Shown: positions 1-64,000 of the stretch, in pieces
Layout of the letters: every line of letters starts with the position of its first letter
How positions within the stretch are numbered: the first letter of the stretch is position 1
Assembly (NCBI RefSeq): GCF_000011905.1
Contig: NC_002936.3
Coordinates: 1,364,001-1,428,000 of the forward strand
DNA from: Dehalococcoides mccartyi 195
Lineage (GTDB): Bacteria > Chloroflexota > Dehalococcoidia > Dehalococcoidales > Dehalococcoidaceae
Direction of reading: 5' to 3'
DNA: 64,000 nt
Notes under the pieces: generated by a model
Database searches by the model: none
Told to the model about the DNA's origin: nothing
Seen by the model: the letters and a program-made list of their open reading frames with translations, nothing else
Program-made: the position numbers and the translations under genes

Positions 1-1254
1 CCCTTTCTGCTTGGGGTGATAATAGCTGAAATCCTTGAAGGGTACGATAAGGTCTTTAATCCGCTCCAAAATACTGTTTATCCACTCACTATATTCGGGG
101 AAAGCAGCCGAGAGCTCTTTTAACCTGGTTTTCTCAAAGCTTTCGTAATAAACCAAGATGCTCCCTTTCAGCCCAATATCCTTCTTAAGCTCTGCCAGAA
201 AACCCGGGCGGGGGTCGCCCTTATCTTCGGCCAGATAAGAATAGTGTTTAACTCCGGAATCTATACTATCTTGGATATGGAGTGAAAACTGGAAAGGGAT
301 ATTCTGATATGGCCTAGTGCCGTCATATATGGGCACAGCAGTGGCAAAGGTTTCAAAGTCCAAGTAATGCAGGGGATACTCCAGTTTATTCAAGAATGAC
401 GTTATTTCAGCAGACTTTACATAAGGTGTGGCACTGGTAACGCAATCTTTCTGGATTTGTTGTTTGGCATTCAGCTTTATGCCTGCGGGTATTTGGCTGA
501 TTTCTAAAATGCCCATCTGCTGAAGTTCCGGACAGATTTTGTTGCCGTAATAAAGAGTAAAGATATTATGTTCCGGTAAATCCAGCCAGCAGTCATCCTT
601 AAGCGGGCAGGGATAAGGCGAATCACAATGCTTTCCAATAGTTGCTTCGGGGCAGGTTTCCGAATCCATAGTATCCAGCATGGCGCTAATATTTGCCTCT
701 AAATCACAGGTATATTCAGCCAGCTTGTCGGTTAGATTTTCCGTAACGAACAATCCGGCTGAGTCTATCTCTCCGCTTTTAATGTAATCTTTATTAAGGT
801 GCATAAGATAACAATCCCGCACCTTAAGCCCGGAAAACTGACAGCAAAGCCTTTGAAAGGCAATATCATAGAAATGCTCTTCTTTAACTTCGGTGGTGCT
901 TTTAACTTCTATAATATCCCATTCATCGGCACCTGCAGGGTTAAGTATATCCACCCTGGAATAGAGCCGGTTGGTTAAAAATCCGGCTTCAAACAGGGGA
1001 AGGCGCACTAAAAGAGCCTCCCGTGTATCCTTCAGGTTTTGGCTGAAGTTTTCAGTTTGCAGGCTGATACCTTCAGGATAAAGAAGTTTGGCCAGTTCGC
1101 CTACCTGATGCCCTTGGTCAAAGGTGTGCTGGGTAGCAGGGCTAACCTCCGGCATATTTACAGAATCATTAGCGGATTCCCAGAGTAATTTTAAACACTG
1201 CAGGCCGGTTATATATTTAGATTTTGATAGGCTTTTTTGATAAATCAGTTTCAT
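1..1254 (-). CDS. Cas4-like / DUF2779 nuclease, 3' end beyond window
   Basis: The frame is open from an ATG at 1254 to the window edge (418 codons seen). The N-terminal half has a PD-(D/E)XK signature (Asp102, then Glu116-Val-Lys118) followed by a four-cysteine cluster (CPEATIGKHC, then PYPCPLKDDCW) resembling the Fe-S cysteines of Cas4/AddB-type nucleases. The C-terminal half carries YLDFETF, the acidic start of a DEDD-type exonuclease fold, typical of DUF2779. It probably acts on DNA, but the substrate is unknown. The start follows a purine-rich GGGGGAGA. It lies downstream of the AAA+ operon on the same strand, about 140 bases after the preceding gene. Confidence 0.75.
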   Translation of the reverse strand, partial: MKLIYQKSLSKSKYITGLQCLKLLWESANDSVNMPEVSPATQHTFDQGHQVGELAKLLYPEGISLQTENFSQNLKDTREALLVRLPLFEAGFLTNRLYSRVDILNPAGADEWDIIEVKSTTEVKEEHFYDIAFQRLCCQFSGLKVRDCYLMHLNKDYIKSGEIDSAGLFVTENLTDKLAEYTCDLEANISAMLDTMDSETCPEATIGKHCDSPYPCPLKDDCWLDLPEHNIFTLYYGNKICPELQQMGILEISQIPAGIKLNAKQQIQKDCVTSATPYVKSAEITSFLNKLEYPLHYLDFETFATAVPIYDGTRPYQNIPFQFSLHIQDSIDSGVKHYSYLAEDKGDPRPGFLAELKKDIGLKGSILVYYESFEKTRLKELSAAFPEYSEWINSILERIKDLIVPFKDFSYYHPKQKG

Positions 1255-1391
1255 TCTCCCCCGGTTTATCGGTACAGATAAACTAGTATATTTACAGCAC
1301 TTCCAAGCAGGCTATCTGTATACTAAGCCAATGCATCCGGGATAAACAACCCGTGCTTCAGCTAATATTTCAGCAACCTGCCCAATCAATA

Positions 1392-1949
1392 CTAATAATA
1401 CCCTCTCAGTTCATAGTCCCCGTCATGCCAGACATAGTAAATATATTCAGGCTCAACAAAAACAACGTTTATATAGGTATTGGTATAATCATCATAAGAT
1501 ATATTCCAGATATAGCCATCTGCCAGAGCCAGCTTCTGAAGTGCCAAACTTCGGTCCCAACCGGACAGACTCCAGCTAACCTTGTTTACGGCAGTGTTCA
1601 ACCAGTTTTTCAGTGCTGTTACAGACGTAAAATACTTCTGAGGGTATTTGGCATTAAGCTGGTTTATCTGGTTAGTCAGATTGATAATCTGGCTGGATTT
1701 CTGGCTATTCTGGGAGTTAAGGGTGTTTACCTGTGAGTAAAGGGATATATTTTCAGTTATCAGGCCTTCCTTTTCGGCCGAAAGGGTATTATAAGAACTT
1801 TGGAGATTATCCTTTGCGGAAGCGGTATTGTTCCACTGGTAGCCCAGGAAACCGACGGTAGCCACCAGCAAGCCGCTTAGTATGCACAAGCCAATAAACC
1901 CCCTTCTAAACCAGTTCTGTTTGGTCTGGAGCATATCCGGCAAAACCAC
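1392..1949 (-). CDS. Membrane-anchored coiled-coil protein, unknown function
   Basis: 185 residues from a GTG that directly abuts the TAG of the upstream gene, so it is translationally coupled; an ATG six codons later is the alternative start. One transmembrane segment (about residues 17-37) is followed by a Ser/Asn/Gln-rich coiled coil (about 40-95) with regular QxN repeats, then a globular C-terminal part rich in Tyr and Trp. No family recognised. It is the last gene of a three-gene operon with a zinc-ribbon membrane protein and an AAA+ ATPase, and could be their membrane-bound partner; that role is inferred from position only. Confidence 0.7.
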   Translation of the reverse strand: MVLPDMLQTKQNWFRRGFIGLCILSGLLVATVGFLGYQWNNTASAKDNLQSSYNTLSAEKEGLITENISLYSQVNTLNSQNSQKSSQIINLTNQINQLNAKYPQKYFTSVTALKNWLNTAVNKVSWSLSGWDRSLALQKLALADGYIWNISYDDYTNTYINVVFVEPEYIYYVWHDGDYELRGYY

Positions 1950-2498
1950 CTACTCCCCCGATAATGGAATTACATCAGACGGGGCAGATTCGGCCAAGTG
2001 ACTTTCCATTATAGGGCTTTCGGTTAGCGGAGTATTCCGCCTCGAGCTGCCGCAATTTCTGCAAAAAGCATCACCTTCTCCCAGTTTGTTACCGCATTTG
2101 GCACAAAAAGACATCTGATTTCCCTTTTTATTTATTTCTGGCGTTTTCTTCAAAGCTGAAAGGGTATTTTTACCCGCAGTTTGTGTGGAAAACAATACAG
2201 AGTTTCTTCGGTTATCAAGCATGAAAGGGGCTAGCCAGCCGAACGGGACAAATAGTAATAATAACCAGACCAGGCTCCGCCCTTTCTGCCTGAGTACCCA
2301 GCCCACCAAAACCAACAGCCAGACAACATATGCCATTACAAAAACATAGTAGATATCCAGCCAAACGGTTTCGTCCAGTACCTGTTGCTGAGCCGAAGCG
2401 ACCTGAGAGGTGATAAAAATAGCCAGATACCAGAGAGCTATAGGAATCACCCAACCCAGCACCAAACTCCAGTGGAGGTGTCTTTTAAACCAGTTCAT
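1950..2498 (-). CDS. Membrane protein with zinc ribbon
   Basis: 182 residues. Three hydrophobic segments (about residues 10-32, 45-68 and 72-92) are followed by a soluble tail with a zinc_ribbon_2 motif, CAKCGNKL then CRNCG. The start codon overlaps the stop of the AAA+ gene (ATGA), which indicates coupled translation. The C-terminal stretch after the ribbon is Ser/Pro-rich and probably disordered. Membrane zinc-ribbon proteins of this kind are common and functionally uninformative; the operon suggests it works with the ATPase. Confidence 0.75.
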   Translation of the reverse strand: MNWFKRHLHWSLVLGWVIPIALWYLAIFITSQVASAQQQVLDETVWLDIYYVFVMAYVVWLLVLVGWVLRQKGRSLVWLLLLFVPFGWLAPFMLDNRRNSVLFSTQTAGKNTLSALKKTPEINKKGNQMSFCAKCGNKLGEGDAFCRNCGSSRRNTPLTESPIMESHLAESAPSDVIPLSGE

Positions 2499-3817
2499 TC
2501 GTTTTCCTTTCTTCTAGTTGCCTGAATAAAGCCTAAATGGCTGTTTTTTATCCCGTAGATATGCCGCAGGGCTTTATCAATATCGGCCGGACCAATCTGC
2601 AAGAGGTTATTCTGTGTATTACTTTTGGTTTGGCATTCAATAGCCAGACTGAAAACGACCTCCTGCAACTGGGCGGGGGTATAACATTCGCTATGGCGAG
2701 CCAGATAAAGCCTGGCATCCGGTGATAAACGAATCTTGCGGCAGAGCCGGTTTATAATCTCCTGCCGCTGGGACAGGTCAGGCCGCTTCAAGGTAATAAC
2801 CCGGTCAAAACGGGAAGGGCGCCTTATCAGGGCATTATCCAGTGAATCCAGAAAATTGGTGGTGGCGATGGTGACTACCCCGAGGTTGGTTTCCAACCCG
2901 TCCAGTGCCGCCAGCAAAGCACTCAAGGGTGTAGCAGCTTCATTCCCGTATTCGTCCCTGCTTTTGCCTATTAAATCCAGGTCTTCTATAAACACAATCG
3001 ACGGGCTGAGTTCGCGGGCAATTTCGTATAATTCATCTACATACCAAGCTTCCCGCAACTGGTAGCAGTCGGTGGTTATGCAGGTAATATCTTTGGCTCC
3101 AGACATAAGGGCTTTGCACACTATTGTTTTGCCGGTGCCAGGCTCACCAGCCAGCAGCAAACCTCTTTTCTTGGATATGCCCAAACGGGAAAGCCTGTCC
3201 TGTTGTTTCAGAAACTGAACCGAGTTCAGGTAAATATCATCCTTTACAGATTCCTCAAGGATAATACTGTCCCAACTTTGAGAACCGGGCTTGAGAAAGC
3301 GAAGTACACCCCCAAAACTGATACACTTCCCTTTGTAAAAGTTCTCCTTTTTGGCTAAAGCCTCAACCTGGACGGCAAAGTCATCCAGCAGGGCTTGGTT
3401 ACCACGTTCCGCCTCCAGTTGCAAAGTAGCACCCCGACAGTTGCCATCCAGAGTTAAAACCAGACGGGTTTCATTCCGGGATATAAGTATCTGACCATTT
3501 GTCATCAGATTCAGAGTGGTTTCGGGGGAAATCTGAATATTGGCGTAGCTGGGCTGGTCTTCCCGGTAACCCAGTTTGCGGTAAATATCCCAGCCGGCTC
3601 TCTTTAAATAAGTTTCTACTGTCCAAGCCAGCAAATCACCATAGTAGTTTTCAAGAGCAACAGTGGCATAACAACGATGAGCCTCGCTAAAGAACTGGTC
3701 TATATCCGTCTGGTTTTTCTTCTGGCGTTTAAGATGAAGTTGTTTTGACATCGGCTGCCAGTCATCTCCATCCAAGGCCGCTTCCAGCATTTCCTCCTCA
3801 TCCAGTATTTCTTCCAT
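2495..3817 (-). CDS. AAA+ ATPase
   Basis: 440 residues. I chose the ATG at 3817, preceded by AAAGGTGAT; a longer frame to 3856 lacks a ribosome site. Walker A is GEPGTGKT (about residues 224-231), Walker B is IVFIEDLD (about 274-281), and the second region of homology has RRPSRFDR with the arginine finger, placing it among classical AAA proteins of the CDC48/FtsH/Bcs1 type. The N-terminal 200 residues match nothing I recognise and could recognise substrate. No protease motif is present. It heads the operon with two membrane proteins and has twin palindromic operators just upstream, so it is probably regulated. Confidence 0.85.
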   Translation of the reverse strand: MEEILDEEEMLEAALDGDDWQPMSKQLHLKRQKKNQTDIDQFFSEAHRCYATVALENYYGDLLAWTVETYLKRAGWDIYRKLGYREDQPSYANIQISPETTLNLMTNGQILISRNETRLVLTLDGNCRGATLQLEAERGNQALLDDFAVQVEALAKKENFYKGKCISFGGVLRFLKPGSQSWDSIILEESVKDDIYLNSVQFLKQQDRLSRLGISKKRGLLLAGEPGTGKTIVCKALMSGAKDITCITTDCYQLREAWYVDELYEIARELSPSIVFIEDLDLIGKSRDEYGNEAATPLSALLAALDGLETNLGVVTIATTNFLDSLDNALIRRPSRFDRVITLKRPDLSQRQEIINRLCRKIRLSPDARLYLARHSECYTPAQLQEVVFSLAIECQTKSNTQNNLLQIGPADIDKALRHIYGIKNSHLGFIQATRRKENE

Positions 3818-3860
3818 ATTTATCACCTTTATCCAAATAAAGCAGATTATAACCATAGCC

Positions 3861-3880
3861 TGTGACAGGTATATGTCACA
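3861..3880. promoter_or_regulatory. Operator palindrome 1 (TGTGACA-N6-TGTCACA)
   Basis: A 20-bp inverted repeat, TGTGACA GGTATA TGTCACA, in the 147-bp divergent region between the AAA+ operon and the NucS-like gene. A second copy with identical arms starts 39 bp further on. The arm spacing (TGTGA-N10-TCACA) does not fit the CRP consensus (N6), so another dimeric regulator is likely. The nearest candidate is the WYL protein at 4549. Confidence 0.7.
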
Positions 3881-3899
3881 CTTTTTTAAAGAATTTTTC

Positions 3900-3919
3900 T
3901 GTGACAGACAGCTGTCACA
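3900..3919. promoter_or_regulatory. Operator palindrome 2 (TGTGACA-N6-TGTCACA)
   Basis: Second 20-bp copy, TGTGACA GACAGC TGTCACA, with the same perfect 7-bp arms and an unrelated spacer. The 39-bp offset is close to four helical turns, putting both sites on nearly the same DNA face and suiting cooperative binding. It lies 46 bases before the start of the plus-strand gene at 3965. Confidence 0.7.
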
Positions 3920-3964
3920 ACTTTGGTTTAATATAAGTATTTACCATCCCCAAAGGAGGATTAA

Positions 3965-4435
3965 ATGGTCTGGAATGATAACGAAACCGATAGGCAAATA
4001 GAACAGATAATAAACATCTTGGAGAAACAGCCTGAGCTGCTGAATACCGGCTTGAATCAACCCTTGAAATTCCACGCCCGCGAAGCTAATTTGGCAGTTG
4101 GTCAGGCCCAATTGATGCTTGTTAATGAGCAAGAAACTGAACTTTTTGTATTGGAAATTGTCCCGGCTGAAGCCACAGCTGAAGATGTGGGCCGTCTGCT
4201 TGCCTACGTGGAATGGCTGGGAAAAACCCTCTTAAATATCCCGGTTCAGCAGGAATTATCCGGCCAGCCTAACTGGTACCGGTCCGGCTCATTTAAAAAG
4301 CTTGCCAAGATACAGGGAATTATGCTGGCCCACTCTTTCAGCGAAGCTTCTTTGTGTGCGGCTAACGCTTGTCCAAACCTGTTTATGCGAAAATACGCCT
4401 TTAGCCTTAAGATAACCCCGGCGGATAGCGAGTAG
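3965..4435 (+). CDS. NucS/PD-(D/E)XK-like protein, unknown function
   Basis: 156 residues from an ATG after a strong AAAGGAGGATTAA ribosome site. The central part (LFVLEIVPAEATAEDVGRLL, then AYVEWL) resembles the C-terminal nuclease domain of NucS/EndoMS and related PD-(D/E)XK proteins, where a buried strand ends in Glu-x-Lys and is followed by a helix with Gln/Tyr. Here the usual lysine is not obvious (LEIVP), so it may be inactive. It is transcribed divergently from the AAA+ operon across the twin operators. The family call is by motif shape only. Confidence 0.55.
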   Translation: MVWNDNETDRQIEQIINILEKQPELLNTGLNQPLKFHAREANLAVGQAQLMLVNEQETELFVLEIVPAEATAEDVGRLLAYVEWLGKTLLNIPVQQELSGQPNWYRSGSFKKLAKIQGIMLAHSFSEASLCAANACPNLFMRKYAFSLKITPADSE

Positions 4436-4548
4436 ACACTGGCTTCTTTAATTTACCCATTAAAACCAAAATTTACTTGCATTAACCACAGATGTATCTA
4501 TCCAAACCCAACCCGGAGTTATATAATCAACAGAAATGTGAGGCGAAC

Positions 4549-5541
4549 ATGAGTCTGGTCAATGAAGACGGAAAACAGAATTGTTCAGCTAGGCTTTTAA
4601 AGGTTGAACACCTGCTTTACCAGAACCCTAACGGCATTCAGGTCAAAGATATCGCCCGCTTATGCCAAGTTTCCAAGAGAACTTCCTACCGTGACTTGAA
4701 CGAACTTGAAACCACTCTCAAAATACCCCTTATCACCGACAAAAACGGCTACCATATAGCCGATAACTATTTCCTGCCCCCGATTCATTTTACCCTGACC
4801 GAAGGGCTATCTGTCTTTCTGGCTACCCGCCTGCTTTTCGGTTACAGTTGCACCTATAACCCGGATATTGAGTCCACCTTTACCAAGCTCAACTCCGTAA
4901 TGCCTGCTCCCTTTCAGCATCAGATAAGCCAAACACTGGATAAAATGCACGACAAAGCAGCTGATAAAGAGAATATACAAACTATGGCTCTACTTTGCCG
5001 GGCCTGGGCGGAACAACGAAAAGTACAGATTTCTTATTGGACGCTGGGTAAGAAAGACTGCTCCACCCGGGAAGTCTCTCCCTATTTTATAGAACCGGCA
5101 GCCGCCGGACATTCTGCTTACCTGATCGGCCACTGCGGTAAAAGCAACGAAATGCGCACCTTTAAACTAGAGCATATTCAGTCCATAAAGATACTGGATG
5201 ATAAGTATGCAATACCCCGGGATTTTGACATTGATAAATACCACTCTCCCTATTGGGGAATACTAGTAGACGGCGAAGTGAAAGATATAAAGCTCAGCTT
5301 TACCCCGGAAGTGGGCCGGATAATGACAGAGACCATTTTCCATCCCACTCAGGTAAACGAAACCCTGCCGGACCAGTCTGTACTGGTCAGCTTTCGGCTA
5401 GCCGATACGCCTGATTTTGTGTCCTGGGTGCTAAGCTGGGGGGAACGGGTGAAGGTTTTGGAACCGAGAGAACTAAGGGTAAAAGTGATAGAAACTGCCA
5501 GGGGGATGCTGGAAAGGTACGCAGTACAGGAAAAGAAGTAA
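4549..5541 (+). CDS. WYL-domain transcriptional regulator
   Basis: About 330 residues from the ATG at 4549 (GTGAGG upstream); a longer frame starts at 4492 but has no ribosome site. An N-terminal DeoR-type helix-turn-helix (QVKDIARLCQVSKRTSYRDL) is followed by a WYL ligand-sensing domain (KVQISYWTLGKKDCSTREV, then PAAAGHSAYLIGHC) and a C-terminal WCX extension. WYL regulators sense nucleic-acid-like ligands and often control DNA-damage or phage-defence genes. The adjacent nuclease-like and AAA+ genes and the twin palindromes make it the best candidate regulator here, though binding is not shown. Confidence 0.85.
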   Translation: MSLVNEDGKQNCSARLLKVEHLLYQNPNGIQVKDIARLCQVSKRTSYRDLNELETTLKIPLITDKNGYHIADNYFLPPIHFTLTEGLSVFLATRLLFGYSCTYNPDIESTFTKLNSVMPAPFQHQISQTLDKMHDKAADKENIQTMALLCRAWAEQRKVQISYWTLGKKDCSTREVSPYFIEPAAAGHSAYLIGHCGKSNEMRTFKLEHIQSIKILDDKYAIPRDFDIDKYHSPYWGILVDGEVKDIKLSFTPEVGRIMTETIFHPTQVNETLPDQSVLVSFRLADTPDFVSWVLSWGERVKVLEPRELRVKVIETARGMLERYAVQEKK

Positions 5542-5613
5542 ATTCATTCTACCCTCTTGTCTAAGTGAATAGAACCAAAAGGGAAATTGTCTAATGATGA
5601 AAGGAGAATCCAA

Positions 5614-5933
5614 ATGTGCAAACTTTATGAAGATATTTTGTAAGCAGTAAACCAACGAACTGGAATGTATTTGAAAAACCATTCAAACCCTCTGATTCAG
5701 GTCTAAACGCCAATAAATATAGCTCATTTTCGGATTATTGCGACCCTGAAAAAACTGTGCACGGGGAATATAGCAACCACAAAATATTAATCGTTTCTAA
5801 CTGGTATAGAAAATGGGGCAAAACTTCATTCTACTGGGCAATCCCAAATCCTGAGGATTTCATTGATACAATGCTTGAATCTTGTAACCTTATAAGTTAC
5901 AATTGTAACCAGTATGAGTACATTAAGAAATAA
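5614..5933 (+). pseudogene. Frameshifted small gene (106 residues if restored)
   Basis: A good ribosome site (AAAGGAGAATCCAA) precedes ATG at 5614, but the frame stops after nine codons at TAA 5641. A second frame, without its own start, runs open from 5631 to TAA 5931. Adding one T to the TTTT run at 5636-5639 joins them into one 106-residue protein starting MCKLYEDIFVSSKPTNWNVF. The product is rich in Trp, Tyr and Asn and matches no family I know. Its end overlaps the start of the MNT gene. It is either a recent pseudogene or a homopolymer sequencing error. Confidence 0.55.
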
Positions 5934-6525
5934 AGATATCATAGGAACTACCCTTTTCGGCAAAGCAAGGCGAGGCATTTTATCACTGCTCTACGGACAT
6001 GCAGATGAAGAGTATTATCTGCGGCAGATTTCCCGCACTACAGGTATTGGGGTCGGACCGGTTCAGAGGGAACTGAAACAACTTACTGATTCTGGCATTA
6101 TTCGGCGCAGAGTACATAATCAACAGGTATACTATCAGGCTAATCCGATGAACCCGGTATTTAAAGAGTTGAAAAGTCTTATAACCAAGACTTTTGGTAT
6201 AACAGATATCTTTCACAGTGCGTTATTGCCATCTGCTAGCCTAATTAAGGTTGCGTTTATATTTGGCTCTATTGCCAGTGGCAATGAGGATAAAACCAGT
6301 GATATAGACATTATGGTAATTGGTGATATATCATTCGAAGATACGGTTGCCTTACTTTCAGATGCAGAAAAACAGCTCAACCGGGAAATCAACTCAGTAG
6401 TATATCAAACCTCTGAATTTCGGCAAAAAATCGGAAAGGATAATTATTTCATCAATAATGTATTAGAGGGTGAAAAAATTTTTATTATAGGCGACGTACA
6501 TGGACTTGAAGAACTTACTAAATGA
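5914..6525 (+). CDS. MNT-type nucleotidyltransferase antitoxin with wHTH
   Basis: 203 residues. The N-terminal half is an ArsR/MarR-like winged helix (YYLRQISRTTGIGVGPVQRE). The C-terminal half is a minimal nucleotidyltransferase with FGSIASG (about 117-123) and SDID (Asp130, Asp132), the GSx10DxD signature. MNT proteins neutralise HEPN ribonuclease toxins by AMP-transfer to the toxin (known for MntA-HepT). Its stop overlaps the HEPN gene by 26 bases, the usual coupled layout. The fused winged helix may autoregulate the operon. DNA here is AT-richer than the rdh operons. Confidence 0.85.
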   Translation: MSTLRNKDIIGTTLFGKARRGILSLLYGHADEEYYLRQISRTTGIGVGPVQRELKQLTDSGIIRRRVHNQQVYYQANPMNPVFKELKSLITKTFGITDIFHSALLPSASLIKVAFIFGSIASGNEDKTSDIDIMVIGDISFEDTVALLSDAEKQLNREINSVVYQTSEFRQKIGKDNYFINNVLEGEKIFIIGDVHGLEELTK

Positions 6526-6937
6526 CGGACGAATAAAAGAACATACACCAAGCAAACAGGAGATAAAGCAGCTTTTAGCCGTTTTTGACCGTGACATAAC
6601 CGATGCCCAAATAGAGATCTTGAGTACAGACAGAAAATTTTCTACTGCGTATAATGCTGCTCTCACGATAGCCAGAATTGCTTTAGTCAGCAGCGGTTAC
6701 AGGATCACGGGTGAAGGAAGCCATTATTGGACAATTCAAGCCTTAACTTTCATTTTACCATTAGATACAAGCATGATAAGAAAATTTGATAAATTCCGGC
6801 AGAAACGTAATATCAGTGGATATGAGATGACAGGGATGATTTCGGAACAAGATACTAAGGAAATGATTGATTTGGCACGAGAGATTCATAGTGTGGTGCT
6901 AAAATGGTTGTCAGAAAATCACCCTGAATTCATATAG
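6500..6937 (+). CDS. HEPN-domain protein (toxin of MNT-HEPN pair)
   Basis: 145 residues, mainly helical. The conserved HEPN motif appears near residues 100-108 (RQKRNISGY), matching the R-x4-6-H/N pattern with the Tyr that the cognate nucleotidyltransferase modifies in HepT-like proteins. The family normally degrades RNA when unneutralised. The gene starts inside the MNT gene on the same strand with no gap. The catalytic histidine position holds Asn, which is common in HEPN proteins. Confidence 0.8.
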   Translation: MDLKNLLNDGRIKEHTPSKQEIKQLLAVFDRDITDAQIEILSTDRKFSTAYNAALTIARIALVSSGYRITGEGSHYWTIQALTFILPLDTSMIRKFDKFRQKRNISGYEMTGMISEQDTKEMIDLAREIHSVVLKWLSENHPEFI

Positions 6938-6951
6938 GGATAAAATAACAA

Positions 6952-6980
6952 GGAGTTCGATGATCCCCCGTCTCTACCAA
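6952..6980 (+). other. tRNA/tmRNA 3'-end-like sequence, possible att remnant
   Basis: The stretch GGAGTTCGATGATCCCCC followed by GTCTCTACCA looks like the T-arm, acceptor strand and CCA of a tRNA or tmRNA, but no tRNA body lies upstream and the T-stem is imperfect. It sits exactly between the MNT-HEPN pair and the first rdh operon, where an integration scar would be expected. No second copy was found by eye in the window. Confidence 0.25.
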
Positions 6981-7103
6981 AGCTAATAACATGGCTTGTC
7001 CTTGCTAGGGCAGGGCACTTGAACGTAAAAATTCGGACGGGGAATATAGATTATCTAAAAACTCCTTATCTCTACGTAGAATTAAAACCATGGAAACAAA
7101 AGA

Positions 7104-7130
7104 AGGGGGGAGCAAGCTTCCCCTCCCTCA
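7104..7130 (-). terminator. Hairpin downstream of rdhB1
   Basis: A G/C-rich hairpin (GGGGGAGC pairing with GCTTCCCC) 25-50 bases after the rdhB1 stop, followed on the minus strand by TTCTTTTGTTT. A similar stem follows most rdhB genes in this window. Confidence 0.5.
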
Positions 7131-7155
7131 AAATACCGAATACAATTTGCCTAAA

Positions 7156-7443
7156 CTAGGATTGTTTAGCTCTTCTGGCTACCAGCTGCCAGGCAACCAG
7201 CATAAGTATCAAGGCTGGTACACCTATAATCGCAAGCCCCATCCAAGCTGCAAACGGGAAGATCTCTTCCATAGCTCCAAAAAAGTGCTGGATAGCCAGT
7301 AGAAGCAGAGCAAATCCTATGCCGCCTATCAGCCATTCGTACCAGCTTACCTTTAGATTCCGATTACGCAGCCAGTTGGTAATACCGAAAAGAGCCGCTG
7401 CAACAACAGCCCCGACCAGCATAAGGGGTATGAAATACTCCAT
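7156..7443 (-). CDS. rdhB: Reductive dehalogenase membrane anchor RdhB1
   Basis: 95 residues with three predicted membrane helices and the RdhB hallmark WYEWLIGG after the first helix, then QHFFGAMEE and a Trp-Gln-Leu end (LVAWQLVARR). RdhB proteins hold the exported RdhA at the outer face of the cytoplasmic membrane. It starts 27 bases after the rdhA1 stop with an AAAGGAG ribosome site. It belongs to the QHF sequence type, shared with the anchors of rdhA2-4. Confidence 0.93.
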   Translation of the reverse strand: MEYFIPLMLVGAVVAAALFGITNWLRNRNLKVSWYEWLIGGIGFALLLLAIQHFFGAMEEIFPFAAWMGLAIIGVPALILMLVAWQLVARRAKQS

Positions 7444-7470
7444 ATCAATATTCTCCTTTTTTTAAGTAGC

Positions 7471-8988
7471 TTACTGTCTCAACAGATTGGGATGAGTGCC
7501 ATAGATAAACCATTCATCAGGGCTATTCCACCATGATGCGGGATCTTTATCCTGCTTGCCATAGTGCAGAACACCCTCCATGCTGGTAAAGAAGCTATTA
7601 AATATCGGGCTGGTGGCAACAGTTGATTTTACTATGCTGTGTACAAAGCTTCCGTCGCCAATGGCGTTGAACGGGCAGTTACTCTTACAGGCGCTGGCAC
7701 AAGGCGTAAATGCACAGCTGAACAGGTTGCAACGCCAGCCTTTATAACCGGGAATGTTATACATTACCTTGCTGCCGCCGGCCTGTTTGTCATCAGCCCA
7801 GCTCTGGCCGCAATTATTATCCCAGCTACGATCAATACCGCGTTCCTGTATTGCACCTACAGGGCAGGTTTCAGCACAGATACCGCAGGTTTCGCAGAAT
7901 TTGACGAACCCGGCATCTATCGGATTGGTTACCGGCAACGGCAAATCAGTATAAAAAACAGCGTGGGTGCGCAGCAAACCGCCATACTCAGGAGAACCGA
8001 TAATCTGCCCCATACGGCAATGTTCACCGACACCGCTCCACATATCCCAAGCCACAGCAGACTGTAAATCATGGCCGTAGGTTACGTTATAACCCAAGCC
8101 ACGGATAAACTGTTCAATAATGCTCTTGGCAAAGGCAACCCGGACATAAGACATTTCTTCGGTGCTGGCAAAACCCGAACCCGCCAGAGAGCGGCGCAGA
8201 AACCCGTCACACGAGATATTATGGGTGGCAATGACATACTTTTGCGAAGTGGGGATGTGGAAACTGGTATCATCTAAATAGGATTCGGTTATGCCCGAAT
8301 CTAACACAATGTGTTTGTTGCCTCCACCGGACTCTGCACCCGTCCAGCCTACACCGGAATATTCCCAGATAAAGTTCTGGGATTTTTCATCCAGCATAGT
8401 GGTGCCAATCACCGGCCCCAAGCCGACCAGACTGAAAACGGCCCTTAGCATGGCTGCATTTTCTTCGGGTGTTCCCTGCCAGGCGGGTACGTTTATTTCA
8501 CTGGGGCGGGGAGCTGGGATTACGGTTGGCATACAGTGCTGATTGAGGGCGTGACAATACCCGGAATGACCATAGGCAGAGGCCCAAAAGGAGCTTGCTA
8601 AAGCCTTATCCTTTATAGTCGGTCCGGCATAGTCAGGCCATATCTCCTCGGCTTTTGAGGTCACCGCCGCTTCCTGTTTTGCAGAGTTCTGATGGAAGGC
8701 CTGCGGGCCACCCGGAAAGGCCATCATCAAACTTGGATAATCCCAGTTTGAAAAACCGCGCAAATCACGGCGTTTCATCAGGTTCCAGTCTATTTCTATA
8801 GTGGGATTACCGTAGTCTCTTTCCTTGACCCACCAACCGCGTTTATTAGTTACCTTAGCTGAGCTGGCAAGTTCATCCAAGTCATGAAATTGAGGGACTA
8901 CCGCCCCGGCAGAACCCAGGGTTACTCCGGCAAGACCAAGGCCTTTCATAAAGTCCCGTCTGCTTACAGTGCTGTGAAATTGGTTCAT
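7471..8988 (-). CDS. rdhA: Reductive dehalogenase catalytic subunit RdhA1
   Basis: 505 residues. It has a twin-arginine leader (SRRDFMKGLGLAG, about residues 9-21), a central corrinoid-binding region, a first ferredoxin motif CETCGICAETCP, and a second cluster region with unusually spaced cysteines (CAFTPCASACKSNCPF) instead of the common CxxCxxxCP. RdhA enzymes cleave carbon-halogen bonds using cobamide and two 4Fe-4S clusters outside the membrane. Start has GGAG nine bases upstream, and a second AAGGAGGTGAA lies at 9046-9056. A MarR gene diverges upstream. The substrate cannot be inferred. Confidence 0.96.
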   Translation of the reverse strand: MNQFHSTVSRRDFMKGLGLAGVTLGSAGAVVPQFHDLDELASSAKVTNKRGWWVKERDYGNPTIEIDWNLMKRRDLRGFSNWDYPSLMMAFPGGPQAFHQNSAKQEAAVTSKAEEIWPDYAGPTIKDKALASSFWASAYGHSGYCHALNQHCMPTVIPAPRPSEINVPAWQGTPEENAAMLRAVFSLVGLGPVIGTTMLDEKSQNFIWEYSGVGWTGAESGGGNKHIVLDSGITESYLDDTSFHIPTSQKYVIATHNISCDGFLRRSLAGSGFASTEEMSYVRVAFAKSIIEQFIRGLGYNVTYGHDLQSAVAWDMWSGVGEHCRMGQIIGSPEYGGLLRTHAVFYTDLPLPVTNPIDAGFVKFCETCGICAETCPVGAIQERGIDRSWDNNCGQSWADDKQAGGSKVMYNIPGYKGWRCNLFSCAFTPCASACKSNCPFNAIGDGSFVHSIVKSTVATSPIFNSFFTSMEGVLHYGKQDKDPASWWNSPDEWFIYGTHPNLLRQ

Positions 8989-9079
8989 ATTTACACTCCG
9001 TTCATATTATTTTGACGGGGAAGACCAGACTGATTTTGGACTATCTTCACCTCCTTATCTTTATAGACAGCTATAAATC

Positions 9080-9137
9080 CAGCTGCATATATGAGCTGCA
9101 GAGTTGTTTATCTATGTAGTTTTTCTATATAGATAAA
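9080..9137. promoter_or_regulatory. Operator palindromes between rdhA1 and marR
   Basis: Two dyads lie in the 232-bp divergent region. The first (9080-9098) has CAGCT/AGCTG arms around CATATATG. The second has perfect 9-bp arms TTTATCTAT (9107-9115) and ATAGATAAA (9129-9137). CTATATAG inside the second resembles the core of the rdhA4 operator. They probably bind the adjacent MarR protein. Confidence 0.55.
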
Positions 9138-9220
9138 TTATATCACCTTAGTCAAGGGGATACTTGGTTTGAATATGAGAAAATTAACAGTTAAAATTGG
9201 GATGATAAGGAGATAAGAAT

Positions 9221-9697
9221 ATGTCTGATTTTTTCCTTTTTAATTTCGAGAATAAAAACATTGAGTTGTTCGGCATAATCATGCGGACCAGGAATATTCT
9301 CTATAAACTTTCCAAACGGAACCTGCATAGATTGGATATCAGCCCGGAACAGTCAACTATTCTTATGGTGGTAAAAAATAGTCCCACCGCCCCAACTCCC
9401 ATCCAGATATCCCGCCAGCTTCTTAGAGAACCGCATACTATTGCTATTAATTTGAAACGAATGCAAAGCAAGGAACTGATTACTCTGGAGCAGGATTCGG
9501 AATGGAAAAACAGGATAAGGGTAAAACTGACTGAAAAAGGCCGCCAGCTTTGTGACGAATCTTATGCCCCCGAATTTTTTCAGGAAGTTTTTGAAGACCT
9601 GAACGAAAATGAAACTAACCAATTGAAGAGCATTTTGGAGAAACTTTTAGCAGCTAATATAAAGAGACTGAAAACTAAAGACCGGGAAGATATATAG
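9221..9697 (+). CDS. MarR-family regulator (rdhA1)
   Basis: 158 residues. It has a MarR winged helix with the recognition region TPIQISRQLLREPHTIAINLKRMQSKELI and the wing around NRIRVKLTEKG. AAGGAGATAAGAAT precedes the ATG. It is divergent from rdhA1 and so probably represses it; MarR-type control of rdh operons is known in D. mccartyi (Rdh2R). It is clearly more distant from the two other MarR proteins here (13980 and 21828), which are close paralogs of each other. Confidence 0.9.
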   Translation: MSDFFLFNFENKNIELFGIIMRTRNILYKLSKRNLHRLDISPEQSTILMVVKNSPTAPTPIQISRQLLREPHTIAINLKRMQSKELITLEQDSEWKNRIRVKLTEKGRQLCDESYAPEFFQEVFEDLNENETNQLKSILEKLLAANIKRLKTKDREDI

Positions 9698-9893
9698 GAT
9701 TTTTACATAACCTAACTGACTCATGGTTAGTCAGTTTCAATAACAAAAGACAATTACTGCTAAGGGCAAACATAAACGGCTAACTGCCATATCCGTATGT
9801 CAATTTTTCTGCCCCCATATTTCTGTTCAGGCTGCAGTATCAGGCAGGATACTTTTGAGTGGTTTAAGCCAATTTCAGTCCCGCTGACAAATA

Positions 9894-9919
9894 AAGCGGG
9901 AGGTTTTGCCCTCCCGCTT
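9894..9919 (-). terminator. Terminator of rdhAB2
   Basis: Perfect 10-bp stem AAGCGGGAGG / CCTCCCGCTT with a 6-base loop, 25 bases after the rdhB2 stop; TTTATTTG follows on the minus strand. Confidence 0.7.
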
Positions 9920-9943
9920 ATACGAGTTTAAACCGGTGGTATT

Positions 9944-10213
9944 CTAGGCTTTTTCTTTGTTACCGGCTATTAGCCGCCAGTCTACAACCCCCAGAATTAT
10001 TCCAATAATGCCAAAGATGCCCATGCCTACCCAGGCAGCCTTGATATCATTTTCCGCCAGTGACCCGTAAAAATGCTGGACAGCCGCAAACAGTGACAGG
10101 GTGGCCAGAAGGGCAATCAACCATTGCCACCAGGTAATCTGTTTATTCTGCCTTATCAGCCAGTATATAGCCAAAGCAAAAACTGCTCCAACTGCTAAAC
10201 CTATAAAATACAT
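9944..10213 (-). CDS. rdhB: Reductive dehalogenase membrane anchor RdhB2
   Basis: 89 residues, three membrane helices. The usual WYEWL is changed to TWWQWLIALL, followed by QHFYGSLAEND and an IAGNKEKA tail. It starts 20 bases after rdhA2 with GGAGAAGAG upstream. It is the most divergent anchor of the set in its first loop. Confidence 0.92.
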   Translation of the reverse strand: MYFIGLAVGAVFALAIYWLIRQNKQITWWQWLIALLATLSLFAAVQHFYGSLAENDIKAAWVGMGIFGIIGIILGVVDWRLIAGNKEKA

Positions 10214-10233
10214 TTCTCTTCTCCTTTCATTTC

Positions 10234-11757
10234 CTAGGCCGTGGTATCAAAACCGTAGGTGGGTTGTTCAATATCCCAGAATTCCCACTGCGGTTTCCGC
10301 CCGTATTCCATAAACCTTTCCATATTAGCAAAGAAACCGTTGAAAACCGGTATATTGGTGGTGGTTACTTTGACCATGTCATGGATAAAGGACTGGGAAG
10401 TGGAGTTAAAAGGACAGGTACCCTGACAGGTGGGGCAGTGGGGACAATCCGCATTATTAGTCCTCCAGCCTTTATATTGACCCTGAGCCAGCCCGTTCTT
10501 AGCTGCTGCCGGATTTTCCCAGGTGGATTCGCCCTTCTGGATAAGACCAAAGGGACAGGCATCAGCACAAATACCGCAGGTCTCACAGAACTTGTAAGCC
10601 CCGAAGTCTATGGGTTTGGTGGGAGCTACCGGTAAATCAGTCAGAAGTGCCCATCCGCTAGCCCGGTTGGTTGTGCCGTTCTTGGGGTGAATGGCAGGGG
10701 AAGACATGCGGCCATGTTCACCCAGACCGGTTATAACGGCTAATGGATTAGAGAAATACAAGCCGCTCATATTCAAGCACTGATAACCCAAACCACGGAT
10801 GAATTCCTGCATATGGCAAATCATTTTGACATAGCGGGCATAACAATACCACACCGTGAAGCTCTCAGTAATACCGGCCTGACGGCGAGTACCCTCAAAG
10901 CTCTGGCGGGCGGTAAAGGTAATAATGTATTTGCATTTGTTGGGTATGGCATATTCGTCATCAGTTTCATATGCTTCATCTATATCCTTAAAGGCAATCT
11001 GTTTACCGCCTGCATCCCCGGTGTTGAAGCCGCTGCCGGCACCCTTGACCTTGTGGAAGAATTTGACAGTATCGCTATCAAGTTCGGCACAGCCTACATC
11101 CTGACACCCCAAGAAGCGGAAGGCGTTTCGCAGGGTTTTGAAGTTTTCTTCAGGTGTACCCTGCCATTTCTGGGCACCAAAATCCTGCGGTCGGATAGTA
11201 GTAGCCGCCTGAGGGCCAAGGAAAGAACTGAAAGTGGCAGTACCGCCGGCTGCCAGTATGGCATTGCGGACATTAATCCTCTTACCGCCCTGATATATTT
11301 CGGCCGGCCACTGCCCCATCATCATGAATTTACAGGCATTATCCAAAGCAGTGGAACGTATATCACCCGCACCGGCATAACCTTTATCCCAACCCGGGAA
11401 TTCCTTCTCACAGTAATCATACAGGGTCAGCGCTTCTTCAGGTGTTTCAAGGTCAGTCATATAACCGCCAATTACACCTGCAGCCTCAAACTCGGCCGCA
11501 GTAGGCCGGCGGTGAGATTTAAAATTGTTGGCATTCGGGCGTTCAAGAGTATTCCAGTCAATTTCTACCGTGGGGTCCTTGATTTCCCTCTCCCTGACAT
11601 ACCAGGGATATTTATTAACATTGGAACCGAAAGACGTTAATTCATCCACATCATGAAATACCGGCGCTGCTGCGGCTACCGCACCCAGCCCGGCCCCTGC
11701 GAGACCCAATCCCTTCATAAAGTCACGTCTGGATAGTGTACTATGAAGCTTTGACAT
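10234..11757 (-). CDS. rdhA: Reductive dehalogenase catalytic subunit RdhA2
   Basis: 507 residues. Tat leader SRRDFMKGLGLAGAG; first cluster CETCGICADACPFG; second cluster CPHCPTCQGTCPF with canonical spacing. The C-terminus YGFDTTA is close to that of rdhA5. It shares long segments with rdhA4 (for example GTATFSSFLG vs GTATFTSFLG, and QARPT/RRPTAAE regions), so the two are recent paralogs. No regulator diverges directly upstream; the nearest is the orphan response regulator at 11955 on the same strand. AAGGAGAAGTCTGT precedes the start, and a 15-codon leader reading frame lies further upstream (11779-11826). Confidence 0.96.
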   Translation of the reverse strand: MSKLHSTLSRRDFMKGLGLAGAGLGAVAAAAPVFHDVDELTSFGSNVNKYPWYVREREIKDPTVEIDWNTLERPNANNFKSHRRPTAAEFEAAGVIGGYMTDLETPEEALTLYDYCEKEFPGWDKGYAGAGDIRSTALDNACKFMMMGQWPAEIYQGGKRINVRNAILAAGGTATFSSFLGPQAATTIRPQDFGAQKWQGTPEENFKTLRNAFRFLGCQDVGCAELDSDTVKFFHKVKGAGSGFNTGDAGGKQIAFKDIDEAYETDDEYAIPNKCKYIITFTARQSFEGTRRQAGITESFTVWYCYARYVKMICHMQEFIRGLGYQCLNMSGLYFSNPLAVITGLGEHGRMSSPAIHPKNGTTNRASGWALLTDLPVAPTKPIDFGAYKFCETCGICADACPFGLIQKGESTWENPAAAKNGLAQGQYKGWRTNNADCPHCPTCQGTCPFNSTSQSFIHDMVKVTTTNIPVFNGFFANMERFMEYGRKPQWEFWDIEQPTYGFDTTA

Positions 11758-11778
11758 ACAGACTTCTCCTTATTTAAC

Positions 11779-11826
11779 TTATTTCTGCCTGGTTTTATAT
11801 CTTCTCCGGTCTCTCCCGGATGCCAT
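11779..11826 (-). CDS. Possible 15-residue leader peptide upstream of rdhA2
   Basis: A short frame, ATG at 11826 to TAA at 11779, preceded by the strong ribosome site AAGGGAGGTGAA (11835-11846). It encodes MASGRDRRRYKTRQK, very basic. It ends 21 bases before the rdhA2 start, inside the presumed mRNA leader. A role in translational coupling or attenuation is speculation; the strong ribosome site is the evidence. Confidence 0.35.
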   Translation of the reverse strand: MASGRDRRRYKTRQK

Positions 11827-11954
11827 TTATCAAATTCACCTCCCTTATAAATTAGGATTTACCCCGGTCAACTATTAATATCAGGCAAACAGCCATTCAG
11901 GGCTGACGGGAATGAAGGCCGCCTATTGCCGCCGTCAGCCAGATTTAGTTATTT

Positions 11955-12590
11955 TTATTCAAGCCAATAACCAACGCCTCTTTTCTGGATGATTTTGGAG
12001 TCGGATAATTTGCTTTTTAGCCTCCGCATATAGTAATGCAGTGTATCCAGACTGACTGTGTGTTTACCCCAGACGGCATTTATAAGGCTTTGGTACTCTA
12101 TAAGATGCCCCTGATTCAGCTTCAGACAGGCATCAATCCGGTTTTCAGTAGGGGTAAGCCCTAACGGGGTTTTGAGATTAGGCATGTTACGGCCTGTATT
12201 TTTGCTGTCACCGCCGTCCGGCTTTTCCGGCGGGAGTTTGCGCTTGCGCCGGAGAATAGAATTAATCTTGGCTTTCAATTCTCTGGGATGAGGGGGCGAG
12301 CATATAAATGAGTCTGCCCCCATCTCAAGAATCTCGGAAGATTCATGGCGGTGGCCCAATACCAGTACAGGCATATAAGATAATTGAGCTATCAAAGGAG
12401 CTAATTCAGGTGGAAGCAATCTGAGGCAGGCCTGGTTCAGTATTACCAAATCCAGCCGGGATTGTGAGGCCTTTATAAGACCCTCAATCCCATTTTTTGC
12501 CCGTATGATTTGATAACCATCAGCTTTCAGCAGCGAAGCCAGCTCAACTGTGTTATCAATTAGGAGAATATTTTCTTCCGCCATCTTCAA
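11955..12590 (-). CDS. OmpR-like regulator with degenerate receiver
   Basis: 211 residues: a receiver-like domain (1-120) and a C-terminal winged helix (LTPTENRIDACLKL to KRGVGYWLE). The phosphoacceptor is lost: the strand reads LDLVILNQACL, with Asn52 where Asp is expected, and the switch lysine position reads CSPPHP. It therefore probably works without phosphorylation. No kinase is adjacent. It lies between rdhA2 and a second orphan regulator on the same strand, and may act on one of the neighbouring rdh promoters. Confidence 0.85.
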   Translation of the reverse strand: MKMAEENILLIDNTVELASLLKADGYQIIRAKNGIEGLIKASQSRLDLVILNQACLRLLPPELAPLIAQLSYMPVLVLGHRHESSEILEMGADSFICSPPHPRELKAKINSILRRKRKLPPEKPDGGDSKNTGRNMPNLKTPLGLTPTENRIDACLKLNQGHLIEYQSLINAVWGKHTVSLDTLHYYMRRLKSKLSDSKIIQKRGVGYWLE

Positions 12591-12762
12591 ATTCCAACCT
12601 GTATCAAGACCATATCACGCGAAAGTATCGAAACAGGTGGAGACTATACTTTTTTATAAGTATGTTTAATGAAGATTCGGTTTAATTTGGTGAAATTATG
12701 ACGATATGTATTAGTTATAAATCAACAATCCATCTGCTGCGCCAGAGGAAGAACATGCTGTA

Positions 12763-13455
12763 TTAGAACTGCCTGATAAGACTGTAACCCAACCCTCGTT
12801 CGGTAATAATAATCTTGGGGTACTCCGGATTTGCCTCTATTTTGGACCTAAGATTATGGATATGTTTTTTCAAAAGATTTAAATCCCCGCTGTATTCTGT
12901 ACCCCATACTTTTTCAAGCAATATCCTGTAGGTAAGTACCTGACCGCTGTTCCGGGTGAGCACAGCCAGCAGACTAAATTCAATAGGCGTCAGATGGACA
13001 GGGGAACCGAACAGGGTTAATTCCCGCCGGTTAAAATTAACCTCCAGCCCGTTACTGATAGGTATCGTGCTTTCGGTCTTAAACCCCAAATTGAGGTTAC
13101 GCCGCAACAATGCATTGGTAACCGCCTGGCATTCAATGCCGTTTATCGGCTTTTCCACACATTCATCTGCCCCGTCTTCCAGAAACTGAACCTTGCTGCC
13201 GATTTCCCCGATGGAATTCAGGATAATAATGGGTATATCAGAAAACTCCCGGATACTGATAATTATATTTTGGGCAGCAGCATCACATAAACAGGAATCC
13301 AAGAATATGATATCCGGCGAGATTGTTTCTATCAGGCCTATCCCGTCACTAATATTGTCAGATACCGTGTATTCCAGATTTTGATAACGGATTTTGAGGC
13401 ACAGTACCAGGTCTTTTAAAACTTGTGAGTCATTGCATATTATTAATATTTTCAT
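12763..13455 (-). CDS. OmpR/KdpE-type response regulator, orphan
   Basis: 230 residues. The receiver keeps Asp53 (IIFLDSCLCD), an acidic pocket residue (ICNDS) and the lysine in EKP; the C-terminal Trans_reg_C winged helix ends ERGLGYSLIRQF. Unlike the neighbour at 11955 it can be phosphorylated, but there is no kinase gene next to it. The nearest candidate kinase is the OmpR-linked one at 24437, which already has its own partner. Both orphans lie between rdhA2 and the MarR gene. Confidence 0.88.
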   Translation of the reverse strand: MKILIICNDSQVLKDLVLCLKIRYQNLEYTVSDNISDGIGLIETISPDIIFLDSCLCDAAAQNIIISIREFSDIPIIILNSIGEIGSKVQFLEDGADECVEKPINGIECQAVTNALLRRNLNLGFKTESTIPISNGLEVNFNRRELTLFGSPVHLTPIEFSLLAVLTRNSGQVLTYRILLEKVWGTEYSGDLNLLKKHIHNLRSKIEANPEYPKIIITERGLGYSLIRQF

Positions 13456-13979
13456 TGCATGCTGATTTTCCTTACCTCAAGATTAGTCTCCAGCACGGAA
13501 CGGGTAAATTTACCGGTCCGCATACCATGGTGACACTTAAAATTAGCATGTAAACATTAGCCTTCCTAAATCATCTTCTAATTATCCACCCCCTTTTCTG
13601 TTACTTCCGGTGCAATTTTAAACACGAAAGAGACATTTTATATTCCCAATAAATAAATTTAACATACTAAGGTGCTGAAAAGGGTTAATATTGTGCTTAA
13701 AAAAGCTTATTCTATTGAAAATCCTGTTTAATATTGTGAATGTTGAACGATATGTTGCGGGCATTTTTAATATTACTCACCTCCAGTGTTTGAGATTAAC
13801 AGTAATTAGTATATAATACGATTGTCTACCTAGACTATTTTATATTCACAGTTTAGGGTCTGCACATAGCATTGTCAATATCTACTAACATCATAGAGGG
13901 GAAATATTTAAGGGACTGCTTTATGATAATATATGGCAGTTAGGAACTAGTGATGATTAAAATCCGGTGGGAAGCTGAC
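13456..13979. promoter_or_regulatory. 524-bp intergenic region, regulator promoters
   Basis: It separates the divergent orphan regulator and MarR gene. An AT-rich stretch holds one imperfect MarR-type dyad, TTGTCTACCTAGACTA (13822-13837), similar to the rdhA4 operator core. On the minus strand GGAGGTGA (13777-13784) precedes a 48-codon frame (13764 down to 13618) with no recognisable product and a long 12-base spacing. This could be the leftover upstream region of a lost rdhA. No other gene is seen. Confidence 0.45.
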
Positions 13980-14465
13980 ATGGGAAAAACCAATCATCTG
14001 ACAAAAAATCACCTGCTCTGGATAATGATAACCCAGATTGAACACATAGTCGGGCAGGCATTTGCTCATGAATTAAGGAAAATAGGCCTGACACGTGAAA
14101 AATGGGCGGTTATCCATGAGCTGGTGTACTTAGGAGGAGAGTCTACCCCGTACAGGTTATCAAAGCGTTTCATTTACGAACCGCACTCTATTTCGGCCCT
14201 GCTCAGCCGCATGGAACGTGAAGGATTTATCCTGAAAACCAAAGACCTGGCCAAAAAAAATATGGTCAGGGTTTCCCTGACCGATAAGTCCAAAGAACTC
14301 TACCCCAAGGGCATTGAGATTTGCCAGGAACTCTTCACCGATATTATGGGGGATATCCCGGAGGGGGATGGAATAGGGTTTATGGAATCTGTAGCCCGGT
14401 TACGGGATTATGCCCTTGTTTCGGCGGCAAAAAGGAAAAACCTGACGCCCTTTAAATACGAATAG
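13980..14465 (+). CDS. MarR-family regulator without adjacent rdhA
   Basis: 161 residues from ATG 13980, chosen because it aligns end to end with the 21828 paralog; a start at 13950 adds ten residues. Winged helix GGESTPYRLSKRFIYEPHS then ISALLSRMEREGFI; both proteins end LTPFKY. It is a strong paralog of the rdhA4 repressor, but here the divergent neighbour is an orphan response regulator rather than rdhA. It may control that regulator, or be the survivor of a lost rdh cassette. Confidence 0.88.
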   Translation: MGKTNHLTKNHLLWIMITQIEHIVGQAFAHELRKIGLTREKWAVIHELVYLGGESTPYRLSKRFIYEPHSISALLSRMEREGFILKTKDLAKKNMVRVSLTDKSKELYPKGIEICQELFTDIMGDIPEGDGIGFMESVARLRDYALVSAAKRKNLTPFKYE

Positions 14466-14651
14466 CCGCTGCCCGAAATATGAGTTTCAAAGTTCAGGAT
14501 CTTTCAGCCCTCCAGCCTTTAACTACTCTCAGGCCTCCAGGCTGCCTGATTTACAGGCTTGCATTATTACAGAGTACGGGTAACTCACTTTTACTTTGGG
14601 CTATACCCATCTGAAGAAGTTTTTAATAATGGAGAGCAGCCGCGCTAAAAA

Positions 14652-15104
14652 TCAGACTACGGTAAAAGAAACGCTGATTAACTCCGATATATCCAGGTAA
14701 ACCACAGCCGTATAATCACCGGCAGCAAAGCCGCTTTCCTGCTGCGGATAAAACTCAATGCTGTCAGGATTTTTCAGGTCACTCTCACCCACAGTTTGAG
14801 TATAAGTAAATATGATTTCGTCATTGCACTTAAGCACTATAGACAGGTCATGGCAGCATATTTCATCGGTTATCCAGTAAGTAAGGATAATTACTTTTGT
14901 GCCTTCGGCAAATGTAGTGGCAGGGTTTACCGGCACGCCCTGAGCATCTATCTCAGTAGATACTTCGCCCTTGATTATACGTACGTAGGTATCAGGGCAG
15001 ACGTTGTCAGCAGGCGGTTCAACATAGGCATCATTGGCACAGCCGGTGATGAGCAGGCCTAAACCGGCCAGTATACTTAGTAAGCTAACCGCCTTCAGTT
15101 TCAT
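14652..15104 (-). CDS. Small Cys-rich lipoprotein, rdh cassette type (copy 1)
   Basis: 150 residues from ATG 15104 (GAGGG upstream; the longer frame to 15158 would pass through a hairpin). Signal peptide with lipobox LITGC, so it is a predicted lipoprotein exposed outside the membrane. Mature part has CPDTYV, an EICC pair, and a C-terminal beta-rich half ending GDYTAVVYLDISELISVSFTVV broken into strands. It is homologous to the gene at 39346, which sits in the same position after rdhB. No named family recognised. A link to organohalide respiration is inferred from the repeated rdhA-rdhB-lipoprotein order. Confidence 0.75.
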   Translation of the reverse strand: MKLKAVSLLSILAGLGLLITGCANDAYVEPPADNVCPDTYVRIIKGEVSTEIDAQGVPVNPATTFAEGTKVIILTYWITDEICCHDLSIVLKCNDEIIFTYTQTVGESDLKNPDSIEFYPQQESGFAAGDYTAVVYLDISELISVSFTVV

Positions 15105-15130
15105 TGATACCCTCGTAATTAACAATTTTT

Positions 15131-15155
15131 TGGGGGGCTGGAACCCAGCCCCCCA
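15131..15155. terminator. Hairpin between rdhB3 and lipoprotein gene
   Basis: Perfect 11-bp stem TGGGGGGCTGG / CCAGCCCCCCA with a three-base loop. No T-run follows on the minus strand, so it is more likely an mRNA-processing, stability or attenuating hairpin than a full terminator. Confidence 0.5.
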
Positions 15156-15170
15156 CACTCTGCCAAACAG

Positions 15171-15458
15171 TTAGCTAGCTTTTTGCCTGACAGCAACCAG
15201 ACGCCAGACTATGACAAAAAGGATAAGCGCCGGGATACCCATAGCCAGTGCACCAAACCAACCGGCTGTCATGTACATTTCAATCTGGGAGCCCATAAAG
15301 TGCTGGATGGCCATTATCACCAGTGCCAAACCAACCAGGCTCATCAACCATTCGTACCACTTAAGCCCGATGTTTTTGGAGCGAAGCCAGCTTACCAGCA
15401 AGGTTATTGCAGCCCCCAAGATAGCCCCGGTAATTAAAACTGCAGTAAAATCAAACAT
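15171..15458 (-). CDS. rdhB: Reductive dehalogenase membrane anchor RdhB3
   Basis: 95 residues, three membrane helices, KWYEWLMSLVG after helix one, QHFMGSQIEMYMTAGW, and VIVWRLVAVRQ at the end. It lacks the usual Glu-rich loop spacing (IEMYMTA). It starts 20 bases after rdhA3. Followed by a hairpin and then the lipoprotein gene on the same strand. Confidence 0.92.
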   Translation of the reverse strand: MFDFTAVLITGAILGAAITLLVSWLRSKNIGLKWYEWLMSLVGLALVIMAIQHFMGSQIEMYMTAGWFGALAMGIPALILFVIVWRLVAVRQKAS

Positions 15459-15478
15459 TATTCACATACTCCCTAAGT

Positions 15479-16888
15479 TTATTTGACCAACAATGCCGGG
15501 TTTACACCATAAGCAGGAATCTGCTCCAGGGGTAGATCCCACCATGATTCAGGCTCTTTGTGGCCATAGTTAAAGGTCTCGGACATGCTCCTGAAGAAGC
15601 TGTTGAACACCGGGGTAACAGACATAGTGCCCTTAACAACCTCGTGGATTAGGGAAGCACCAGCCGTACCGAAGGGACACGCACCCATGCAGGAACAGCA
15701 GTTACCCATGCACTTGCGGTAATCCAGCCGCCAGCCATTGTAGCCGGGGATATTCCACATACAGGTATCACCGCCAACGCTCTGGTCGGCAGCCCAGTCC
15801 TGTCCGCAGGCGTTATCCCAGGATTTATCACCCATGGCAATAGCCCCGAACGGGCACTGGGTTCCGCAAACGCCGCAGGTTTCGCAGAAGCGTTCCATAC
15901 CGGCATCTATGGGTTTGGTAACCGCCAAAGGTAAATCAGTAACTACCCGATACTGTCCTCTAAGATGTGAACCGTATTCGGGAGAGTTAAGGGTAGTACC
16001 CATGCGGGTATGTTCACCCACGCCGGTCATAATGCCAAAAGCGGCTGAGGGGCAATAGTTACCGGCATTTATGCTTTGGTAACCCAAACCACGCAGGAAC
16101 TGTTCAATAAGCAGGTCTATTCTCTTTACATGGGTATAAGCCATGGGGAAGCCAGCCCGGCCTACATGGCTGGGCATACGGGAAGTCAGCTCGGTATCCT
16201 GCAGATTTGTCCAGTGGATTACCCATTGGCAATTATTGGGAATAGCAAATCTGTCTGTCGTTGACTCAAATAAATCTATATCCTCGAAAGTAACCTTTTG
16301 TTTTCCCACATATGAGTAAAACAGTTTGCGGGTCTTCTCATCCACCGGGGCAACAGTTACGGAACTGACACCAAAGCTGCGGAAAGCGGCCCGGATAGTC
16401 CGCAGGTTTTCTTCCGGAGTACCCTGCCACTTGGGCATAGGGCCTATTGAAGTGTTGCCCGAAAGCTGGTCAGGGGTAGGTGCGGGGGTTCTGACAGTCT
16501 GGGTACCCATCCAGGTGGAATACCAGGCCTCGTTAAGAGCCCGGTCACGCAGGGTAGTACCTTTCCAGTCAGGAAATTCCCTCTTAACAAACTCTTCAAT
16601 TTCCAGATAGTAGCTGTAATACCCGTCTGACCTGCCGGCCATAACATCACGGCCGGGCTGGCCGCGTCTGTCCATCCGGTGAATCTGATTCCAGTCAATT
16701 TCCAAAGTAGGCTCATCAACTTCTTTTACAAACCAGGCTCTTTTCCAGCCAGCGGTAGGAGAGGCAGTGACCTCATCTAGGTCGTGAAAAACCGGAGATA
16801 CGGCTGCCGCTGCACCAATACCAGCACCAGCCAAACCAAGCGTTTTCATAAAATCTCTTCTGCTTACGGTTGAATGAAAACTATGCAT
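15479..16888 (-). CDS. rdhA: Reductive dehalogenase catalytic subunit RdhA3
   Basis: 469 residues, the shortest RdhA here. Tat leader SRRDFMKTLGLAGAG. First cluster CETCGVCGTQCPFG; second cluster region CMGNCCSCMGACPFG, with a Cys-Cys pair. AGGAGGTAATACAC precedes the ATG. Its upstream region carries repeated ATACGTA motifs and a divergent (frameshifted) sensor kinase with LuxR-type regulator. Same cassette layout as rdhA7. Confidence 0.96.
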   Translation of the reverse strand: MHSFHSTVSRRDFMKTLGLAGAGIGAAAAVSPVFHDLDEVTASPTAGWKRAWFVKEVDEPTLEIDWNQIHRMDRRGQPGRDVMAGRSDGYYSYYLEIEEFVKREFPDWKGTTLRDRALNEAWYSTWMGTQTVRTPAPTPDQLSGNTSIGPMPKWQGTPEENLRTIRAAFRSFGVSSVTVAPVDEKTRKLFYSYVGKQKVTFEDIDLFESTTDRFAIPNNCQWVIHWTNLQDTELTSRMPSHVGRAGFPMAYTHVKRIDLLIEQFLRGLGYQSINAGNYCPSAAFGIMTGVGEHTRMGTTLNSPEYGSHLRGQYRVVTDLPLAVTKPIDAGMERFCETCGVCGTQCPFGAIAMGDKSWDNACGQDWAADQSVGGDTCMWNIPGYNGWRLDYRKCMGNCCSCMGACPFGTAGASLIHEVVKGTMSVTPVFNSFFRSMSETFNYGHKEPESWWDLPLEQIPAYGVNPALLVK

Positions 16889-17309
16889 GTGTATTACCTC
16901 CTGAACATAAATTTGATACTGACAATGATTCTGGTAAAATGTACTGGGGAAGGTGAAACTAGATTAGTTGCCTGTCTTTTATGCTTTGACCACCTACCTT
17001 TCAGGCGGCCTGTGCCAAATAGGCCACCGGTTTATTTAGAGCAAACAGAATACTCACCCGTTAAAAAGATGAATATCCCTAAAGGTGTGATCCCGACTCT
17101 CCACTGGCAACTCAGGCTAACACCCACTAAACTGTTATGTAATTGTACATAACACGTATCTTAGCTGGACTTTAAGGTCTTTGTGAATCTCTTTGGGTAC
17201 ACCCAAAATACGTAGACCGAAATACGTATATTAGTTGTGAAGGCGTATTTACGCTTGCATCTGGTAAAGCTATTATTTCCGAGTATAATATTATTAGTCA
17301 GGTTAGTGT
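16889..17309. promoter_or_regulatory. Divergent promoter region with ATACGTA motifs
   Basis: 421 bp between rdhA3 and its kinase. It contains ATACGTA at 17208-17214, the palindrome ATACGTAT at 17222-17229, and the perfect dyad GCGTA-TT-TACGC at 17243-17254, a likely binding array for the LuxR-type regulator at 18385. ATACGTA is also found twice upstream of rdhA6. AAGGTAGGTG at 16991-17000 on the minus strand is a ribosome-site-like sequence. No gene seen. Confidence 0.55.
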
Positions 17310-18379
17310 ATGCAAGAAGAACAGAGCCACATTAACACGGATAAAAGTGCTAATCCGCCTGTTTTAAATGACTGGGCGACAACACTTCTGGACGCAGCCC
17401 CGATTGCCTTCTACCTGCTGGATAAAGACCTGAGAGTCATTGAGGCAAATGCCAAGGGAATAGAGTTTCTGGGTAAAAAATCCCGCTCAGAGGTCATTAA
17501 CAGAAATATCATGGATGTTGCCCCCGGAATACCGCCTATTCATATCCACAGCTACAAACAGATTCTCAAAACGGGCATACCCAAAATATGCCCCAGCATC
17601 AAAGCCTGGCCGACAGTTGGGGAAAACCGGTATATAAATTCGATACGCTTTCCGGTGCGGGACGGTCTGGGCATTATCGTGACAGACATAACTGACCAGT
17701 ATAAACTTGAACGTGAGCTCAAAAAAATAAAACCCAGCTTAAAGAGCTGGCTTCAGCCTATGTAAGTTCACAGGAAAACGAAAGGGAGCTGATTGCTTGC
17801 GAGGTGCATGACCGGGTAATCCAGCTTCTGATTAGTTCCTGCCGGCTGATTGAAAGTACCAAACAGGCCGGCACCGATTCACCCCAAATGAATAAATCCC
17901 TGAACGAAATAAACGACACAATCTTAAAAACTATCGCCGAATGCCGCCTGATAACCAAACAGCTATACCCGTCTGTATTATCAGAAGGCGGACTGGTTTC
18001 GGTTATAACCGAAGAGCTAAGTGCCTTGAAACTAACCGGCATGTCAGCCGAACTGACAACCGATAAAACCGCCCCTATACCCAAACCGGTTGCCGAGGTA
18101 CTTTACAGGATATTCCATGAGGCTATCTGGAATGCCCAGAGACATTCCAAGGCCAGCCATATTGATGTTATACTAAAAATAGTGGAAAACGGCGTAAGAC
18201 TGGCGGTTATTGATGACGGATGCGGGTTCAATCTGTACAAATCCCTGCAATCCGGCAAATTTGGCGGGCTGAAAAGTATGCGCAGACGGGCCGAACTGAT
18301 GGGCGGCAGTTTCAATATAGAAAGTGAGATAGGTAAAGGTACATCTATCGAAGTTTTTATCCCGTTTTCGGTAGGGTAG
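17310..18379 (+). pseudogene. PAS sensor histidine kinase split by a frameshift
   Basis: Two frames make one kinase. The first (17310-17765) holds the PAS domain; the second continues from about 17735 with EVHDRVIQ (HisKA_3 histidine) and HATPase motifs HEAIWNAQRHSKASH, DDGCGF and GLKSMRRRAELMGG. One extra A in the A7 run at 17721-17727 would give a continuous 356-residue protein matching the intact kinase at 42069. Without it translation stops at 17765, though GTG 17804 could start the catalytic half. It is divergent from rdhA3 and directly before its regulator. Either a recent null mutation, a phase-variable tract, or an assembly error. Confidence 0.8.
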
Positions 18380-18384
18380 GGAAA

Positions 18385-19044
18385 ATGCTTGAGAGTAAGA
18401 TAAAAGTACTGATATGTGATGACCATGACATAGTTTGTCAGGGGTTAGTAAATATTATTTCCTGCGAAGCTGATTTGGAAATAGTGGGGTGCGCGGCCAA
18501 TCTAAGTTCAGCTTTGACCATGATAAGAGAATTAAAACCGGATGTTGTCCTGGCTGATATCCGCCTTGGAGATGAAAACGGATTTGACCTGATAAAACAA
18601 AGCCACCGGGCGGGGTTCAAAATACCCTTTATCATGATTACAGGGTTTAAAAACGAATTTTACGTATCCAAGGCCATAGAAAACGGGGCAGCCGGACTGC
18701 TATCCAAAGAAAGCCCCGGCAGAGTAATAGTTAATTCCATCCGCCTGACTTTTGACGGCAACAGTGTCTGGCCGATGGAATTATTAAAAAACACTTATAA
18801 CAGTCTGTCCATATCACATTACGCATCAGATACAGATACCAATCTGGCTGTGCCTAACTTCACACCGCGGGAAAAAGAGATAATTAAATTTCTGCTGAAG
18901 GGCAATACCAATAAAGCCATTGCCCATGAACTGGGTTTATCTGATGTTACCGTGAAAAAGAGCCTTAAAAATATTATGACCAAACTCCATGTTGATAACC
19001 GGATGAAACTGGCAATGGTCATAAGCAGGCTTAGCCTGGACTAG
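18385..19044 (+). CDS. NarL/LuxR-type response regulator (rdhA3 cassette)
   Basis: 219 residues, five bases after the kinase. Receiver with Asp12-Asp13, phosphoacceptor Asp58 (VVLADIRLGDENG) and a C-terminal LuxR helix-turn-helix (FTPREKEIIKFLLKGNTN, then VTVKKSLKNIMTKL). ATG is preceded by GTAGGG. The predicted target is the ATACGTA array upstream of rdhA3. If the kinase is truly broken, this regulator would depend on another kinase. Confidence 0.92.
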   Translation: MLESKIKVLICDDHDIVCQGLVNIISCEADLEIVGCAANLSSALTMIRELKPDVVLADIRLGDENGFDLIKQSHRAGFKIPFIMITGFKNEFYVSKAIENGAAGLLSKESPGRVIVNSIRLTFDGNSVWPMELLKNTYNSLSISHYASDTDTNLAVPNFTPREKEIIKFLLKGNTNKAIAHELGLSDVTVKKSLKNIMTKLHVDNRMKLAMVISRLSLD

Positions 19045-19264
19045 CAAAATGCATTTCCCGACCTGCCTGAAATGCCAGCCCGGTTTACACGGATATTCCG
19101 TCCCGGCTTTGCCGCCGCTATAAAGACAGTTATCCCCTTAAGCCCTAATAAGCAGGCAGAACAGCTTTCCCCTGACATATAAGTGAGCAGGCCAAAACAG
19201 CCGTTTCTGCCCGCATGAGTTCCGCAGTTTTGAAACCGCCTAGATAAGCCGGGTAGAATCTTCT

Positions 19265-19657
19265 TTAGTGCAAACGCTCTGTCAGATTCGGCAGTTTGCC
19301 TTCAAGGTAAAGCTTCAGGGTGGTGTCTATATCCGCTACATCAGTCATATGTACATCAATTCCAGCCTGGCTAAGGCTTTGCCGGGCACCCATACCCATA
19401 CCGCCGGCTATCACCAGCTGGCAATCAGTAATATTTGAAACCATACCGGCATGAACAGATTGGGAATGGGCATTAAACCCGTGGCAGTCCCCGGCGGCAT
19501 GATTATGCTGCATGCCCTCGGTATGGTGACCGGATTTGGGTCTTTGCTCTTTGCCAATAACCTGGCCATTTTCAATACTTGCCACCAGATAATACCCGGC
19601 CCGTCCGAAATGCTGACAGATTGTTTTCCCGTCGTCAGTGACTACTGCAATTTTCAT
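19265..19657 (-). CDS. NifX/NafY-type Fe-Mo cofactor domain protein
   Basis: 130 residues with the dinitrogenase iron-molybdenum cofactor-binding fold: MKIAVVTDDGKTICQHFGRA at the N-terminus and VIAGGMGMGARQSLSQAGI. A His-rich insert (GHHTEGMQHNHAAGDCHGFNAH, split here by position around residues 43-65) could bind metal. Such stand-alone proteins bind metal-sulfur clusters outside nitrogen fixation too. It lies alone between the rdhA3 and rdhA4 cassettes; no nif genes are nearby, so its client is unknown. Confidence 0.85.
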   Translation of the reverse strand: MKIAVVTDDGKTICQHFGRAGYYLVASIENGQVIGKEQRPKSGHHTEGMQHNHAAGDCHGFNAHSQSVHAGMVSNITDCQLVIAGGMGMGARQSLSQAGIDVHMTDVADIDTTLKLYLEGKLPNLTERLH

Positions 19658-19770
19658 TAACTATTCCTCCGCTTGCTTGATAGGGTAATACACCCTTTTT
19701 ATTTCGGGCATATGCTCTTTATTAATATTAGCCCATTCCTGAAGGTATAGCAAACCCTGCGCATAATAAA

Positions 19771-19795
19771 AAGCGGGGGAACAAGTCCCCCGCTT
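19771..19795 (-). terminator. Terminator of rdhAB4
   Basis: Perfect 10-bp stem AAGCGGGGGA / TCCCCCGCTT, loop of five, followed on the minus strand by TTTTTATTATG. It is 25 bases past the rdhB4 stop. Confidence 0.85.
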
Positions 19796-19820
19796 CCAGT
19801 TCAAGCACCAAAACTTAAAC

Positions 19821-20090
19821 CTAGGTCTTGTTGGCTCTCCTTACGGACAACTGCCAGGCTACCCCCAGCAGAATAAGGGCAATAATGCCAAAGATAAGCG
19901 CCCCCATCCAGGCTGACTGGGGCTCATTCTCACGCAGAGAGCTGAAATAATGCTGACCGGTAGCGAACAGGGCTAAGATACCCAAACCAGCCAGCAGCCA
20001 TTCGTACCATTTGGTAAGTATTCCTTTGCGCACCAGCCAATTGACCGCCAAAGCTATTGCCGCGCCGGCAAGCAGTCCAATCCAAAACAT
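19821..20090 (-). CDS. rdhB: Reductive dehalogenase membrane anchor RdhB4
   Basis: 89 residues, three membrane helices, TKWYEWLLAGLG, QHYFSSLRENEPQSAW and GVAWQLSVRRANKT. Gap of 26 bases after rdhA4. QHY/QHF type, as for the anchors of rdhA1-3. Confidence 0.93.
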   Translation of the reverse strand: MFWIGLLAGAAIALAVNWLVRKGILTKWYEWLLAGLGILALFATGQHYFSSLRENEPQSAWMGALIFGIIALILLGVAWQLSVRRANKT

Positions 20091-20116
20091 TTCATTACTC
20101 CTTTATTCATTAAGTC

Positions 20117-21601
20117 TTAGTAGGATGTATTTATGCCGTAGGTATAGTCGTCTATATTCCACCAATCACGCGGGTCCTTGCGTCCGTAACCCATAGTTTT
20201 CTCCATATTGGCAAAGAAACTGTTGAAAACAGGGGTAACGGAAACGGTATTGCGTACCAAATCATGTATAAAAGAACCGTCACCGTTGGTATTAAAGGGG
20301 CAGCTGCCCTGGCAGACCGGACAATGCGGGCAGGTGGTGGTATTGGTACGCCAGCCGTTAAAACCGGGGCGGGTACCGGGCTGGGTAGCCTCCCAGGACG
20401 GGTCACCCTGCTCAATAAGGCCAAACGGACAGCTATCCGCGCAGATACCGCAGGTCTGGCAGAATTTATAGACACCGAAATCTATAGGTTTGGTTGCCAT
20501 CAGGGGCATATCGGTAATAATTACCCACATAGCCCGGTTGGTCGTGCCGTATTTGGGAACCAGGGTAGGTGATGACATCCGGCAGTGTTCTCCCAAACCG
20601 GTCAAGGTGGCTATAGCATTAGTATGATAACCCGCCATATGGGTGGAAACCGCAGTATAGCCTAAGGCATGGATAAATTCCTGGATTATAGCCCCGACAA
20701 AGGGGAATCTTTGATAAGACCAATAAACAGCCGCATCCTCATATTCACCGGCCTGGCGCCGGGTAGATTCGTAAGGCTGGCGGGCAGTCCACTGGAGTAT
20801 ATATTTGGCTTTAGCGGGAATGACCAGCTTGGTGGCAGTCTCAGCCGCTTCGTCTACGTCTTCTATGACCAGCTGTTTGCCGCCGCTTGTCTCATGGAAG
20901 AGCTTGAAAACATCTGAATCCATTTCCTGAGCACCTACATCACAGCCCCCCAGAAAACGGACTACCTGCCGCAGGGTAAGCAGATTTTCTTCAGGAGTGC
21001 CTTCCCAGCGCGGTACACCGAAGTCCTGGGGGCGGAGTGTTTCACTGGAACGGAGACCCAGGAATGAGGTGAAGGTAGCCGTGCCTCCGGCTGCTGAAAT
21101 AGCCTGGGCCACATTAACCCGTTTACCGCCCATGTTTATTTCACCCGGCCACATACCCATCCGCATAAATTTGGTGGCCATAAAGAGGGCGGTTGTGCGG
21201 TTATCACCCAGACCGGCATAGCCGGGGTCCCAGCCCGGAAATTCCTTTTTCATGTAATCAAAAAGGACCTGGGCCTGTTCAGGGCTGGCCCAGACACCCG
21301 AACTGCCGCCGGGAATCCCCATGGCATACCTCTCCTGAGCCGACAGGGTCGGTCTGGCCTGATAGGGGAAAGTACCCTCCATCTTGGGCAGGTTTTGCCA
21401 GTCAATGGGGACTGAAGGATTTTTGAAATCCCGCTCCTTTACCCACCAGGGCAGTTTCTGCACTCCGCCTGATGACGCAGTTACCTCATCCAGGTCATGG
21501 AAAACCGGGGCAGCAGCGCTAATGGTCCCTAAACCTGCTCCGACTACCCCAAGGCTTTTCATAAAATCACGCCGTGAGAGTGTGGAATGAAACTCTTTCA
21601 T
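20117..21601 (-). CDS. rdhA: Reductive dehalogenase catalytic subunit RdhA4
   Basis: 494 residues. Tat leader SRRDFMKSLGVVGAG; first cluster CQTCGICADSCPFG; second cluster CPHCPVCQGSCPF, canonical. Closely similar to rdhA2 over the whole length. AAAGGGGAAATCT precedes the ATG, and AAAGAGGGTGAT lies 65 bases upstream (21666-21677). The upstream region holds a 52-bp perfect palindrome with two MarR-type sites and a divergent MarR gene. Confidence 0.96.
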   Translation of the reverse strand: MKEFHSTLSRRDFMKSLGVVGAGLGTISAAAPVFHDLDEVTASSGGVQKLPWWVKERDFKNPSVPIDWQNLPKMEGTFPYQARPTLSAQERYAMGIPGGSSGVWASPEQAQVLFDYMKKEFPGWDPGYAGLGDNRTTALFMATKFMRMGMWPGEINMGGKRVNVAQAISAAGGTATFTSFLGLRSSETLRPQDFGVPRWEGTPEENLLTLRQVVRFLGGCDVGAQEMDSDVFKLFHETSGGKQLVIEDVDEAAETATKLVIPAKAKYILQWTARQPYESTRRQAGEYEDAAVYWSYQRFPFVGAIIQEFIHALGYTAVSTHMAGYHTNAIATLTGLGEHCRMSSPTLVPKYGTTNRAMWVIITDMPLMATKPIDFGVYKFCQTCGICADSCPFGLIEQGDPSWEATQPGTRPGFNGWRTNTTTCPHCPVCQGSCPFNTNGDGSFIHDLVRNTVSVTPVFNSFFANMEKTMGYGRKDPRDWWNIDDYTYGINTSY

Positions 21602-21677
21602 AGATTTCCCCTTTCGAATTCTGTTGAGCTATCACTGTTGTTATAATTTTTATTTTTAGCTTGCTATCACCCTCTTT

Positions 21678-21729
21678 CGTCACTATATTAGTCTATATAG
21701 ACTAGTCTATATAGACTAATATAGTGACG
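21678..21729. promoter_or_regulatory. 52-bp perfect palindrome, double MarR operator
   Basis: Every base of 21678-21703 pairs with 21704-21729. Within it two overlapping copies of TAGTCTATATAGACTA occur at 21689-21704 and 21703-21718, flanked by inverted CACTATAT/ATATAGTG arms. It lies between divergent rdhA4 and marR, and is the obvious binding site for two MarR dimers. Palindromic operators of this type are reported for MarR-type rdh repressors in Dehalococcoides. Confidence 0.85.
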
Positions 21730-21827
21730 GTTCATTGTCAATAATATGTATTGAGATTTGGCAAAAACTGCTTGAGAGATTAAGATATAACAACTAAATA
21801 AAAGATAATTACAAGCACAGGACAAAA

Positions 21828-22316
21828 ATGAACAAGTACGAAACAGTAAAACTGGAACATTTACTCTGGATAAACATAGTTCAAACTCGGCATGTCATGA
21901 ACCGGCTCTGGGAGCGCAGAATGAAGGAATCCCATCTAACAACCGAAAAATTCACCGTTATCCATGAGCTTTTATGCCTGGGCGGAGAATCTACCCCACA
22001 TAATCTGGCCAGACGTATTGTATTTGAACCCCATTCTATCTCAGCTATGCTCAGCCGCATGGAGAAAGATGGGCTTATTACCAAAACCAAAGACCTTGAA
22101 AAAAAACATATGGTTCGGATAAAACTAACCGAAAAGGCCATGGATCTTTACCCCAAGGCCTTAGAGATATCACTGGAAATATTCACTAAATTGATGGAAG
22201 ATATTCCCAGAGAGGATAAAATAAAACTGTCTGAGTCCTTGACCCAGATACGCAATAAAGTTTTAGCCGCTAACCCAGCAAAAGGCAAAAAGCTTACACC
22301 TTTCAAATATACTTGA
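21828..22316 (+). CDS. MarR-family regulator (rdhA4)
   Basis: 162 residues, winged helix with GGESTPHNLARRIVFEPHS and ISAMLSRMEKDGLITKTK, ending KKLTPFKYT. Divergent from rdhA4 across the 52-bp palindrome. The recognition helix region is almost identical to the paralog at 13980, so the two may read each other's operators. Confidence 0.93.
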   Translation: MNKYETVKLEHLLWINIVQTRHVMNRLWERRMKESHLTTEKFTVIHELLCLGGESTPHNLARRIVFEPHSISAMLSRMEKDGLITKTKDLEKKHMVRIKLTEKAMDLYPKALEISLEIFTKLMEDIPREDKIKLSESLTQIRNKVLAANPAKGKKLTPFKYT

Positions 22317-22344
22317 AACGTATTCTATTCAAAAGATTTTAGAA

Positions 22345-22369
22345 CGGGGGAGGCTTAAGCCTCCCCCCG
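22345..22369 (-). terminator. Hairpin between marR and rdhB5, convergent
   Basis: Stem CGGGGGAGGCTT / AAGCCTCCCCCCG with almost no loop, lying 24 bases past the rdhB5 stop and 29 past the MarR stop. It could serve both converging transcripts; CTAAAATCTTTTG follows on the minus strand. Confidence 0.6.
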
Positions 22370-22392
22370 CCTAATACCGTATAGCGATAAAA

Positions 22393-22665
22393 TCAGGCTT
22401 TCTTTGCCCGGCGGGCAGCCAGCTGCCAGCTAAGTGCCAGCAGGATAATCCCCGGCAGACCTATTACCAGCAGGAACATATTAGCTGCTTTGGGCTCTAC
22501 CTCTGCCAGACTGCCGAAGTAGTTCTGGATGGTGAAAAGGAGCATAAGCAGGCCAACTGCGCCAATCAGCCACTCATACCAGGTCAGGCTGAAATTGTGC
22601 CGTTTCATCAGCCAGATAAGCCCCAGTATTAAAGCACCAACTAATATACCTATCGTAAACCACAT
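22393..22665 (-). CDS. rdhB: Reductive dehalogenase membrane anchor RdhB5
   Basis: 90 residues, three membrane helices, LTWYEWLIGAVG, QNYFGSLAEVEPKAANMF and LSWQLAARRAKKA. Starts 18 bases after rdhA5. QNY/QNF type, shared with anchors of rdhA6 and rdhA7. Confidence 0.93.
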   Translation of the reverse strand: MWFTIGILVGALILGLIWLMKRHNFSLTWYEWLIGAVGLLMLLFTIQNYFGSLAEVEPKAANMFLLVIGLPGIILLALSWQLAARRAKKA

Positions 22666-22683
22666 ATCACTATCTCCTAATTC

Positions 22684-24162
22684 TTACTTTCCGTACCCGC
22701 CGTCTCTGACACCCATAGTGGTATCAAAGCCGTATCTGGGCAGGTCAAGATCCCACCATTCGGCCGCATCATGATGGCCGTAGCCAAAGGCAACATCAGC
22801 CTTCCAGAGGAAGCTGTTAAAAATACCGGTGGTGGATAGGGTGGATTTAACAACCTCATGTATCATGGCTTTGGTATTTACATTAAATACACAAACGCCG
22901 GTACATATCTGGCAGGTAGCCCCGGTGCTGTGCTGATACAGCTTGCACTCAGGTTCATTCTTGAAATAAGCCCTCTTACCAGCCGTACTCCAGGGGCCGG
23001 CCGGTTCCCAGGTGGGCTCTTCTTCAAAGGATATTGCCTTGGCCGGGCAGGTATCCGCACACTTTCGGCAGCTGTGGCAGAAGCGGAAAGCCCCGAAATC
23101 TATAGGCTTGCTGACGGGCAAAGGCAGGTCGGTAATAAATTTGTAAATACCAACTACCGCACCTTCCTCAGGAATAACACACTGGTTTATTCTGTCCATT
23201 TCACCCAGACCGGACAAAGTACCCACAGCCGGGGAGGGACAAATACCATTGGGGAAGGGGGCAGACTGGAGTCCCTGATACCCCAATGTCTTGAGGAACT
23301 GCTGAACACAAGCCATAGTCTCGTGGTTAAGGCGGTAACGGCTCATATTAGCGGCATAACAAACACCCGAAGGAGCGGTGCGGTACATTTCTTTGGGCAT
23401 GGGGGTAGTATAGGTAACTATCCAGCGGGCCGTATTTGGGATAACATAATTAGTGTCAGTCATATAGCCCTTATCCACGTCCTCAAATTTATATGACATA
23501 ATAGGGCCATTGAAAAACATCCGGCTGGCATCCTGCGGGTAGAGCATTTTTTTAACATTGGTATCCAGCTCTATAGAAGCAATCTGTCCAGCCCCGAAAA
23601 ACCTCATAGCAGATTTGAGCAGGGCAAAATTCTCTTCAGGAGTTCCCTCCCATTTAGCCACCCCCAAAGTTTCGTGGGTCATGATAGAGCCGACCAGTTC
23701 GGGAATAGGCGCCGGGTCTGCCAGTACCGGAGTAACCGGCTCCCGCCAGCCTGCCTGGGTCAGAAAATGAGGCCAGCTGGCCTCCTGAATGGCGGTATCC
23801 AGCAGCGAAATAGCTTCACGTGAACCAACCTTTTGTGCCCCTTCCTTAAGGGCTGTCTGCCCCTGAGCCATAGCTGTATTTACCCTGTCCCATCCTACAA
23901 ATTCGGCCAGCAGGGGCGGAAGATGGCAGCCTTCGGTTGGTATAGCCAAAGCAGCCATTTTATCCCAGTCTATTTCAATAGTAGGCTTGTCAACCTCTCT
24001 TACCCACCAGGGGCGTTTGTTAACAGATGAATCAGCAGAGGCTACTTCATCAAGGTCATGGAAAATCGGAGAGACGGCGGCCACTGCGCCAATACTGGCA
24101 CTGGCTAAGCCTAACCCCTTCATAAAATCTCTGCGGCTAAGACTAGTGTGAAACTTGTTCAT
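22684..24162 (-). CDS. rdhA: Reductive dehalogenase catalytic subunit RdhA5
   Basis: 492 residues. Tat leader SRRDFMKGLGLASAS; first cluster CHSCRKCADTCPAK; second cluster CQICTGVCVF, where the proline after the last Cys is Val. A YGFDTTMGVRDGGYGK tail resembles the end of rdhA6. GGAAAGGAAAAAGTT precedes the ATG; AAAGGAGGGG lies at 24229-24238. Divergent from a PAS kinase and OmpR-type regulator. Confidence 0.96.
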   Translation of the reverse strand: MNKFHTSLSRRDFMKGLGLASASIGAVAAVSPIFHDLDEVASADSSVNKRPWWVREVDKPTIEIDWDKMAALAIPTEGCHLPPLLAEFVGWDRVNTAMAQGQTALKEGAQKVGSREAISLLDTAIQEASWPHFLTQAGWREPVTPVLADPAPIPELVGSIMTHETLGVAKWEGTPEENFALLKSAMRFFGAGQIASIELDTNVKKMLYPQDASRMFFNGPIMSYKFEDVDKGYMTDTNYVIPNTARWIVTYTTPMPKEMYRTAPSGVCYAANMSRYRLNHETMACVQQFLKTLGYQGLQSAPFPNGICPSPAVGTLSGLGEMDRINQCVIPEEGAVVGIYKFITDLPLPVSKPIDFGAFRFCHSCRKCADTCPAKAISFEEEPTWEPAGPWSTAGKRAYFKNEPECKLYQHSTGATCQICTGVCVFNVNTKAMIHEVVKSTLSTTGIFNSFLWKADVAFGYGHHDAAEWWDLDLPRYGFDTTMGVRDGGYGK

Positions 24163-24274
24163 AACTTTTTCCTTTCCTGCAAATGTCTCCAGCGTGTCAA
24201 AGGGTATTTTTCAGCTTGGTCTTATCTGCCCCTCCTTTAGGTTATTTGAAGCTATCTGGATATTATAAATAAGC

Positions 24275-24294
24275 ACGGTAAACCGAACGGTAAA
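24275..24294. promoter_or_regulatory. Direct repeat ACGGTAAA upstream of rdhA5
   Basis: Two identical octamers ACGGTAAA (24275-24282 and 24287-24294), 12 bp apart, in the region shared by rdhA5 and its divergent two-component system. Tandem half-sites about one helical turn apart are typical for OmpR/PhoB-type regulators, which fits the regulator at 25612. Confidence 0.5.
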
Positions 24295-24436
24295 TCTGAG
24301 CAGCTGAAAGTAAAGTTAATATAAGGCTTAATTAAGTATTCTTAACTATTGCCAACCTGAGCATCGGCGGCCAGCATCTGGTTATAGGCAATATCCTGGC
24401 AGTATAATATAGCTATAAACACCCGGGAGAACCTGA

Positions 24437-25615
24437 GTGGAAACAGACGAACTTAAAGAAGAACTGGCCCGGTTAAAACAATGTAATTACACTCTGAAAA
24501 AAGAGCGTCTGAAATACCGCGAACTTTTCAACCGCGCTAATGACGCCATACTGCTGTTCAAGTTTAATAGCCCCAATGAGCCGGTAACTATTACCGAAGC
24601 CAATACCGCCGCCTGCAAGCACTTCGGCTATACGTACGAAGAACTGATAGGCAAAACAAACCTGTTTATTGATTCCCCCGAAACAGCAATCCGGGGGACG
24701 GAAATACTGAGTGACCTGTTTGAAAAAGGGCATGAAGTGCTGGAAATAGCCCACAAGAATAAAAACGGCGAGAGTATCCCGGTTGAGATTAACCATAAAT
24801 TGATTTATCTGGCCGGTGATACCATGGTTATTTCGGTTATCCGGGATATAACTGCCCGAAAGAAAAATGAGCAGGAACTGCGGGAGTCTTTAGAGCGGGA
24901 GAAACAGCTCCGGGAAACACTGGAAAATGAAATAAGCCAGCGGGTAACCTTTATGAGAGCTTTGGTTCATGAACTGAAAACCCCTCTGACCTCCATGCTG
25001 GCTACATCTGAACTGCTGAGCAAGAACCTGAAGGAAGAACCCAACCAGAGTTATATGAAATGCCTGTATGCGGGCATCCAAGACCTTAATCTGCGGATTG
25101 ACGAGCTGCTGGATATTGCCAGGGGAGAAATAGGGCTGCTAAGGCTGGAATGTGAACCGCTGAATATTTATGAACTGCTTAAAGACGTAAATGAAATAAT
25201 GAAACCCGTATTTGAATCAAACGCCCAAAAGCTGACTATAAATATCCAAAACCCGCTGCCTATTATGATTGCGGATTATAAACGTCTCAAGCAGGTTATC
25301 TTAAATTTGCTGGATAATGCGGCTAAATACACTAATGTTGGCGGAGATATCCGGCTTTGTGCCTCAACTGATGATAAGTATTTGATAATTGAGGTCAGGG
25401 ATAACGGCAAAGGCATGAGCCTCAAGGAAACAAGTAATTTGTTTAAGCTATATTCACGCAGCCATAAAAAAGGCTCTCCTTCAGGCCTAGGGATAGGCCT
25501 GGCTTTATCCAAGATGATTATTGACCTGCACCAGGGTGAAATAAGAGTGAAAAGCAAACTTGGGGAAGGCAGCACCTTTACTTTTTCCATACCGCTGAGG
25601 CCGGAAGCCCCATGA
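24437..25615 (+). CDS. PAS sensor histidine kinase (rdhA5)
   Basis: 392 residues from GTG 24437 (CGGGAGAACCTGA upstream). A short coiled coil, one PAS domain (about 30-140), a second coiled coil, HisKA with His178 (VHELKTPLTS) and HATPase with LLDNAAKYT, VRDNGKGM and GLGIGLAL. No membrane segment, so it is a soluble cytoplasmic sensor, as is usual for rdh-linked kinases. Overlaps the regulator gene by four bases. Confidence 0.94.
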   Translation: METDELKEELARLKQCNYTLKKERLKYRELFNRANDAILLFKFNSPNEPVTITEANTAACKHFGYTYEELIGKTNLFIDSPETAIRGTEILSDLFEKGHEVLEIAHKNKNGESIPVEINHKLIYLAGDTMVISVIRDITARKKNEQELRESLEREKQLRETLENEISQRVTFMRALVHELKTPLTSMLATSELLSKNLKEEPNQSYMKCLYAGIQDLNLRIDELLDIARGEIGLLRLECEPLNIYELLKDVNEIMKPVFESNAQKLTINIQNPLPIMIADYKRLKQVILNLLDNAAKYTNVGGDIRLCASTDDKYLIIEVRDNGKGMSLKETSNLFKLYSRSHKKGSPSGLGIGLALSKMIIDLHQGEIRVKSKLGEGSTFTFSIPLRPEAP

Positions 25616-26289
25616 AGATACTTATTATTGAAGATGATTACAAGATAGTGCAGGCAATATCTTTTGCTTTGAAAATAGGCTGGCCTGATGTGACCCTGCT
25701 GAGCGCTTCCCGCGGGGAAAGCGGGCTCAGGATGATTGAGGAACAAAGGCCCAACCTGGTTATCCTTGACCTGAGCCTGCCGGATATGGACGGGCTGGAA
25801 GTTCTGAAAGACGCCCGGCTTTTCTGTGATACCCCCATTATTATTTTGACGGTACGCTCGGAAGAATCTGATGTAGTGGAGGCGCTGGAGCTGGGGGCAA
25901 ACGAATATATCATAAAACCCTTCCGCCAGATGGAGCTGCTGGCCAGGATACGTTGCATACTCCGCCGCCCCATAACCACCAGCAAAGATGCCCTGCTGGA
26001 ATGGGGGCCGTTTAAACTGGATTATTTTAAAAGGCTGCTGTTTATAAATGAGAAAACTGTCATCCTGACCACTATTGAAAGCCAGATTATGCATGAACTT
26101 CTTAAAGATGCCCCCAATATAGTAACGTATTCAAGGCTGTCCGAACTAATTTCGGGGGGGCATTATCCAGAAGTGGTTAACAGCATAAAGGTCCATGTAT
26201 ATAACCTGAGGCATAAACTTGAGGCGGATTCCTATGCCCCGAAATATATTATGAATATGCATGGGGTTGGTTATTTTCTATCCAAGTAA
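25612..26289 (+). CDS. OmpR-type response regulator (rdhA5)
   Basis: 225 residues. Receiver with Glu7-Asp8-Asp9, Asp53 (LVILDLSLPDMDG), conserved Lys in YIIKPF; winged helix ending MHGVGYFLSK. Start overlaps the kinase stop (ATGA). Probably binds the ACGGTAAA repeats at 24275. Confidence 0.95.
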   Translation: MKILIIEDDYKIVQAISFALKIGWPDVTLLSASRGESGLRMIEEQRPNLVILDLSLPDMDGLEVLKDARLFCDTPIIILTVRSEESDVVEALELGANEYIIKPFRQMELLARIRCILRRPITTSKDALLEWGPFKLDYFKRLLFINEKTVILTTIESQIMHELLKDAPNIVTYSRLSELISGGHYPEVVNSIKVHVYNLRHKLEADSYAPKYIMNMHGVGYFLSK

Positions 26290-26345
26290 GCGTAATCACC
26301 CTGATGAAAGCCCCGTTTAAACATGCTTGCAAGACGGATTAAATA

Positions 26346-26702
26346 CTAACCGGTAAATTCGTCTTTGGCAGCCAGCAGCAGGATGACAGCCGGAATACCG
26401 GTCAGGATAAATGAGCAGGCCGCCGCTGCGGCACCAATCAGTGCCCATTTCCATTTCTTCCGCAGGAAAATAAAAACACTCCCGGCCAAAGCCGCCAAGG
26501 CAATTACAAGCGCCGGTATGGGAGTATCAAAGATAATGCTGGGCACAAAAGGCGGGATATCCCCTTTGCCAAACCCGCTCCCGGCTTCCCCGAAAATTCC
26601 CACCCAATAATTCAGTATGCCCAATGCACCCATCAGGGCTGACAGAATACATAGACCGCCAGCAATCACTCTTCCCCGGCTTTTCTTTATCTGTTCATTC
26701 AT
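26346..26702 (-). CDS. Small membrane protein, unknown
   Basis: 118 residues from ATG 26702 (GAGAAAGGCAAGCGC upstream); the longer frame to 26729 lacks a ribosome site. Three to four hydrophobic helices: VIAGGLCILSALMGALGILN, ALVIALAALAGSVFIFL, and WALIGAAAAACSFILTGIPAV with extension. No family recognised. It shares its strand with the DUF3068 gene upstream, but a strong hairpin lies between them. Confidence 0.7.
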   Translation of the reverse strand: MNEQIKKSRGRVIAGGLCILSALMGALGILNYWVGIFGEAGSGFGKGDIPPFVPSIIFDTPIPALVIALAALAGSVFIFLRKKWKWALIGAAAAACSFILTGIPAVILLLAAKDEFTG

Positions 26703-26794
26703 GCGCTTGCCTTTCTCCATGATAACCACCAGTCAGCCTCAAATACAAGGGCAGGCGGGCGGCAAAGCCGGTACCACAAAAGCCCCGGGGTATA

Positions 26795-26832
26795 AAAACG
26801 GGGAGCGGGTTTTAAACCCAGCCCCCCGTTTT
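26795..26832 (-). terminator. Terminator of the DUF3068 gene
   Basis: Stem of AAAACGGGG..GCGGGTTT and AAACCC..CCCCCGTTTT, 22 bases past the stop at 26854. Confidence 0.65.
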
Positions 26833-26853
26833 AGATTTGATTAAGATTTAGCC

Positions 26854-27687
26854 CTAGGCTGCGCGGTTACGGAAAAACCCTATTCCTATAAAGACAATTC
26901 CCACGCCAACCACTATCCAGAAGGCATAAACACTGGCCCACATAATCAGACTCTGGGTAGACTCGGCAGTGCTCACCATCTCGTCAATGGTTTCAGAGGT
27001 ATAGGCTATGGTTGAAATAAATATCGGCATACTGACTGAGGGGGCAGGGGAGATTTTAAGGGTAGTAGTGGTATCTGAATACACAGGCACCCCGCTGACC
27101 GGCTCTACTTTGATATTTATCAGGAAGTCTCCGCTCTGGGGTATGCCGGTATTAGCGTAAGTACCCAGATTTATATTCTTCTGGTCTACCTGAAAGACAT
27201 ACACAGTCAGACCCTGATAGGTTTCTTCTTTGACGAATTTGGCAGTCAGGCTCTGGTTGGCTGTGGCAGACCAGAACGGATAGTCCTGCTTTTGGGTATC
27301 AGCCGGAAAGGTAAACTGGCCGGTGCGGCTGATATCTCCGTAACCGGCAACATTCGCCCGGGTAGTTCTATCCAGGCCATAAACTTCCTCCGAACCGAAA
27401 GGCAGCTCTGTACCGGCCTGAGCATGGGTGAACGTAATCTTCTGGTCTAACAGCAAAACATCATCTTCCAGACCGCTAGCTTTCAGGGCACGGGTAACAT
27501 TGACCGGCATAGCCGGGTTTAACTGGTTGGTGGCGGAATTAAGTACCTGAACAGTGCCAGAAAAATAATAATTCTGTTCATAATCCGCCGGAAGTTTAGC
27601 CATAACCGGAAAGAATACATACACCCAGATAAAAGCCGCCGCTACTAAAAGAGCACCTAAGAATGAGGGCCACCAACGTTTGAACAA
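26854..27687 (-). CDS. DUF3068/PorA-family membrane protein
   Basis: 277 residues with an N-terminal membrane helix (about 9-28), a large extracytoplasmic beta-rich domain and a C-terminal membrane helix followed by RNRAA. The ending of the soluble domain (SETIDEMVSTAESTQSLIMW) and the overall two-helix layout fit DUF3068. Its function in Chloroflexota is unknown. It lies between rdhA5 and rdhA6 cassettes but is not obviously part of either. Confidence 0.75.
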   Translation of the reverse strand: MFKRWWPSFLGALLVAAAFIWVYVFFPVMAKLPADYEQNYYFSGTVQVLNSATNQLNPAMPVNVTRALKASGLEDDVLLLDQKITFTHAQAGTELPFGSEEVYGLDRTTRANVAGYGDISRTGQFTFPADTQKQDYPFWSATANQSLTAKFVKEETYQGLTVYVFQVDQKNINLGTYANTGIPQSGDFLINIKVEPVSGVPVYSDTTTTLKISPAPSVSMPIFISTIAYTSETIDEMVSTAESTQSLIMWASVYAFWIVVGVGIVFIGIGFFRNRAA

Positions 27688-27886
27688 CCTGATTAACCTC
27701 CTACGTCATTTTTTGTGCACGCTGATTTGAAACCGATGCCGATAATGTGTAAGCAGATGCGCCGGAGAGTCCTGTACGGCCTGCGGTATGCCGGAAGCGA
27801 GTAATAATAACATACTATTTTATTTTTTGAAAGATATTTTCAAAATTATTCATTTTGAGCAAAAATAATCCTCCGCTCAAAATACC

Positions 27887-27915
27887 AGTGCCCGAACTTT
27901 TCAGGTCCGGGCACT
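27887..27915. terminator. Hairpin downstream of rdhB6
   Basis: Stem AGTGCCCG / CGGGCACT. The T-run (TTTTAGTTTTT) follows on the plus strand, while on the minus strand only TGGTATTTTG follows, so its direction is uncertain. It lies 42 bases past the rdhB6 stop. Confidence 0.5.
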
Positions 27916-27956
27916 TTTAGTTTTTGCCAGAGGATATTTACCTGTTATTACAGGTT

Positions 27957-28229
27957 TTAGGCTTTGGAAAGTCTCCTGGCAGCCAGCTGCCAGGTTAAGG
28001 CTAACAGGATAAGGGACGGCAAGCCGGTAACCAGCAGGAACATATAGGCAGCCTTGGACTCTACTTCTTCAAAACTGCCCATAAAGTTTTGCAGGGTAAA
28101 TACCAGCAATATCAGGCCGACTGCACCTATAAGCCACTCATACCAGGTAAGGTGAAGGTTTTTGTGTTTCAACCACCAGATAAAACCCAACACCAAAGCC
28201 CCAATCAAAATTCCTATAAAAAACCACAT
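27957..28229 (-). CDS. rdhB: Reductive dehalogenase membrane anchor RdhB6
   Basis: 90 residues, three membrane helices, LTWYEWLIGAVG, QNFMGSFEEVESKAAYMF and LTWQLAARRLSKA. Starts 19 bases after rdhA6. Nearly identical pattern to RdhB5 and RdhB7. Confidence 0.93.
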   Translation of the reverse strand: MWFFIGILIGALVLGFIWWLKHKNLHLTWYEWLIGAVGLILLVFTLQNFMGSFEEVESKAAYMFLLVTGLPSLILLALTWQLAARRLSKA

Positions 28230-28248
28230 AAAGCTTTAATCTCCTTTC

Positions 28249-29751
28249 CTATTTACCGTAACCGCCATCAGCCGCGGTAATGGTTGAGTCCTGACCAAGA
28301 GTAGGCAGGCTGAGATCCCACCATGTTTCGGCTTTTTCGGCATCAGCACCATAACCAAAGGCCTCACCCAGCTTGTAGAAGTAGGTGTTGAAGAGAGAAA
28401 CATTAGCCACAGTGCCTTTGATAATCTGATGCACCAGTGAGCCCCGGTTAACGGTAAAGGTGCATTCACCCCAGCAAATGCGGCAGCCATGAGAGGTTTC
28501 GTTGGAATACTGGCGGCACAGGGGCAGATTGTTATAAAAAGCCTTGGTACCTTTAACCGAGAAAATGGTCTCCTTGCCTTCGGTCAGGGGTATATCCCAG
28601 GAGGGTTCTTTCTCTTTGGATATAACCTGAGGCGGGCAATGGTCAGCACACTTCTGGCAGGAATGGCAGAAGCGGTAAATACCGGCGTCTATGGGGTGGG
28701 TAGGTTCAAGAGGCAGGTCTGTTAAGACGCCATATAAACGGCCGGGAGCGCCATATTCGGGAGTAAGGGTATAAAGTTTCTGGCGGCTGGCTTCACCCAG
28801 ACCGGCCATAATAGCCGCTCCGCCTTCGGAACCTACGTAGCGGGCATCATTACCGATAGTGCCGATAAGCTGATAACCCAAATACCTGAGGAAGTTGTAG
28901 GTGGAGGCGTGCAGATTGCCACAGTTGTAAAAGGTATTGGAATTGGCAAAACCGCCCAGCAAAGTGCCGGAGGAACGCCAAAGCTCATTTGAACCCTGGG
29001 TTGAAAGGGCTATCTCCCAAAGGGGTACATTGGGAATGACCAGCTTTTCAGTGGTCTCATATGCTTTCGCTACATTTTCAAAGACAATGGGGCGGGCAGC
29101 GGTAACCGGTACGTCGGTACCGATGTATTTTTCGTTATTTGAATCACCCTTCTCATACGAGAAGATAACATGGTCACGATGTTCCTGGGTAAGCTCGGTA
29201 TAGCCTACCAGCGAAGCACCATAAGCCCGCATAGCCGCTCTAAGCATACGGGAAGCTTCTTCGGGAGTACCAGTCCACTTCGGTTCGCCCCGTTCTTCGG
29301 GAGTTTTTACCGGAGCGGGGTCTTTGGTTTCAGCCCAGCCCGGGGCAGTACCCGGAGAAACCCGTTTAAAGCTGCCGGCTAACGCCCTTGACCGGTAAGT
29401 ATATCCCGGATAATTTGAGGCAGTTCTTTCAGCCAGTTCGGCAGCGGACAAGGCCGCAGCCCCCAGAACTCTATCTGCCCCGTAATACATAGCCCTGACT
29501 CTGGCGGACTGACCCTGATTGCGCCCGTCATGGCGTTCCATCATATCAAAGTCTACCTCTATGGTAGGGTCATCAATAGGGCGTTCTTTTACCCACCAGG
29601 GACGCGGCTGAACAGCTGTATCAGAGGCTATAAGTTCATCAATGTCATGAAAAACCGGAGCTGACGCCGCAACAGCGCCTATGCCTGCCCCGGCCATACC
29701 CAAACCCTTCATAAAATCACGGCGGGATACCATGGAATGAAACTTGCTCAT
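28249..29751 (-). CDS. rdhA: Reductive dehalogenase catalytic subunit RdhA6
   Basis: 500 residues. Tat leader SRRDFMKGLGMAGAG; first cluster CHSCQKCADHCPPQ; second cluster CRICWGECTF, with Thr after the last Cys. AGGAGGATTTT precedes the ATG. No regulator gene is adjacent, but two ATACGTA motifs lie upstream, as in front of rdhA3, so it may be controlled in trans by the LuxR-type regulator at 18385. Confidence 0.95.
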   Translation of the reverse strand: MSKFHSMVSRRDFMKGLGMAGAGIGAVAASAPVFHDIDELIASDTAVQPRPWWVKERPIDDPTIEVDFDMMERHDGRNQGQSARVRAMYYGADRVLGAAALSAAELAERTASNYPGYTYRSRALAGSFKRVSPGTAPGWAETKDPAPVKTPEERGEPKWTGTPEEASRMLRAAMRAYGASLVGYTELTQEHRDHVIFSYEKGDSNNEKYIGTDVPVTAARPIVFENVAKAYETTEKLVIPNVPLWEIALSTQGSNELWRSSGTLLGGFANSNTFYNCGNLHASTYNFLRYLGYQLIGTIGNDARYVGSEGGAAIMAGLGEASRQKLYTLTPEYGAPGRLYGVLTDLPLEPTHPIDAGIYRFCHSCQKCADHCPPQVISKEKEPSWDIPLTEGKETIFSVKGTKAFYNNLPLCRQYSNETSHGCRICWGECTFTVNRGSLVHQIIKGTVANVSLFNTYFYKLGEAFGYGADAEKAETWWDLSLPTLGQDSTITAADGGYGK

Positions 29752-30061
29752 AAAATCCTCCTAATTTGTTGACGGCATACCTGTTCTTTCACAACGCCAC
29801 CCAGTCTTTCCTGAGCGCCATAATACACACTGCACCTCACTGAAATAAATGATAATCAGGAATAGCAATACATGAGTAAATTATATATTTCAGTGTGTTT
29901 TTTACTATCCGCTTTTATACGTAATACGCTTTAGGCATTTGTACTTATTTTTCTTATACGTAAAACTACTTATAAAAAAGAGAAACTGTCCACGTAGATA
30001 CAGGCGGGCTTTAAAGGGTAATCTGAAATGTTTGTTACCGGGAGAAAAAACCTGAAAACAC
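29752..30061. promoter_or_regulatory. Upstream region of rdhA6
   Basis: About 310 bp without a gene. Contains ATACGTA at 29917-29923 and 29956-29962, 39 bp apart. On the minus strand GTGAGGTGCA (29831-29840) precedes a 10-codon frame (29821 to 29789, MALRKDWVAL) inside the presumed rdhA6 leader. The rest is AT-rich with nothing recognisable. Confidence 0.5.
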
Positions 30062-30090
30062 AAAAAAACCGGTCTCAAAAAGAGGCCGGT
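30062..30090 (-). terminator. Terminator of pheA
   Basis: Hairpin ACCGGTCTC / GAGGCCGGT with a five-base A loop, followed on the minus strand by seven T residues; 60 bases past the pheA stop. Confidence 0.8.
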
Positions 30091-30150
30091 GCAAATCGCT
30101 ATATCATAAGCTTAAGGACTCTGTTTTCAATCTTTTAAAAAACAGCCGGA

Positions 30151-30981
30151 CTATTCCTCAAACACGCTGCCCTGTTCATATGAACCCAGAACATGAATAG
30201 TCTCGGTTACCTTTGCCAGCTCTTTCAGGGCGCGCTGGGTTTCAGGCGTATTTAAGCCCCGTTCAAAATCCAGATAGAAGTAATAACCCCAGGTACGCCC
30301 CATAACCGGGCGGGATTCTATCTTGGACAGGTTTATACCCTGGTCATAAAAACACTTAAGGCACTTATAAAGGCTGCCGGCATTGTTCTCAGCCTTTATG
30401 GCCAGAGAAGTTTTATTCGCCTGAGGGGGGTATTTGGGCTCTTTGGCTATGATAAGGAAACGGGTATAGTTCTGCTTTTCAGTTTCAATATCTTTGGCCA
30501 GTATTTTCATATCATACAGCTGGGCTGACAGGTTGCTGCTGATAGCAGCGGCAGTAGTAAGGTTTTTTTCTTTTATCATGCGGACACTGCCGGCAGTATC
30601 GTAGCCCTCTATACGTATCACACTGGGGTGCTTTTCAAGGAAAGATTCGGCCTGAATCATGGCAATAGGGTGGGTATAAACTTCATGTATCTGTTCCATT
30701 TTAACACCGGGCAGGGCAATCAGGTTCAGGATAACGTGCAGATAGGTCTCGCCGACTATCTTGCTTTCATATTTGAGCAAATTGTCATAATTATCCAGAA
30801 ACGAGCCGTAAAGGGAGTTTTCTATAGCCACAACCCCGTAATCAGCCAGCCCCTTTTTGACATCTTCAAATACCTGATGGGAGGTGTCACTTTCAATAAT
30901 CTCGGAATCACCGGGGAATTTATGGCGCGCTACAATATCATGAAAAGAGCCGCGAGCTCCCTGTATAGAAATCTTAATCAT
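30151..30981 (-). CDS. pheA: Prephenate dehydratase
   Basis: 276 residues: prephenate dehydratase domain (GARGSFHDIVARHKFP; EAVAIENSLYGS-type substrate loop seen as VVAIENSLYGS; TRFLII) followed by an ACT domain with NAGSLYKCLKCF and ESRPVMG, the phenylalanine-binding motif. Converts prephenate to phenylpyruvate in phenylalanine synthesis and is probably feedback-inhibited by Phe. It is the first core gene to the right of the rdh region. Monofunctional, with no chorismate mutase domain. Confidence 0.93.
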   Translation of the reverse strand: MIKISIQGARGSFHDIVARHKFPGDSEIIESDTSHQVFEDVKKGLADYGVVAIENSLYGSFLDNYDNLLKYESKIVGETYLHVILNLIALPGVKMEQIHEVYTHPIAMIQAESFLEKHPSVIRIEGYDTAGSVRMIKEKNLTTAAAISSNLSAQLYDMKILAKDIETEKQNYTRFLIIAKEPKYPPQANKTSLAIKAENNAGSLYKCLKCFYDQGINLSKIESRPVMGRTWGYYFYLDFERGLNTPETQRALKELAKVTETIHVLGSYEQGSVFEE

Positions 30982-31096
30982 TGGCCTGCCCCTTTCCGTA
31001 CCCAGATTATGCTAATAATAGCGTTTACCGCAGGCAGAGGCAAGGGTATATATATACAGTGTTTTTGGTATAAGACACCTTCGGGTGTACAGGGCG

Positions 31097-31105
31097 TGGT
31101 ATAAT
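31097..31105 (+). promoter_or_regulatory. Extended -10 promoter of a candidate ncRNA
   Basis: TGGTATAAT, a perfect extended -10 hexamer on the plus strand, in a region with no plus-strand gene. No clear -35. Just upstream is a TTCG-capped hairpin ACACC/GGTGT (31074-31087). Confidence 0.6.
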
Positions 31106-31109
31106 AAAT

Positions 31110-31424
31110 ACAGGCAAGGAGAATTCCTGCCAATACTGGCAAGAAGGAGGCAAGGCATTTGGAGAAACTGCAGGCTCTGTTATGTACTTGGTTTTTCCCT
31201 TGTATCGGCTCTTCGCTGGTGGGAGTTAGGGGGAGTTGACCATCATCAAGCCGGCAAAGAGCGGCGAAGGTTCCTGAGCTTTCCGGTTAGTTTACTCTAC
31301 GGTTAATGAGAAATCTGGCTTTTCTGGCCAGGCGGGGAAAGTAAGGAACGACCGTTTCCCCCGAAAATTAAATACAGTTTGGAATACATTTGGGCCCCGA
31401 ATCTTTTACGGGGCCCTCTTTTTT
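31110..31424 (+). ncRNA. Candidate structured ncRNA, about 315 nt
   Basis: A transcript bounded by the TGGTATAAT promoter and a strong terminator, with no convincing open frame. Predicted local folds: GGCAAGGA/TCCTGCC near 31112-31130; a long helix in which GGCTCTTCGCTGG (from about 31205) pairs with CCGGCAAAGAGCGG (to about 31265), 12 of 14 positions; GGGGAAA/TTTCCCC (31334-31361). It does not show the conserved cores I know for RNase P, tmRNA or SRP RNA. It is convergent with the gene at 31432. Confidence 0.55.
31392..31424 (+). terminator. Strong intrinsic terminator, plus strand
   Basis: Stem GGGCCCCG / CGGGGCCC followed by TCTTTTTT. The T-run exists only on the plus strand, so it terminates a plus-strand transcript, not the minus-strand gene ending at 31432. 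Confidence 0.88.
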
Positions 31425-31431
31425 AACTTAT

Positions 31432-32280
31432 TTATTCTCTGGCTACAGCCGGAATAATAAGGCGGAAACAGTCTCCCGGGCGGGCTGAAAGCAGACCGGC
31501 GGCACTGCCGCCCTGAAGAGCAATCTCCAGCCTCCCGCTGCTGCCGATAACAGCCAGCAAACCGCTGGCCTGAGTGTAATTTTGGCAAAGACCATGGATA
31601 GTCCGGCCCAAAATCTCCAGCCCGACAGGTTTGCCAGAAGGCAACATTTGGGGAGTAATATCGGTAACCAGATTGCCGAAATGGTCTGCATATACCACGT
31701 GCCCGGTAATAGTCCCGTCAGGAGCAGTCTCCGGGCAGGGCAGATGAAAGGCGTTTATCCAGTCAAGACGCGGCCCGAAATCCCGAAGGGGAGTACCCAG
31801 ACTGATATAAGCGGCGGCCGGTGCAAATATATCCCGCCCGTGAAAGGTGGCACTGACCGCTTTAAGCCAGAAAGCGGGGTTGGTTAACTGAAAAGCCTCT
31901 ACACCCCGGGGAATATCCAGCTTCAGAAGACCTTCGGCCGGCAGCAAATCACTGTTACTTTTGGGCAGATAGGGGCTAAGCACATAACTAAAAATACCGT
32001 TGTCCGGACCTATAAATATGCCAGCCGGAGTGGCTAAAATAATCCCCCGGCGGCCGCTGCCTACCCCGGGGTCTACTACAGCTAAGTGAATGGTGTCTGC
32101 CGGGAAATAGGGGCTGGCCTCACCTAATAAAAAAGCCGCCTGCTGAATATTCTGGGGCTCTACCTGATGGGAAACATCCAGCAGCCGGACATTTGGGTTT
32201 ATACTCAGGATAGCCCCCTTCATGGCGGCCACATAGGCATCTTGCAAGCCAAAGTCAGTAGTAAGGGTAATAATACCCAC
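31432..32280 (-). CDS. SAM hydroxide adenosyltransferase (DUF62)
   Basis: 282 residues with the family's N-terminal TTDFGLQDAYVAAMKG, the VDPGVGSGRRG loop, IGPDNGIFSYVL and C-terminal beta-barrel VYADHFGNLVTDI. The family includes fluorinases/chlorinases, but most members hydrolyse S-adenosylmethionine to adenosine and methionine; the typical Asp-Arg-His triad hydroxide-type is the default assumption here. It is followed 12 bases upstream in the same direction by secG. Confidence 0.88.
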   Translation of the reverse strand: MGIITLTTDFGLQDAYVAAMKGAILSINPNVRLLDVSHQVEPQNIQQAAFLLGEASPYFPADTIHLAVVDPGVGSGRRGIILATPAGIFIGPDNGIFSYVLSPYLPKSNSDLLPAEGLLKLDIPRGVEAFQLTNPAFWLKAVSATFHGRDIFAPAAAYISLGTPLRDFGPRLDWINAFHLPCPETAPDGTITGHVVYADHFGNLVTDITPQMLPSGKPVGLEILGRTIHGLCQNYTQASGLLAVIGSSGRLEIALQGGSAAGLLSARPGDCFRLIIPAVARE

Positions 32281-32292
32281 AACTAGCCCCCT

Positions 32293-32511
32293 TTAGCTTA
32301 GTTTCAGCATAAGCAGAGATACCAGCAGGAACAGGACTACCAGCACAATGGTGAGTATAAAAAGGGTTTTCTCTATACCCCGTTTGGTACGGTAGACGCT
32401 GTCTGCCTGCCCGAAGATACCGCCCAGACCTCCGCCTTTTACTTGCATCAGAACTGAGAGAGTGAGGGCTACGGCCAGCACTATCTGGGCTATAATCAGG
32501 TAGGTTTGCAT
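32293..32511 (-). CDS. secG: Preprotein translocase subunit SecG
   Basis: 72 residues, two membrane helices with the conserved VLMQVKGGGLGGIFGQADSVYRTKRG loop between them (shown here in part: GGGLGGIFG) typical of SecG. Part of the SecYEG channel. It starts two bases after the gatB stop, so it is probably cotranscribed. Confidence 0.92.
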   Translation of the reverse strand: MQTYLIIAQIVLAVALTLSVLMQVKGGGLGGIFGQADSVYRTKRGIEKTLFILTIVLVVLFLLVSLLMLKLS

Positions 32512-32513
32512 GT

Positions 32514-34004
32514 TTATCCTTCCTCCAGAGCTTTCTTAAGCAACTCCATGGCTATGTTAGGGTTGGCTCTGCCCTTGCTTTGTTTCATCATTTGGCCTAC
32601 TAAAAAGCCGATAACCTGGGTCTTGCCTTCGTTATATTCGGCAACCGCCTTGGGGTTATCCGCCAGCACCTTTTTGGCAATGGATACCAGCTCGGAACTG
32701 TCGGAAATCTGGCTGAGACCCTTCTTTTCAATGATAGTCTCGGCATTTTGCCCGGTACTATACATATCTTCAAGCACCGCTTTGGCGGTGGCGGCATTTA
32801 CTTTGCCGGCTGAAACCAGCACCAGCAGGCGGCACAGGCTGGCCGGGCTGACCTTGAGGGTAAAAGCGTTTATATCCGCCCCGGCAGTATTCATTATGGA
32901 GCTTACCGGCCCGACTACCCAGTTAGCCACTTCCTTTATGCCCTTGTCCTGGGGTATATTCTGGAAATCAGCTTCGGACAGAACCGCTTCAAAATAGTCT
33001 GCCAGTTCACGGCTGGCCGTCAGCAGCGAAGCATCATATTCGGACAGCCAGTATCCCTGAATAAACCTTTCTTTGCGGACTTCGGGCAGTTCGGGCAGCT
33101 TTGCCCTTATAGCCTCTATCCAGTCACAACTGATATGCAGGGGGGGCAAATCCGGTTCGGGGAAATAGCGGTAGTCATGGGCAAATTCCTTGGAACGCTG
33201 GGAGACAGTCTGGCATTTGTCATCCTGCCAGCCGCGGGTCTCCTGGCTTATCTTTTTGCCTTCATCTGCCATTTTCCGCTGGCGGACTTCTTCATATTCC
33301 AAAGCGGAAAAAACCGCCTTGAAGCTGTTCATATTTTTTACTTCCACTTTAGCCCCAAGCTCAGGCGAGCCTTCAGGCCGTATTGAAATATTGGCATCAC
33401 AGCGGAAACTGCCGTCTTCCATATTGGCAGTGGAAACACCCAGATAGCGCATTATGGTCCGCAGTTTCATAAGGTACTGGCGGGCTTCTTCCGGGGTGCG
33501 CATATCCGGCTCACTGACTATCTCCATCAAAGGTATGCTGGAGCGGTTTATATCTAAAAGGCTGTAAGGCTGGCCGTTAATATCACTCTCATGGTGGAGT
33601 TTGGCCACGTCTTCTTCAAGGTGAATACGGGTTATGCCGATGCGGCGGATAGCCCCGTCTATATTTATATCCATAAATCCCTTGCCGCAAAGCGGCTGGT
33701 CATACTGGGAAATCTGGTAACCTTTCATAAGGTCAGGATAGTTGTAGTTTTTGCGGTCAAACTTGCTGAAGGAGGCAATATCACAGCCCAAAGCCAAGCC
33801 AGACATAATGGTGTATTCCACCGCCTGTTTATTTATAGTGGGCAGTACCCCCGGCATGCCCAGACATACCGGGCAGACATGGGTATTGGGTTCGGCACTG
33901 GTATAGTCCGTACTGCAGCGGCAAAACATCTTGCTTTTGGTATTCAGCTGAACGTGGACTTCCAGACCGATTACTGTTTCATATTGAGTCATTGTAGTTA
34001 CCAT
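32514..34004 (-). CDS. gatB: Asp-tRNA(Asn)/Glu-tRNA(Gln) amidotransferase subunit B
   Basis: 496 residues. GatB signatures: YETVIGLEVHVQL, FCRCSTDY, VCPVCLGMPG, KNYNYPDLMKGYQISQYD, and a C-terminal YqeY-like domain with FLVGQMMKQSKGRANP. Delivers ammonia-dependent amidation of misacylated tRNA with GatA and GatC, which are not in the window. AGAGGTAGGTG precedes the ATG at 34004; a second ATG at 33992 is also possible. Confidence 0.96.
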   Translation of the reverse strand: MVTTMTQYETVIGLEVHVQLNTKSKMFCRCSTDYTSAEPNTHVCPVCLGMPGVLPTINKQAVEYTIMSGLALGCDIASFSKFDRKNYNYPDLMKGYQISQYDQPLCGKGFMDINIDGAIRRIGITRIHLEEDVAKLHHESDINGQPYSLLDINRSSIPLMEIVSEPDMRTPEEARQYLMKLRTIMRYLGVSTANMEDGSFRCDANISIRPEGSPELGAKVEVKNMNSFKAVFSALEYEEVRQRKMADEGKKISQETRGWQDDKCQTVSQRSKEFAHDYRYFPEPDLPPLHISCDWIEAIRAKLPELPEVRKERFIQGYWLSEYDASLLTASRELADYFEAVLSEADFQNIPQDKGIKEVANWVVGPVSSIMNTAGADINAFTLKVSPASLCRLLVLVSAGKVNAATAKAVLEDMYSTGQNAETIIEKKGLSQISDSSELVSIAKKVLADNPKAVAEYNEGKTQVIGFLVGQMMKQSKGRANPNIAMELLKKALEEG

Positions 34005-34113
34005 TTCACCTACCTCTGGTTAACTAGCAAGTATATCAATATTCTTCGTCCACTGGCAAGGCAGGCCGGGTGTTTTGCTTTAATGCTAAAGCGGGCTTAT
34101 GTTATAATGCCCT

Positions 34114-35732
<1,619 letters not shown>

Positions 35733-35736
<4 letters not shown>

Positions 35737-36665
35737 TTCCCGCTCCTTTGGCCTTTTAAGCGACGGCAAACATCGCATTCCCCTGGCAGAAAATTGGTTA
35801 AAATCAGAGTTTGAATATCTCTCTTAAGGGTTTGTGTTTCCATTCCAAGTTGTTTATAGGCTTCCCGTATGTATGTGAATTTTTTCAAATTATCGATGCT
35901 TAATAATTTGGTTATTGCTTCCAGACATGCCTCTTCAGCGCCTGGGCAGCTTAATAAAGTGGTACCCGGTTTTATTATTATTTCCCCCCGGTTCTTATTA
36001 ATTTGTAACCTTTCAACTGCTTTTTCAAGTATTGTGCGATCATTTAGAAGTATGAATTTAAAGCTGTTTTTACATATAAAATCAAGCAAAATACCCTTCT
36101 CATCCCTTGCTTCTGCGCATACTTCTATCCCTACTTCTCTCCCCATTCTATCCATACCTTCTACTAATTCTTTTCGGAAGAAGATACACCTATTTATATA
36201 GTTCTCGCATGCTGCTTTCCAACCTTTTAATGAAAAGAAGGTAAGGTTATGGTTTAAATGCTGTTCAACAAGGGTGAAAAGAAGACTGTTTTCAAGTTCT
36301 AAATTAACGATAATATCTGTGGACGACTCAGGTTGCGTGGCAACTACTTTCCCTGCATTAAATTCAATTTTATAAGTATCTTGGTCAAAATAAAACCGGG
36401 TATCGGGCTCCGGCAGGGCAATAGCCGCATCAAGTTCGTTTAAGGTGGCAAGGAGTTGTTCTTGGTGCTTGGTCAGTGCTGTTTTTAGTACCTCAAGTTC
36501 GGCTTGGTCAAAACGGCGTTCCGCTTGAGCTTCGGTTATATATTTGCGGATAGTCCTGATATCCCTACCTTTCCGTTGGGCTAAATGGGCTTCTGACCAG
36601 CCGCTCTCATATAAGTCAAGCCATTCGCGGGTTTCCTTAATAGACGGAGCCTTTTTTCTTGGCAT
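35733..36665 (-). CDS. Integrase-linked protein with N-terminal HTH
   Basis: 310 residues, coupled to the integrase by an ATGA overlap. It begins MPRKKAPSIKETREWLDLYE with a helix-turn-helix (GWSEAHLAQRKGRDIRTIRKYI), then a helical segment, and ends in a CDVCRRLKG motif. No named family. The N-terminal DNA-binding region and tight coupling suggest an accessory (directionality or regulatory) protein for the recombinase; that is inference. Confidence 0.7.
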
Positions 36666-36784
36666 ATTTTACCCCCTTGACAGCCTGATAAGTCTGCCTG
36701 TGATTCATTATAACATAATTATATGCTCTTACCAATGCTAATTACAACTAATATATGTATTTTGCGGTTTGTTATTATGAATAT

Positions 36785-36913
36785 ATGGGCAGGAAAAAGA
36801 CAGCCAAGGCAAATTCTATAGACCCCCAGACGATGAAGGGGCTAAAAATCCTTGCCCGGATAATTGTTCGACAGTACTTGATAGATAAAGGAAAAGCCCG
36901 CTCAAATGATTAA
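36785..36913 (+). CDS. Possible 42-residue basic protein
   Basis: ATG 36785 to TAA 36911, encoding a basic peptide (MGRKKTAKANSIDPQTMKGL and onward to KARSND). It is divergent from the integrase operon and ends inside a bidirectional terminator. No clear ribosome site, so it is uncertain. Position and charge would suit a small DNA-binding or excision factor. Confidence 0.4.
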   Translation: MGRKKTAKANSIDPQTMKGLKILARIIVRQYLIDKGKARSND

Positions 36914-36932
36914 ATCCAGAGCGGGCTTTTTA
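36893..36932. terminator. Bidirectional terminator
   Basis: Stem AAAAGCCCGCTC / GAGCGGGCTTTTT with a 13-base loop. T-runs on both strands serve the small plus-strand ORF and the minus-strand gene ending at 36945. Confidence 0.8.
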
Positions 36933-36944
36933 GCTGGACATTTG

Positions 36945-37535
36945 CTACTCGAAATAGAATACGATTGCGCACCTTTTAGATGCCGTCTTATCCTGATGCC
37001 AAAGTCTGAACTGATATGTGCCGGATTCGGTAGCATGGCAGCTAAGCACTGCCCGATAGCCATTTTCATATCGCTCAACATTATATGAAGGTGTAACGCC
37101 AACCGGGCCTTTGTTTGTGTATTTGGATATTTCACAATTTAAATCTTGGCCTAAAGGTACATCACTATAGATAACAATTTTCAGGTTGTCTCCGGGAACC
37201 AGATAAAATACATCCGAAAAGTACATGCCGTATCTTGAGCCGGCATTATAAGGTTGATGAGTTTCTGAATAATCATACTTATTCAGGTAATTGACTAATC
37301 TGTATGAATCATAAAAATCAAGAAAGACATACCCAGCCGCATACCGCCCGGATGTTTTAAGACCATCGAGTGTAAGGGGGGATTGGAGGATAGATTGCTT
37401 GGTCGGTATAGATCTGACAGCAGGGGCTGAATCATCTGAATCAGCCGAGTTTACAAAATAAGCGACTGCATTCCATGCAAAAATCAACATGATAACCAGT
37501 AAAACAGCTTGGATTAATCTTGCGAGTGTTTTCAT
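36945..37535 (-). CDS. Membrane-anchored protein of unknown function
   Basis: 196 residues with an N-terminal signal anchor (LIQAVLLVIMLIFAWNAVAYF) and an extracytoplasmic part that looks beta-rich, ending SGTYQFRLWHQDKTASKRCA. No family recognised. Divergent from the XRE gene across an inverted-repeat operator, so both may be under XRE control. Confidence 0.65.
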   Translation of the reverse strand: MKTLARLIQAVLLVIMLIFAWNAVAYFVNSADSDDSAPAVRSIPTKQSILQSPLTLDGLKTSGRYAAGYVFLDFYDSYRLVNYLNKYDYSETHQPYNAGSRYGMYFSDVFYLVPGDNLKIVIYSDVPLGQDLNCEISKYTNKGPVGVTPSYNVERYENGYRAVLSCHATESGTYQFRLWHQDKTASKRCAIVFYFE

Positions 37536-37572
37536 TAAACTCCCCTAATACTTATAAATGATACTTATAGTC

Positions 37573-37591
37573 TGTAGACCTATAGTCTACA
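37573..37591. promoter_or_regulatory. Operator TGTAGAC-CTATA-GTCTACA
   Basis: Perfect 7-bp arms with a 5-bp spacer, 33 bases before the XRE start and 38 before the divergent gene start. A likely XRE autoregulation site. The half-site GTCTA also occurs in the chromosomal MarR operators, but the spacing differs. Confidence 0.65.
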
Positions 37592-37623
37592 TCACCATAT
37601 CATGTTGGTCAATAGGAATTTAT

Positions 37624-37842
37624 ATGATGACTGAAAAGACTATTGAACAACGATTCGGTGAACGCATACGCGATTTAAGGAAGAAAGCCGGAGTCTCGCA
37701 AGAGGAGTTGGCTGATCGGGCAGGTGTTCACAGGACATATTTAGGTGGTATCGAACGGGGCGAGAGGAATCCTTCGCTCAAGAATATTTATGCCATTTCC
37801 AGGGCCCTCAAAGTGCCAGTTTCAGATCTCTTTAAGACCTAA
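37624..37842 (+). CDS. XRE-family transcriptional regulator
   Basis: 72 residues from ATG 37624 (AGGAATTT upstream; the longer frame from 37558 would run through the operator). Nearly all helix-turn-helix: ERIRDLRKKAGVSQEELADR, AGVHRTYLGGIERGERNPSL. Probably the element's repressor controlling itself and the divergent membrane protein. Confidence 0.88.
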   Translation: MMTEKTIEQRFGERIRDLRKKAGVSQEELADRAGVHRTYLGGIERGERNPSLKNIYAISRALKVPVSDLFKT

Positions 37843-38220
37843 CCAGCCTCTAAAGCTTATTCAATTCTCACCCTTAGCGCTGCAAATTGCCCTTTATTAT
37901 GACCATACAAAAGGTTCTTTTGTAAACTATCAAACGGTAATTACTGTTTGATAAAATGCCCAGATAGACGTGTCAAACCCAATTACTTAGGCTAAAATAG
38001 AAATTGAGGGGGTTATTTTTTGAGGGGGTAGGTGATATCCTAGTTTCAAAATCCCTATGTATAACTTGGTAAGGCATCTAGATCTTGTTAAAGGATTATC
38101 ACAGGACAAAATATATCGATAATAATAACGGTAGTAATATGAGAAAGAATAGCGCTTTTATATGAGTGACTGTTTTCATAATGGTATCGATATTAATTAC
38201 TGATGCAAGAGGAGAATACA
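37843..38220. other. 378-bp intergenic stretch with a 26-bp palindrome
   Basis: Contains a near-perfect 26-bp palindrome at 37928-37953 (arms TATCAAAC/GTTTGATA around GTAATTAC, one mismatch) 85 bases after the XRE stop. It is followed by ATAAAAT and could act as operator or terminator. The rest is AT-rich without a gene; no riboswitch consensus was seen. Confidence 0.5.
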
Positions 38221-38463
38221 ATGAGTATTGAACCTAGTGAAGAGGATAAGAAAGCAATTGAAATTGCACGTAAATTTAATATTAGACTTGGTACTCTAAA
38301 ATGCACCGTATTTGATTTATTTGAACATGGTTACTTGTGTCATGAGGTTAAGTTTATTCTAAATAATAGTATTGGTGACCCGTATGACAAAATCATATAC
38401 AAACGGGAGACTATCAGGATGTATTATTCTGAGTGGAAATCTAAAAAGCAGCAGATGCATTAG
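38221..38463 (+). CDS. Hypothetical 80-residue protein
   Basis: From ATG 38221 with a strong AAGAGGAGAATACA site (ATG 38203 is an alternative). Sequence MSIEPSEEDKKAIEIARKFN, ending YSEWKSKKQQMH; acidic start, basic end, no known family. AT-rich. Converges with cbiZ. Confidence 0.6.
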   Translation: MSIEPSEEDKKAIEIARKFNIRLGTLKCTVFDLFEHGYLCHEVKFILNNSIGDPYDKIIYKRETIRMYYSEWKSKKQQMH

Positions 38464-38504
38464 TTAATTAAGGTTTAATTCATTGGATAATACATCAAAT
38501 ACCC

Positions 38505-39305
38505 CTAGTACCCCCGGCAGTTCCTGATAGCCTGTTTGACGGCTCTGGTGGTTGCTCTGGCCATCATCTCCCCCAGTTTGGTATGCCCGCCTACATAAGT
38601 GTATTTTCCACCTGTGCCTGATACAGTAATTATTTGGTCTGTACCCGTACCGGTTGCCTGCCACTCTGGATGTGCCGCACTCCGTATATCCAGCTCCTGC
38701 AAGGCTACGTTCTTGGCTTCGGTCAGGGTAATGTATGAAGATGCCAGGGTGGGTGTCTCAAGGCTTGAGCCGGTCAGCAGGATAACATTAATCGTGCCTA
38801 TCTTCTCAAACTTGCCGTTACGCTCTATGCCGCTGGCTTCATCACAGCCTATCCGCATGGCATTGGTCTTAACTCCGGCGGTGGCAAAGGCCAACACCCA
38901 GAATTCCTCATAGGTTTCTTCCGCCCAGGCTATATTGTCCTGGTCTACCCCGGTAGATAGGAATGAGACATTATCCAGGTCTGTATCGTATCTTTTGAGG
39001 ACTTCTTCCAGTACTACCGAGTAGGCTGTTTGCCAGTCTGCCGAGTTGTCATGCATAAAGTCCCAGAGTTCGGGGGGGATATGGGTATTGAGTATATATT
39101 TGGCTTTGCCCAATCCGGTGCGGGTGGAGAGTATATTCCTTTCCTCCAGCAGTTCTATAACCAGAGTATTGGTGGATACTCCCAGAGCTTTATGATAGGC
39201 AATGCCTGCTCTTACCCCGTGGAAACAGCCCAGCTCTTTGTAAGTATCTATTTTAAGTTCTTGTAACACCTTGTTCCTCCAAATTATGCTTGATTCTTCA
39301 GCCAA
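38505..39305 (-). CDS. cbiZ: CbiZ-type adenosylcobinamide amidohydrolase
   Basis: 266 residues. It shows FLSTGVDQDNIAW, then TNAMRIGCDEASG, and GTINVILLTG, the conserved segments of CbiZ. The enzyme removes the lower-ligand loop of salvaged corrinoids to allow remodelling. D. mccartyi cannot make corrinoids and depends on this pathway, and RdhA needs a specific cobamide. It is on the same strand as the lipoprotein, rdhB7 and rdhA7, 40 bases after the lipoprotein gene, and thus probably part of the transferred operon. Confidence 0.88.
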   Translation of the reverse strand: MAEESSIIWRNKVLQELKIDTYKELGCFHGVRAGIAYHKALGVSTNTLVIELLEERNILSTRTGLGKAKYILNTHIPPELWDFMHDNSADWQTAYSVVLEEVLKRYDTDLDNVSFLSTGVDQDNIAWAEETYEEFWVLAFATAGVKTNAMRIGCDEASGIERNGKFEKIGTINVILLTGSSLETPTLASSYITLTEAKNVALQELDIRSAAHPEWQATGTGTDQIITVSGTGGKYTYVGGHTKLGEMMARATTRAVKQAIRNCRGY

Positions 39306-39345
39306 CTAAAAAACAGTCCCCTCCTAAAAACAAGTGATACAAGCT

Positions 39346-39798
39346 TCAATTTATCGTAAAATATTCAGTCACTAATTCGCGGAATCCCAAATACATTGTT
39401 ACCCTGTAATCACCTTTGGCAAAACCACCAGCCGGTTTATCCAGAGAGAGAGTCTGAGGTATGAGATTACCTATGCCGACGCCTTCCCAAGTACCGATAA
39501 TTTCTTCTCCGTAAAACCATCTAACAAACAGTGTCGTGCAACAAATGTCCGGCACTATAAAAGTGCAATAGATTTTAGGTGTTTCGACCGTAAATTCATG
39601 AGTAAGCTGAATTGGATTACCATTTTCGTCAATAGCAGCGGATAAAACTGCTTCGTCAATTTGTACCAAAGTATCCGGGCAAACTTCAGGTATCTGTTCA
39701 GGTTGCTCAATTATATTCTTACTATTTGCACAGGCAGCTAATAACCCTATTGAGAATATACTGATGAAAGTGAGCGCAAATCTAATCAATCTATGCAT
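39346..39798 (-). CDS. Small Cys-rich lipoprotein, rdh cassette type (copy 2)
   Basis: 150 residues. Signal peptide with lipobox LLAAC; mature part with EVCPDTLVQI, DICCTTLF and a C-terminal GGFAKGDYRVTMYLGF. It aligns along its length with the product at 14652 (CPDT, ICC, GGFA/SGFAAGDY), and both genes follow rdhB. The paired Cys residues may bind metal or form disulfides. Function unknown. Confidence 0.78.
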   Translation of the reverse strand: MHRLIRFALTFISIFSIGLLAACANSKNIIEQPEQIPEVCPDTLVQIDEAVLSAAIDENGNPIQLTHEFTVETPKIYCTFIVPDICCTTLFVRWFYGEEIIGTWEGVGIGNLIPQTLSLDKPAGGFAKGDYRVTMYLGFRELVTEYFTIN

Positions 39799-39986
39799 TC
39801 TTTATCCTTCCAATATGCCAATATATGTAATCTGGAAATTTGGGCATCAGAAGTTTTCCGGCTTGTTTCTGTTGATAGTATTAATAATATTATTTGGGAA
39901 TCACCTAAAATACCCTGGGGATTAAGCAATTTTACGTTAGCTTACAATTGTAAGTGTTGAACCATAATATACCCCTTGTATTAAAT

Positions 39987-40012
39987 AAGCGGGGGAAACT
40001 ACTCCCCCGCTT
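39987..40012 (-). terminator. Hairpin after rdhB7
   Basis: Perfect 10-bp stem AAGCGGGGGA / TCCCCCGCTT, 23 bases past the rdhB7 stop. The stem sequence is identical to the rdhB4 terminator, but only TATTTAATA follows on the minus strand, so read-through into the lipoprotein and cbiZ is possible. Confidence 0.65.
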
Positions 40013-40034
40013 GAATAAGTACAGGAAATCTGGC

Positions 40035-40307
40035 TTAGGCCTTTTTGATTCTTCTGGCAGCTAATTGCCAAGTTAATGCCAGCAAAATCAGAGATGGTAA
40101 ACCGGTCACCAGCAGAAACATGGTGGCGGCTTTGGGTTCTATTTCAACATAACTGCCCAAATAATTCTGGACAGTAAAAAGCAACAATGCCAATCCTGCA
40201 ATCCCCAATAGCCATTCGTACCAGGTAAGCTTGAAGTTACTGCGTTTCTGTAGCCACATAAAACCTAAAAATAAAGCTCCAACTAACAGCCCGATAATAA
40301 ACCACAT
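40035..40307 (-). CDS. rdhB: Reductive dehalogenase membrane anchor RdhB7
   Basis: 90 residues, three membrane helices, LTWYEWLLGIAG, QNYLGSYVEIEPKAATMF and LTWQLAARRIKKA. Gap of 32 bases after rdhA7, the largest here. Belongs to the QNY/QNF type with RdhB5 and RdhB6. Confidence 0.93.
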   Translation of the reverse strand: MWFIIGLLVGALFLGFMWLQKRSNFKLTWYEWLLGIAGLALLLFTVQNYLGSYVEIEPKAATMFLLVTGLPSLILLALTWQLAARRIKKA

Positions 40308-40339
40308 AATTTTTTACCTTCCGAAGATATTTTTCCTGA

Positions 40340-41788
40340 TTAATTGTAATAGGCGTCATTATCGTAATGAATGCCATTTACAGGGAATGAATTTGTCCAC
40401 CATTCTTCAATGGTATCTTCAGGTTTAAGACCATAACCAAATCCTTTGTCCATATTTACAAAAAAGCTATTAAGCATTGTAGTTTTGGCAAGAGTAGCTT
40501 TAACAATTTCGTGGACACTGGAAGCATCATCCTTGCTGAAGACACAAACCGCTTGGCAAACGCCGCAATAGGTATCTGATTCATTCCAATAGCGATTACA
40601 TTTGAAATGGTCAAGTGGCCAGTTATTTAAACCGGGATTATTGAAAAGGTTTGGTTTGACCGAATCATAAGCTTGAACTATATCCCATGTGAGCTTTGTC
40701 TCTTTTGACAATGCACCAGAAGGGCAAAGATCAGCACATTTTTTACAGGTAATACAAAACTTTCTGGCACCGAAATCTATCGGCTTCTTGGGGGCTACCG
40801 GCAGATTTACAATATTCATAGTTGACTGACGAATCATGGGTCCCCAACCCGGAGTTATCAAATGTGCCAAACGGCCTTGTTCGCCAAGCCCAGACATAAC
40901 ACCCCAACCAACAATCGGGCCGTTGCCCTGTATATTCTGGCTGACAGAAAAATAGCCCAGTACTTTAAGAAATGCCTGTAAACGCCACTGTGCTATATCA
41001 CAGTTGTCATAAGCTTGTCCGGCTGCTCCATCAGAAAGGTACCCGACCCTACTGGAAGTATCCAATGATTGTCTTACAGTATGCACTACTGCATAAATAC
41101 CAGTATCCGGAATAATTACCTTGTTTGAAGCACTGTTGAAAGAAGGCTTTGGTGCTTCTTCAAAGGTTATATCGGGATATGTCCCCTGAGGCATCTGTGC
41201 CCATATCATCTTGCGGGTGTTTTCATTTATCTCGGCAAAACTAACACTAGATGCGCCAAAGAACCGCAATGCTTGAGTAATCATATTGGAACCTTCCTCA
41301 GGTGTGCCTTGCCATTTGGGAACCCCCAACATTTCAGGGGTAGGAACAGTATCCCAACCTTCCACCAGATCCTTGGTCAGGTTTGGTTGTGTCATCCGGT
41401 ACCACACACCAGCCCAACCACCCACTTTAATTGCATTATCGCGAAGGGTTTGCCCAGGCTTGGAAGAACTGGTCATTCGTGCAATAGCTTCTTGCTTTGT
41501 CTTGGCTTGAATAGCTTTTACTTCTTCAGTTGTCAAATGGGCGGTAAAGTTGTTATAACTGCCCTTCTGGAATCTTTGCAATATATTCCAGTCAATTTCG
41601 GTAGTTGGTTGGTCTACTTCTTTTACCCACCAGGGATTAGCATAATCACTTTCAGCTGAGGTAGATATTACTTCATCCAGATCACGAAACACCGGGGCTA
41701 CAGCCGCAGTTGTCCCAACTCCGGCTCCTGCCAGACCAAGGGCTTTCATAAAATCCCTTCTGCTTACTATTGAGTGAAAACTAGACAT
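40340..41788 (-). CDS. rdhA: Reductive dehalogenase catalytic subunit RdhA7 (on element)
   Basis: 482 residues. Tat leader SRRDFMKALGLAGAG; first cluster CITCKKCADLCPSG; second cluster CGVCQAVCVF, with Val after the last Cys as in rdhA5. CGGAGGAGTAA precedes the ATG, and CAGGAGGTGGA lies at 41855-41865. Codon use is AT-richer than in rdhA1-6. It is part of the serine-integrase element with its own sensor pair. Confidence 0.96.
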   Translation of the reverse strand: MSSFHSIVSRRDFMKALGLAGAGVGTTAAVAPVFRDLDEVISTSAESDYANPWWVKEVDQPTTEIDWNILQRFQKGSYNNFTAHLTTEEVKAIQAKTKQEAIARMTSSSKPGQTLRDNAIKVGGWAGVWYRMTQPNLTKDLVEGWDTVPTPEMLGVPKWQGTPEEGSNMITQALRFFGASSVSFAEINENTRKMIWAQMPQGTYPDITFEEAPKPSFNSASNKVIIPDTGIYAVVHTVRQSLDTSSRVGYLSDGAAGQAYDNCDIAQWRLQAFLKVLGYFSVSQNIQGNGPIVGWGVMSGLGEQGRLAHLITPGWGPMIRQSTMNIVNLPVAPKKPIDFGARKFCITCKKCADLCPSGALSKETKLTWDIVQAYDSVKPNLFNNPGLNNWPLDHFKCNRYWNESDTYCGVCQAVCVFSKDDASSVHEIVKATLAKTTMLNSFFVNMDKGFGYGLKPEDTIEEWWTNSFPVNGIHYDNDAYYN

Positions 41789-41946
41789 TTACTCCTCCGA
41801 TATGAATTTGCTTTTGAGATACAGTTTTGAGTTTCATGGAGTTAATTTCTGCTGTCCACCTCCTGCACTTTTACAATAGATATTAAATTCAATAAGCATA
41901 TTAATCATCGTACCAAAGTATTAACGAGTATAAGCAATTGAGAGTC

Positions 41947-41975
41947 TTGGTAGCCTCCTTAAAGGAGGCTACCAA
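41947..41975. repeat. Perfect hairpin with internal SD/anti-SD pairing
   Basis: Arms TTGGTAGCCTCCTT and AAGGAGGCTACCAA around a single A, in the 280-bp divergent region of rdhA7 and its kinase. The right arm includes AAAGGAGG. No T-run follows, so it is not a normal terminator; it may be an operator or an RNA element. Confidence 0.6.
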
Positions 41976-42068
41976 AGGTGTATTTTAAGAATGAAATCCT
42001 AGACTGAGCAGTAATTAGTCTAAAATAGTCTTAGCCTAGAGCTGTATTTTGTATGTTATAATCCGAGT

Positions 42069-43115
42069 ATGAGTAGAAAAGTGCTTGGCGAAAAACAATT
42101 ACCAACGCAAGAAGTTTTGCCCGCAAATGATTTGATGATAAGCGGTATCAGAGATTCGGTATTTATTGCGGATCTAAATGGCAAAATAGTATTTGCTAAT
42201 GATCAGGCTTGTAAAGTTCACGGATATACAAAAGGCGAATTTAAAGGCCTGAATGTCATAGATATAGTCCCACCCGAGCGGGTTAAAGAGGTTATGCCAC
42301 ACATCAACAAAGTCAAAGCACAGGGATATTCTATTCATAATTCAATTCACCGATGTAAAAATGGTGAAATAAAAATATCAGAGATTTCCTTAAGGCTTAT
42401 TGAGATGGACAACCATGAATATATCCTGGCATTGTTTAAGGATATATCTGAGTTCCAAACAAAAATTCAGACTTATGTTGCAGCACAAGAAAAAGAACGG
42501 GAGTGGGTTTCAATTGAGATTCACGACAGGATTGTCCAGAATCTGTCTGGGATTTTGCATCAAATAAATGCTTTGACCCTCTGCAAGAAACCTTTTAATA
42601 AGGATAAAAGAGATAAACTGGATGAATTATCGGGGCAATTGAATAATACTATAATTGAAGCTCGAAGTATTATGCGGGAACTTTACCCAAGCACACTCGC
42701 TAGGTATGGACTTATCAGGCTAATCCAAGAAGAATCAATTCATCTGCAAGATGAAATGCATTGTGAGATAAAGTTTAATCATTCACTGACAAAAGCAGTG
42801 CCGCCGTATTTAGAGACAACAATATACCGGATTGTCCATGAGGCTTTATTAAATGCTAAGAAGTATTCTCAGGCATCACAAATAGTTGTTGATCTTAATA
42901 GGACTGATAAAAATATTTCGCTTGACATATGTGATAACGGAATCGGTTTTTGCTTAAAAAACGTCGATTGGATACGGCCGAGTGGGTTACAAAGTATGCG
43001 CCAAAGAGCAGAGATTGTCAGCGGAACATTTTGTATTAGAAGTGGGGTAAAGGGTACCTGTATTCATGTTTTGCTGCCTATAATTAATCACATAATGCCT
43101 ACATTATCACTTTAA
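42069..43115 (+). CDS. PAS sensor histidine kinase (rdhA7)
   Basis: 348 residues, soluble. PAS domain (about 22-130), then HisKA_3 with His152 (EIHDRIVQNLSGIL) and HATPase with EALLNAKKYSQAS, DICDNGIGF and GLQSMRQRAEIVSG. It is the intact homolog of the frameshifted kinase at 17310. Divergent from rdhA7, 17 bases before its regulator. Confidence 0.93.
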   Translation: MSRKVLGEKQLPTQEVLPANDLMISGIRDSVFIADLNGKIVFANDQACKVHGYTKGEFKGLNVIDIVPPERVKEVMPHINKVKAQGYSIHNSIHRCKNGEIKISEISLRLIEMDNHEYILALFKDISEFQTKIQTYVAAQEKEREWVSIEIHDRIVQNLSGILHQINALTLCKKPFNKDKRDKLDELSGQLNNTIIEARSIMRELYPSTLARYGLIRLIQEESIHLQDEMHCEIKFNHSLTKAVPPYLETTIYRIVHEALLNAKKYSQASQIVVDLNRTDKNISLDICDNGIGFCLKNVDWIRPSGLQSMRQRAEIVSGTFCIRSGVKGTCIHVLLPIINHIMPTLSL

Positions 43116-43132
43116 CGATATCCGAGGTTAAA

Positions 43133-43813
43133 ATGGGGAATTTATCAGACAATATACGTAACCCAATCAGAATATTTATTGTTGATGACCATGAAATAGT
43201 GAGACAAGGCCTTAAAGTCATTATTAATCAAGAACAGGACTTTGAATTAGTAGGTGAATCAAATGGACAAAAAGGACTCCTGAAGGAAATTGCTGAAGCT
43301 CATCCGGATGTATTATTACTGGACATAAGGATTAGTGGTTCAGATGGATTTGATATTGCTTCACAGCTTAATGAAAAGTTTCCTTCCATAAAAATTCTGA
43401 TAATTTCCGGATATGAAAGTGAATTGTATTTAGTTGAGGCATTAGATCATAAGGTTAGCGGATTTATACCGAAGGGGTCTTCGCGAGATTATGTTTGTTC
43501 AGCGATTCGCATGGTTGCTCTTGGTGGTACAGTTTGGCACGGAGAGCTATTGTACAGAGTTATCAGGGGGTTGAGTAGACTAGGGAATGAACCTAATGAT
43601 ACAAAAGTACAAATAGGGAAAAGCCATTTAAAACCTCGCGAATTAAAAGTACTATCATTATTGGCCAAAGGGAAGTTAAACAAAGAAATATGCTTCGAAC
43701 TACAGATATCGATGGATACTGTTAAAAAAGATATACATCAGTTAAAAAGTAAATACGGAGTGTTTAATCGTACTCAACTTGCTACTATAGCAACTGAGAT
43801 GCAATTAAAGTAA
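43133..43813 (+). CDS. NarL/LuxR-type response regulator (rdhA7)
   Basis: 226 residues. Receiver with Asp18-Asp19, Asp64 (VLLLDIRISGSDG), and LuxR-type helix-turn-helix (LKPRELKVLSLLAKGKLNKE; MDTVKKDIHQLKSKY). Last gene before attR; ends 85 bases before the integrase's predicted original stop. Confidence 0.93.
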   Translation: MGNLSDNIRNPIRIFIVDDHEIVRQGLKVIINQEQDFELVGESNGQKGLLKEIAEAHPDVLLLDIRISGSDGFDIASQLNEKFPSIKILIISGYESELYLVEALDHKVSGFIPKGSSRDYVCSAIRMVALGGTVWHGELLYRVIRGLSRLGNEPNDTKVQIGKSHLKPRELKVLSLLAKGKLNKEICFELQISMDTVKKDIHQLKSKYGVFNRTQLATIATEMQLK

Positions 43814-43898
43814 GTGACTTATCATCAGCAAATATAAATTATTGAGGTCAATTTTATTGGGAGCATAGGGCTCAAACAGCACCCAATTTATGACGTCT

Positions 43899-43953
43899 TT
43901 AACTAATTAGAAATATGAATTGAAAAGTTCTACCTATTGATATCTCAGCTCCA
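43899..43953. mobile_element. attR with the original 3' end of the integrase gene
   Basis: P arm AAGTTCTACCTATTGATA (43925-43942), then core CTCAGCTCCA (43944-43953). On the minus strand the frame that continues from the integrase across the core gives GAG then ISIGRTFQFIFLIS and TAA (43899-43901). This is the piece of the integrase gene separated from it by insertion. Confidence 0.8.
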
Positions 43954-44034
43954 TTTTCCCTGCTGTTTTTGTACTACTTTTGTTTACACTAATTCTCTCA
44001 CCGAGTCCCTGTTCTCACGCATGTTAGAATTAAA

Positions 44035-44757
44035 ATGAACATGGCAACAGAATACATAATTAAAGACGAAATCGAAAAGGAAAGAACGCCTTCTGAGCTA
44101 CAGAGTTGGTTAAGCCAGAAGGTGGAAAATATTTGTTCAACCCAAGAAGGTTTAAAAGCCTTCAGGCTGCAAAAAGGGCTCTTGAAAAAACTAACCGAGG
44201 AAATTAGTCCTCTAGCAAAATTTGGTGAACATAAATTTGGAAACACCAACCAAGTTCTTTTAAAACCAGTTATGGGTAATCAAAGATACGATGCGATAGT
44301 CATAGACAAGAGAACAGAGCCTGCAACTGAAACTTACATTGAGGTAACCCAAGCTCACGAGGGGAAAAACGATTATTGGCGCAGGCGCGAACTATTTAAT
44401 AAAAGTTATAGTTTTGCAAAGGCTCCTGTTATCAAGACTGGTAAAGGAAAGAACATTCAGGTTTCAATCCCGCCAGAAGCTACCCCAGTAGAAGAAGGAG
44501 TAGAAAACGAACTTAAACGAATTGTAGTAGCAGCAGAAAAGAAGGCTAGAAGAGATTATCCAACCAACACTTCTTTGATAATCTCTTTTGACGATGCGGA
44601 ACTCTCAGAAAAAAGGTTGGAAGAATTAAGCTATCCAACCATAGATGACTTCGTAAAAAAGGAACTCTTGCCATTAGACCTGAGGTTTTCACACCTGTAT
44701 CTTGCTGGCAAAGCCAACAAGGTCTTTCGGGAATATCTTATTACAAAGCACGATTAA
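44035..44757 (+). CDS. Hypothetical protein, possible nuclease fold
   Basis: 240 residues; ATG at 44035 or 44041 (MATEYII). The stretch RYDAIVIDKRTEPATETYIE followed by VTQAHEG has the strand-Asp/strand-Glu spacing of restriction-like folds, but the usual Lys is absent. No family recognised. First chromosomal gene right of attR; AT-rich, so it could belong to an older insertion. Confidence 0.6.
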   Translation: MNMATEYIIKDEIEKERTPSELQSWLSQKVENICSTQEGLKAFRLQKGLLKKLTEEISPLAKFGEHKFGNTNQVLLKPVMGNQRYDAIVIDKRTEPATETYIEVTQAHEGKNDYWRRRELFNKSYSFAKAPVIKTGKGKNIQVSIPPEATPVEEGVENELKRIVVAAEKKARRDYPTNTSLIISFDDAELSEKRLEELSYPTIDDFVKKELLPLDLRFSHLYLAGKANKVFREYLITKHD

Positions 44758-44775
44758 AGAGATTCTACGATATGG

Positions 44776-45306
44776 TCACTCTCTTGCTTGTTTAGCATAT
44801 TTAAGCAATAGTTCAAGCTGCCAATCACGCTCCTGGGACGCACTATTTACATCTGCCGAACGGGCCACAACAGCTCTGATACTGTACAGCGCCGCGCCCA
44901 AAGCATGTGTCACAACATGAGCTGTGCCAACAGCCTGACCCGCAGCGTGGGCGGCAAAGGCAGCGTCTTTTTCTTCCTTCCCTTTGGCTGCAGCATGGGC
45001 ATCAAGAGAAGCTTTGCGTATGGCCGCCATACTAAACACTCCGGTATCAATCCAGTCCCAGAGTACTTCAATTGCTTTTCTTGGTCTGCCGTCACCGGGA
45101 TAATTTTCTTCAAAAAATGGCAGAACACGCTCAGCGCATTCTGCAGCCCAGATAGCCAAAATTCTTTGGTCAGGTTTAAAGACCTGATGGTCTATATGTT
45201 CTGTAAAAGGCTTATCCAAAATCTTTGAGACAGACTTGCGAATTTCATATAACAGTTTTGTTGGCCTTATCTTTTCCTGCAATCCCGGCCTCCAAATAAC
45301 ATGCAT
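44776..45306 (-). CDS. Imm-5-like putative immunity protein
   Basis: 176 residues, all-helical, Ala-rich, with CAERVLPFFEENYPGDGRPR followed by KAIEVLWDW and AAGQAVGTAHVVTHALGAAL, a pattern of Imm-5-like proteins often annotated as putative immunity proteins. No toxin partner is visible next to it; the neighbour at 44035 is convergent. Function is inferred from family resemblance only. Confidence 0.7.
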   Translation of the reverse strand: MHVIWRPGLQEKIRPTKLLYEIRKSVSKILDKPFTEHIDHQVFKPDQRILAIWAAECAERVLPFFEENYPGDGRPRKAIEVLWDWIDTGVFSMAAIRKASLDAHAAAKGKEEKDAAFAAHAAGQAVGTAHVVTHALGAALYSIRAVVARSADVNSASQERDWQLELLLKYAKQARE

Positions 45307-45405
45307 TTTAAGTCATGCTCAAAAACAAGCACCTGCACAACTAAACCGAATATTTAAATCAAAGTCCATACTGATACTGTCTATTATTTACCCCGATTTG
45401 CAAAC

Positions 45406-45594
45406 CTAACCGGATAAATAACGGCTAAAAGATTTCCTGTTTAATACCAGATGGATAAGTATTGAGGCAATAAAAGCTATTGCCACAGCCACATGATGGC
45501 CGGAATTACCGGGGTGGACATGAGCTTCCGCAATTCCGGTTATTATGGTGGCCAGAAATAATACTGCCATGGATAAGCATACAACTCTTCTCAT
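45406..45594 (-). CDS. Small membrane protein next to ferredoxin
   Basis: 62 residues: an N-terminal signal-like helix ending GIAEAHVHPG, then HHVAVAIAFIASILIHLVL and a basic tail. His residues before the second helix recall the heme-binding half of DUF4405-type proteins, a weak match. The start overlaps the ferredoxin stop by one base, so they are cotranscribed. Confidence 0.7.
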   Translation of the reverse strand: MRRVVCLSMAVLFLATIITGIAEAHVHPGNSGHHVAVAIAFIASILIHLVLNRKSFSRYLSG

Positions 45595-45845
45595 CAGGCA
45601 ATCTCCTTATTATGGTGAATATTTGTTTGAGAAAGAGTTATCGCTTTCTCCGGGCATACCCTGACACATTTTTGACAGCCTTTACAATTATCCGGCCAGC
45701 TGATGCGGGCGTGCTTGTGGAACGGCAGATTGACCTTGTCAAGCACCCCGTTGGGGCAGGTTTCAACACATTTCCAGCAGGCCTGACATAATCTGGTATC
45801 CAGGCTGATATATTTAGTAGAGTGGTGCGGTACTCTATGAAGCAT
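45594..45845 (-). CDS. 2[4Fe-4S] ferredoxin-type protein
   Basis: 83 residues with two complete CxxCxxCxxxCP motifs, CQACWKCVETCP and CKGCQKCVRVCP. Electron transfer protein in the cytoplasm or docked to the small membrane protein downstream. It starts six bases after the MerR gene, so it is probably controlled by it. Confidence 0.88.
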   Translation of the reverse strand: MLHRVPHHSTKYISLDTRLCQACWKCVETCPNGVLDKVNLPFHKHARISWPDNCKGCQKCVRVCPEKAITLSQTNIHHNKEIA

Positions 45846-45851
45846 CTGGCT

Positions 45852-46580
45852 TTAACTCTCTTTCTTATCCATATCCTGTTGGTGCATCTCTAAAGCTTGG
45901 CGGTAAACCCTTGTAGCCAAATAGGCTTTTAAGCTATTAAGGGTACTAAACAGCCTGGCTACGGGCACCGTATCCATACCGCGCATATGATGAATTTTGT
46001 TATGTATTTCATCGGCTTCGTTACGTATTACCTCAATATACCGGCTATAAATACCCAGGTCATTCAGTTCCAGACCAAACCCGGCCAGTTCTTTAATAAT
46101 ACCGGCCACACGCAGGTCAATATCATCATACACATCACCCTTGGCGGTTTTTCGGGGCACCAGCAGACCCATTGATTGCAGGCCCTTAATCTCCGGAGCA
46201 GACAACCCAGAGGCATTCATCAGCTCACCTGCCGTCAGCGGGTTAGGCTCTCCTGTGACTACCGGCTGAAATACATCATCCAGGAGAGTACGCATCTCCC
46301 CAAGATGCTCAATATCCTGTCCGTCCCGCCTGGCTTGCAGTACGAGTTTTATTACAGACAAAGGAAGGAATTTTTCTGATTGGAGTTCTTTGATTAACCG
46401 GATATCCTCAACACAGTCAGGGCTGTAGTAAGCCATATTGGGGGCAGTTTTGAGCAAGGGGGACAGTAAGCCTTCACGGGTGTAGTAGTGAATAGTCGGC
46501 AGAGAAACACCCGCCGCTTTCGCGACTTCACTTATCCGCATCAGGGTCTGTTTGACTATATCTGTTTTTCCCATATTCAC
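45852..46580 (-). CDS. MerR-family regulator
   Basis: 242 residues. N-terminal MerR helix-turn-helix (MRISEVAKAAGVSLPTIHYY, TREGLLSP), a second helix-turn-helix-like unit in the middle (TAGELMNASGLSAPEIKGLQ) and a helical tail. Start could be 46580 or the internal ATG at the MRISEV. No cysteine cluster typical of metal sensors is seen. Leads an operon with the ferredoxin and a membrane protein. Confidence 0.88.
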   Translation of the reverse strand: MNMGKTDIVKQTLMRISEVAKAAGVSLPTIHYYTREGLLSPLLKTAPNMAYYSPDCVEDIRLIKELQSEKFLPLSVIKLVLQARRDGQDIEHLGEMRTLLDDVFQPVVTGEPNPLTAGELMNASGLSAPEIKGLQSMGLLVPRKTAKGDVYDDIDLRVAGIIKELAGFGLELNDLGIYSRYIEVIRNEADEIHNKIHHMRGMDTVPVARLFSTLNSLKAYLATRVYRQALEMHQQDMDKKES

Positions 46581-46999
46581 TAACTCTATAGTGTATAGTA
46601 TATACTAACACTATATACTTTTCAAGCAGCAGAGACCAATTAAAATCAGTCAGAAACCTGAAGGCTACCCGCCAGGCAGTGAATGAAGCCTGAGGGAGTG
46701 CCATTATCAGAAAACCAGCCGCACTTGGACTGGTGATATTCAAACAAATAATCGCAGCATTTTTTAACCCTGTTATCAGATTTTTCTGCCCTCAGCTGGG
46801 ACTAATCTGTTTCCAGCAGCCAGGGCACAGGGTCTGCCCGAAGTTTATCTTTCCATGTGGCTCTTCTTTACAGACATCAGCAGTTTACTTAGCGCGCTTT
46901 ATATTGCCGGCCTCCGGGTAAAATCCTTGCCATTTCTTAATAATAATAAGGGCGGCTTTTGGCCGCCCTCTAAAAGAGATTAAAGATTGGGGACAAATA
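46581..46999. promoter_or_regulatory. Upstream region of merR and downstream terminator
   Basis: 419 bp without a supported gene. A dyad with arms TATAGTGT (46587-46594) and ACACTATA (46608-46615) around TAGTATATACTA overlaps the expected merR promoter. At 46949-46969 AGGGCGGC / GCCGCCCT forms a hairpin serving the minus-strand gene ending at 47000. A Cys-containing fragment on the minus strand (about 46775-46880) lacks a start. Confidence 0.55.
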
Positions 47000-47125
47000 C
47001 TATTTAGTTAAAGCTTTTTTAATAACTCCTTTGGGGTCACTGGCAAGCAGCACAATTTCCCATACCAGCAACCCGAATATAATTACGCTTATGCCCAAGA
47101 GGGTTGCATCCTGATTGATTTCCAT
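47000..47125 (-). CDS. 41-residue membrane protein
   Basis: ATG 47125 after a strong GGAAGGAGGTGAATTTC, stop TAG at 47000. One membrane helix (LLGISVIIFGLLVWEIVLLA) and a basic end (DPKGVIKKALTK). It overlaps the end of the 86-residue frame upstream in another phase. The perfect ribosome site makes it credible. Function unknown. Confidence 0.65.
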   Translation of the reverse strand: MEINQDATLLGISVIIFGLLVWEIVLLASDPKGVIKKALTK

Positions 47126-47297
47126 GAAATTCACCTCCTTCCTGCAGATAGGCTATTACGTGGTCAACCAGCCACATTATGCTTGCACCCCAGAACATAA
47201 GACTGAGAAAACCCAGTTTATATTTATCATTTGGAGATTTTATATACCAGACAGCGGTGGTGATAACAGCGGCAGCCAAAGTCATTATCAGCCACAT
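47037..47297 (-). CDS. Small membrane protein, 86 residues
   Basis: Two membrane segments, then LMFWGASIMWLVDHVIAYLQ, which resembles KMLWGGTALLALEHVWHG in the upstream neighbour (W-G-x-x-(E/D)-H pattern). The last 29 codons overlap the start of the 41-residue gene. Its own start overlaps the stop of the upstream gene. Unknown function. Confidence 0.6.
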   Translation of the reverse strand: MWLIMTLAAAVITTAVWYIKSPNDKYKLGFLSLMFWGASIMWLVDHVIAYLQEGGEFHGNQSGCNPLGHKRNYIRVAGMGNCAACQ

Positions 47298-47689
47298 TAT
47301 GCACCTGCACCAATGTTATTTGCCCTGGCAGATGATTTAAACTTGGCATCTGCAATAAGTACCATAACTGCCCAGATGGCGGTGACCGTAATAGCCATGG
47401 CAGTCCCGATAGTAGCCATTTCATGCAGCATGGGGGCAATATCATCCGGGTTCTCCATAGCCGTTAAAAACGGCCACCAGGGCACAACCTCACCATGCCA
47501 GACATGCTCCAAAGCCAGCAGCGCCGTGCCGCCCCAGAGCATTTTGTTGAGCCAGCCCAGTTTCCTGCCCCAGCTTATGCCCGAAGTATTATCCGCCTTG
47601 ATACCCTGCTGTTTTTCCTTTTTTTCTACCGTTTTCTGAACAACCGTGGTAACCACGGCCTCGCCTGCAACTACCAAAAAACATGCCAT
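47297..47689 (-). CDS. Membrane protein, unknown function
   Basis: 130 residues from ATG 47689 (AAAGGAGACAGCAGGTT; the longer frame to 47767 has no site). An N-terminal signal-like segment MACFLVVAGEAVVTTVVQ, a Lys-rich stretch, then LWGGTALLALEHVWHGEVVP and a membrane helix AMAITVTAIWAVMVLIA. No named family. Heads a three-gene cluster of small membrane proteins placed between the MerR operon and the Ehr complex. Confidence 0.7.
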   Translation of the reverse strand: MACFLVVAGEAVVTTVVQKTVEKKEKQQGIKADNTSGISWGRKLGWLNKMLWGGTALLALEHVWHGEVVPWWPFLTAMENPDDIAPMLHEMATIGTAMAITVTAIWAVMVLIADAKFKSSARANNIGAGA

Positions 47690-47915
47690 AACCTGCTGTC
47701 TCCTTTCATTTACGAGGTGTTGTCTGAATGCTATTTGCAACTGGTTTATTATTGCATCTTGTTGCATTTAGTAATTGTTGCAATTATAAAACGTACGGCT
47801 ATGCGGCGTCAAGACCAAATGGAAATAATTTTTCCGAAAAGTGCAGCTTTCCTAAGGAACAAGCAGGGCAGGCAGCAAAAGGGCTAGACGGACGGCAGGG
47901 GGCAACAGGGAGGGG

Positions 47916-48431
47916 TTATTTCTTGCCCAGAGACCGCATAAGCCCCAGCAGGGCAGTGATTATCTGGATTGGTTCAGGCGGATTGCCCGGTATTTTCAGG
48001 TCTACCGGCAGGATTTTATCAACCCCGCCCAGTACCCCGTAGCCGCCGCAGACAATGCTGCTGCCGCAGGCATCATCACCCAGGGCTATTACCAGCTTGG
48101 GGGAGGGCATGGCATCAAAGGTTTTCCTGACGGCAATAGCCATATTCTGGCTGACCGCACCGGTGACTATCAAGATATCTGCGTGGCGGGGTGAGGCAAC
48201 GAAGCTGAGACCGAAACGTTCAATGTCATAATAGGGGTTAGAAAGGTTATTCAGTTCTATTTCGGCAGAGTTGTCACTGCCGCTGTCCAGCGCCCTGATA
48301 GCCAGACTCCGCCCGAAGACAGCATGTATCTCGGTTTTCAGGGCAAAGCCCAGTTTATCAAAGTCTGCATCACCCTTTGGCATCTGCCGGCATACTTTGG
48401 GTTTAAAAATATTATTTAAAACGTTTTTCAC
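47916..48431 (-). CDS. Ehr complex NuoB/EchC-like subunit lacking cluster ligands
   Basis: 171 residues from GTG 48431 (GTGAGGT upstream), or 181 from ATG 48461 overlapping the previous gene. NuoB/hydrogenase small-subunit fold: RSLAIRALDSGSDNSAEIEL where active homologs have CxxC, VTGAVSQNMAIAVRKTF, and IPGNPPEP where homologs have PGCPPRP. Both positions lack cysteine, so the proximal 4Fe-4S cluster is probably not formed; ACGSSIVCGG remains. Last gene of the six-gene complex. Confidence 0.82.
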   Translation of the reverse strand: MKNVLNNIFKPKVCRQMPKGDADFDKLGFALKTEIHAVFGRSLAIRALDSGSDNSAEIELNNLSNPYYDIERFGLSFVASPRHADILIVTGAVSQNMAIAVRKTFDAMPSPKLVIALGDDACGSSIVCGGYGVLGGVDKILPVDLKIPGNPPEPIQIITALLGLMRSLGKK

Positions 48432-48441
48432 CGCAGATACC

Positions 48442-50022
48442 TCACAGGTCTGTCCCGGCATAAGACAGGTTCAGGCTTTTATTTATCAGGGGAAAGTCCG
48501 GAATAATATCCCCCAGCACCGCATGCTCTATAGCCTGCCAGTTGCAGTAAGAGGCGGTACGCACTTTATAGCGTTCAATTTTCCCGTCCCTAAGCCACAG
48601 CCAGTGGAGGGACTGCCCGCGGGGAGACTCGACCAGCACCAGGCTGTAGCCGTTTTGCGGCTTAAGCGGGACTATATATTCGCCGGCGGAAAGCCTGGAG
48701 GCGGTCTGAAGTATAAGCCCCAGTGAGGTTTGCACCTCGGAAACCCTTACCTTAAACCTGGCCATGACATCACCTTCGGGCAAAACAGGCGGCTCAAACG
48801 CAAGCTCAGAGTACAAGCCGTAAGGCTGGTTTAAACGGGTATCTATATCCGCCCCCGAAGCTCTGGCTGCCACCCCGGTAATATTAAGGGGTACAAGCAG
48901 GCGGTTATTTATAATACCGGTAGTTTCAAAACGGTCAACCACCGAGGTCTTGGCCAGTGCCTTTTCAACCTGCTGGTTAAACCTGCCCTCAAAGACACGC
49001 AGGTAATCTGCCAGTTCATTTACAATCCCGGCAGGTATATCCCGAAGCAAGCCGCCGGGAGTAATTATGCCCTTTAAAAAGCGGGAGCCGCTAAGGCGTT
49101 TGTTCCAGCGCATCAGTTCTTCACGCAGTGCCATAAGAGCAGCCGCCCCCACCGGATAGGCTACGTCTGTGAGCATACCGCTAAGGTCTGAAAGGTGAGA
49201 ATAGAGCCTTTCCATTTCCAGCAGTATTAACCTAAGCTGTTCAGCCCGGCGGGGCGGACGCACAGAGCAAATATGCTCAACCGCCGAAGAGTAGGCATAA
49301 GTATTGGCGGCGGATTCATCACCGCTTACAGATTCGGCTATTTTAAGCCCGAAATCTATATCCCTGCCCACGGCCAGTTTTTCAAGCCCGCGGTGTTTGT
49401 AAAACAGCCTGATTTCCAAATTCAAAACAGGCTCGCCGATGGCACTGAAACGGAAATGCCCCGGCTCTATAATACCGGCATGCACCGGCCCTACCCCAAC
49501 CTCATACACACCTTCGCCACTGACCTTTTTAAATGGATACAGGGCTTCATCCTCCACCCCGGCAGGCAGACTAAGCGGCTGGTTTTTAAAACTTTTTACC
49601 AGCGGATGGAAATTGGCAGGGTAGGTTTCGTGCAGCCAAAGCCGGCGGCGGTCAAAGGCATTTTCAAACTCACAGCCGTAGCCGTCCCGTATTTCCCGCT
49701 CAAAGTAACAGGCAGAGGGGAAAATGGCGGCAATAGAGGCAACCGGGCTGTCTGTACGGCGGATAATTACCAGCGCCCCGGAGTAATTCCTTTTCTCAAA
49801 TACGTATAAAAGGCTGAGTCCCTCGTAGCCCCTGAACCCCTCCAGGCCGAATAAGCCGATAAGCCCGAAGCCGTCTTCGGCCAGCTTCGGGTAAAGGGCA
49901 GCCGCTTCGGCCCAGTCAAGCCCCAGATAATAATCTTTGTTTGCCCCTTTTTCCAGCCTGAGGGGATTGATAGCAGGGCTTAGAAATTCGGACAGATAAG
50001 TATATAAATCAGGTATTTTCAT
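48442..50022 (-). CDS. Ehr complex NuoCD/HyfG-like subunit lacking Ni ligands
   Basis: 526 residues: a NuoC-like N-terminal part (YFEREIRDGYGCEF) and a NuoD/hydrogenase large-subunit part (GPVHAGIIEPGHFRFSAIGE; RLFYKHRGLEKLAVGRD). The first NiFe motif RxCGxC is replaced by ESVSGDESAAN and the C-terminal DPCxxC by SLNLSYAGTDL, so no NiFe site can form. Loss of both motifs is the definition of energy-converting hydrogenase-related (Ehr) complexes. Confidence 0.88.
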   Translation of the reverse strand: MKIPDLYTYLSEFLSPAINPLRLEKGANKDYYLGLDWAEAAALYPKLAEDGFGLIGLFGLEGFRGYEGLSLLYVFEKRNYSGALVIIRRTDSPVASIAAIFPSACYFEREIRDGYGCEFENAFDRRRLWLHETYPANFHPLVKSFKNQPLSLPAGVEDEALYPFKKVSGEGVYEVGVGPVHAGIIEPGHFRFSAIGEPVLNLEIRLFYKHRGLEKLAVGRDIDFGLKIAESVSGDESAANTYAYSSAVEHICSVRPPRRAEQLRLILLEMERLYSHLSDLSGMLTDVAYPVGAAALMALREELMRWNKRLSGSRFLKGIITPGGLLRDIPAGIVNELADYLRVFEGRFNQQVEKALAKTSVVDRFETTGIINNRLLVPLNITGVAARASGADIDTRLNQPYGLYSELAFEPPVLPEGDVMARFKVRVSEVQTSLGLILQTASRLSAGEYIVPLKPQNGYSLVLVESPRGQSLHWLWLRDGKIERYKVRTASYCNWQAIEHAVLGDIIPDFPLINKSLNLSYAGTDL

Positions 50023-50024
50023 AG

Positions 50025-51506
50025 CTAAAAACCTAAACCTTTGACTATCTGGCTGAGAAAATCAGCCAGTACGGGAGGCTGGAAAACCCCCAAAACCACT
50101 ACTCCGGCCATAATAACATAAACCGGCAGCTTCATGGACAGGGGGGTCCGGAAAACAGGGCGGTCGGCAGTTTGCTCACTGCGGGTAAAGGCTTTGAGCA
50201 GAAAAGTGGCAAAGGAAGAAGCTACCAGCAGCAGGCAGAAAAGCACTGCCAGCACCAGCCAGACCGAAATACCGCCCAGCTGGATAAGGATATTAAGTTC
50301 AGACAGGAAGACCGGAAACAGGGGCATACCGGTAATAGCAGCACTGCCGATTATAACCCCCCAGGCCGCCACCGGCTGGAGGCGGAATATATCAAATATA
50401 CGGTCAAAACGGTCACTGCCGTACTGGCGGCGGATAATCCCGGCCGAAAAAAACAGCCCGCTCTTGACCAGCGAATGAGCCAGGGTATGGAACAGCATCC
50501 AGAACACCGCCAGAGGCGTGCCTATGCCTATAGCCAGCAGCATAATACCCATATGCTCTATGCTGGAAAAACCGATAAGCTTTTTAAGATTTCGGCGGGA
50601 GAGCATACTGAAAGCGGCTACCCCTATGCTGAGTATGCCTAAACCTATCAGCACATTGGAAAAAGTTTCGCCTATCTGGCTTTGGCGAAGCAGGGCGCTT
50701 AAGCGGAGAATACCCACTATGCCTATATTCAGCACGGTAGCAGACATCAGGGCGGTAACCACTGACGGGGCTTTGGCATAAGCCGCCGGCAGCCAGTTAT
50801 GCAAAGGGACTAACCCGCTCTTGGCCAGCAGCCCGGTCAGTATCAGCAAAGCACTTAAACCCAGCACCGACGGTGAAAGCAGGGGAGCTAAGCCAGCCAG
50901 TTCGTCCCAGTTCAAAGTGCCTGTACCGCTCACCTGACGGGTAAGGGAGAAAAGAATAATAAGCCCGATGAAGGCAAATATCATGGCGGTAGAGGCAATA
51001 AATATATACTTCAAAGCGGCCACCAGGTTATCACGGGCATTCAAGGTGGCAATAAGCAGGGCGGAAAAGAGGGTGCTCAGCTCTAAAAACAGCCAGAATA
51101 AGGCCAGATTATTGGCAAAAAAGGCAAAGGTAATCACGGAAAGAAGCAGGTTAAAACCCAGATAGAAAACGGGCAGATTTTCCGTATCCAGCTCTTTATT
51201 TGCAATAAGATGGCTGACATAACCGCGGGAATAAAGTGCCGCCAGTATAAACACCGCTGAAGCAATCAGCACCTGAAAGATACCCAACCGGTCAATGAAT
51301 AAGTAACGGCTTTCCATGAAATAATGGGGCAGGGGTAAAGCTAAAAGTACCCATAGGCTCAGCCCCAGATGCCACAAGCCGTGCCCCAGACTGAATCCGG
51401 CCAGCATTTTCGGGGACAAGCTGCCCCTGACTAAACGCAGTCCCAGCAACCCTCCGCCCAGAATGAGTGAAGGCAAAATATAAGCCAGCAGTATCAGGTT
51501 TTCCAT
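50025..51506 (-). CDS. Ehr complex NuoN/HyfF-like membrane subunit
   Basis: 493 residues from ATG 51506, which overlaps the HyfE-like stop (TAATG). About 14 membrane helices; Proton_antipo_M core with LLAKSGLVPLHNWLPAAYAK, KLIGFSSIEHMGI and FHTLAHSLVKSGLF, including the conserved Lys and His residues of ion-translocating antiporter-like subunits. Two bases before the NuoCD-like gene. Confidence 0.88.
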   Translation of the reverse strand: MENLILLAYILPSLILGGGLLGLRLVRGSLSPKMLAGFSLGHGLWHLGLSLWVLLALPLPHYFMESRYLFIDRLGIFQVLIASAVFILAALYSRGYVSHLIANKELDTENLPVFYLGFNLLLSVITFAFFANNLALFWLFLELSTLFSALLIATLNARDNLVAALKYIFIASTAMIFAFIGLIILFSLTRQVSGTGTLNWDELAGLAPLLSPSVLGLSALLILTGLLAKSGLVPLHNWLPAAYAKAPSVVTALMSATVLNIGIVGILRLSALLRQSQIGETFSNVLIGLGILSIGVAAFSMLSRRNLKKLIGFSSIEHMGIMLLAIGIGTPLAVFWMLFHTLAHSLVKSGLFFSAGIIRRQYGSDRFDRIFDIFRLQPVAAWGVIIGSAAITGMPLFPVFLSELNILIQLGGISVWLVLAVLFCLLLVASSFATFLLKAFTRSEQTADRPVFRTPLSMKLPVYVIMAGVVVLGVFQPPVLADFLSQIVKGLGF

Positions 51507-52186
51507 TACTTTTTCTTGAACCATTCACCCAGCGGCGTAAAACGGGGGTGAAAATCCTCTATAGTTGAATCTATGCCGAAAGCCAGCACCGTAAGAAGCA
51601 GCACCAGTATCACCAAGTCTATCAGGACCAGTATTTCCAGTATAAAGGGCAGTTCCGCTACAAATAAACCAAACAGTATGGCCCCGTTTTCCATGCTCAG
51701 GTAGCCCACTATCTTGGTCAGCATTTTCTTGCGGCTGAAGATGACCATCATGCCCATTAGTGCCATGGACACCCCTATAACCGCCCCCAGAGTAAACAGC
51801 CGCTCAGGCATTACTTCGCCCAGAAGGCTTGAAAACACCTGATAAACCCCGAAAACCAGCAGTATGCTGACTATCAGTGAGCTTACCGGGTAAAGGAAGC
51901 GGAACTCCAGGTCACGCCGGATATTCATCTGGAAAAGTATCCGGTTCAGAATACGGGGTATCAGAAACACCTTGCCAAACAGAGTTAGCAGGGCAATAAA
52001 AAGCAGGGTCAGGTGGCTGTCATGTATAAAAAACGCCAGAGCTACCAATGCCACCAGCAGAGACTGCAGGGCATAAGTTTTAAACAAACTGGTAAGGCTG
52101 CGCTGCCACAAAACCAGGGCAGATGTAACCAGCACCAGCACCAGCAGTATTTTCAGTATGTCGTTTAAAGGTATATTTTCTAACAT
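51506..52186 (-). CDS. Ehr complex HyfE-like membrane subunit
   Basis: 226 residues, about seven membrane helices, with SMENGAILFGLFVAELPFIL, the NuoK-like signature of HyfE with its buried glutamates. Very hydrophobic. Starts three bases after the NuoH-like stop and overlaps the next gene. Confidence 0.82.
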   Translation of the reverse strand: MLENIPLNDILKILLVLVLVTSALVLWQRSLTSLFKTYALQSLLVALVALAFFIHDSHLTLLFIALLTLFGKVFLIPRILNRILFQMNIRRDLEFRFLYPVSSLIVSILLVFGVYQVFSSLLGEVMPERLFTLGAVIGVSMALMGMMVIFSRKKMLTKIVGYLSMENGAILFGLFVAELPFILEILVLIDLVILVLLLTVLAFGIDSTIEDFHPRFTPLGEWFKKK

Positions 52187-52189
52187 TCT

Positions 52190-53140
52190 CTAGGCCAAAA
52201 ATTTAAATATTACGGTGATAAAGGAAAAGAAAAAAGCCAGCATAAAAAGCCCCGGTACCCGGAAAAGGCGGAACTTGGCCATGAGGGACTCAAATATGCC
52301 CACCCCCACCGCAAGCAGGCTGCCTTTTATCACAAAAGCCAGAAACGCTAAAGCTATGCCGCCAGCCGTACTTTCCGCCGCCAGCCCCCAGGGAGCGATT
52401 ATATTTAGAAGCACCCCCATCAGCAGGGTTTGTTTAAGGGCATGGGAAAGCTCTATCAGTGCCAAATCCGGCCCGGAATATTCCAGCGTCATGGCTTCGT
52501 GTATCATAGTCAGTTCCAGATGGGTTTCGGGGTTATCCACCGGTATCCGCGAAGTCTCTACAATAAGGATTATAAAAAGTGAAATACCGGTCAGTATCAG
52601 GCTGGGATTGGACAAAAAACTGCTTTCCCGCACCTGAGCAAACATATCAAACAGGCTGGTTGTCTGAAGCACATACGCCAGCGCCCCGAATACGATAATA
52701 ACCACCGGCTCTATAATGGCTGAAATGGTCATCTCGCGGGAACTGCCCATACCCCCGAAACTGCTGCCGGCATCCAGCCCCGAAAGTGCCATGAAAAAGC
52801 GGGACATAACCATGAGGTATAAAAACAAGATGATATTGCCCAGACCGGGGTCTGCCGCAGGTATAAAAACCAGCGGCACAGATAAAGAGGCCACCAGCAT
52901 AAAAACCAGGCTCAGGTAAGGGGTCAGGCGGATTATAAAGGAAGTTTGATAGGAATAAACCCGTTCCTTCTTGAAAAGTTTGTACAGCTGGTAGTAGGTC
53001 TGTAAAAGGGGCGGCCCCACCCGTCCCTGAGCATAAGCCTTGACCTTTTTAATAAGGCTGATAAAGAGGGGAGATACCAGCAGGGCCAGAGCGGTGTTTA
53101 TAAGACCGTATAACACCAGATTTAAGCTCACCACAGCCAC
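52190..53140 (-). CDS. Ehr complex NuoH/HyfC-like membrane subunit
   Basis: 316 residues from GTG 53140. About eight membrane helices with the NuoH patterns KKVKAYAQGRVGPPLLQTYY, SSREMTISAIIEPV and TSRIPVDNPETHLELTMIHE. Connects the hydrophilic arm to the antiporter-like subunits. Its start lies inside the lost end of the NuoL/HyfB-like gene, which shows that gene originally ran to 53128. Confidence 0.9.
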   Translation of the reverse strand: MAVVSLNLVLYGLINTALALLVSPLFISLIKKVKAYAQGRVGPPLLQTYYQLYKLFKKERVYSYQTSFIIRLTPYLSLVFMLVASLSVPLVFIPAADPGLGNIILFLYLMVMSRFFMALSGLDAGSSFGGMGSSREMTISAIIEPVVIIVFGALAYVLQTTSLFDMFAQVRESSFLSNPSLILTGISLFIILIVETSRIPVDNPETHLELTMIHEAMTLEYSGPDLALIELSHALKQTLLMGVLLNIIAPWGLAAESTAGGIALAFLAFVIKGSLLAVGVGIFESLMAKFRLFRVPGLFMLAFFFSFITVIFKFLA

Positions 53141-53208
53141 CTTGCCGCCAGTATAACCAGCAGAACGGTTATAAAGCTGTACAGGATATGGCTGCCCAAA
53201 TCAACGTC

Positions 53209-55074
53209 CTACAGGCGGGATACGAAACGGGAAATACGCCCGAAGAAACCGGCAATTGGCAGGTAAATATACTCATCAAAAAACTTTAAGGTATGAATGG
53301 CGGACTTGCCCTGCTTGAAAATAGCCTGCTGGTTATCTTCGTAACTGCGTTCATTGTAGTGGCGGGTGCGGTATATCAGCCGGAATATCTGGAAAAGAGG
53401 TTCGGCAAAGCCGGTGGCGGTATACTCAAAGCGGGGGGTGGGGCGGATATATCCGCAAGCCCATGTCTCACTCCGGCGGCTTTTCCGGGGTGAAAACAGC
53501 CTGACCATACCGAAGACCAAAACCCCGAATATAACCAGCACCAGGCCAACCAGTGACATATCAGGCAGATCAAAACTGTAACCTGCCGACTGGAATACCT
53601 GAACCGCAAAAAGACCCAGTACCAGACAGGCAACTGCCAGTATGGCCGGCCCGATAATCATGCTTTTTGAAACTTCCTTAGCCGAGGCTGCTTCCTGACT
53701 GCGGGGCATGGCCAGAAAGACCGCCCCGAAAGCCTTTACAAAACAGGCAGCCGCCAGAGCCGAAGTAAGCGCCAGTATGGCCAGCACACTGAACAGAAGT
53801 ATCTTTATGCTGCTTTCAGCCAGAGAAAATGACTGGAAGAAAGACTCAAAGAGCATCAGCTCACTCATAAAACCATTGAAAGGCGGCAGGGCGGATATGG
53901 AAACCGCCCCCACCAGAAAGATAACCGAAGTGTAGGGCATCAGCTTCACCAGCCCGCCCATTTTTTCAATATTACGGTCACCCACTGCCATAACCACCGA
54001 CCCGGCAGTCATAAACAGCAGGCTTTTAAAGATGGCATGGTTCAGGCTGTGGAATAAAGCTGAACCGAGTGCCAGCAGGGCTAAAGTATCCTGCCCGTAC
54101 AGACCGAAAATAACATACAGCCCGATACCCATCAGGATAATGCCGATATTTTCAATACTGTGGAAAGCCAGCAAAGTTTTAAGGTCATGCTCTTTCAGGG
54201 CGTATATTACCCCCAGCAAGGCGCTGACCGCTCCCAAAAGGAGTATGACCACCCCCCACCATATTTCCGGACTGAGCACATCCATAAGGAAGCGTACCAG
54301 ACCGTAAATAGCCACCTTGAGCATTACCCCGGACATCAGGGCGGAAATATTGGAGGGGCTGGCTGAGTGGGCATAAGGCAGCCACTTGTGAAGGGGGATG
54401 ATACCGGCCTTTATCCCAAAAGCCAGAAATGCCAGTACAAAAACGAGGCTTTGGATACCGGACGGCGCACCGTCAAGGCTGAGTTCAAAACTGCCGTTTT
54501 GGATATACATAACCACAGCCATCAGCATCAGGAAAACAGTGCTAAGCTGGGTAAGCACGAAATAATAGACGCCGGCCCGCTGGGTAAATACCGCCTGATA
54601 ATCATTCATCATCAGGAAAAAGGAGCTAAGCGCCATTATCTCCCAGAAGAATAACAGGCTGAAAGTATTGGCTGAGGCCACCACCCCGGCCATGGAAAAT
54701 ATGAAAATACCCATAAAGGCTGAAAGCAGGTTGGCACGTTCATTGGAAAACAGGTGATTATTGTAACCCAGCGAATAAATTGCCACGCAGAGTGAAACCA
54801 GGCTGATTATCAGGATAAAAAATGAGGCCAGACGGTCAATATAGAAAGCTATATCCAGCCCGGGTGCAATACTCCAGAGGGAAATATCCAGCGGGTTACC
54901 GAAAAATACCCCTAAAGACCCGCAAATCAGGCATACCGCTGCCGCTATAATCAGCCACAGCACCGCCTGCCAGACTTTTTTGCCGCCGTGATTGAAGACT
55001 ATGCCCGCCAAGGCGGCAAAAAGCAGCAAAATACCCCCGCCGAGCCAAAAACCCGCTGTCATTTTAAGATACAA
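53209..55074 (-). CDS. Ehr complex NuoL/HyfB-like subunit, truncated by TAG
   Basis: 621 residues, about 15 membrane helices, with FGIKAGIIPLHKWLPYAHSASP, TLLAFHSIENIGIILMG and ALFHSLNHAIFKSLLF. It stops at TAG 53209-53211 after FVSRL. The same frame then continues 26 codons (DVDLGSHILYSFITVLLVIL, AARWLW) to TGA 53128-53130 and overlaps the next start by 13 bases. This is the hydrophobic C-terminal helix expected of the family, so a CAG-to-TAG change probably removed it, or it is an assembly error. Confidence 0.85.
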   Translation of the reverse strand: MYLKMTAGFWLGGGILLLFAALAGIVFNHGGKKVWQAVLWLIIAAAVCLICGSLGVFFGNPLDISLWSIAPGLDIAFYIDRLASFFILIISLVSLCVAIYSLGYNNHLFSNERANLLSAFMGIFIFSMAGVVASANTFSLLFFWEIMALSSFFLMMNDYQAVFTQRAGVYYFVLTQLSTVFLMLMAVVMYIQNGSFELSLDGAPSGIQSLVFVLAFLAFGIKAGIIPLHKWLPYAHSASPSNISALMSGVMLKVAIYGLVRFLMDVLSPEIWWGVVILLLGAVSALLGVIYALKEHDLKTLLAFHSIENIGIILMGIGLYVIFGLYGQDTLALLALGSALFHSLNHAIFKSLLFMTAGSVVMAVGDRNIEKMGGLVKLMPYTSVIFLVGAVSISALPPFNGFMSELMLFESFFQSFSLAESSIKILLFSVLAILALTSALAAACFVKAFGAVFLAMPRSQEAASAKEVSKSMIIGPAILAVACLVLGLFAVQVFQSAGYSFDLPDMSLVGLVLVIFGVLVFGMVRLFSPRKSRRSETWACGYIRPTPRFEYTATGFAEPLFQIFRLIYRTRHYNERSYEDNQQAIFKQGKSAIHTLKFFDEYIYLPIAGFFGRISRFVSRL

Positions 55075-55345
55075 ATCCTCATAAAAAGATAAAGAGCCCC
55101 TGTAGACCCCTCTATTCTATAACTCTGTAAACAGTAAATTTATATTCTAGGTATTGCCCTAGCTAAAGTCAAAACCTGCCCAAAGCTGGCCATCTGCCAG
55201 TTATTTTACATAATAGAATAATGTCAAAATACCCTGGACACAGGGATTTAACACAACCTTAATATCCGCTTAGCAAAAGCTTAATAATGGGGTGTTACAA
55301 TGTGATTTACGGAAAGTGAGAGGCACCCCTCTGGAGTGACACGCC

Positions 55346-55777
55346 ATGGAAGAACCTAAGATTACTCTGGGTCTTATTGCCCACAATAACTGCAAAAAGG
55401 ACATGGTACACCTGATTCAAGCTTATGCCCACCTGATGAAGGGGCATCACCTTATTGCTACTAAAAGCACCGGCGAACTTATCCGGAAACATACCGGGCT
55501 GCCGGTTATACTCAAGGAAAGCGGCCCTGACGGCGGGGAACTGCAGCTGGGAGGGTTTGTGGCCAGCGGCATAATCAAAGCCGTAATCTTCCTGCGTGAC
55601 CCGCTGAAACGCAAAAGCCATGAACCGGATGTTACCGCCCTGATGCGGGTATGCGATGCCCATAATATCCCGCTGGCTACCAACCGGGCTACGGCTGCCT
55701 GTGTCCTTCATACAGTACTTTTCCACCCCGACAAACTGGAGGATATGCCGCCTAAAGAAAGCGACGACGACCCTTAA
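55346..55777 (+). CDS. mgsA: Methylglyoxal synthase
   Basis: 143 residues. GLIAHNNCKKDMVHLIQAYA, the phosphate-binding ATKSTGELIRKHTGLP, SGPDGGELQLGG and FLRDPLKRKSHEPDVTALMR with the catalytic Asp residues are diagnostic. Converts dihydroxyacetone phosphate to methylglyoxal. GGAGTGAC precedes the ATG. Divergent from the Ehr complex. Confidence 0.93.
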   Translation: MEEPKITLGLIAHNNCKKDMVHLIQAYAHLMKGHHLIATKSTGELIRKHTGLPVILKESGPDGGELQLGGFVASGIIKAVIFLRDPLKRKSHEPDVTALMRVCDAHNIPLATNRATAACVLHTVLFHPDKLEDMPPKESDDDP

Positions 55778-55931
55778 ACCTTGCCCCTTCCGGCTATCAG
55801 CCACCGGCCATACTTCTACAAACCATGTCTATACTTCTGCTTTAACTAAGCACCCGCATTCAGAAACACTTTACAAGCCGGTATTCTTTTTCTAAAATAT
55901 TCTGTATAAATGCTTCAGGAGAAATATAGGC

Positions 55932-56174
55932 ATGGCAATATATGAGTTCAGCTGCGCCAAATGCAGCCACGTGTTTGATGTTAACCTGAAGGTAGATAAC
56001 CGGGATACTCCCCAGGTTTGTCCGGAATGCAAAGCTACCGGATGCAAACGCAGCTTCGGCAGTTCGGTCACTTCCCATGTTTCAAGCGGTGCCAAAACAA
56101 ACAGGAGCGGCACTAAAAACAGAACACCCGAAAAAAAGGTAATCCACCTGAGCAATCTAAACAAGTCCGGCTGA
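55932..56174 (+). CDS. FmdB-family zinc ribbon protein
   Basis: 80 residues. Zinc ribbon MAIYEFSCAKCSHVFDV and CPECKATGCKRSFGS, followed by a Ser/Lys-rich tail. AGGAGAAATATAGGC upstream of the ATG. Small putative regulatory protein of unknown role. Confidence 0.85.
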   Translation: MAIYEFSCAKCSHVFDVNLKVDNRDTPQVCPECKATGCKRSFGSSVTSHVSSGAKTNRSGTKNRTPEKKVIHLSNLNKSG

Positions 56175-56249
56175 TTTCCCCGGATAAAAACCAAATCAGA
56201 CAGCCTTTATAACAGCTGTCTGATTTTTATTCAGCGTAATAGAATGAAC

Positions 56250-57617
56250 CTACTCCGAGTCAGACTCCGCTTCCGGATGTTCTCCATCCGGCACTTTGGG
56301 AATTTGCGCCTTTGTATCCGGCAGAGCATTGCCGAAGAATACTTTGGTATGCGGCCAGGGTATTTCAATATTTTCGCGGTCAAAAGCTATCTTTATCCGC
56401 TTGCGAAGCTCGCCTTTTATAGCCCACTGGGTACCAGGCTTGACGTCACCCAGCACTTTTATATCCACCCCGGAATCACCCAGTTTATTTACCCTGAGCA
56501 CCCCAAGTGAATTTTTAACTACAGATTTATTCCATTCGGGTTCACTGGTAAATTCGGCGCATACTCTGTTTATAACATCTATGGCGTGATTTATATCTTC
56601 CTGATAGCCGATGCTGATATCAAAATTAACCCTTGAAAGGTACTTGGTGTAGTTACTGGTTATCCGTATTTCGCCGTTGGAAACCACGTGCACCACCCCG
56701 TCCAGGTCACGCACAATGGTCCGGCGGAGGTCTATAAATTCCACCTCTCCCACCACATCCATAACCTTTATTACATCTCCCACCGAATACTGGTTTTCCA
56801 GTATGATAAACAAACCTGAAAGATAGTCTTTGACCAGACTCTGGGCGCCAAAGCCGATAGCCACCCCCAGAACGCCGACCCCGGCCAGGATAGGCCCGAT
56901 ATCCAGCCCCACTTCAGACAGCGCTACAAAAGCCCCCATAGCCACCACTACTACCTCAGCAGTGGAAACGGCCACCCCGATAAGGGTATCCGCCCGCTTT
57001 CTGGCCTCTTCTTTGGGTTTGGCAACCCCGCCGAACATTATGCCGCGGATAAGGGCCGGCACCCCCCGGCTGACGGCATAAACCCCGGCAATCACCAAAC
57101 CGATAATAAGCAGCAGTTTGACTCCGTGCGTACCCAGCCAGACAGTCAGCCCGTCGGCTGACACCCCGTATACATTTATACCTGCCACAACCAGCGCCAG
57201 CAGTGCCAGAAAGGGCACTACGAAACGGAGGCTGTCTATTATATAGTCATTTACCTTTGAATTGGCCTTGCCGGGTATTTCCGTTTTCAGCCAGCTAAGC
57301 AGCCCCTCTATAAGCCCGGCCCCTATCCAAAGAGTAAAGGCTACCATGAGTAGCTCAAGAGCCTGGGAAATCTGCTTGCCTAGCTCTACTTCAATAGTCA
57401 GATTTTCAGTAATAACATACAGCGCCAGACACCAGATAATGAGCAAAACCGGGAGGCGGATGGCTTTAAGAACATTCCTGAGCAGGCTTACTTTGTTTTC
57501 CTCATCTTTGCGTATAAATTTGGAAAACAGCCTGTTTACCAACAAAAACAGCACCAAGGCCACAGCTGCTACAATAGCCAGCATAACCAGACTTTCAAGT
57601 GTAAATTCTATCAGCAT
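56250..57617 (-). CDS. MscS-family mechanosensitive channel
   Basis: 455 residues: about five N-terminal membrane helices, then the pore-lining helix and MscS beta domain (GVLGVAIGFGAQSLVKDYLS, GLFIILENQYSVGDVI, DLRRTIVRDLDGVVHVVSNG) and an alpha/beta C-terminal domain. Protects against hypo-osmotic shock. The extra helices make it larger than E. coli MscS (286). Confidence 0.92.
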   Translation of the reverse strand: MLIEFTLESLVMLAIVAAVALVLFLLVNRLFSKFIRKDEENKVSLLRNVLKAIRLPVLLIIWCLALYVITENLTIEVELGKQISQALELLMVAFTLWIGAGLIEGLLSWLKTEIPGKANSKVNDYIIDSLRFVVPFLALLALVVAGINVYGVSADGLTVWLGTHGVKLLLIIGLVIAGVYAVSRGVPALIRGIMFGGVAKPKEEARKRADTLIGVAVSTAEVVVVAMGAFVALSEVGLDIGPILAGVGVLGVAIGFGAQSLVKDYLSGLFIILENQYSVGDVIKVMDVVGEVEFIDLRRTIVRDLDGVVHVVSNGEIRITSNYTKYLSRVNFDISIGYQEDINHAIDVINRVCAEFTSEPEWNKSVVKNSLGVLRVNKLGDSGVDIKVLGDVKPGTQWAIKGELRKRIKIAFDRENIEIPWPHTKVFFGNALPDTKAQIPKVPDGEHPEAESDSE

Positions 57618-57677
57618 AAGGTTTTCTTTCTATCCCGAATTTCCCAACCGGCAGCCAGATTATACTCCAAAAACCGG

Positions 57678-58265
57678 CTAACCGCGCAAACCATGGATAG
57701 CCACCGAGATGACCTCCGGCATAAGATGGGGTTTATTCAGCATTCTTTCAGCAATATTAGGTATGGCATAAACACCCCGCCTGACTATCTGATAGTAAAA
57801 GAAAAAGACCTGCAGGCTGAGGTCTGGCCGTATGTAACCGCCGGCTTTCCCTTCAGCCAGAAGCTTGCCGATAAGGTTGTCCCGCTGCTCTCCCCAGTAA
57901 TCATCAATATACTCCTGCACTACCGGATAACGCTTCGCGGAGGTCTCCATAAGCTCACCCTGATACTGCTGGGTAAAGGCCTCCTGGCTGAAAAACAAGG
58001 TCTCCAGCTTTTCCTCAAACGGCATTTTGGCCTCTATTATCTTGCGGTAGCTATCCAGCAGGTTATCCAGAAAGACCTTGAATATCTCTTTGATAAGCTC
58101 TTCTTTATTTCCGAAGTGATTATAGACCGTCACCGGTGAAACGCCTGCCTGCCGGGCAATTTCAGGTATGCAAACACGGCTGAAACCATGCTGTTCAAAT
58201 AATTCCAGGGCAACTTTCAAAATAGCTTCTTTACTCTGGGTCTTGCGTTTTTCAAATCCGTCCAT
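57678..58265 (-). CDS. TetR-family regulator
   Basis: 195 residues from ATG 58265 (GGTGAAATA upstream; the longer frame to 58307 adds a Lys-rich start). TetR helix-turn-helix SRVCIPEIARQAGVSPVTVY, NHFGNKEELIKEIF; the C-terminal half is a divergent ligand pocket. It lies 60 bases upstream of the mscS-like gene on the same strand. Confidence 0.9.
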   Translation of the reverse strand: MDGFEKRKTQSKEAILKVALELFEQHGFSRVCIPEIARQAGVSPVTVYNHFGNKEELIKEIFKVFLDNLLDSYRKIIEAKMPFEEKLETLFFSQEAFTQQYQGELMETSAKRYPVVQEYIDDYWGEQRDNLIGKLLAEGKAGGYIRPDLSLQVFFFYYQIVRRGVYAIPNIAERMLNKPHLMPEVISVAIHGLRG

Positions 58266-58574
58266 TATTTCACCGATTTTTTTATTACTTTTACTAATAG
58301 TATACAAAATATAAGATTAAACACAAGGCATCAAATATTAAATTTAATAAAATTTATATAAAAAGCTAAATCTCCCCAATATCCTGCCTGAAATGCAGAA
58401 AGGACTGAGGTAAAGCAGGGTTAGCAAAGGCAAATAACCGGATAAAAGTGATAGATACCCCCTGTCAGGCCGGTGCTGCCGGTGATAAAATATAAAGAGG
58501 GCCTTTTATAACACCACTCAGCCCTCTATATAACCCGCCGGGAATATGCCGGTAAACTAAAACAGGAGGATAAA

Positions 58575-59216
58575 ATGGAAGAAGTAACTCAACCCATGCC
58601 CCGTATAGGGGATATCGCACCCCAGTTTGAAGCTTTGACTACTCACGGCGTTTTGAAACTGGAAGATTTTAAAGGCCAGTGGCTTATTATCTTTTCCCAC
58701 CCCGCAGACTTTACCCCAGTTTGCACCACTGAATTTATTGCCTTTTCCGAGATTTATCCCGAACTGCAAAAGCGGGGGGTTGAGCTGCTGGGCCTGAGCG
58801 TAGACAGCAACTCGTCCCATATTGCCTGGGTAAGAAATGTTGAAGAAAAAACCGGAATAAAAATACCCTTCCCCATTATTGCTGACCTTAACAAAGAGGT
58901 CTCTTTGGCTTATGGCATGATTCACCCCGGACAGAGCAAAACCGAGACTGTCAGGTGCGTATTTATACTTGACCCTGACCAGAAAATACGCCTTATCATG
59001 TATTACCCCATGAACGTAGGGCGGAATATGAAGGAGATTTTGCGGGTGATTGACGCCCTTCAGACCGCTGACGAAAACAAGGTAGCCCTGCCGGCTAACT
59101 GGCATCCGGGTGACAAAGTGGTAGTGCCTCCGCCGTCTACCCAGGAAATGGCCGAGGAAAGAATGGGGCAGGGGTATGAATGTATAGACTGGTATTTGTG
59201 CAAGAAAAATCTTTAG
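58575..59216 (+). CDS. Peroxiredoxin (Prx6-like, with C-terminal cysteines)
   Basis: 213 residues. Peroxidatic Cys50 in HPADFTPVCTTEF and a C-terminal extension with two cysteines (ECIDWYLCKKNL), the layout of archaeal thioredoxin peroxidases such as ApTPx. Removes peroxides, which matters in a strict anaerobe. ACAGGAGGATAAA precedes the ATG. Confidence 0.93.
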   Translation: MEEVTQPMPRIGDIAPQFEALTTHGVLKLEDFKGQWLIIFSHPADFTPVCTTEFIAFSEIYPELQKRGVELLGLSVDSNSSHIAWVRNVEEKTGIKIPFPIIADLNKEVSLAYGMIHPGQSKTETVRCVFILDPDQKIRLIMYYPMNVGRNMKEILRVIDALQTADENKVALPANWHPGDKVVVPPPSTQEMAEERMGQGYECIDWYLCKKNL

Positions 59217-59225
59217 GAGAATAAA

Positions 59226-59447
59226 ATGCCCTGTTTTGAATCTGACGGAAGCCTGAGCACCAGCGGCAGACAAACTTTAAAAGCCATAAAGGAGCATCCC
59301 GGCACACCTGAAGAGATAGCCCCGTTTGCAGGCCTGCCTTTGTATCGGGTAAGAAGCGGGGTACGTTCCCTGACAAATGCAGGGTTAGCTGAGGAAAAAG
59401 AGGGCAAATATCAGCTGACACCCAAAGGCAGTAAACTGCTGGACTGA
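59226..59447 (+). CDS. Small winged-helix protein
   Basis: 73 residues: GRQTLKAIKEHPGTPEEIAP, FAGLPLYRVRSGVRSLTNAG, then a wing EKEGKYQLTPKG. AGGAGAATAAA before the ATG, nine bases after the peroxiredoxin stop, so cotranscribed with it. Confidence 0.8.
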   Translation: MPCFESDGSLSTSGRQTLKAIKEHPGTPEEIAPFAGLPLYRVRSGVRSLTNAGLAEEKEGKYQLTPKGSKLLD

Positions 59448-59465
59448 AAAATCAGGCGGAATGAG

Positions 59466-59506
59466 ATATGCCCGTTCCTCAGACAGAACGGGCATATTTT
59501 TATTTA
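59466..59506 (+). terminator. Terminator of the peroxiredoxin operon
   Basis: Stem ATATGCCCGTT / AACGGGCATAT, ten-base loop, followed by TTTTTATTT. Confidence 0.9.
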
Positions 59507-59579
59507 AATGGATTAAGGCCTGTCCGGAAGGCAATTGCCCGTTCCGGCGATTTTCAGCTATAATAAGGGCTTGTTGCAG

Positions 59580-59656
59580 GCCCCTGTAGCTCAGCAGGAT
59601 AGAGCAGCGGTTTCCTAAACCGCGTGTCGGGCGTTCGAATCGCCCCAGGGGTACCA
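59580..59656 (+). tRNA. tRNA-Arg (CCT)
   Basis: 77 nt cloverleaf: acceptor GCCCCTG/CAGGGGT, anticodon stem GCGGT/ACCGC with loop TTCCTAA (anticodon CCT), T-arm GGGCGTTCGAATCGCCC, encoded CCA. No integrase is next to it. Confidence 0.97.
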
Positions 59657-59669
59657 CTTTCTGAAGCTA

Positions 59670-59715
59670 AAAAGCCCCTTCTGACGGTGTTTTTCCGCAA
59701 GGGGCTTTTCTTTTT
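59670..59715 (+). terminator. Terminator of tRNA-Arg
   Basis: Stem AAAAGCCCCTT / AAGGGGCTTTT then CTTTTT. Confidence 0.85.
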
Positions 59716-59826
59716 GCATGTCTCTTTGCTAATCACTTTTCCGAATACAATACAATCTATTGTCAGCAGGCATTTTTTGTGCTTAAATTAGTCACGATAG
59801 TGTTTTATTTAAGAGGTCAATCTCAA

Positions 59827-60036
59827 ATGAACAAACTGGCTTTGCTTCTGGCTATACTCGGGGGTATATGTTTGGTGTTGGGTTTCCTAACCGCCTTGGA
59901 AGTAATTCCGCCGTTGGTTGCCAGCGGGCATTTTTTTGGCCCGATAAGCAACACTACTATCGGCATGGGCGGCATGTCTGTTATCCTGCTACTAGGTTGT
60001 ATAGCCTGCCTTATTGCCCGCCGAAACCAAACTTAG
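59827..60036 (+). CDS. Small two-helix membrane protein
   Basis: 69 residues from ATG 59827 (AAGAGG ten bases upstream). Two helices, LALLLAILGGICLVLGFLTA and MSVILLLGCIACLIA, with a Gly-rich link. No family recognised. Confidence 0.6.
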   Translation: MNKLALLLAILGGICLVLGFLTALEVIPPLVASGHFFGPISNTTIGMGGMSVILLLGCIACLIARRNQT

Positions 60037-60236
60037 CCTGAACCCTGTTTTATAAAAACTGCTACCGCAGCCTTTTTACGAGCCTGTCACCCTGTTTATT
60101 CTTCAATAACGCCATTTATTATTTAGCCGCATGCATTCGCCCTGCTTTCTCCAGCTTTGATTATCAACTATCCGCCCATTGACAAGAACATATGCCTATC
60201 CATACACTAATAGATACGTTATATAAGGAGAAGTCT

Positions 60237-60620
60237 ATGATTTGCCCGGCTTGCTCTAAAGATATGCTGGTAGTAGAGTACCGCGAGATAGAGCTGGACT
60301 ATTGTCCGGCCTGCCACGGGGTTTGGTTTGATGCCGGGGAACTGGGTCTGCTGCTGGATGCGGTAAAACTGAAAAGCACCGCCCCAAAGGCAGAAGAAAT
60401 AACCGATAGCCGCGAGGCTAAACGCCACTGCCCCATCTGCCGCCGTAAGATGAAAAAAACTGCCCTCTTAAAAGACCCCCTGCTGATTACAGATGACTGT
60501 CCGGGGGGACATGGCATGTTTTTTGACGGGGGAGAGGTAGACCAGCTTATTACCCGCTTAGGCAAAGATACCAACCAACCGGCAGTGGATTTCCTCAAAG
60601 AGGTTTTCAAAGCCCGGTAA
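60237..60620 (+). CDS. Double zinc ribbon (zf-TFIIB type) protein
   Basis: 127 residues from ATG 60237 with AAGGAGAAGTCT. Two related ribbons: CPACSKDM..CPACHGVWFDAGEL and CPICRRKMKK..CPGGHGMFFDGGEV; in the second the fourth ligand is His. Family of unknown function common in bacteria. Confidence 0.85.
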   Translation: MICPACSKDMLVVEYREIELDYCPACHGVWFDAGELGLLLDAVKLKSTAPKAEEITDSREAKRHCPICRRKMKKTALLKDPLLITDDCPGGHGMFFDGGEVDQLITRLGKDTNQPAVDFLKEVFKAR

Positions 60621-60670
60621 CGCGTTCATTTTGAATATATTTAGTATATAAAGAACACAAGGAGGGAAAT

Positions 60671-61237
60671 ATGTGGATTGCACTTATAGTTATTCTGGCA
60701 CTGATACTGATACTGGGGCTATGGTTTGCCGGTGCTTACAACGGGCTGGTAGGCCTGCGGAATCAGGTTAAAAACGCCTGGGCTCAGATAGATGTCCAGC
60801 TGAAAAGACGCTATGACCTGATACCCAACCTTATTGAAACAGTCAAAGGCTACATGACCCATGAACGGCAGACCCTTGAGTCTGTGACCAATGCCCGCAA
60901 TCTGGCCCAGCAGTTATCCACTTCTACCAGTGTGGAGGCCAGAGCCAAAGCCGAAGGCGAACTGTCTTCCGCCCTTTCACGCCTGCTGGCAGTAGTTGAA
61001 AACTACCCCAATTTAAAGGCTAACCAGAACTTTCTGGCTTTGCAGGAAGAACTGACCTCTACTGAAAACAAGATAAGCTTTGCCCGCCAGTTTTACAATG
61101 ATTCGGTTATGAAATACAACAACCAAACCCAGATGTTCCCCTCAAATATTGTGGCCGGTATAGCTAATTTCAAGGCCAGCGAATTTTTTGAGCTTAAAGT
61201 AGAAGAGGAACGCCAGGCTCCCAAGGTAAAGTTTTAA
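60671..61237 (+). CDS. lemA: LemA family protein
   Basis: 188 residues: N-terminal membrane helix (IVILALILILGLWFAGAYN), then GLVGLRNQVKNAWAQIDVQL, KRRYDLIPNLIETVKGY, and C-terminal FYNDSVMKYNNQTQMFPSN. GGAGGGAAAT before ATG. Typically paired with M48 peptidases, as here. Confidence 0.93.
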   Translation: MWIALIVILALILILGLWFAGAYNGLVGLRNQVKNAWAQIDVQLKRRYDLIPNLIETVKGYMTHERQTLESVTNARNLAQQLSTSTSVEARAKAEGELSSALSRLLAVVENYPNLKANQNFLALQEELTSTENKISFARQFYNDSVMKYNNQTQMFPSNIVAGIANFKASEFFELKVEEERQAPKVKF

Positions 61238-61254
61238 ACAGGATTTAGACCGAT

Positions 61255-62448
61255 ATGTGGGAACAGATACAATCCAATAGAACCCGTTCCATTATGCTGG
61301 TTATCGGCATGGGGCTTATTCTGGTAGCCCTGGGCTACGCTTTAGGCATGGCCTTTACCGATAACGGGCTGGTGGGACTGGTAATTGCTCTTGTCCTGTG
61401 GGGAATTATGAATCTGGTAGCCCTAACCCAGGGTGACAGTATTCTTCTGGGCATGGCTAATGCCAAGGAAATAAAACCGGCTGACCATCCGCGCCTTTAC
61501 AACGTGGTGGAGGAAATGAAGATTGCCTCCGGGCTGGATACCATGCCCAAGGTTTATATTATTGACGACCCCGCCTTAAACGCCTTTGCCACCGGACGGG
61601 ACAAAAACCATATTTCAGTTGCCATTACTTCCGGACTGCTGCAGAAGCTGAACCGTGATGAACTGCAGGGTGTGATAGGGCATGAAATGGCCCATATCAA
61701 AAACCGGGATGTCTCACTGATGGTGTGGTGCAGTATCCTTTTGGGGACTATAGTTATTTTAGCCCAGTACGGCTCACGGATGTTTATTTTCGGCGGAGGG
61801 TCACGCCGTTCTTCCTCAAACGAAGGGGGCGGCGGCGGGGCTCAGGCTATCTTGATGGTGGCGGCACTGCTGCTTATTATACTGGCACCCTTGTTTGCCC
61901 AGCTGATATATTTTGCCATCTCACGCAAACGCGAATATCTGGCAGATGCGTCATCTGCCCAGTATACCCGTTACCCGGAGGGGCTGGCTTCCGCCCTTGA
62001 AAAGCTGGGGGCTTCTACCGCACAGCTGCGCTCAGCCAACCAGGCTACCGCCCCCATGTATATAATTAACCCCTTCAGAGCCAAAGGCAAAGCCGCCGCT
62101 GACCTGACTTCCACCCATCCCCCCATAAGCGAGCGGATACGGATTCTGCGGTCTATGAACGGGGCTTCCTACCACAACTATGACGAGGCCTTTAAACAGG
62201 TGAAAGGCGGGCATGTTATACCGCCTACCGCTATCAAGCTTGACCACGCCGAGACTATACGGGAGGCTTCGGACGAAGGGCCTTTGGCTACTGAAATCGG
62301 CCGCGCCCGCGAAACCTCAAACGCCCTCTGGAATATGAATAAATACCAGACGGTAGATTGTGACTGCGGGGTCAGGCTGCGTGTCCCACCCGGCTTAAAG
62401 GGGCAGGAGGTCAGTTGCCCGCACTGCGGCAAAACCCACCAGACCTGA
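61255..62448 (+). CDS. M48 (HtpX-like) peptidase with C-terminal zinc ribbon
   Basis: 397 residues. Two N-terminal helices, zinc site HEMAH (GVIGHEMAHIKNRDVSLM), two further helices around a Gly-rich loop, third ligand region KREYLADASSAQ, and STHPPISERI. Beyond the usual HtpX end there is a tail with CDCGVRLRVPPGLKG and CPHCGKTHQT, an added zinc ribbon. Integral membrane protease for protein quality control. Confidence 0.92.
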   Translation: MWEQIQSNRTRSIMLVIGMGLILVALGYALGMAFTDNGLVGLVIALVLWGIMNLVALTQGDSILLGMANAKEIKPADHPRLYNVVEEMKIASGLDTMPKVYIIDDPALNAFATGRDKNHISVAITSGLLQKLNRDELQGVIGHEMAHIKNRDVSLMVWCSILLGTIVILAQYGSRMFIFGGGSRRSSSNEGGGGGAQAILMVAALLLIILAPLFAQLIYFAISRKREYLADASSAQYTRYPEGLASALEKLGASTAQLRSANQATAPMYIINPFRAKGKAAADLTSTHPPISERIRILRSMNGASYHNYDEAFKQVKGGHVIPPTAIKLDHAETIREASDEGPLATEIGRARETSNALWNMNKYQTVDCDCGVRLRVPPGLKGQEVSCPHCGKTHQT

Positions 62449-62474
62449 TATATAAGCTGTTAGACCGAAATATT

Positions 62475-62500
62475 AAAGGGGCGTAAAACCGCCCCTTTTT
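62475..62500 (+). terminator. Terminator of lemA-htpX
   Basis: Stem AAAGGGGC / GCCCCTTT, loop GTAAAACC, then TT; 26 bases past the peptidase stop. Confidence 0.75.
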
Positions 62501-62529
62501 GTTATATCCGCAAAATCCATTTTAAAAAG

Positions 62530-63222
62530 TCAGAGGTTAAACTCTTTCATAATTTCACGTATCTGCCCGCGAAGCTCATCCTGAGGCACTTTCAGCTCGC
62601 TGTTTTTTTCAAGCTGGGCAAGCCTGTCCATCAGCTTTTGCTGTTCGGCCAGCACTACCTTTAAGGCATCCGCTACCGGGTCAGGCAGTTTGCCGTGTTC
62701 CAAATCAATAACCATCTGGCGGGATTCTTCTACTACCCGCCCCGGTATACCCACTACAGTTGCCCCGGCCGGAACGTCTTTAGTCACTACCGAACCCGCC
62801 CCTATTTTTGCCCCTTCGCCCACTGTAATGCCGCCCAGCACTACCGCACCTGTGCCGATAACCACATTGCTGCCGATAGTAGGGTGACGCTTACCCTTGG
62901 ACAAACTGGTGCCGCCTAAGACCACCCCCTGATACATGAGCACGTCATCACCAATTTCAGAGGTTTCACCAATGACTACACCCATTCCATGGTCAATGAA
63001 GAAACGCTGGCCTATTTTTGCCCCCGGATGAATCTCAATGCCGGTGCAGAACCGCCCGCCGTGGGAAAGCCAGCGTGCCCAGAAATGGAGCTTGTGACGC
63101 CAAAGCCAGTTTGCCACCCGGTGAAACCAGAGGGCATGCAAACCCGGATAACAAAAAAGAACCTCTGCCACACTTCGGGCAGCCGGGTCTTTACTGAAAA
63201 CGTTTCTAATATCTTTTATCAT
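62530..63222 (-). CDS. cysE: Serine O-acetyltransferase
   Basis: 230 residues. Left-handed beta-helix hexapeptide repeats with [40 protein letters not shown] and [20 protein letters not shown]. Short N-terminal domain as in EpsC-type enzymes. First step of cysteine synthesis. C-terminal coiled coil ([18 protein letters not shown]) is an addition. Confidence 0.93.
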
Positions 63223-63249
63223 TTAAGCACCCATTATAGCACCCATTGG

Positions 63250-63594
63250 CTATTCCGGAATATCCGGCGGGGCGGAAAGTTCTTTATCCAGCCAGTCCAG
63301 ATATTCCGGGCTGCCCCCGGCTACCGGCAGTGCCAATATTTCGGGGTTTTCGTAACTGTGAACTTCCTTTACTACCTCTATAAGCGAATCCAGCAGGGAC
63401 TGGCGGGTTTTAACAATCAGCAGGCTTTCGGCTGATTCCTCTATCTTCCCCTGCCACCAATACTGCGAGTTTACCCGCGGAACAATGCTGACACAGGCCG
63501 CTTTGCGCTGGCTAAGCAGCACCTTTGAGATAAGGGCGGCTTCCTCCGCATCTTTGGCGGTTATGAAGACTACCAGAAATGAATTTGCCTTCAC
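63250..63594 (-). CDS. cutA: CutA1 divalent cation tolerance family protein
   Basis: 114 residues: VVFITAKDAEEAALISKVLL, CVSIVPRVNSQYWWQGKIEE, LLIVKTRQ, VHSYENPEILALPVAGGSPE. The Tyr-Trp-Trp and EI(L)ALP motifs are typical of trimeric CutA. Starts four bases after the nadA stop. Confidence 0.92.
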   Translation of the reverse strand: MKANSFLVVFITAKDAEEAALISKVLLSQRKAACVSIVPRVNSQYWWQGKIEESAESLLIVKTRQSLLDSLIEVVKEVHSYENPEILALPVAGGSPEYLDWLDKELSAPPDIPE

Positions 63595-63598
63595 CCTT

Positions 63599-64000
63599 TT
63601 AAGTCACCTTCAGCATTCGTTCTACCGCACCCACTGCCTTACGCCGGATTTCCTCCGGCACACTTACTACTGTCTGCATATTTTCCAGACTGGCAAGCAG
63701 CTTGGGCAGGGTGGTCATTTTCATATTGGCACATACAGCCTGTTCGGATACCGGTATAAAGAGCTTGTTTGGGTTTTCCTTTCGCAGGCGGTAGAGCATA
63801 CCTATTTCAGTGCCTACAATAAGCTCTTTAACATCTGCCCGGGCGGCATAAGTTACCATCTGCCCGGTAGATAAAACCCCGTCTGCCAAGGCGGTTACCT
63901 CAGGCCGGCTTTCGGGGTGGACTACCACTTTGGCTTTGGGGTAGTGCTTTTTTAAGTTTAGAATATCTTCAGGTTTTATACGGGCATGGCAGGGGCAATA
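63599..64000 (-). CDS. nadA: Quinolinate synthase NadA, C-terminal part
   Basis: 134 codons are visible; the gene enters from the right edge. CPCHARIKPEDI, VVVHPESRPEV, the AARADVKELIVGTEIG-type segment, and VCANMKMTTLPKLLASLENM with one cluster cysteine. Makes quinolinate for NAD with a 4Fe-4S cluster. Cotranscribed with cutA. Confidence 0.93.
   Translation of the reverse strand, partial: YCPCHARIKPEDILNLKKHYPKAKVVVHPESRPEVTALADGVLSTGQMVTYAARADVKELIVGTEIGMLYRLRKENPNKLFIPVSEQAVCANMKMTTLPKLLASLENMQTVVSVPEEIRRKAVGAVERMLKVT

Follow-up and report, generated by a model that had tools for sequence, protein, structure and literature searches.

Two lipoprotein genes downstream of rdhB

The window (the whole 64-kb stretch analysed here, positions 1364001–1428000 of a single-contig genome of 1,469,720 bases) holds two minus-strand genes for lipoproteins of 150 residues, each within a dehalogenase cassette (Table 1). 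Both products carry a signal peptide and, as the initial annotation had stated, a lipobox (LITG-C, C22, in copy 1; LLAA-C, C23, in copy 2), CPDT, a cysteine pair within [ED]ICC, and a beta-rich C-terminal end containing GDY. The two are 35% identical over 148 residues (E 4e-18). Each is the next same-strand gene after rdhB, at a distance of 66 nt in cassette 1 and 236 nt in cassette 2, so the described placement right after rdhB also held.

Table 1 Features of the two cassettes in the window.
Feature	Coordinates	Strand	Remarks
Lipoprotein copy 1, 150 aa	14652..15104	-	ORF, pairwise comparison, alignment
Hairpin, rdhB/lipoprotein spacer, cassette 1	15131..15155	-	z -3.6; no T-run after
rdhB, cassette 1, 95 aa	15171..15458	-	aligns with other RdhB
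rdhA, cassette 1, 469 aa	15479..16888	-	PF13486, TIGR02486
Divergent sensor kinase and response regulator, cassette 1	17310..19044	+	kinase frameshifted (17310-17765 + 17804-18379); regulator 18385-19044
Mobile-element stretch common with genome G002 at 99.3%	34163..43953		large serine-recombinase-like ORF 34114-35778; adjoins tRNA-Ala 34120-34195
cbiZ, adenosylcobinamide amidohydrolase	38505..39305	-	PF01955; last gene of pDhc6-shared block
Lipoprotein copy 2, 150 aa	39346..39798	-	on mobile element; apparently DET1557
Hairpin, rdhB/lipoprotein spacer, cassette 2	39987..40012	-	z -4.0
rdhB, cassette 2, 90 aa	40035..40307	-	95.6% identity to pDhc6
rdhA, cassette 2, 482 aa	40340..41788	-	PF13486, TIGR02486; 96.9% identity to pDhc6
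Divergent PAS/HisKA_3 kinase and LuxR-type regulator, cassette 2	42069..43813	+	kinase 42069-43115; regulator 43133-43813

The cassettes had been described as sharing the same PAS/HisKA_3-LuxR regulators. This held only weakly, as the regulators of cassettes 1 and 2 are just 34–36% identical and the cassette 1 kinase (17310–18379) is frameshifted near an A7 run at ~17720 into a PAS ORF and a HisKA_3/ATPase ORF. Nor is the arrangement general across the family: other copies are accompanied by MarR-type regulators, by other two-component pairs or by none, and the regulators of plasmid pDhc6 (see below) differ as well, so the idea of a shared regulator was rejected. The placement of copy 2 on a mobile element was borne out by the nearly identical element in G002. 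Of the 65 differences between the two elements (the G002 copy is locus L021), 49 fall in rdhA-rdhB and the spacer (window 39810–41564), while the lipoprotein gene shows none; recombination seems to have swapped rdhAB within an element that otherwise stayed the same.

DET numbers for genes of the host genome were assigned here from gene order and published numbering, and on this basis copy 2 is apparently DET1557. This protein had been listed, without a function, as a Dehalococcoides-specific signature protein and was then found in Dehalogenimonas alkenigignens as DEALK_19030 (PMC4918011), where the neighbouring numbers are rdhB (DEALK_19040) and rdhA (DEALK_19050); the passages of that paper on DET1557 make no mention of a lipoprotein nature, a fold, paralogs or rdh linkage. 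Among the main texts of open-access papers, we found none that describes the proteins as lipoproteins or reports a family tied to rdh genes, and searches of these texts for the locus tags turned up DET1557, in its role of signature protein, along with DET1558/DET1559 and DET0318-0320, and no others. The family, proposed as new by the initial annotation, is new for Pfam and NCBIfam, but one member was already a signature protein and, as shown below, the family appears to be a branch of a wider Ig-like group.

Linkage to rdhA-rdhB across Dehalococcoidaceae

A search of the host genome found four copies of the lipoprotein, all of them at rdhAB, which excludes chance. The third (L020) lies behind an rdhA/rdhB pair at ~305–307 kb, apparently pceAB, with a CxxCxxCC protein between, and the fourth (L019) lies behind rdhAB at ~1067 kb, with an FmdB-type zinc-ribbon protein between. 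Using a family profile, we identified 13 full-length copies in 7 of 11 Dehalococcoidaceae genomes, of which three belong to one genus and four to another; the weaker matches in these genomes were limited to the N-terminal signal-peptide part. Homologs lying mostly away from rdh genes had been named as the finding that would speak against a functional link. Instead, within their 12-kb surroundings, all 13 copies share the strand of rdhA-rdhB and lie downstream of the pair, separated from it by at most one gene and within ~2.3 kb of rdhA, and none of the 13, nor any other copy with the Cys-Cys pair, was found elsewhere in the 11 genomes. The probability of such placement by chance is roughly 10^-22, a value that serves as a guide only because the copies are not independent. 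Together with a copy on a plasmid, this strongly supports a real family linked to rdhAB. The second genus is taken to be Dehalogenimonas, whose genomes are reported to have only 3–6 rdhB each versus far more rdhA (PMC13390414); all four of its copies are at rdhB-carrying loci. The genomes searched for relatives were those of the class Dehalococcoidia. Sets of viral contigs, genome contigs (two scans) and phages gave no convincing relatives, which is not evidence of absence as records near the window may be missing from those sets.

The plasmid copy, the fourteenth, is on pDhc6 of D. mccartyi 11a5 (NZ_CP011128.1, 5939 bp; L018); a circular extrachromosomal element of this strain is on record in the literature (Zhao et al. 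2017, a reference of PMC12838431). Only six genes are annotated on this circular plasmid (1–5939): rdhA, genes for two hypothetical proteins that correspond to RdhB and the lipoprotein, cbiZ, and genes for a kinase and for a response regulator. It consists solely of a dehalogenase cassette with regulators, and the annotation lists no replication gene. Its homology to the window is confined to a single 3.27-kb stretch spanning rdhA-rdhB-lipoprotein-cbiZ (93.6% identity), in which the lipoprotein is 98.0% and CbiZ 90.6% identical at the protein level (RdhA and RdhB in Table 1). As this homology ends before the regulators, the lipoprotein travels with the enzyme and not with the regulators; the response regulators are 27% identical over 140 residues and the kinases show no significant match. 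The pattern indicates that enzyme, anchor, lipoprotein and cbiZ form a conserved unit with exchangeable regulators.

Where a gene intervenes between rdhB and the lipoprotein, it encodes an FmdB-type zinc-ribbon protein (L019 6654–6998, L022 5388–5690, L026 6297–6590), a CxxCxxCC metal-chelating protein of PF03692 (L020 6024–6599, L023 5964–6539, L024 6259–6834), or an RdhC-like protein (FMN_bind/Fer4_5). PF03692 is a putative zinc- or iron-chelating domain and would fit the assembly of a metal enzyme, unlike the annotation of DET0320 as a putative regulator (PMC3986231). The copy in genome G007 (L027 5527–5934) is truncated, ending with GNY after 135 residues; transposase-like ORFs follow directly, and an insertion has probably damaged the gene. 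RdhC/PceC, a membrane flavoprotein with FMN_bind, Fer4_5 and Fe-S motifs, resembles the lipoprotein in being an accessory gene downstream of rdhB that is separated by a hairpin. However, the two have neither sequence nor predicted fold in common, the lipoproteins match no FMN_bind or other Pfam model and lack Fe-S motifs, and at L025 both are present, the RdhC-like gene preceding the lipoprotein.

The position of cbiZ raises an alternative, in which the lipoprotein is a surface catcher of cobinamide or other corrinoids that supplies CbiZ as well as RdhA, itself cobamide-dependent. In cassette 2, pDhc6, L019 and L022, the cbiZ gene comes after the lipoprotein gene or close to it, and in L026 one gene separates the two, but it is not near in cassette 1, L025, L027, L028 or L029, and nothing among the structure and sequence matches obtained resembled known corrinoid binders. 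We consider this role improbable.

Conserved cysteines, predicted fold and relatives

Across 13 aligned sequences, the lipobox cysteine, F65, C83-C84 and G129 are invariant. These proteins are thus predicted to be bacterial lipoproteins, with a less typical GSG-C in three PceA-type copies. Most copies carry an additional tether cysteine, usually as part of CPD. In its place, the three PceA-type copies have two different cysteines, a hint, though no proof, that the disulfide partners have changed. An AlphaFold2 model built on 37 sequences (mean pLDDT 86.7, with blocks of 87–98 from residue 41 on) shows seven strands and, beyond the signal peptide, no helix. The mature part is thus confidently predicted to be a seven-stranded Ig-like beta-sandwich following a tether of ~20 residues. 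Among solved structures, it most resembles Ig-like domains from proteins unrelated to it (Z up to 11.7), such as the PA1606 Ig-like protein (3n6y), the Ig-like domain of xylosyltransferase-1 and MG2 of alpha2-macroglobulin (Z 10.6, 11.7 and 9.6, respectively). These come from unrelated contexts at 12–14% identity and share only the fold. SoxZ and PmoD (Z 8.2 and 8.1) appear among many unrelated Ig-like entries, without a sequence match. As the matches are many unrelated Ig-like domains, no function was read from them. The top Foldseek entries, UNC119 and RhoGDI, were not used because of poor alignment (TM 0.35–0.4). Scans of Pfam and NCBIfam gave only sub-threshold matches, with no model claiming the family, and a PDB sequence search with the family profile gave only weak immunoglobulin matches (E 0.12 or worse).

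The initial annotation had suggested an exposed accessory or electron-transfer protein. The link to RdhA stood, but electron transfer found no support. While a location on the outer face beside RdhA would suit a protein that passes electrons to it, the sequences examined lack CxxCH and CxxCxxC as well as any heme, flavin or Fe-S motif, the Pfam and NCBIfam scans matched them to no cytochrome c, ferredoxin, flavodoxin or other redox family, and the model is an Ig-like sandwich. As there is no cofactor motif, we regard this role as very unlikely.

Distant relatives of the domain are common in the class (profile E 1e-15 to 1e-8 to many Dehalococcoidia lipoproteins; sets of 393 genomes for the class and 156 for the order), often in tandem and in lipoproteins of other families. 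These single- or tandem-domain proteins are uncharacterised and have no Pfam name, with sub-threshold likeness to MG2, CARDB, DUF6941 and DUF3859. Like the rdh-linked copies, they have a lipobox, the same domain and an F...I[YF]C[TS]...G-Y...F pattern; unlike them, they lack the Cys-Cys pair at the aligned place and do not lie beside rdhA. In the 393-genome set, two carriers have an rdhA over the family cut-off among the matches listed, in one case on another contig (G355) and in the other ~17 kb from the relative (G229). In comparison, all 14 rdh-linked copies, pDhc6 included, combine a Cys pair before the third strand with a position after rdhAB. As relatives without the pair occur away from rdhA, the rdh-linked Cys-Cys type looks like a specialised offshoot of a broader group of Ig-like lipoproteins.

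These cysteines could be functional, as a redox-active pair or a metal site with a part in protecting or repairing the oxygen-sensitive enzyme or in inserting its clusters. C83-C84 never varies within the rdh-linked branch and is absent from the relatives, extra cysteines accompany it in both the common and the PceA-type copies, and some loci have metal-binding neighbours. However, there is no match to a known redox or metal family, and a structural disulfide would explain the cysteines equally well, so we hold this possibility to be fairly unlikely. A second alternative is that an ordinary surface lipoprotein hitchhikes with mobile rdh cassettes without acting on RdhAB. The abundance of non-linked relatives and the small part of rdhA loci that carry the gene are in its favour. 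Yet no Cys-Cys copy was found away from rdhAB, the linkage recurs in two genera, in differing surroundings and on a minimal plasmid, and the gene is under purifying selection, with dN/dS of 0.10–0.24 in close pairs, where measurable; hitchhiking is accordingly a poor candidate.

In the more diverged pairs, selection on the lipoprotein is weaker than on RdhA (dN/dS 0.03–0.04 for RdhA), and the lipoprotein evolves faster than RdhA. Groups of RdhA are matched by groups of the lipoprotein. The tree, in which several branches are long, gave lipoprotein-bearing RdhA no single origin but 5 changes, of which at least 3 are forced. The matching groups and the carriers, which do not form a clade, fit repeated gain or loss with cognate pairing. 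Only one of 740 columns separates lipoprotein-bearing from other RdhA or RdhB, which we took as chance.

The spacer hairpin and the proposed role

A strong hairpin is predicted 3' of rdhB in 14/14 lipoprotein cassettes (z -3.1 to -7.6), mostly without a T-run. Of 7 loci that lack the lipoprotein, 6 likewise have a hairpin after rdhB, and hence it is not lipoprotein-specific. Altogether, 20 of 21 rdhAB loci tested have one (z about -3 to -8), at a conserved place but with varying sequence; in the window, these include loci besides the lipoprotein cassettes, downstream of rdhB at 9944, 19821, 22393 and 27957. A hairpin between pceB and pceC has been proposed to protect pceAB mRNA while pceCT decays (PMC8905343). 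As a strong hairpin separates rdhB from the lipoprotein gene, the lipoprotein is perhaps made in smaller amounts than RdhAB. In array data, DET1558-1559 and DET0318-0320 cluster with respiration and DET1559 was called constitutive (PMC3986231); DET0321 and DET1557 are not named in the main text of that paper.

We propose that the lipoprotein acts, without a catalytic function, as a dedicated partner for the RdhAB pair whose genes immediately precede its own. It would be exported by Sec and lipid-anchored on the outer face, displaying its single Ig-like sandwich and conserved cysteines at the end of the tether, while RdhA would be exported by Tat and anchored by RdhB. There it may bind its cognate RdhAB on the same membrane face and help to assemble, dock or stabilise it in the respiratory complex, probably at less than one copy per RdhA, given the strong hairpin. 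The linkage of 13/13 copies, the pDhc6 block, the group matching with RdhA and the purifying selection argue for such a helper, as do the Dehalogenimonas copies at rdhB loci, the relatives without Cys-Cys, the metal-type and RdhC-like intervening genes and the hairpin in 14/14 cassettes. Against it, the seven carrier genomes have 210 rdhA matches and the lipoprotein is at only ~6% of them (13/210), so it is not generally needed. Its faster evolution than RdhA, the lack of a feature common to lipoprotein-bearing RdhA or RdhB and the non-specific hairpin also count against it, and cbiZ near the lipoprotein in four loci makes a corrinoid role possible. The studies consulted on the organohalide-respiration complex name no such subunit, in other strains or for other dehalogenases (PMC6005880, on strain CBDB1; PMC10624902). 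We judge the case for a helper of assembly, docking or stability to be about evenly balanced.

The protein might instead be a stable third subunit, a structural part present one-to-one in an RdhA-RdhB-lipoprotein complex. The strict linkage and group matching would be expected of a subunit, the lipid anchor places it on the same membrane face, and Ig-like domains are common as binding modules. The low share of rdhA loci with the gene and the smaller amount suggested by the hairpin speak against this, as does the solved Desulfitobacterium PceA2B2 complex, which has no such part (PMC10624902), and a one-to-one subunit seems to us possible but unlikely. Combining this with functional cysteines, some Dehalococcoidaceae dehalogenases, apparently including strain 195 PceA, which acts on tetrachloroethene, could be three-part enzymes in which a lipid-anchored Ig-like subunit joins RdhA and RdhB, its Cys-Cys pair forming a redox-sensitive or metal-binding site on the outer face, a more speculative and rather doubtful extension.

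Found every time with particular RdhAB pairs, that of PceA apparently among them, the protein is a tangible candidate for an assembly or docking part that is missing from the picture of how Dehalococcoides dehalogenases are attached to the outer membrane face and exchanged within a common respiratory complex. It also marks dehalogenase cassettes that are complete and transferable, as on pDhc6. The carriers respire chlorinated pollutants, and the lipoprotein is a candidate open to direct tests (co-expression, crosslinked complexes).
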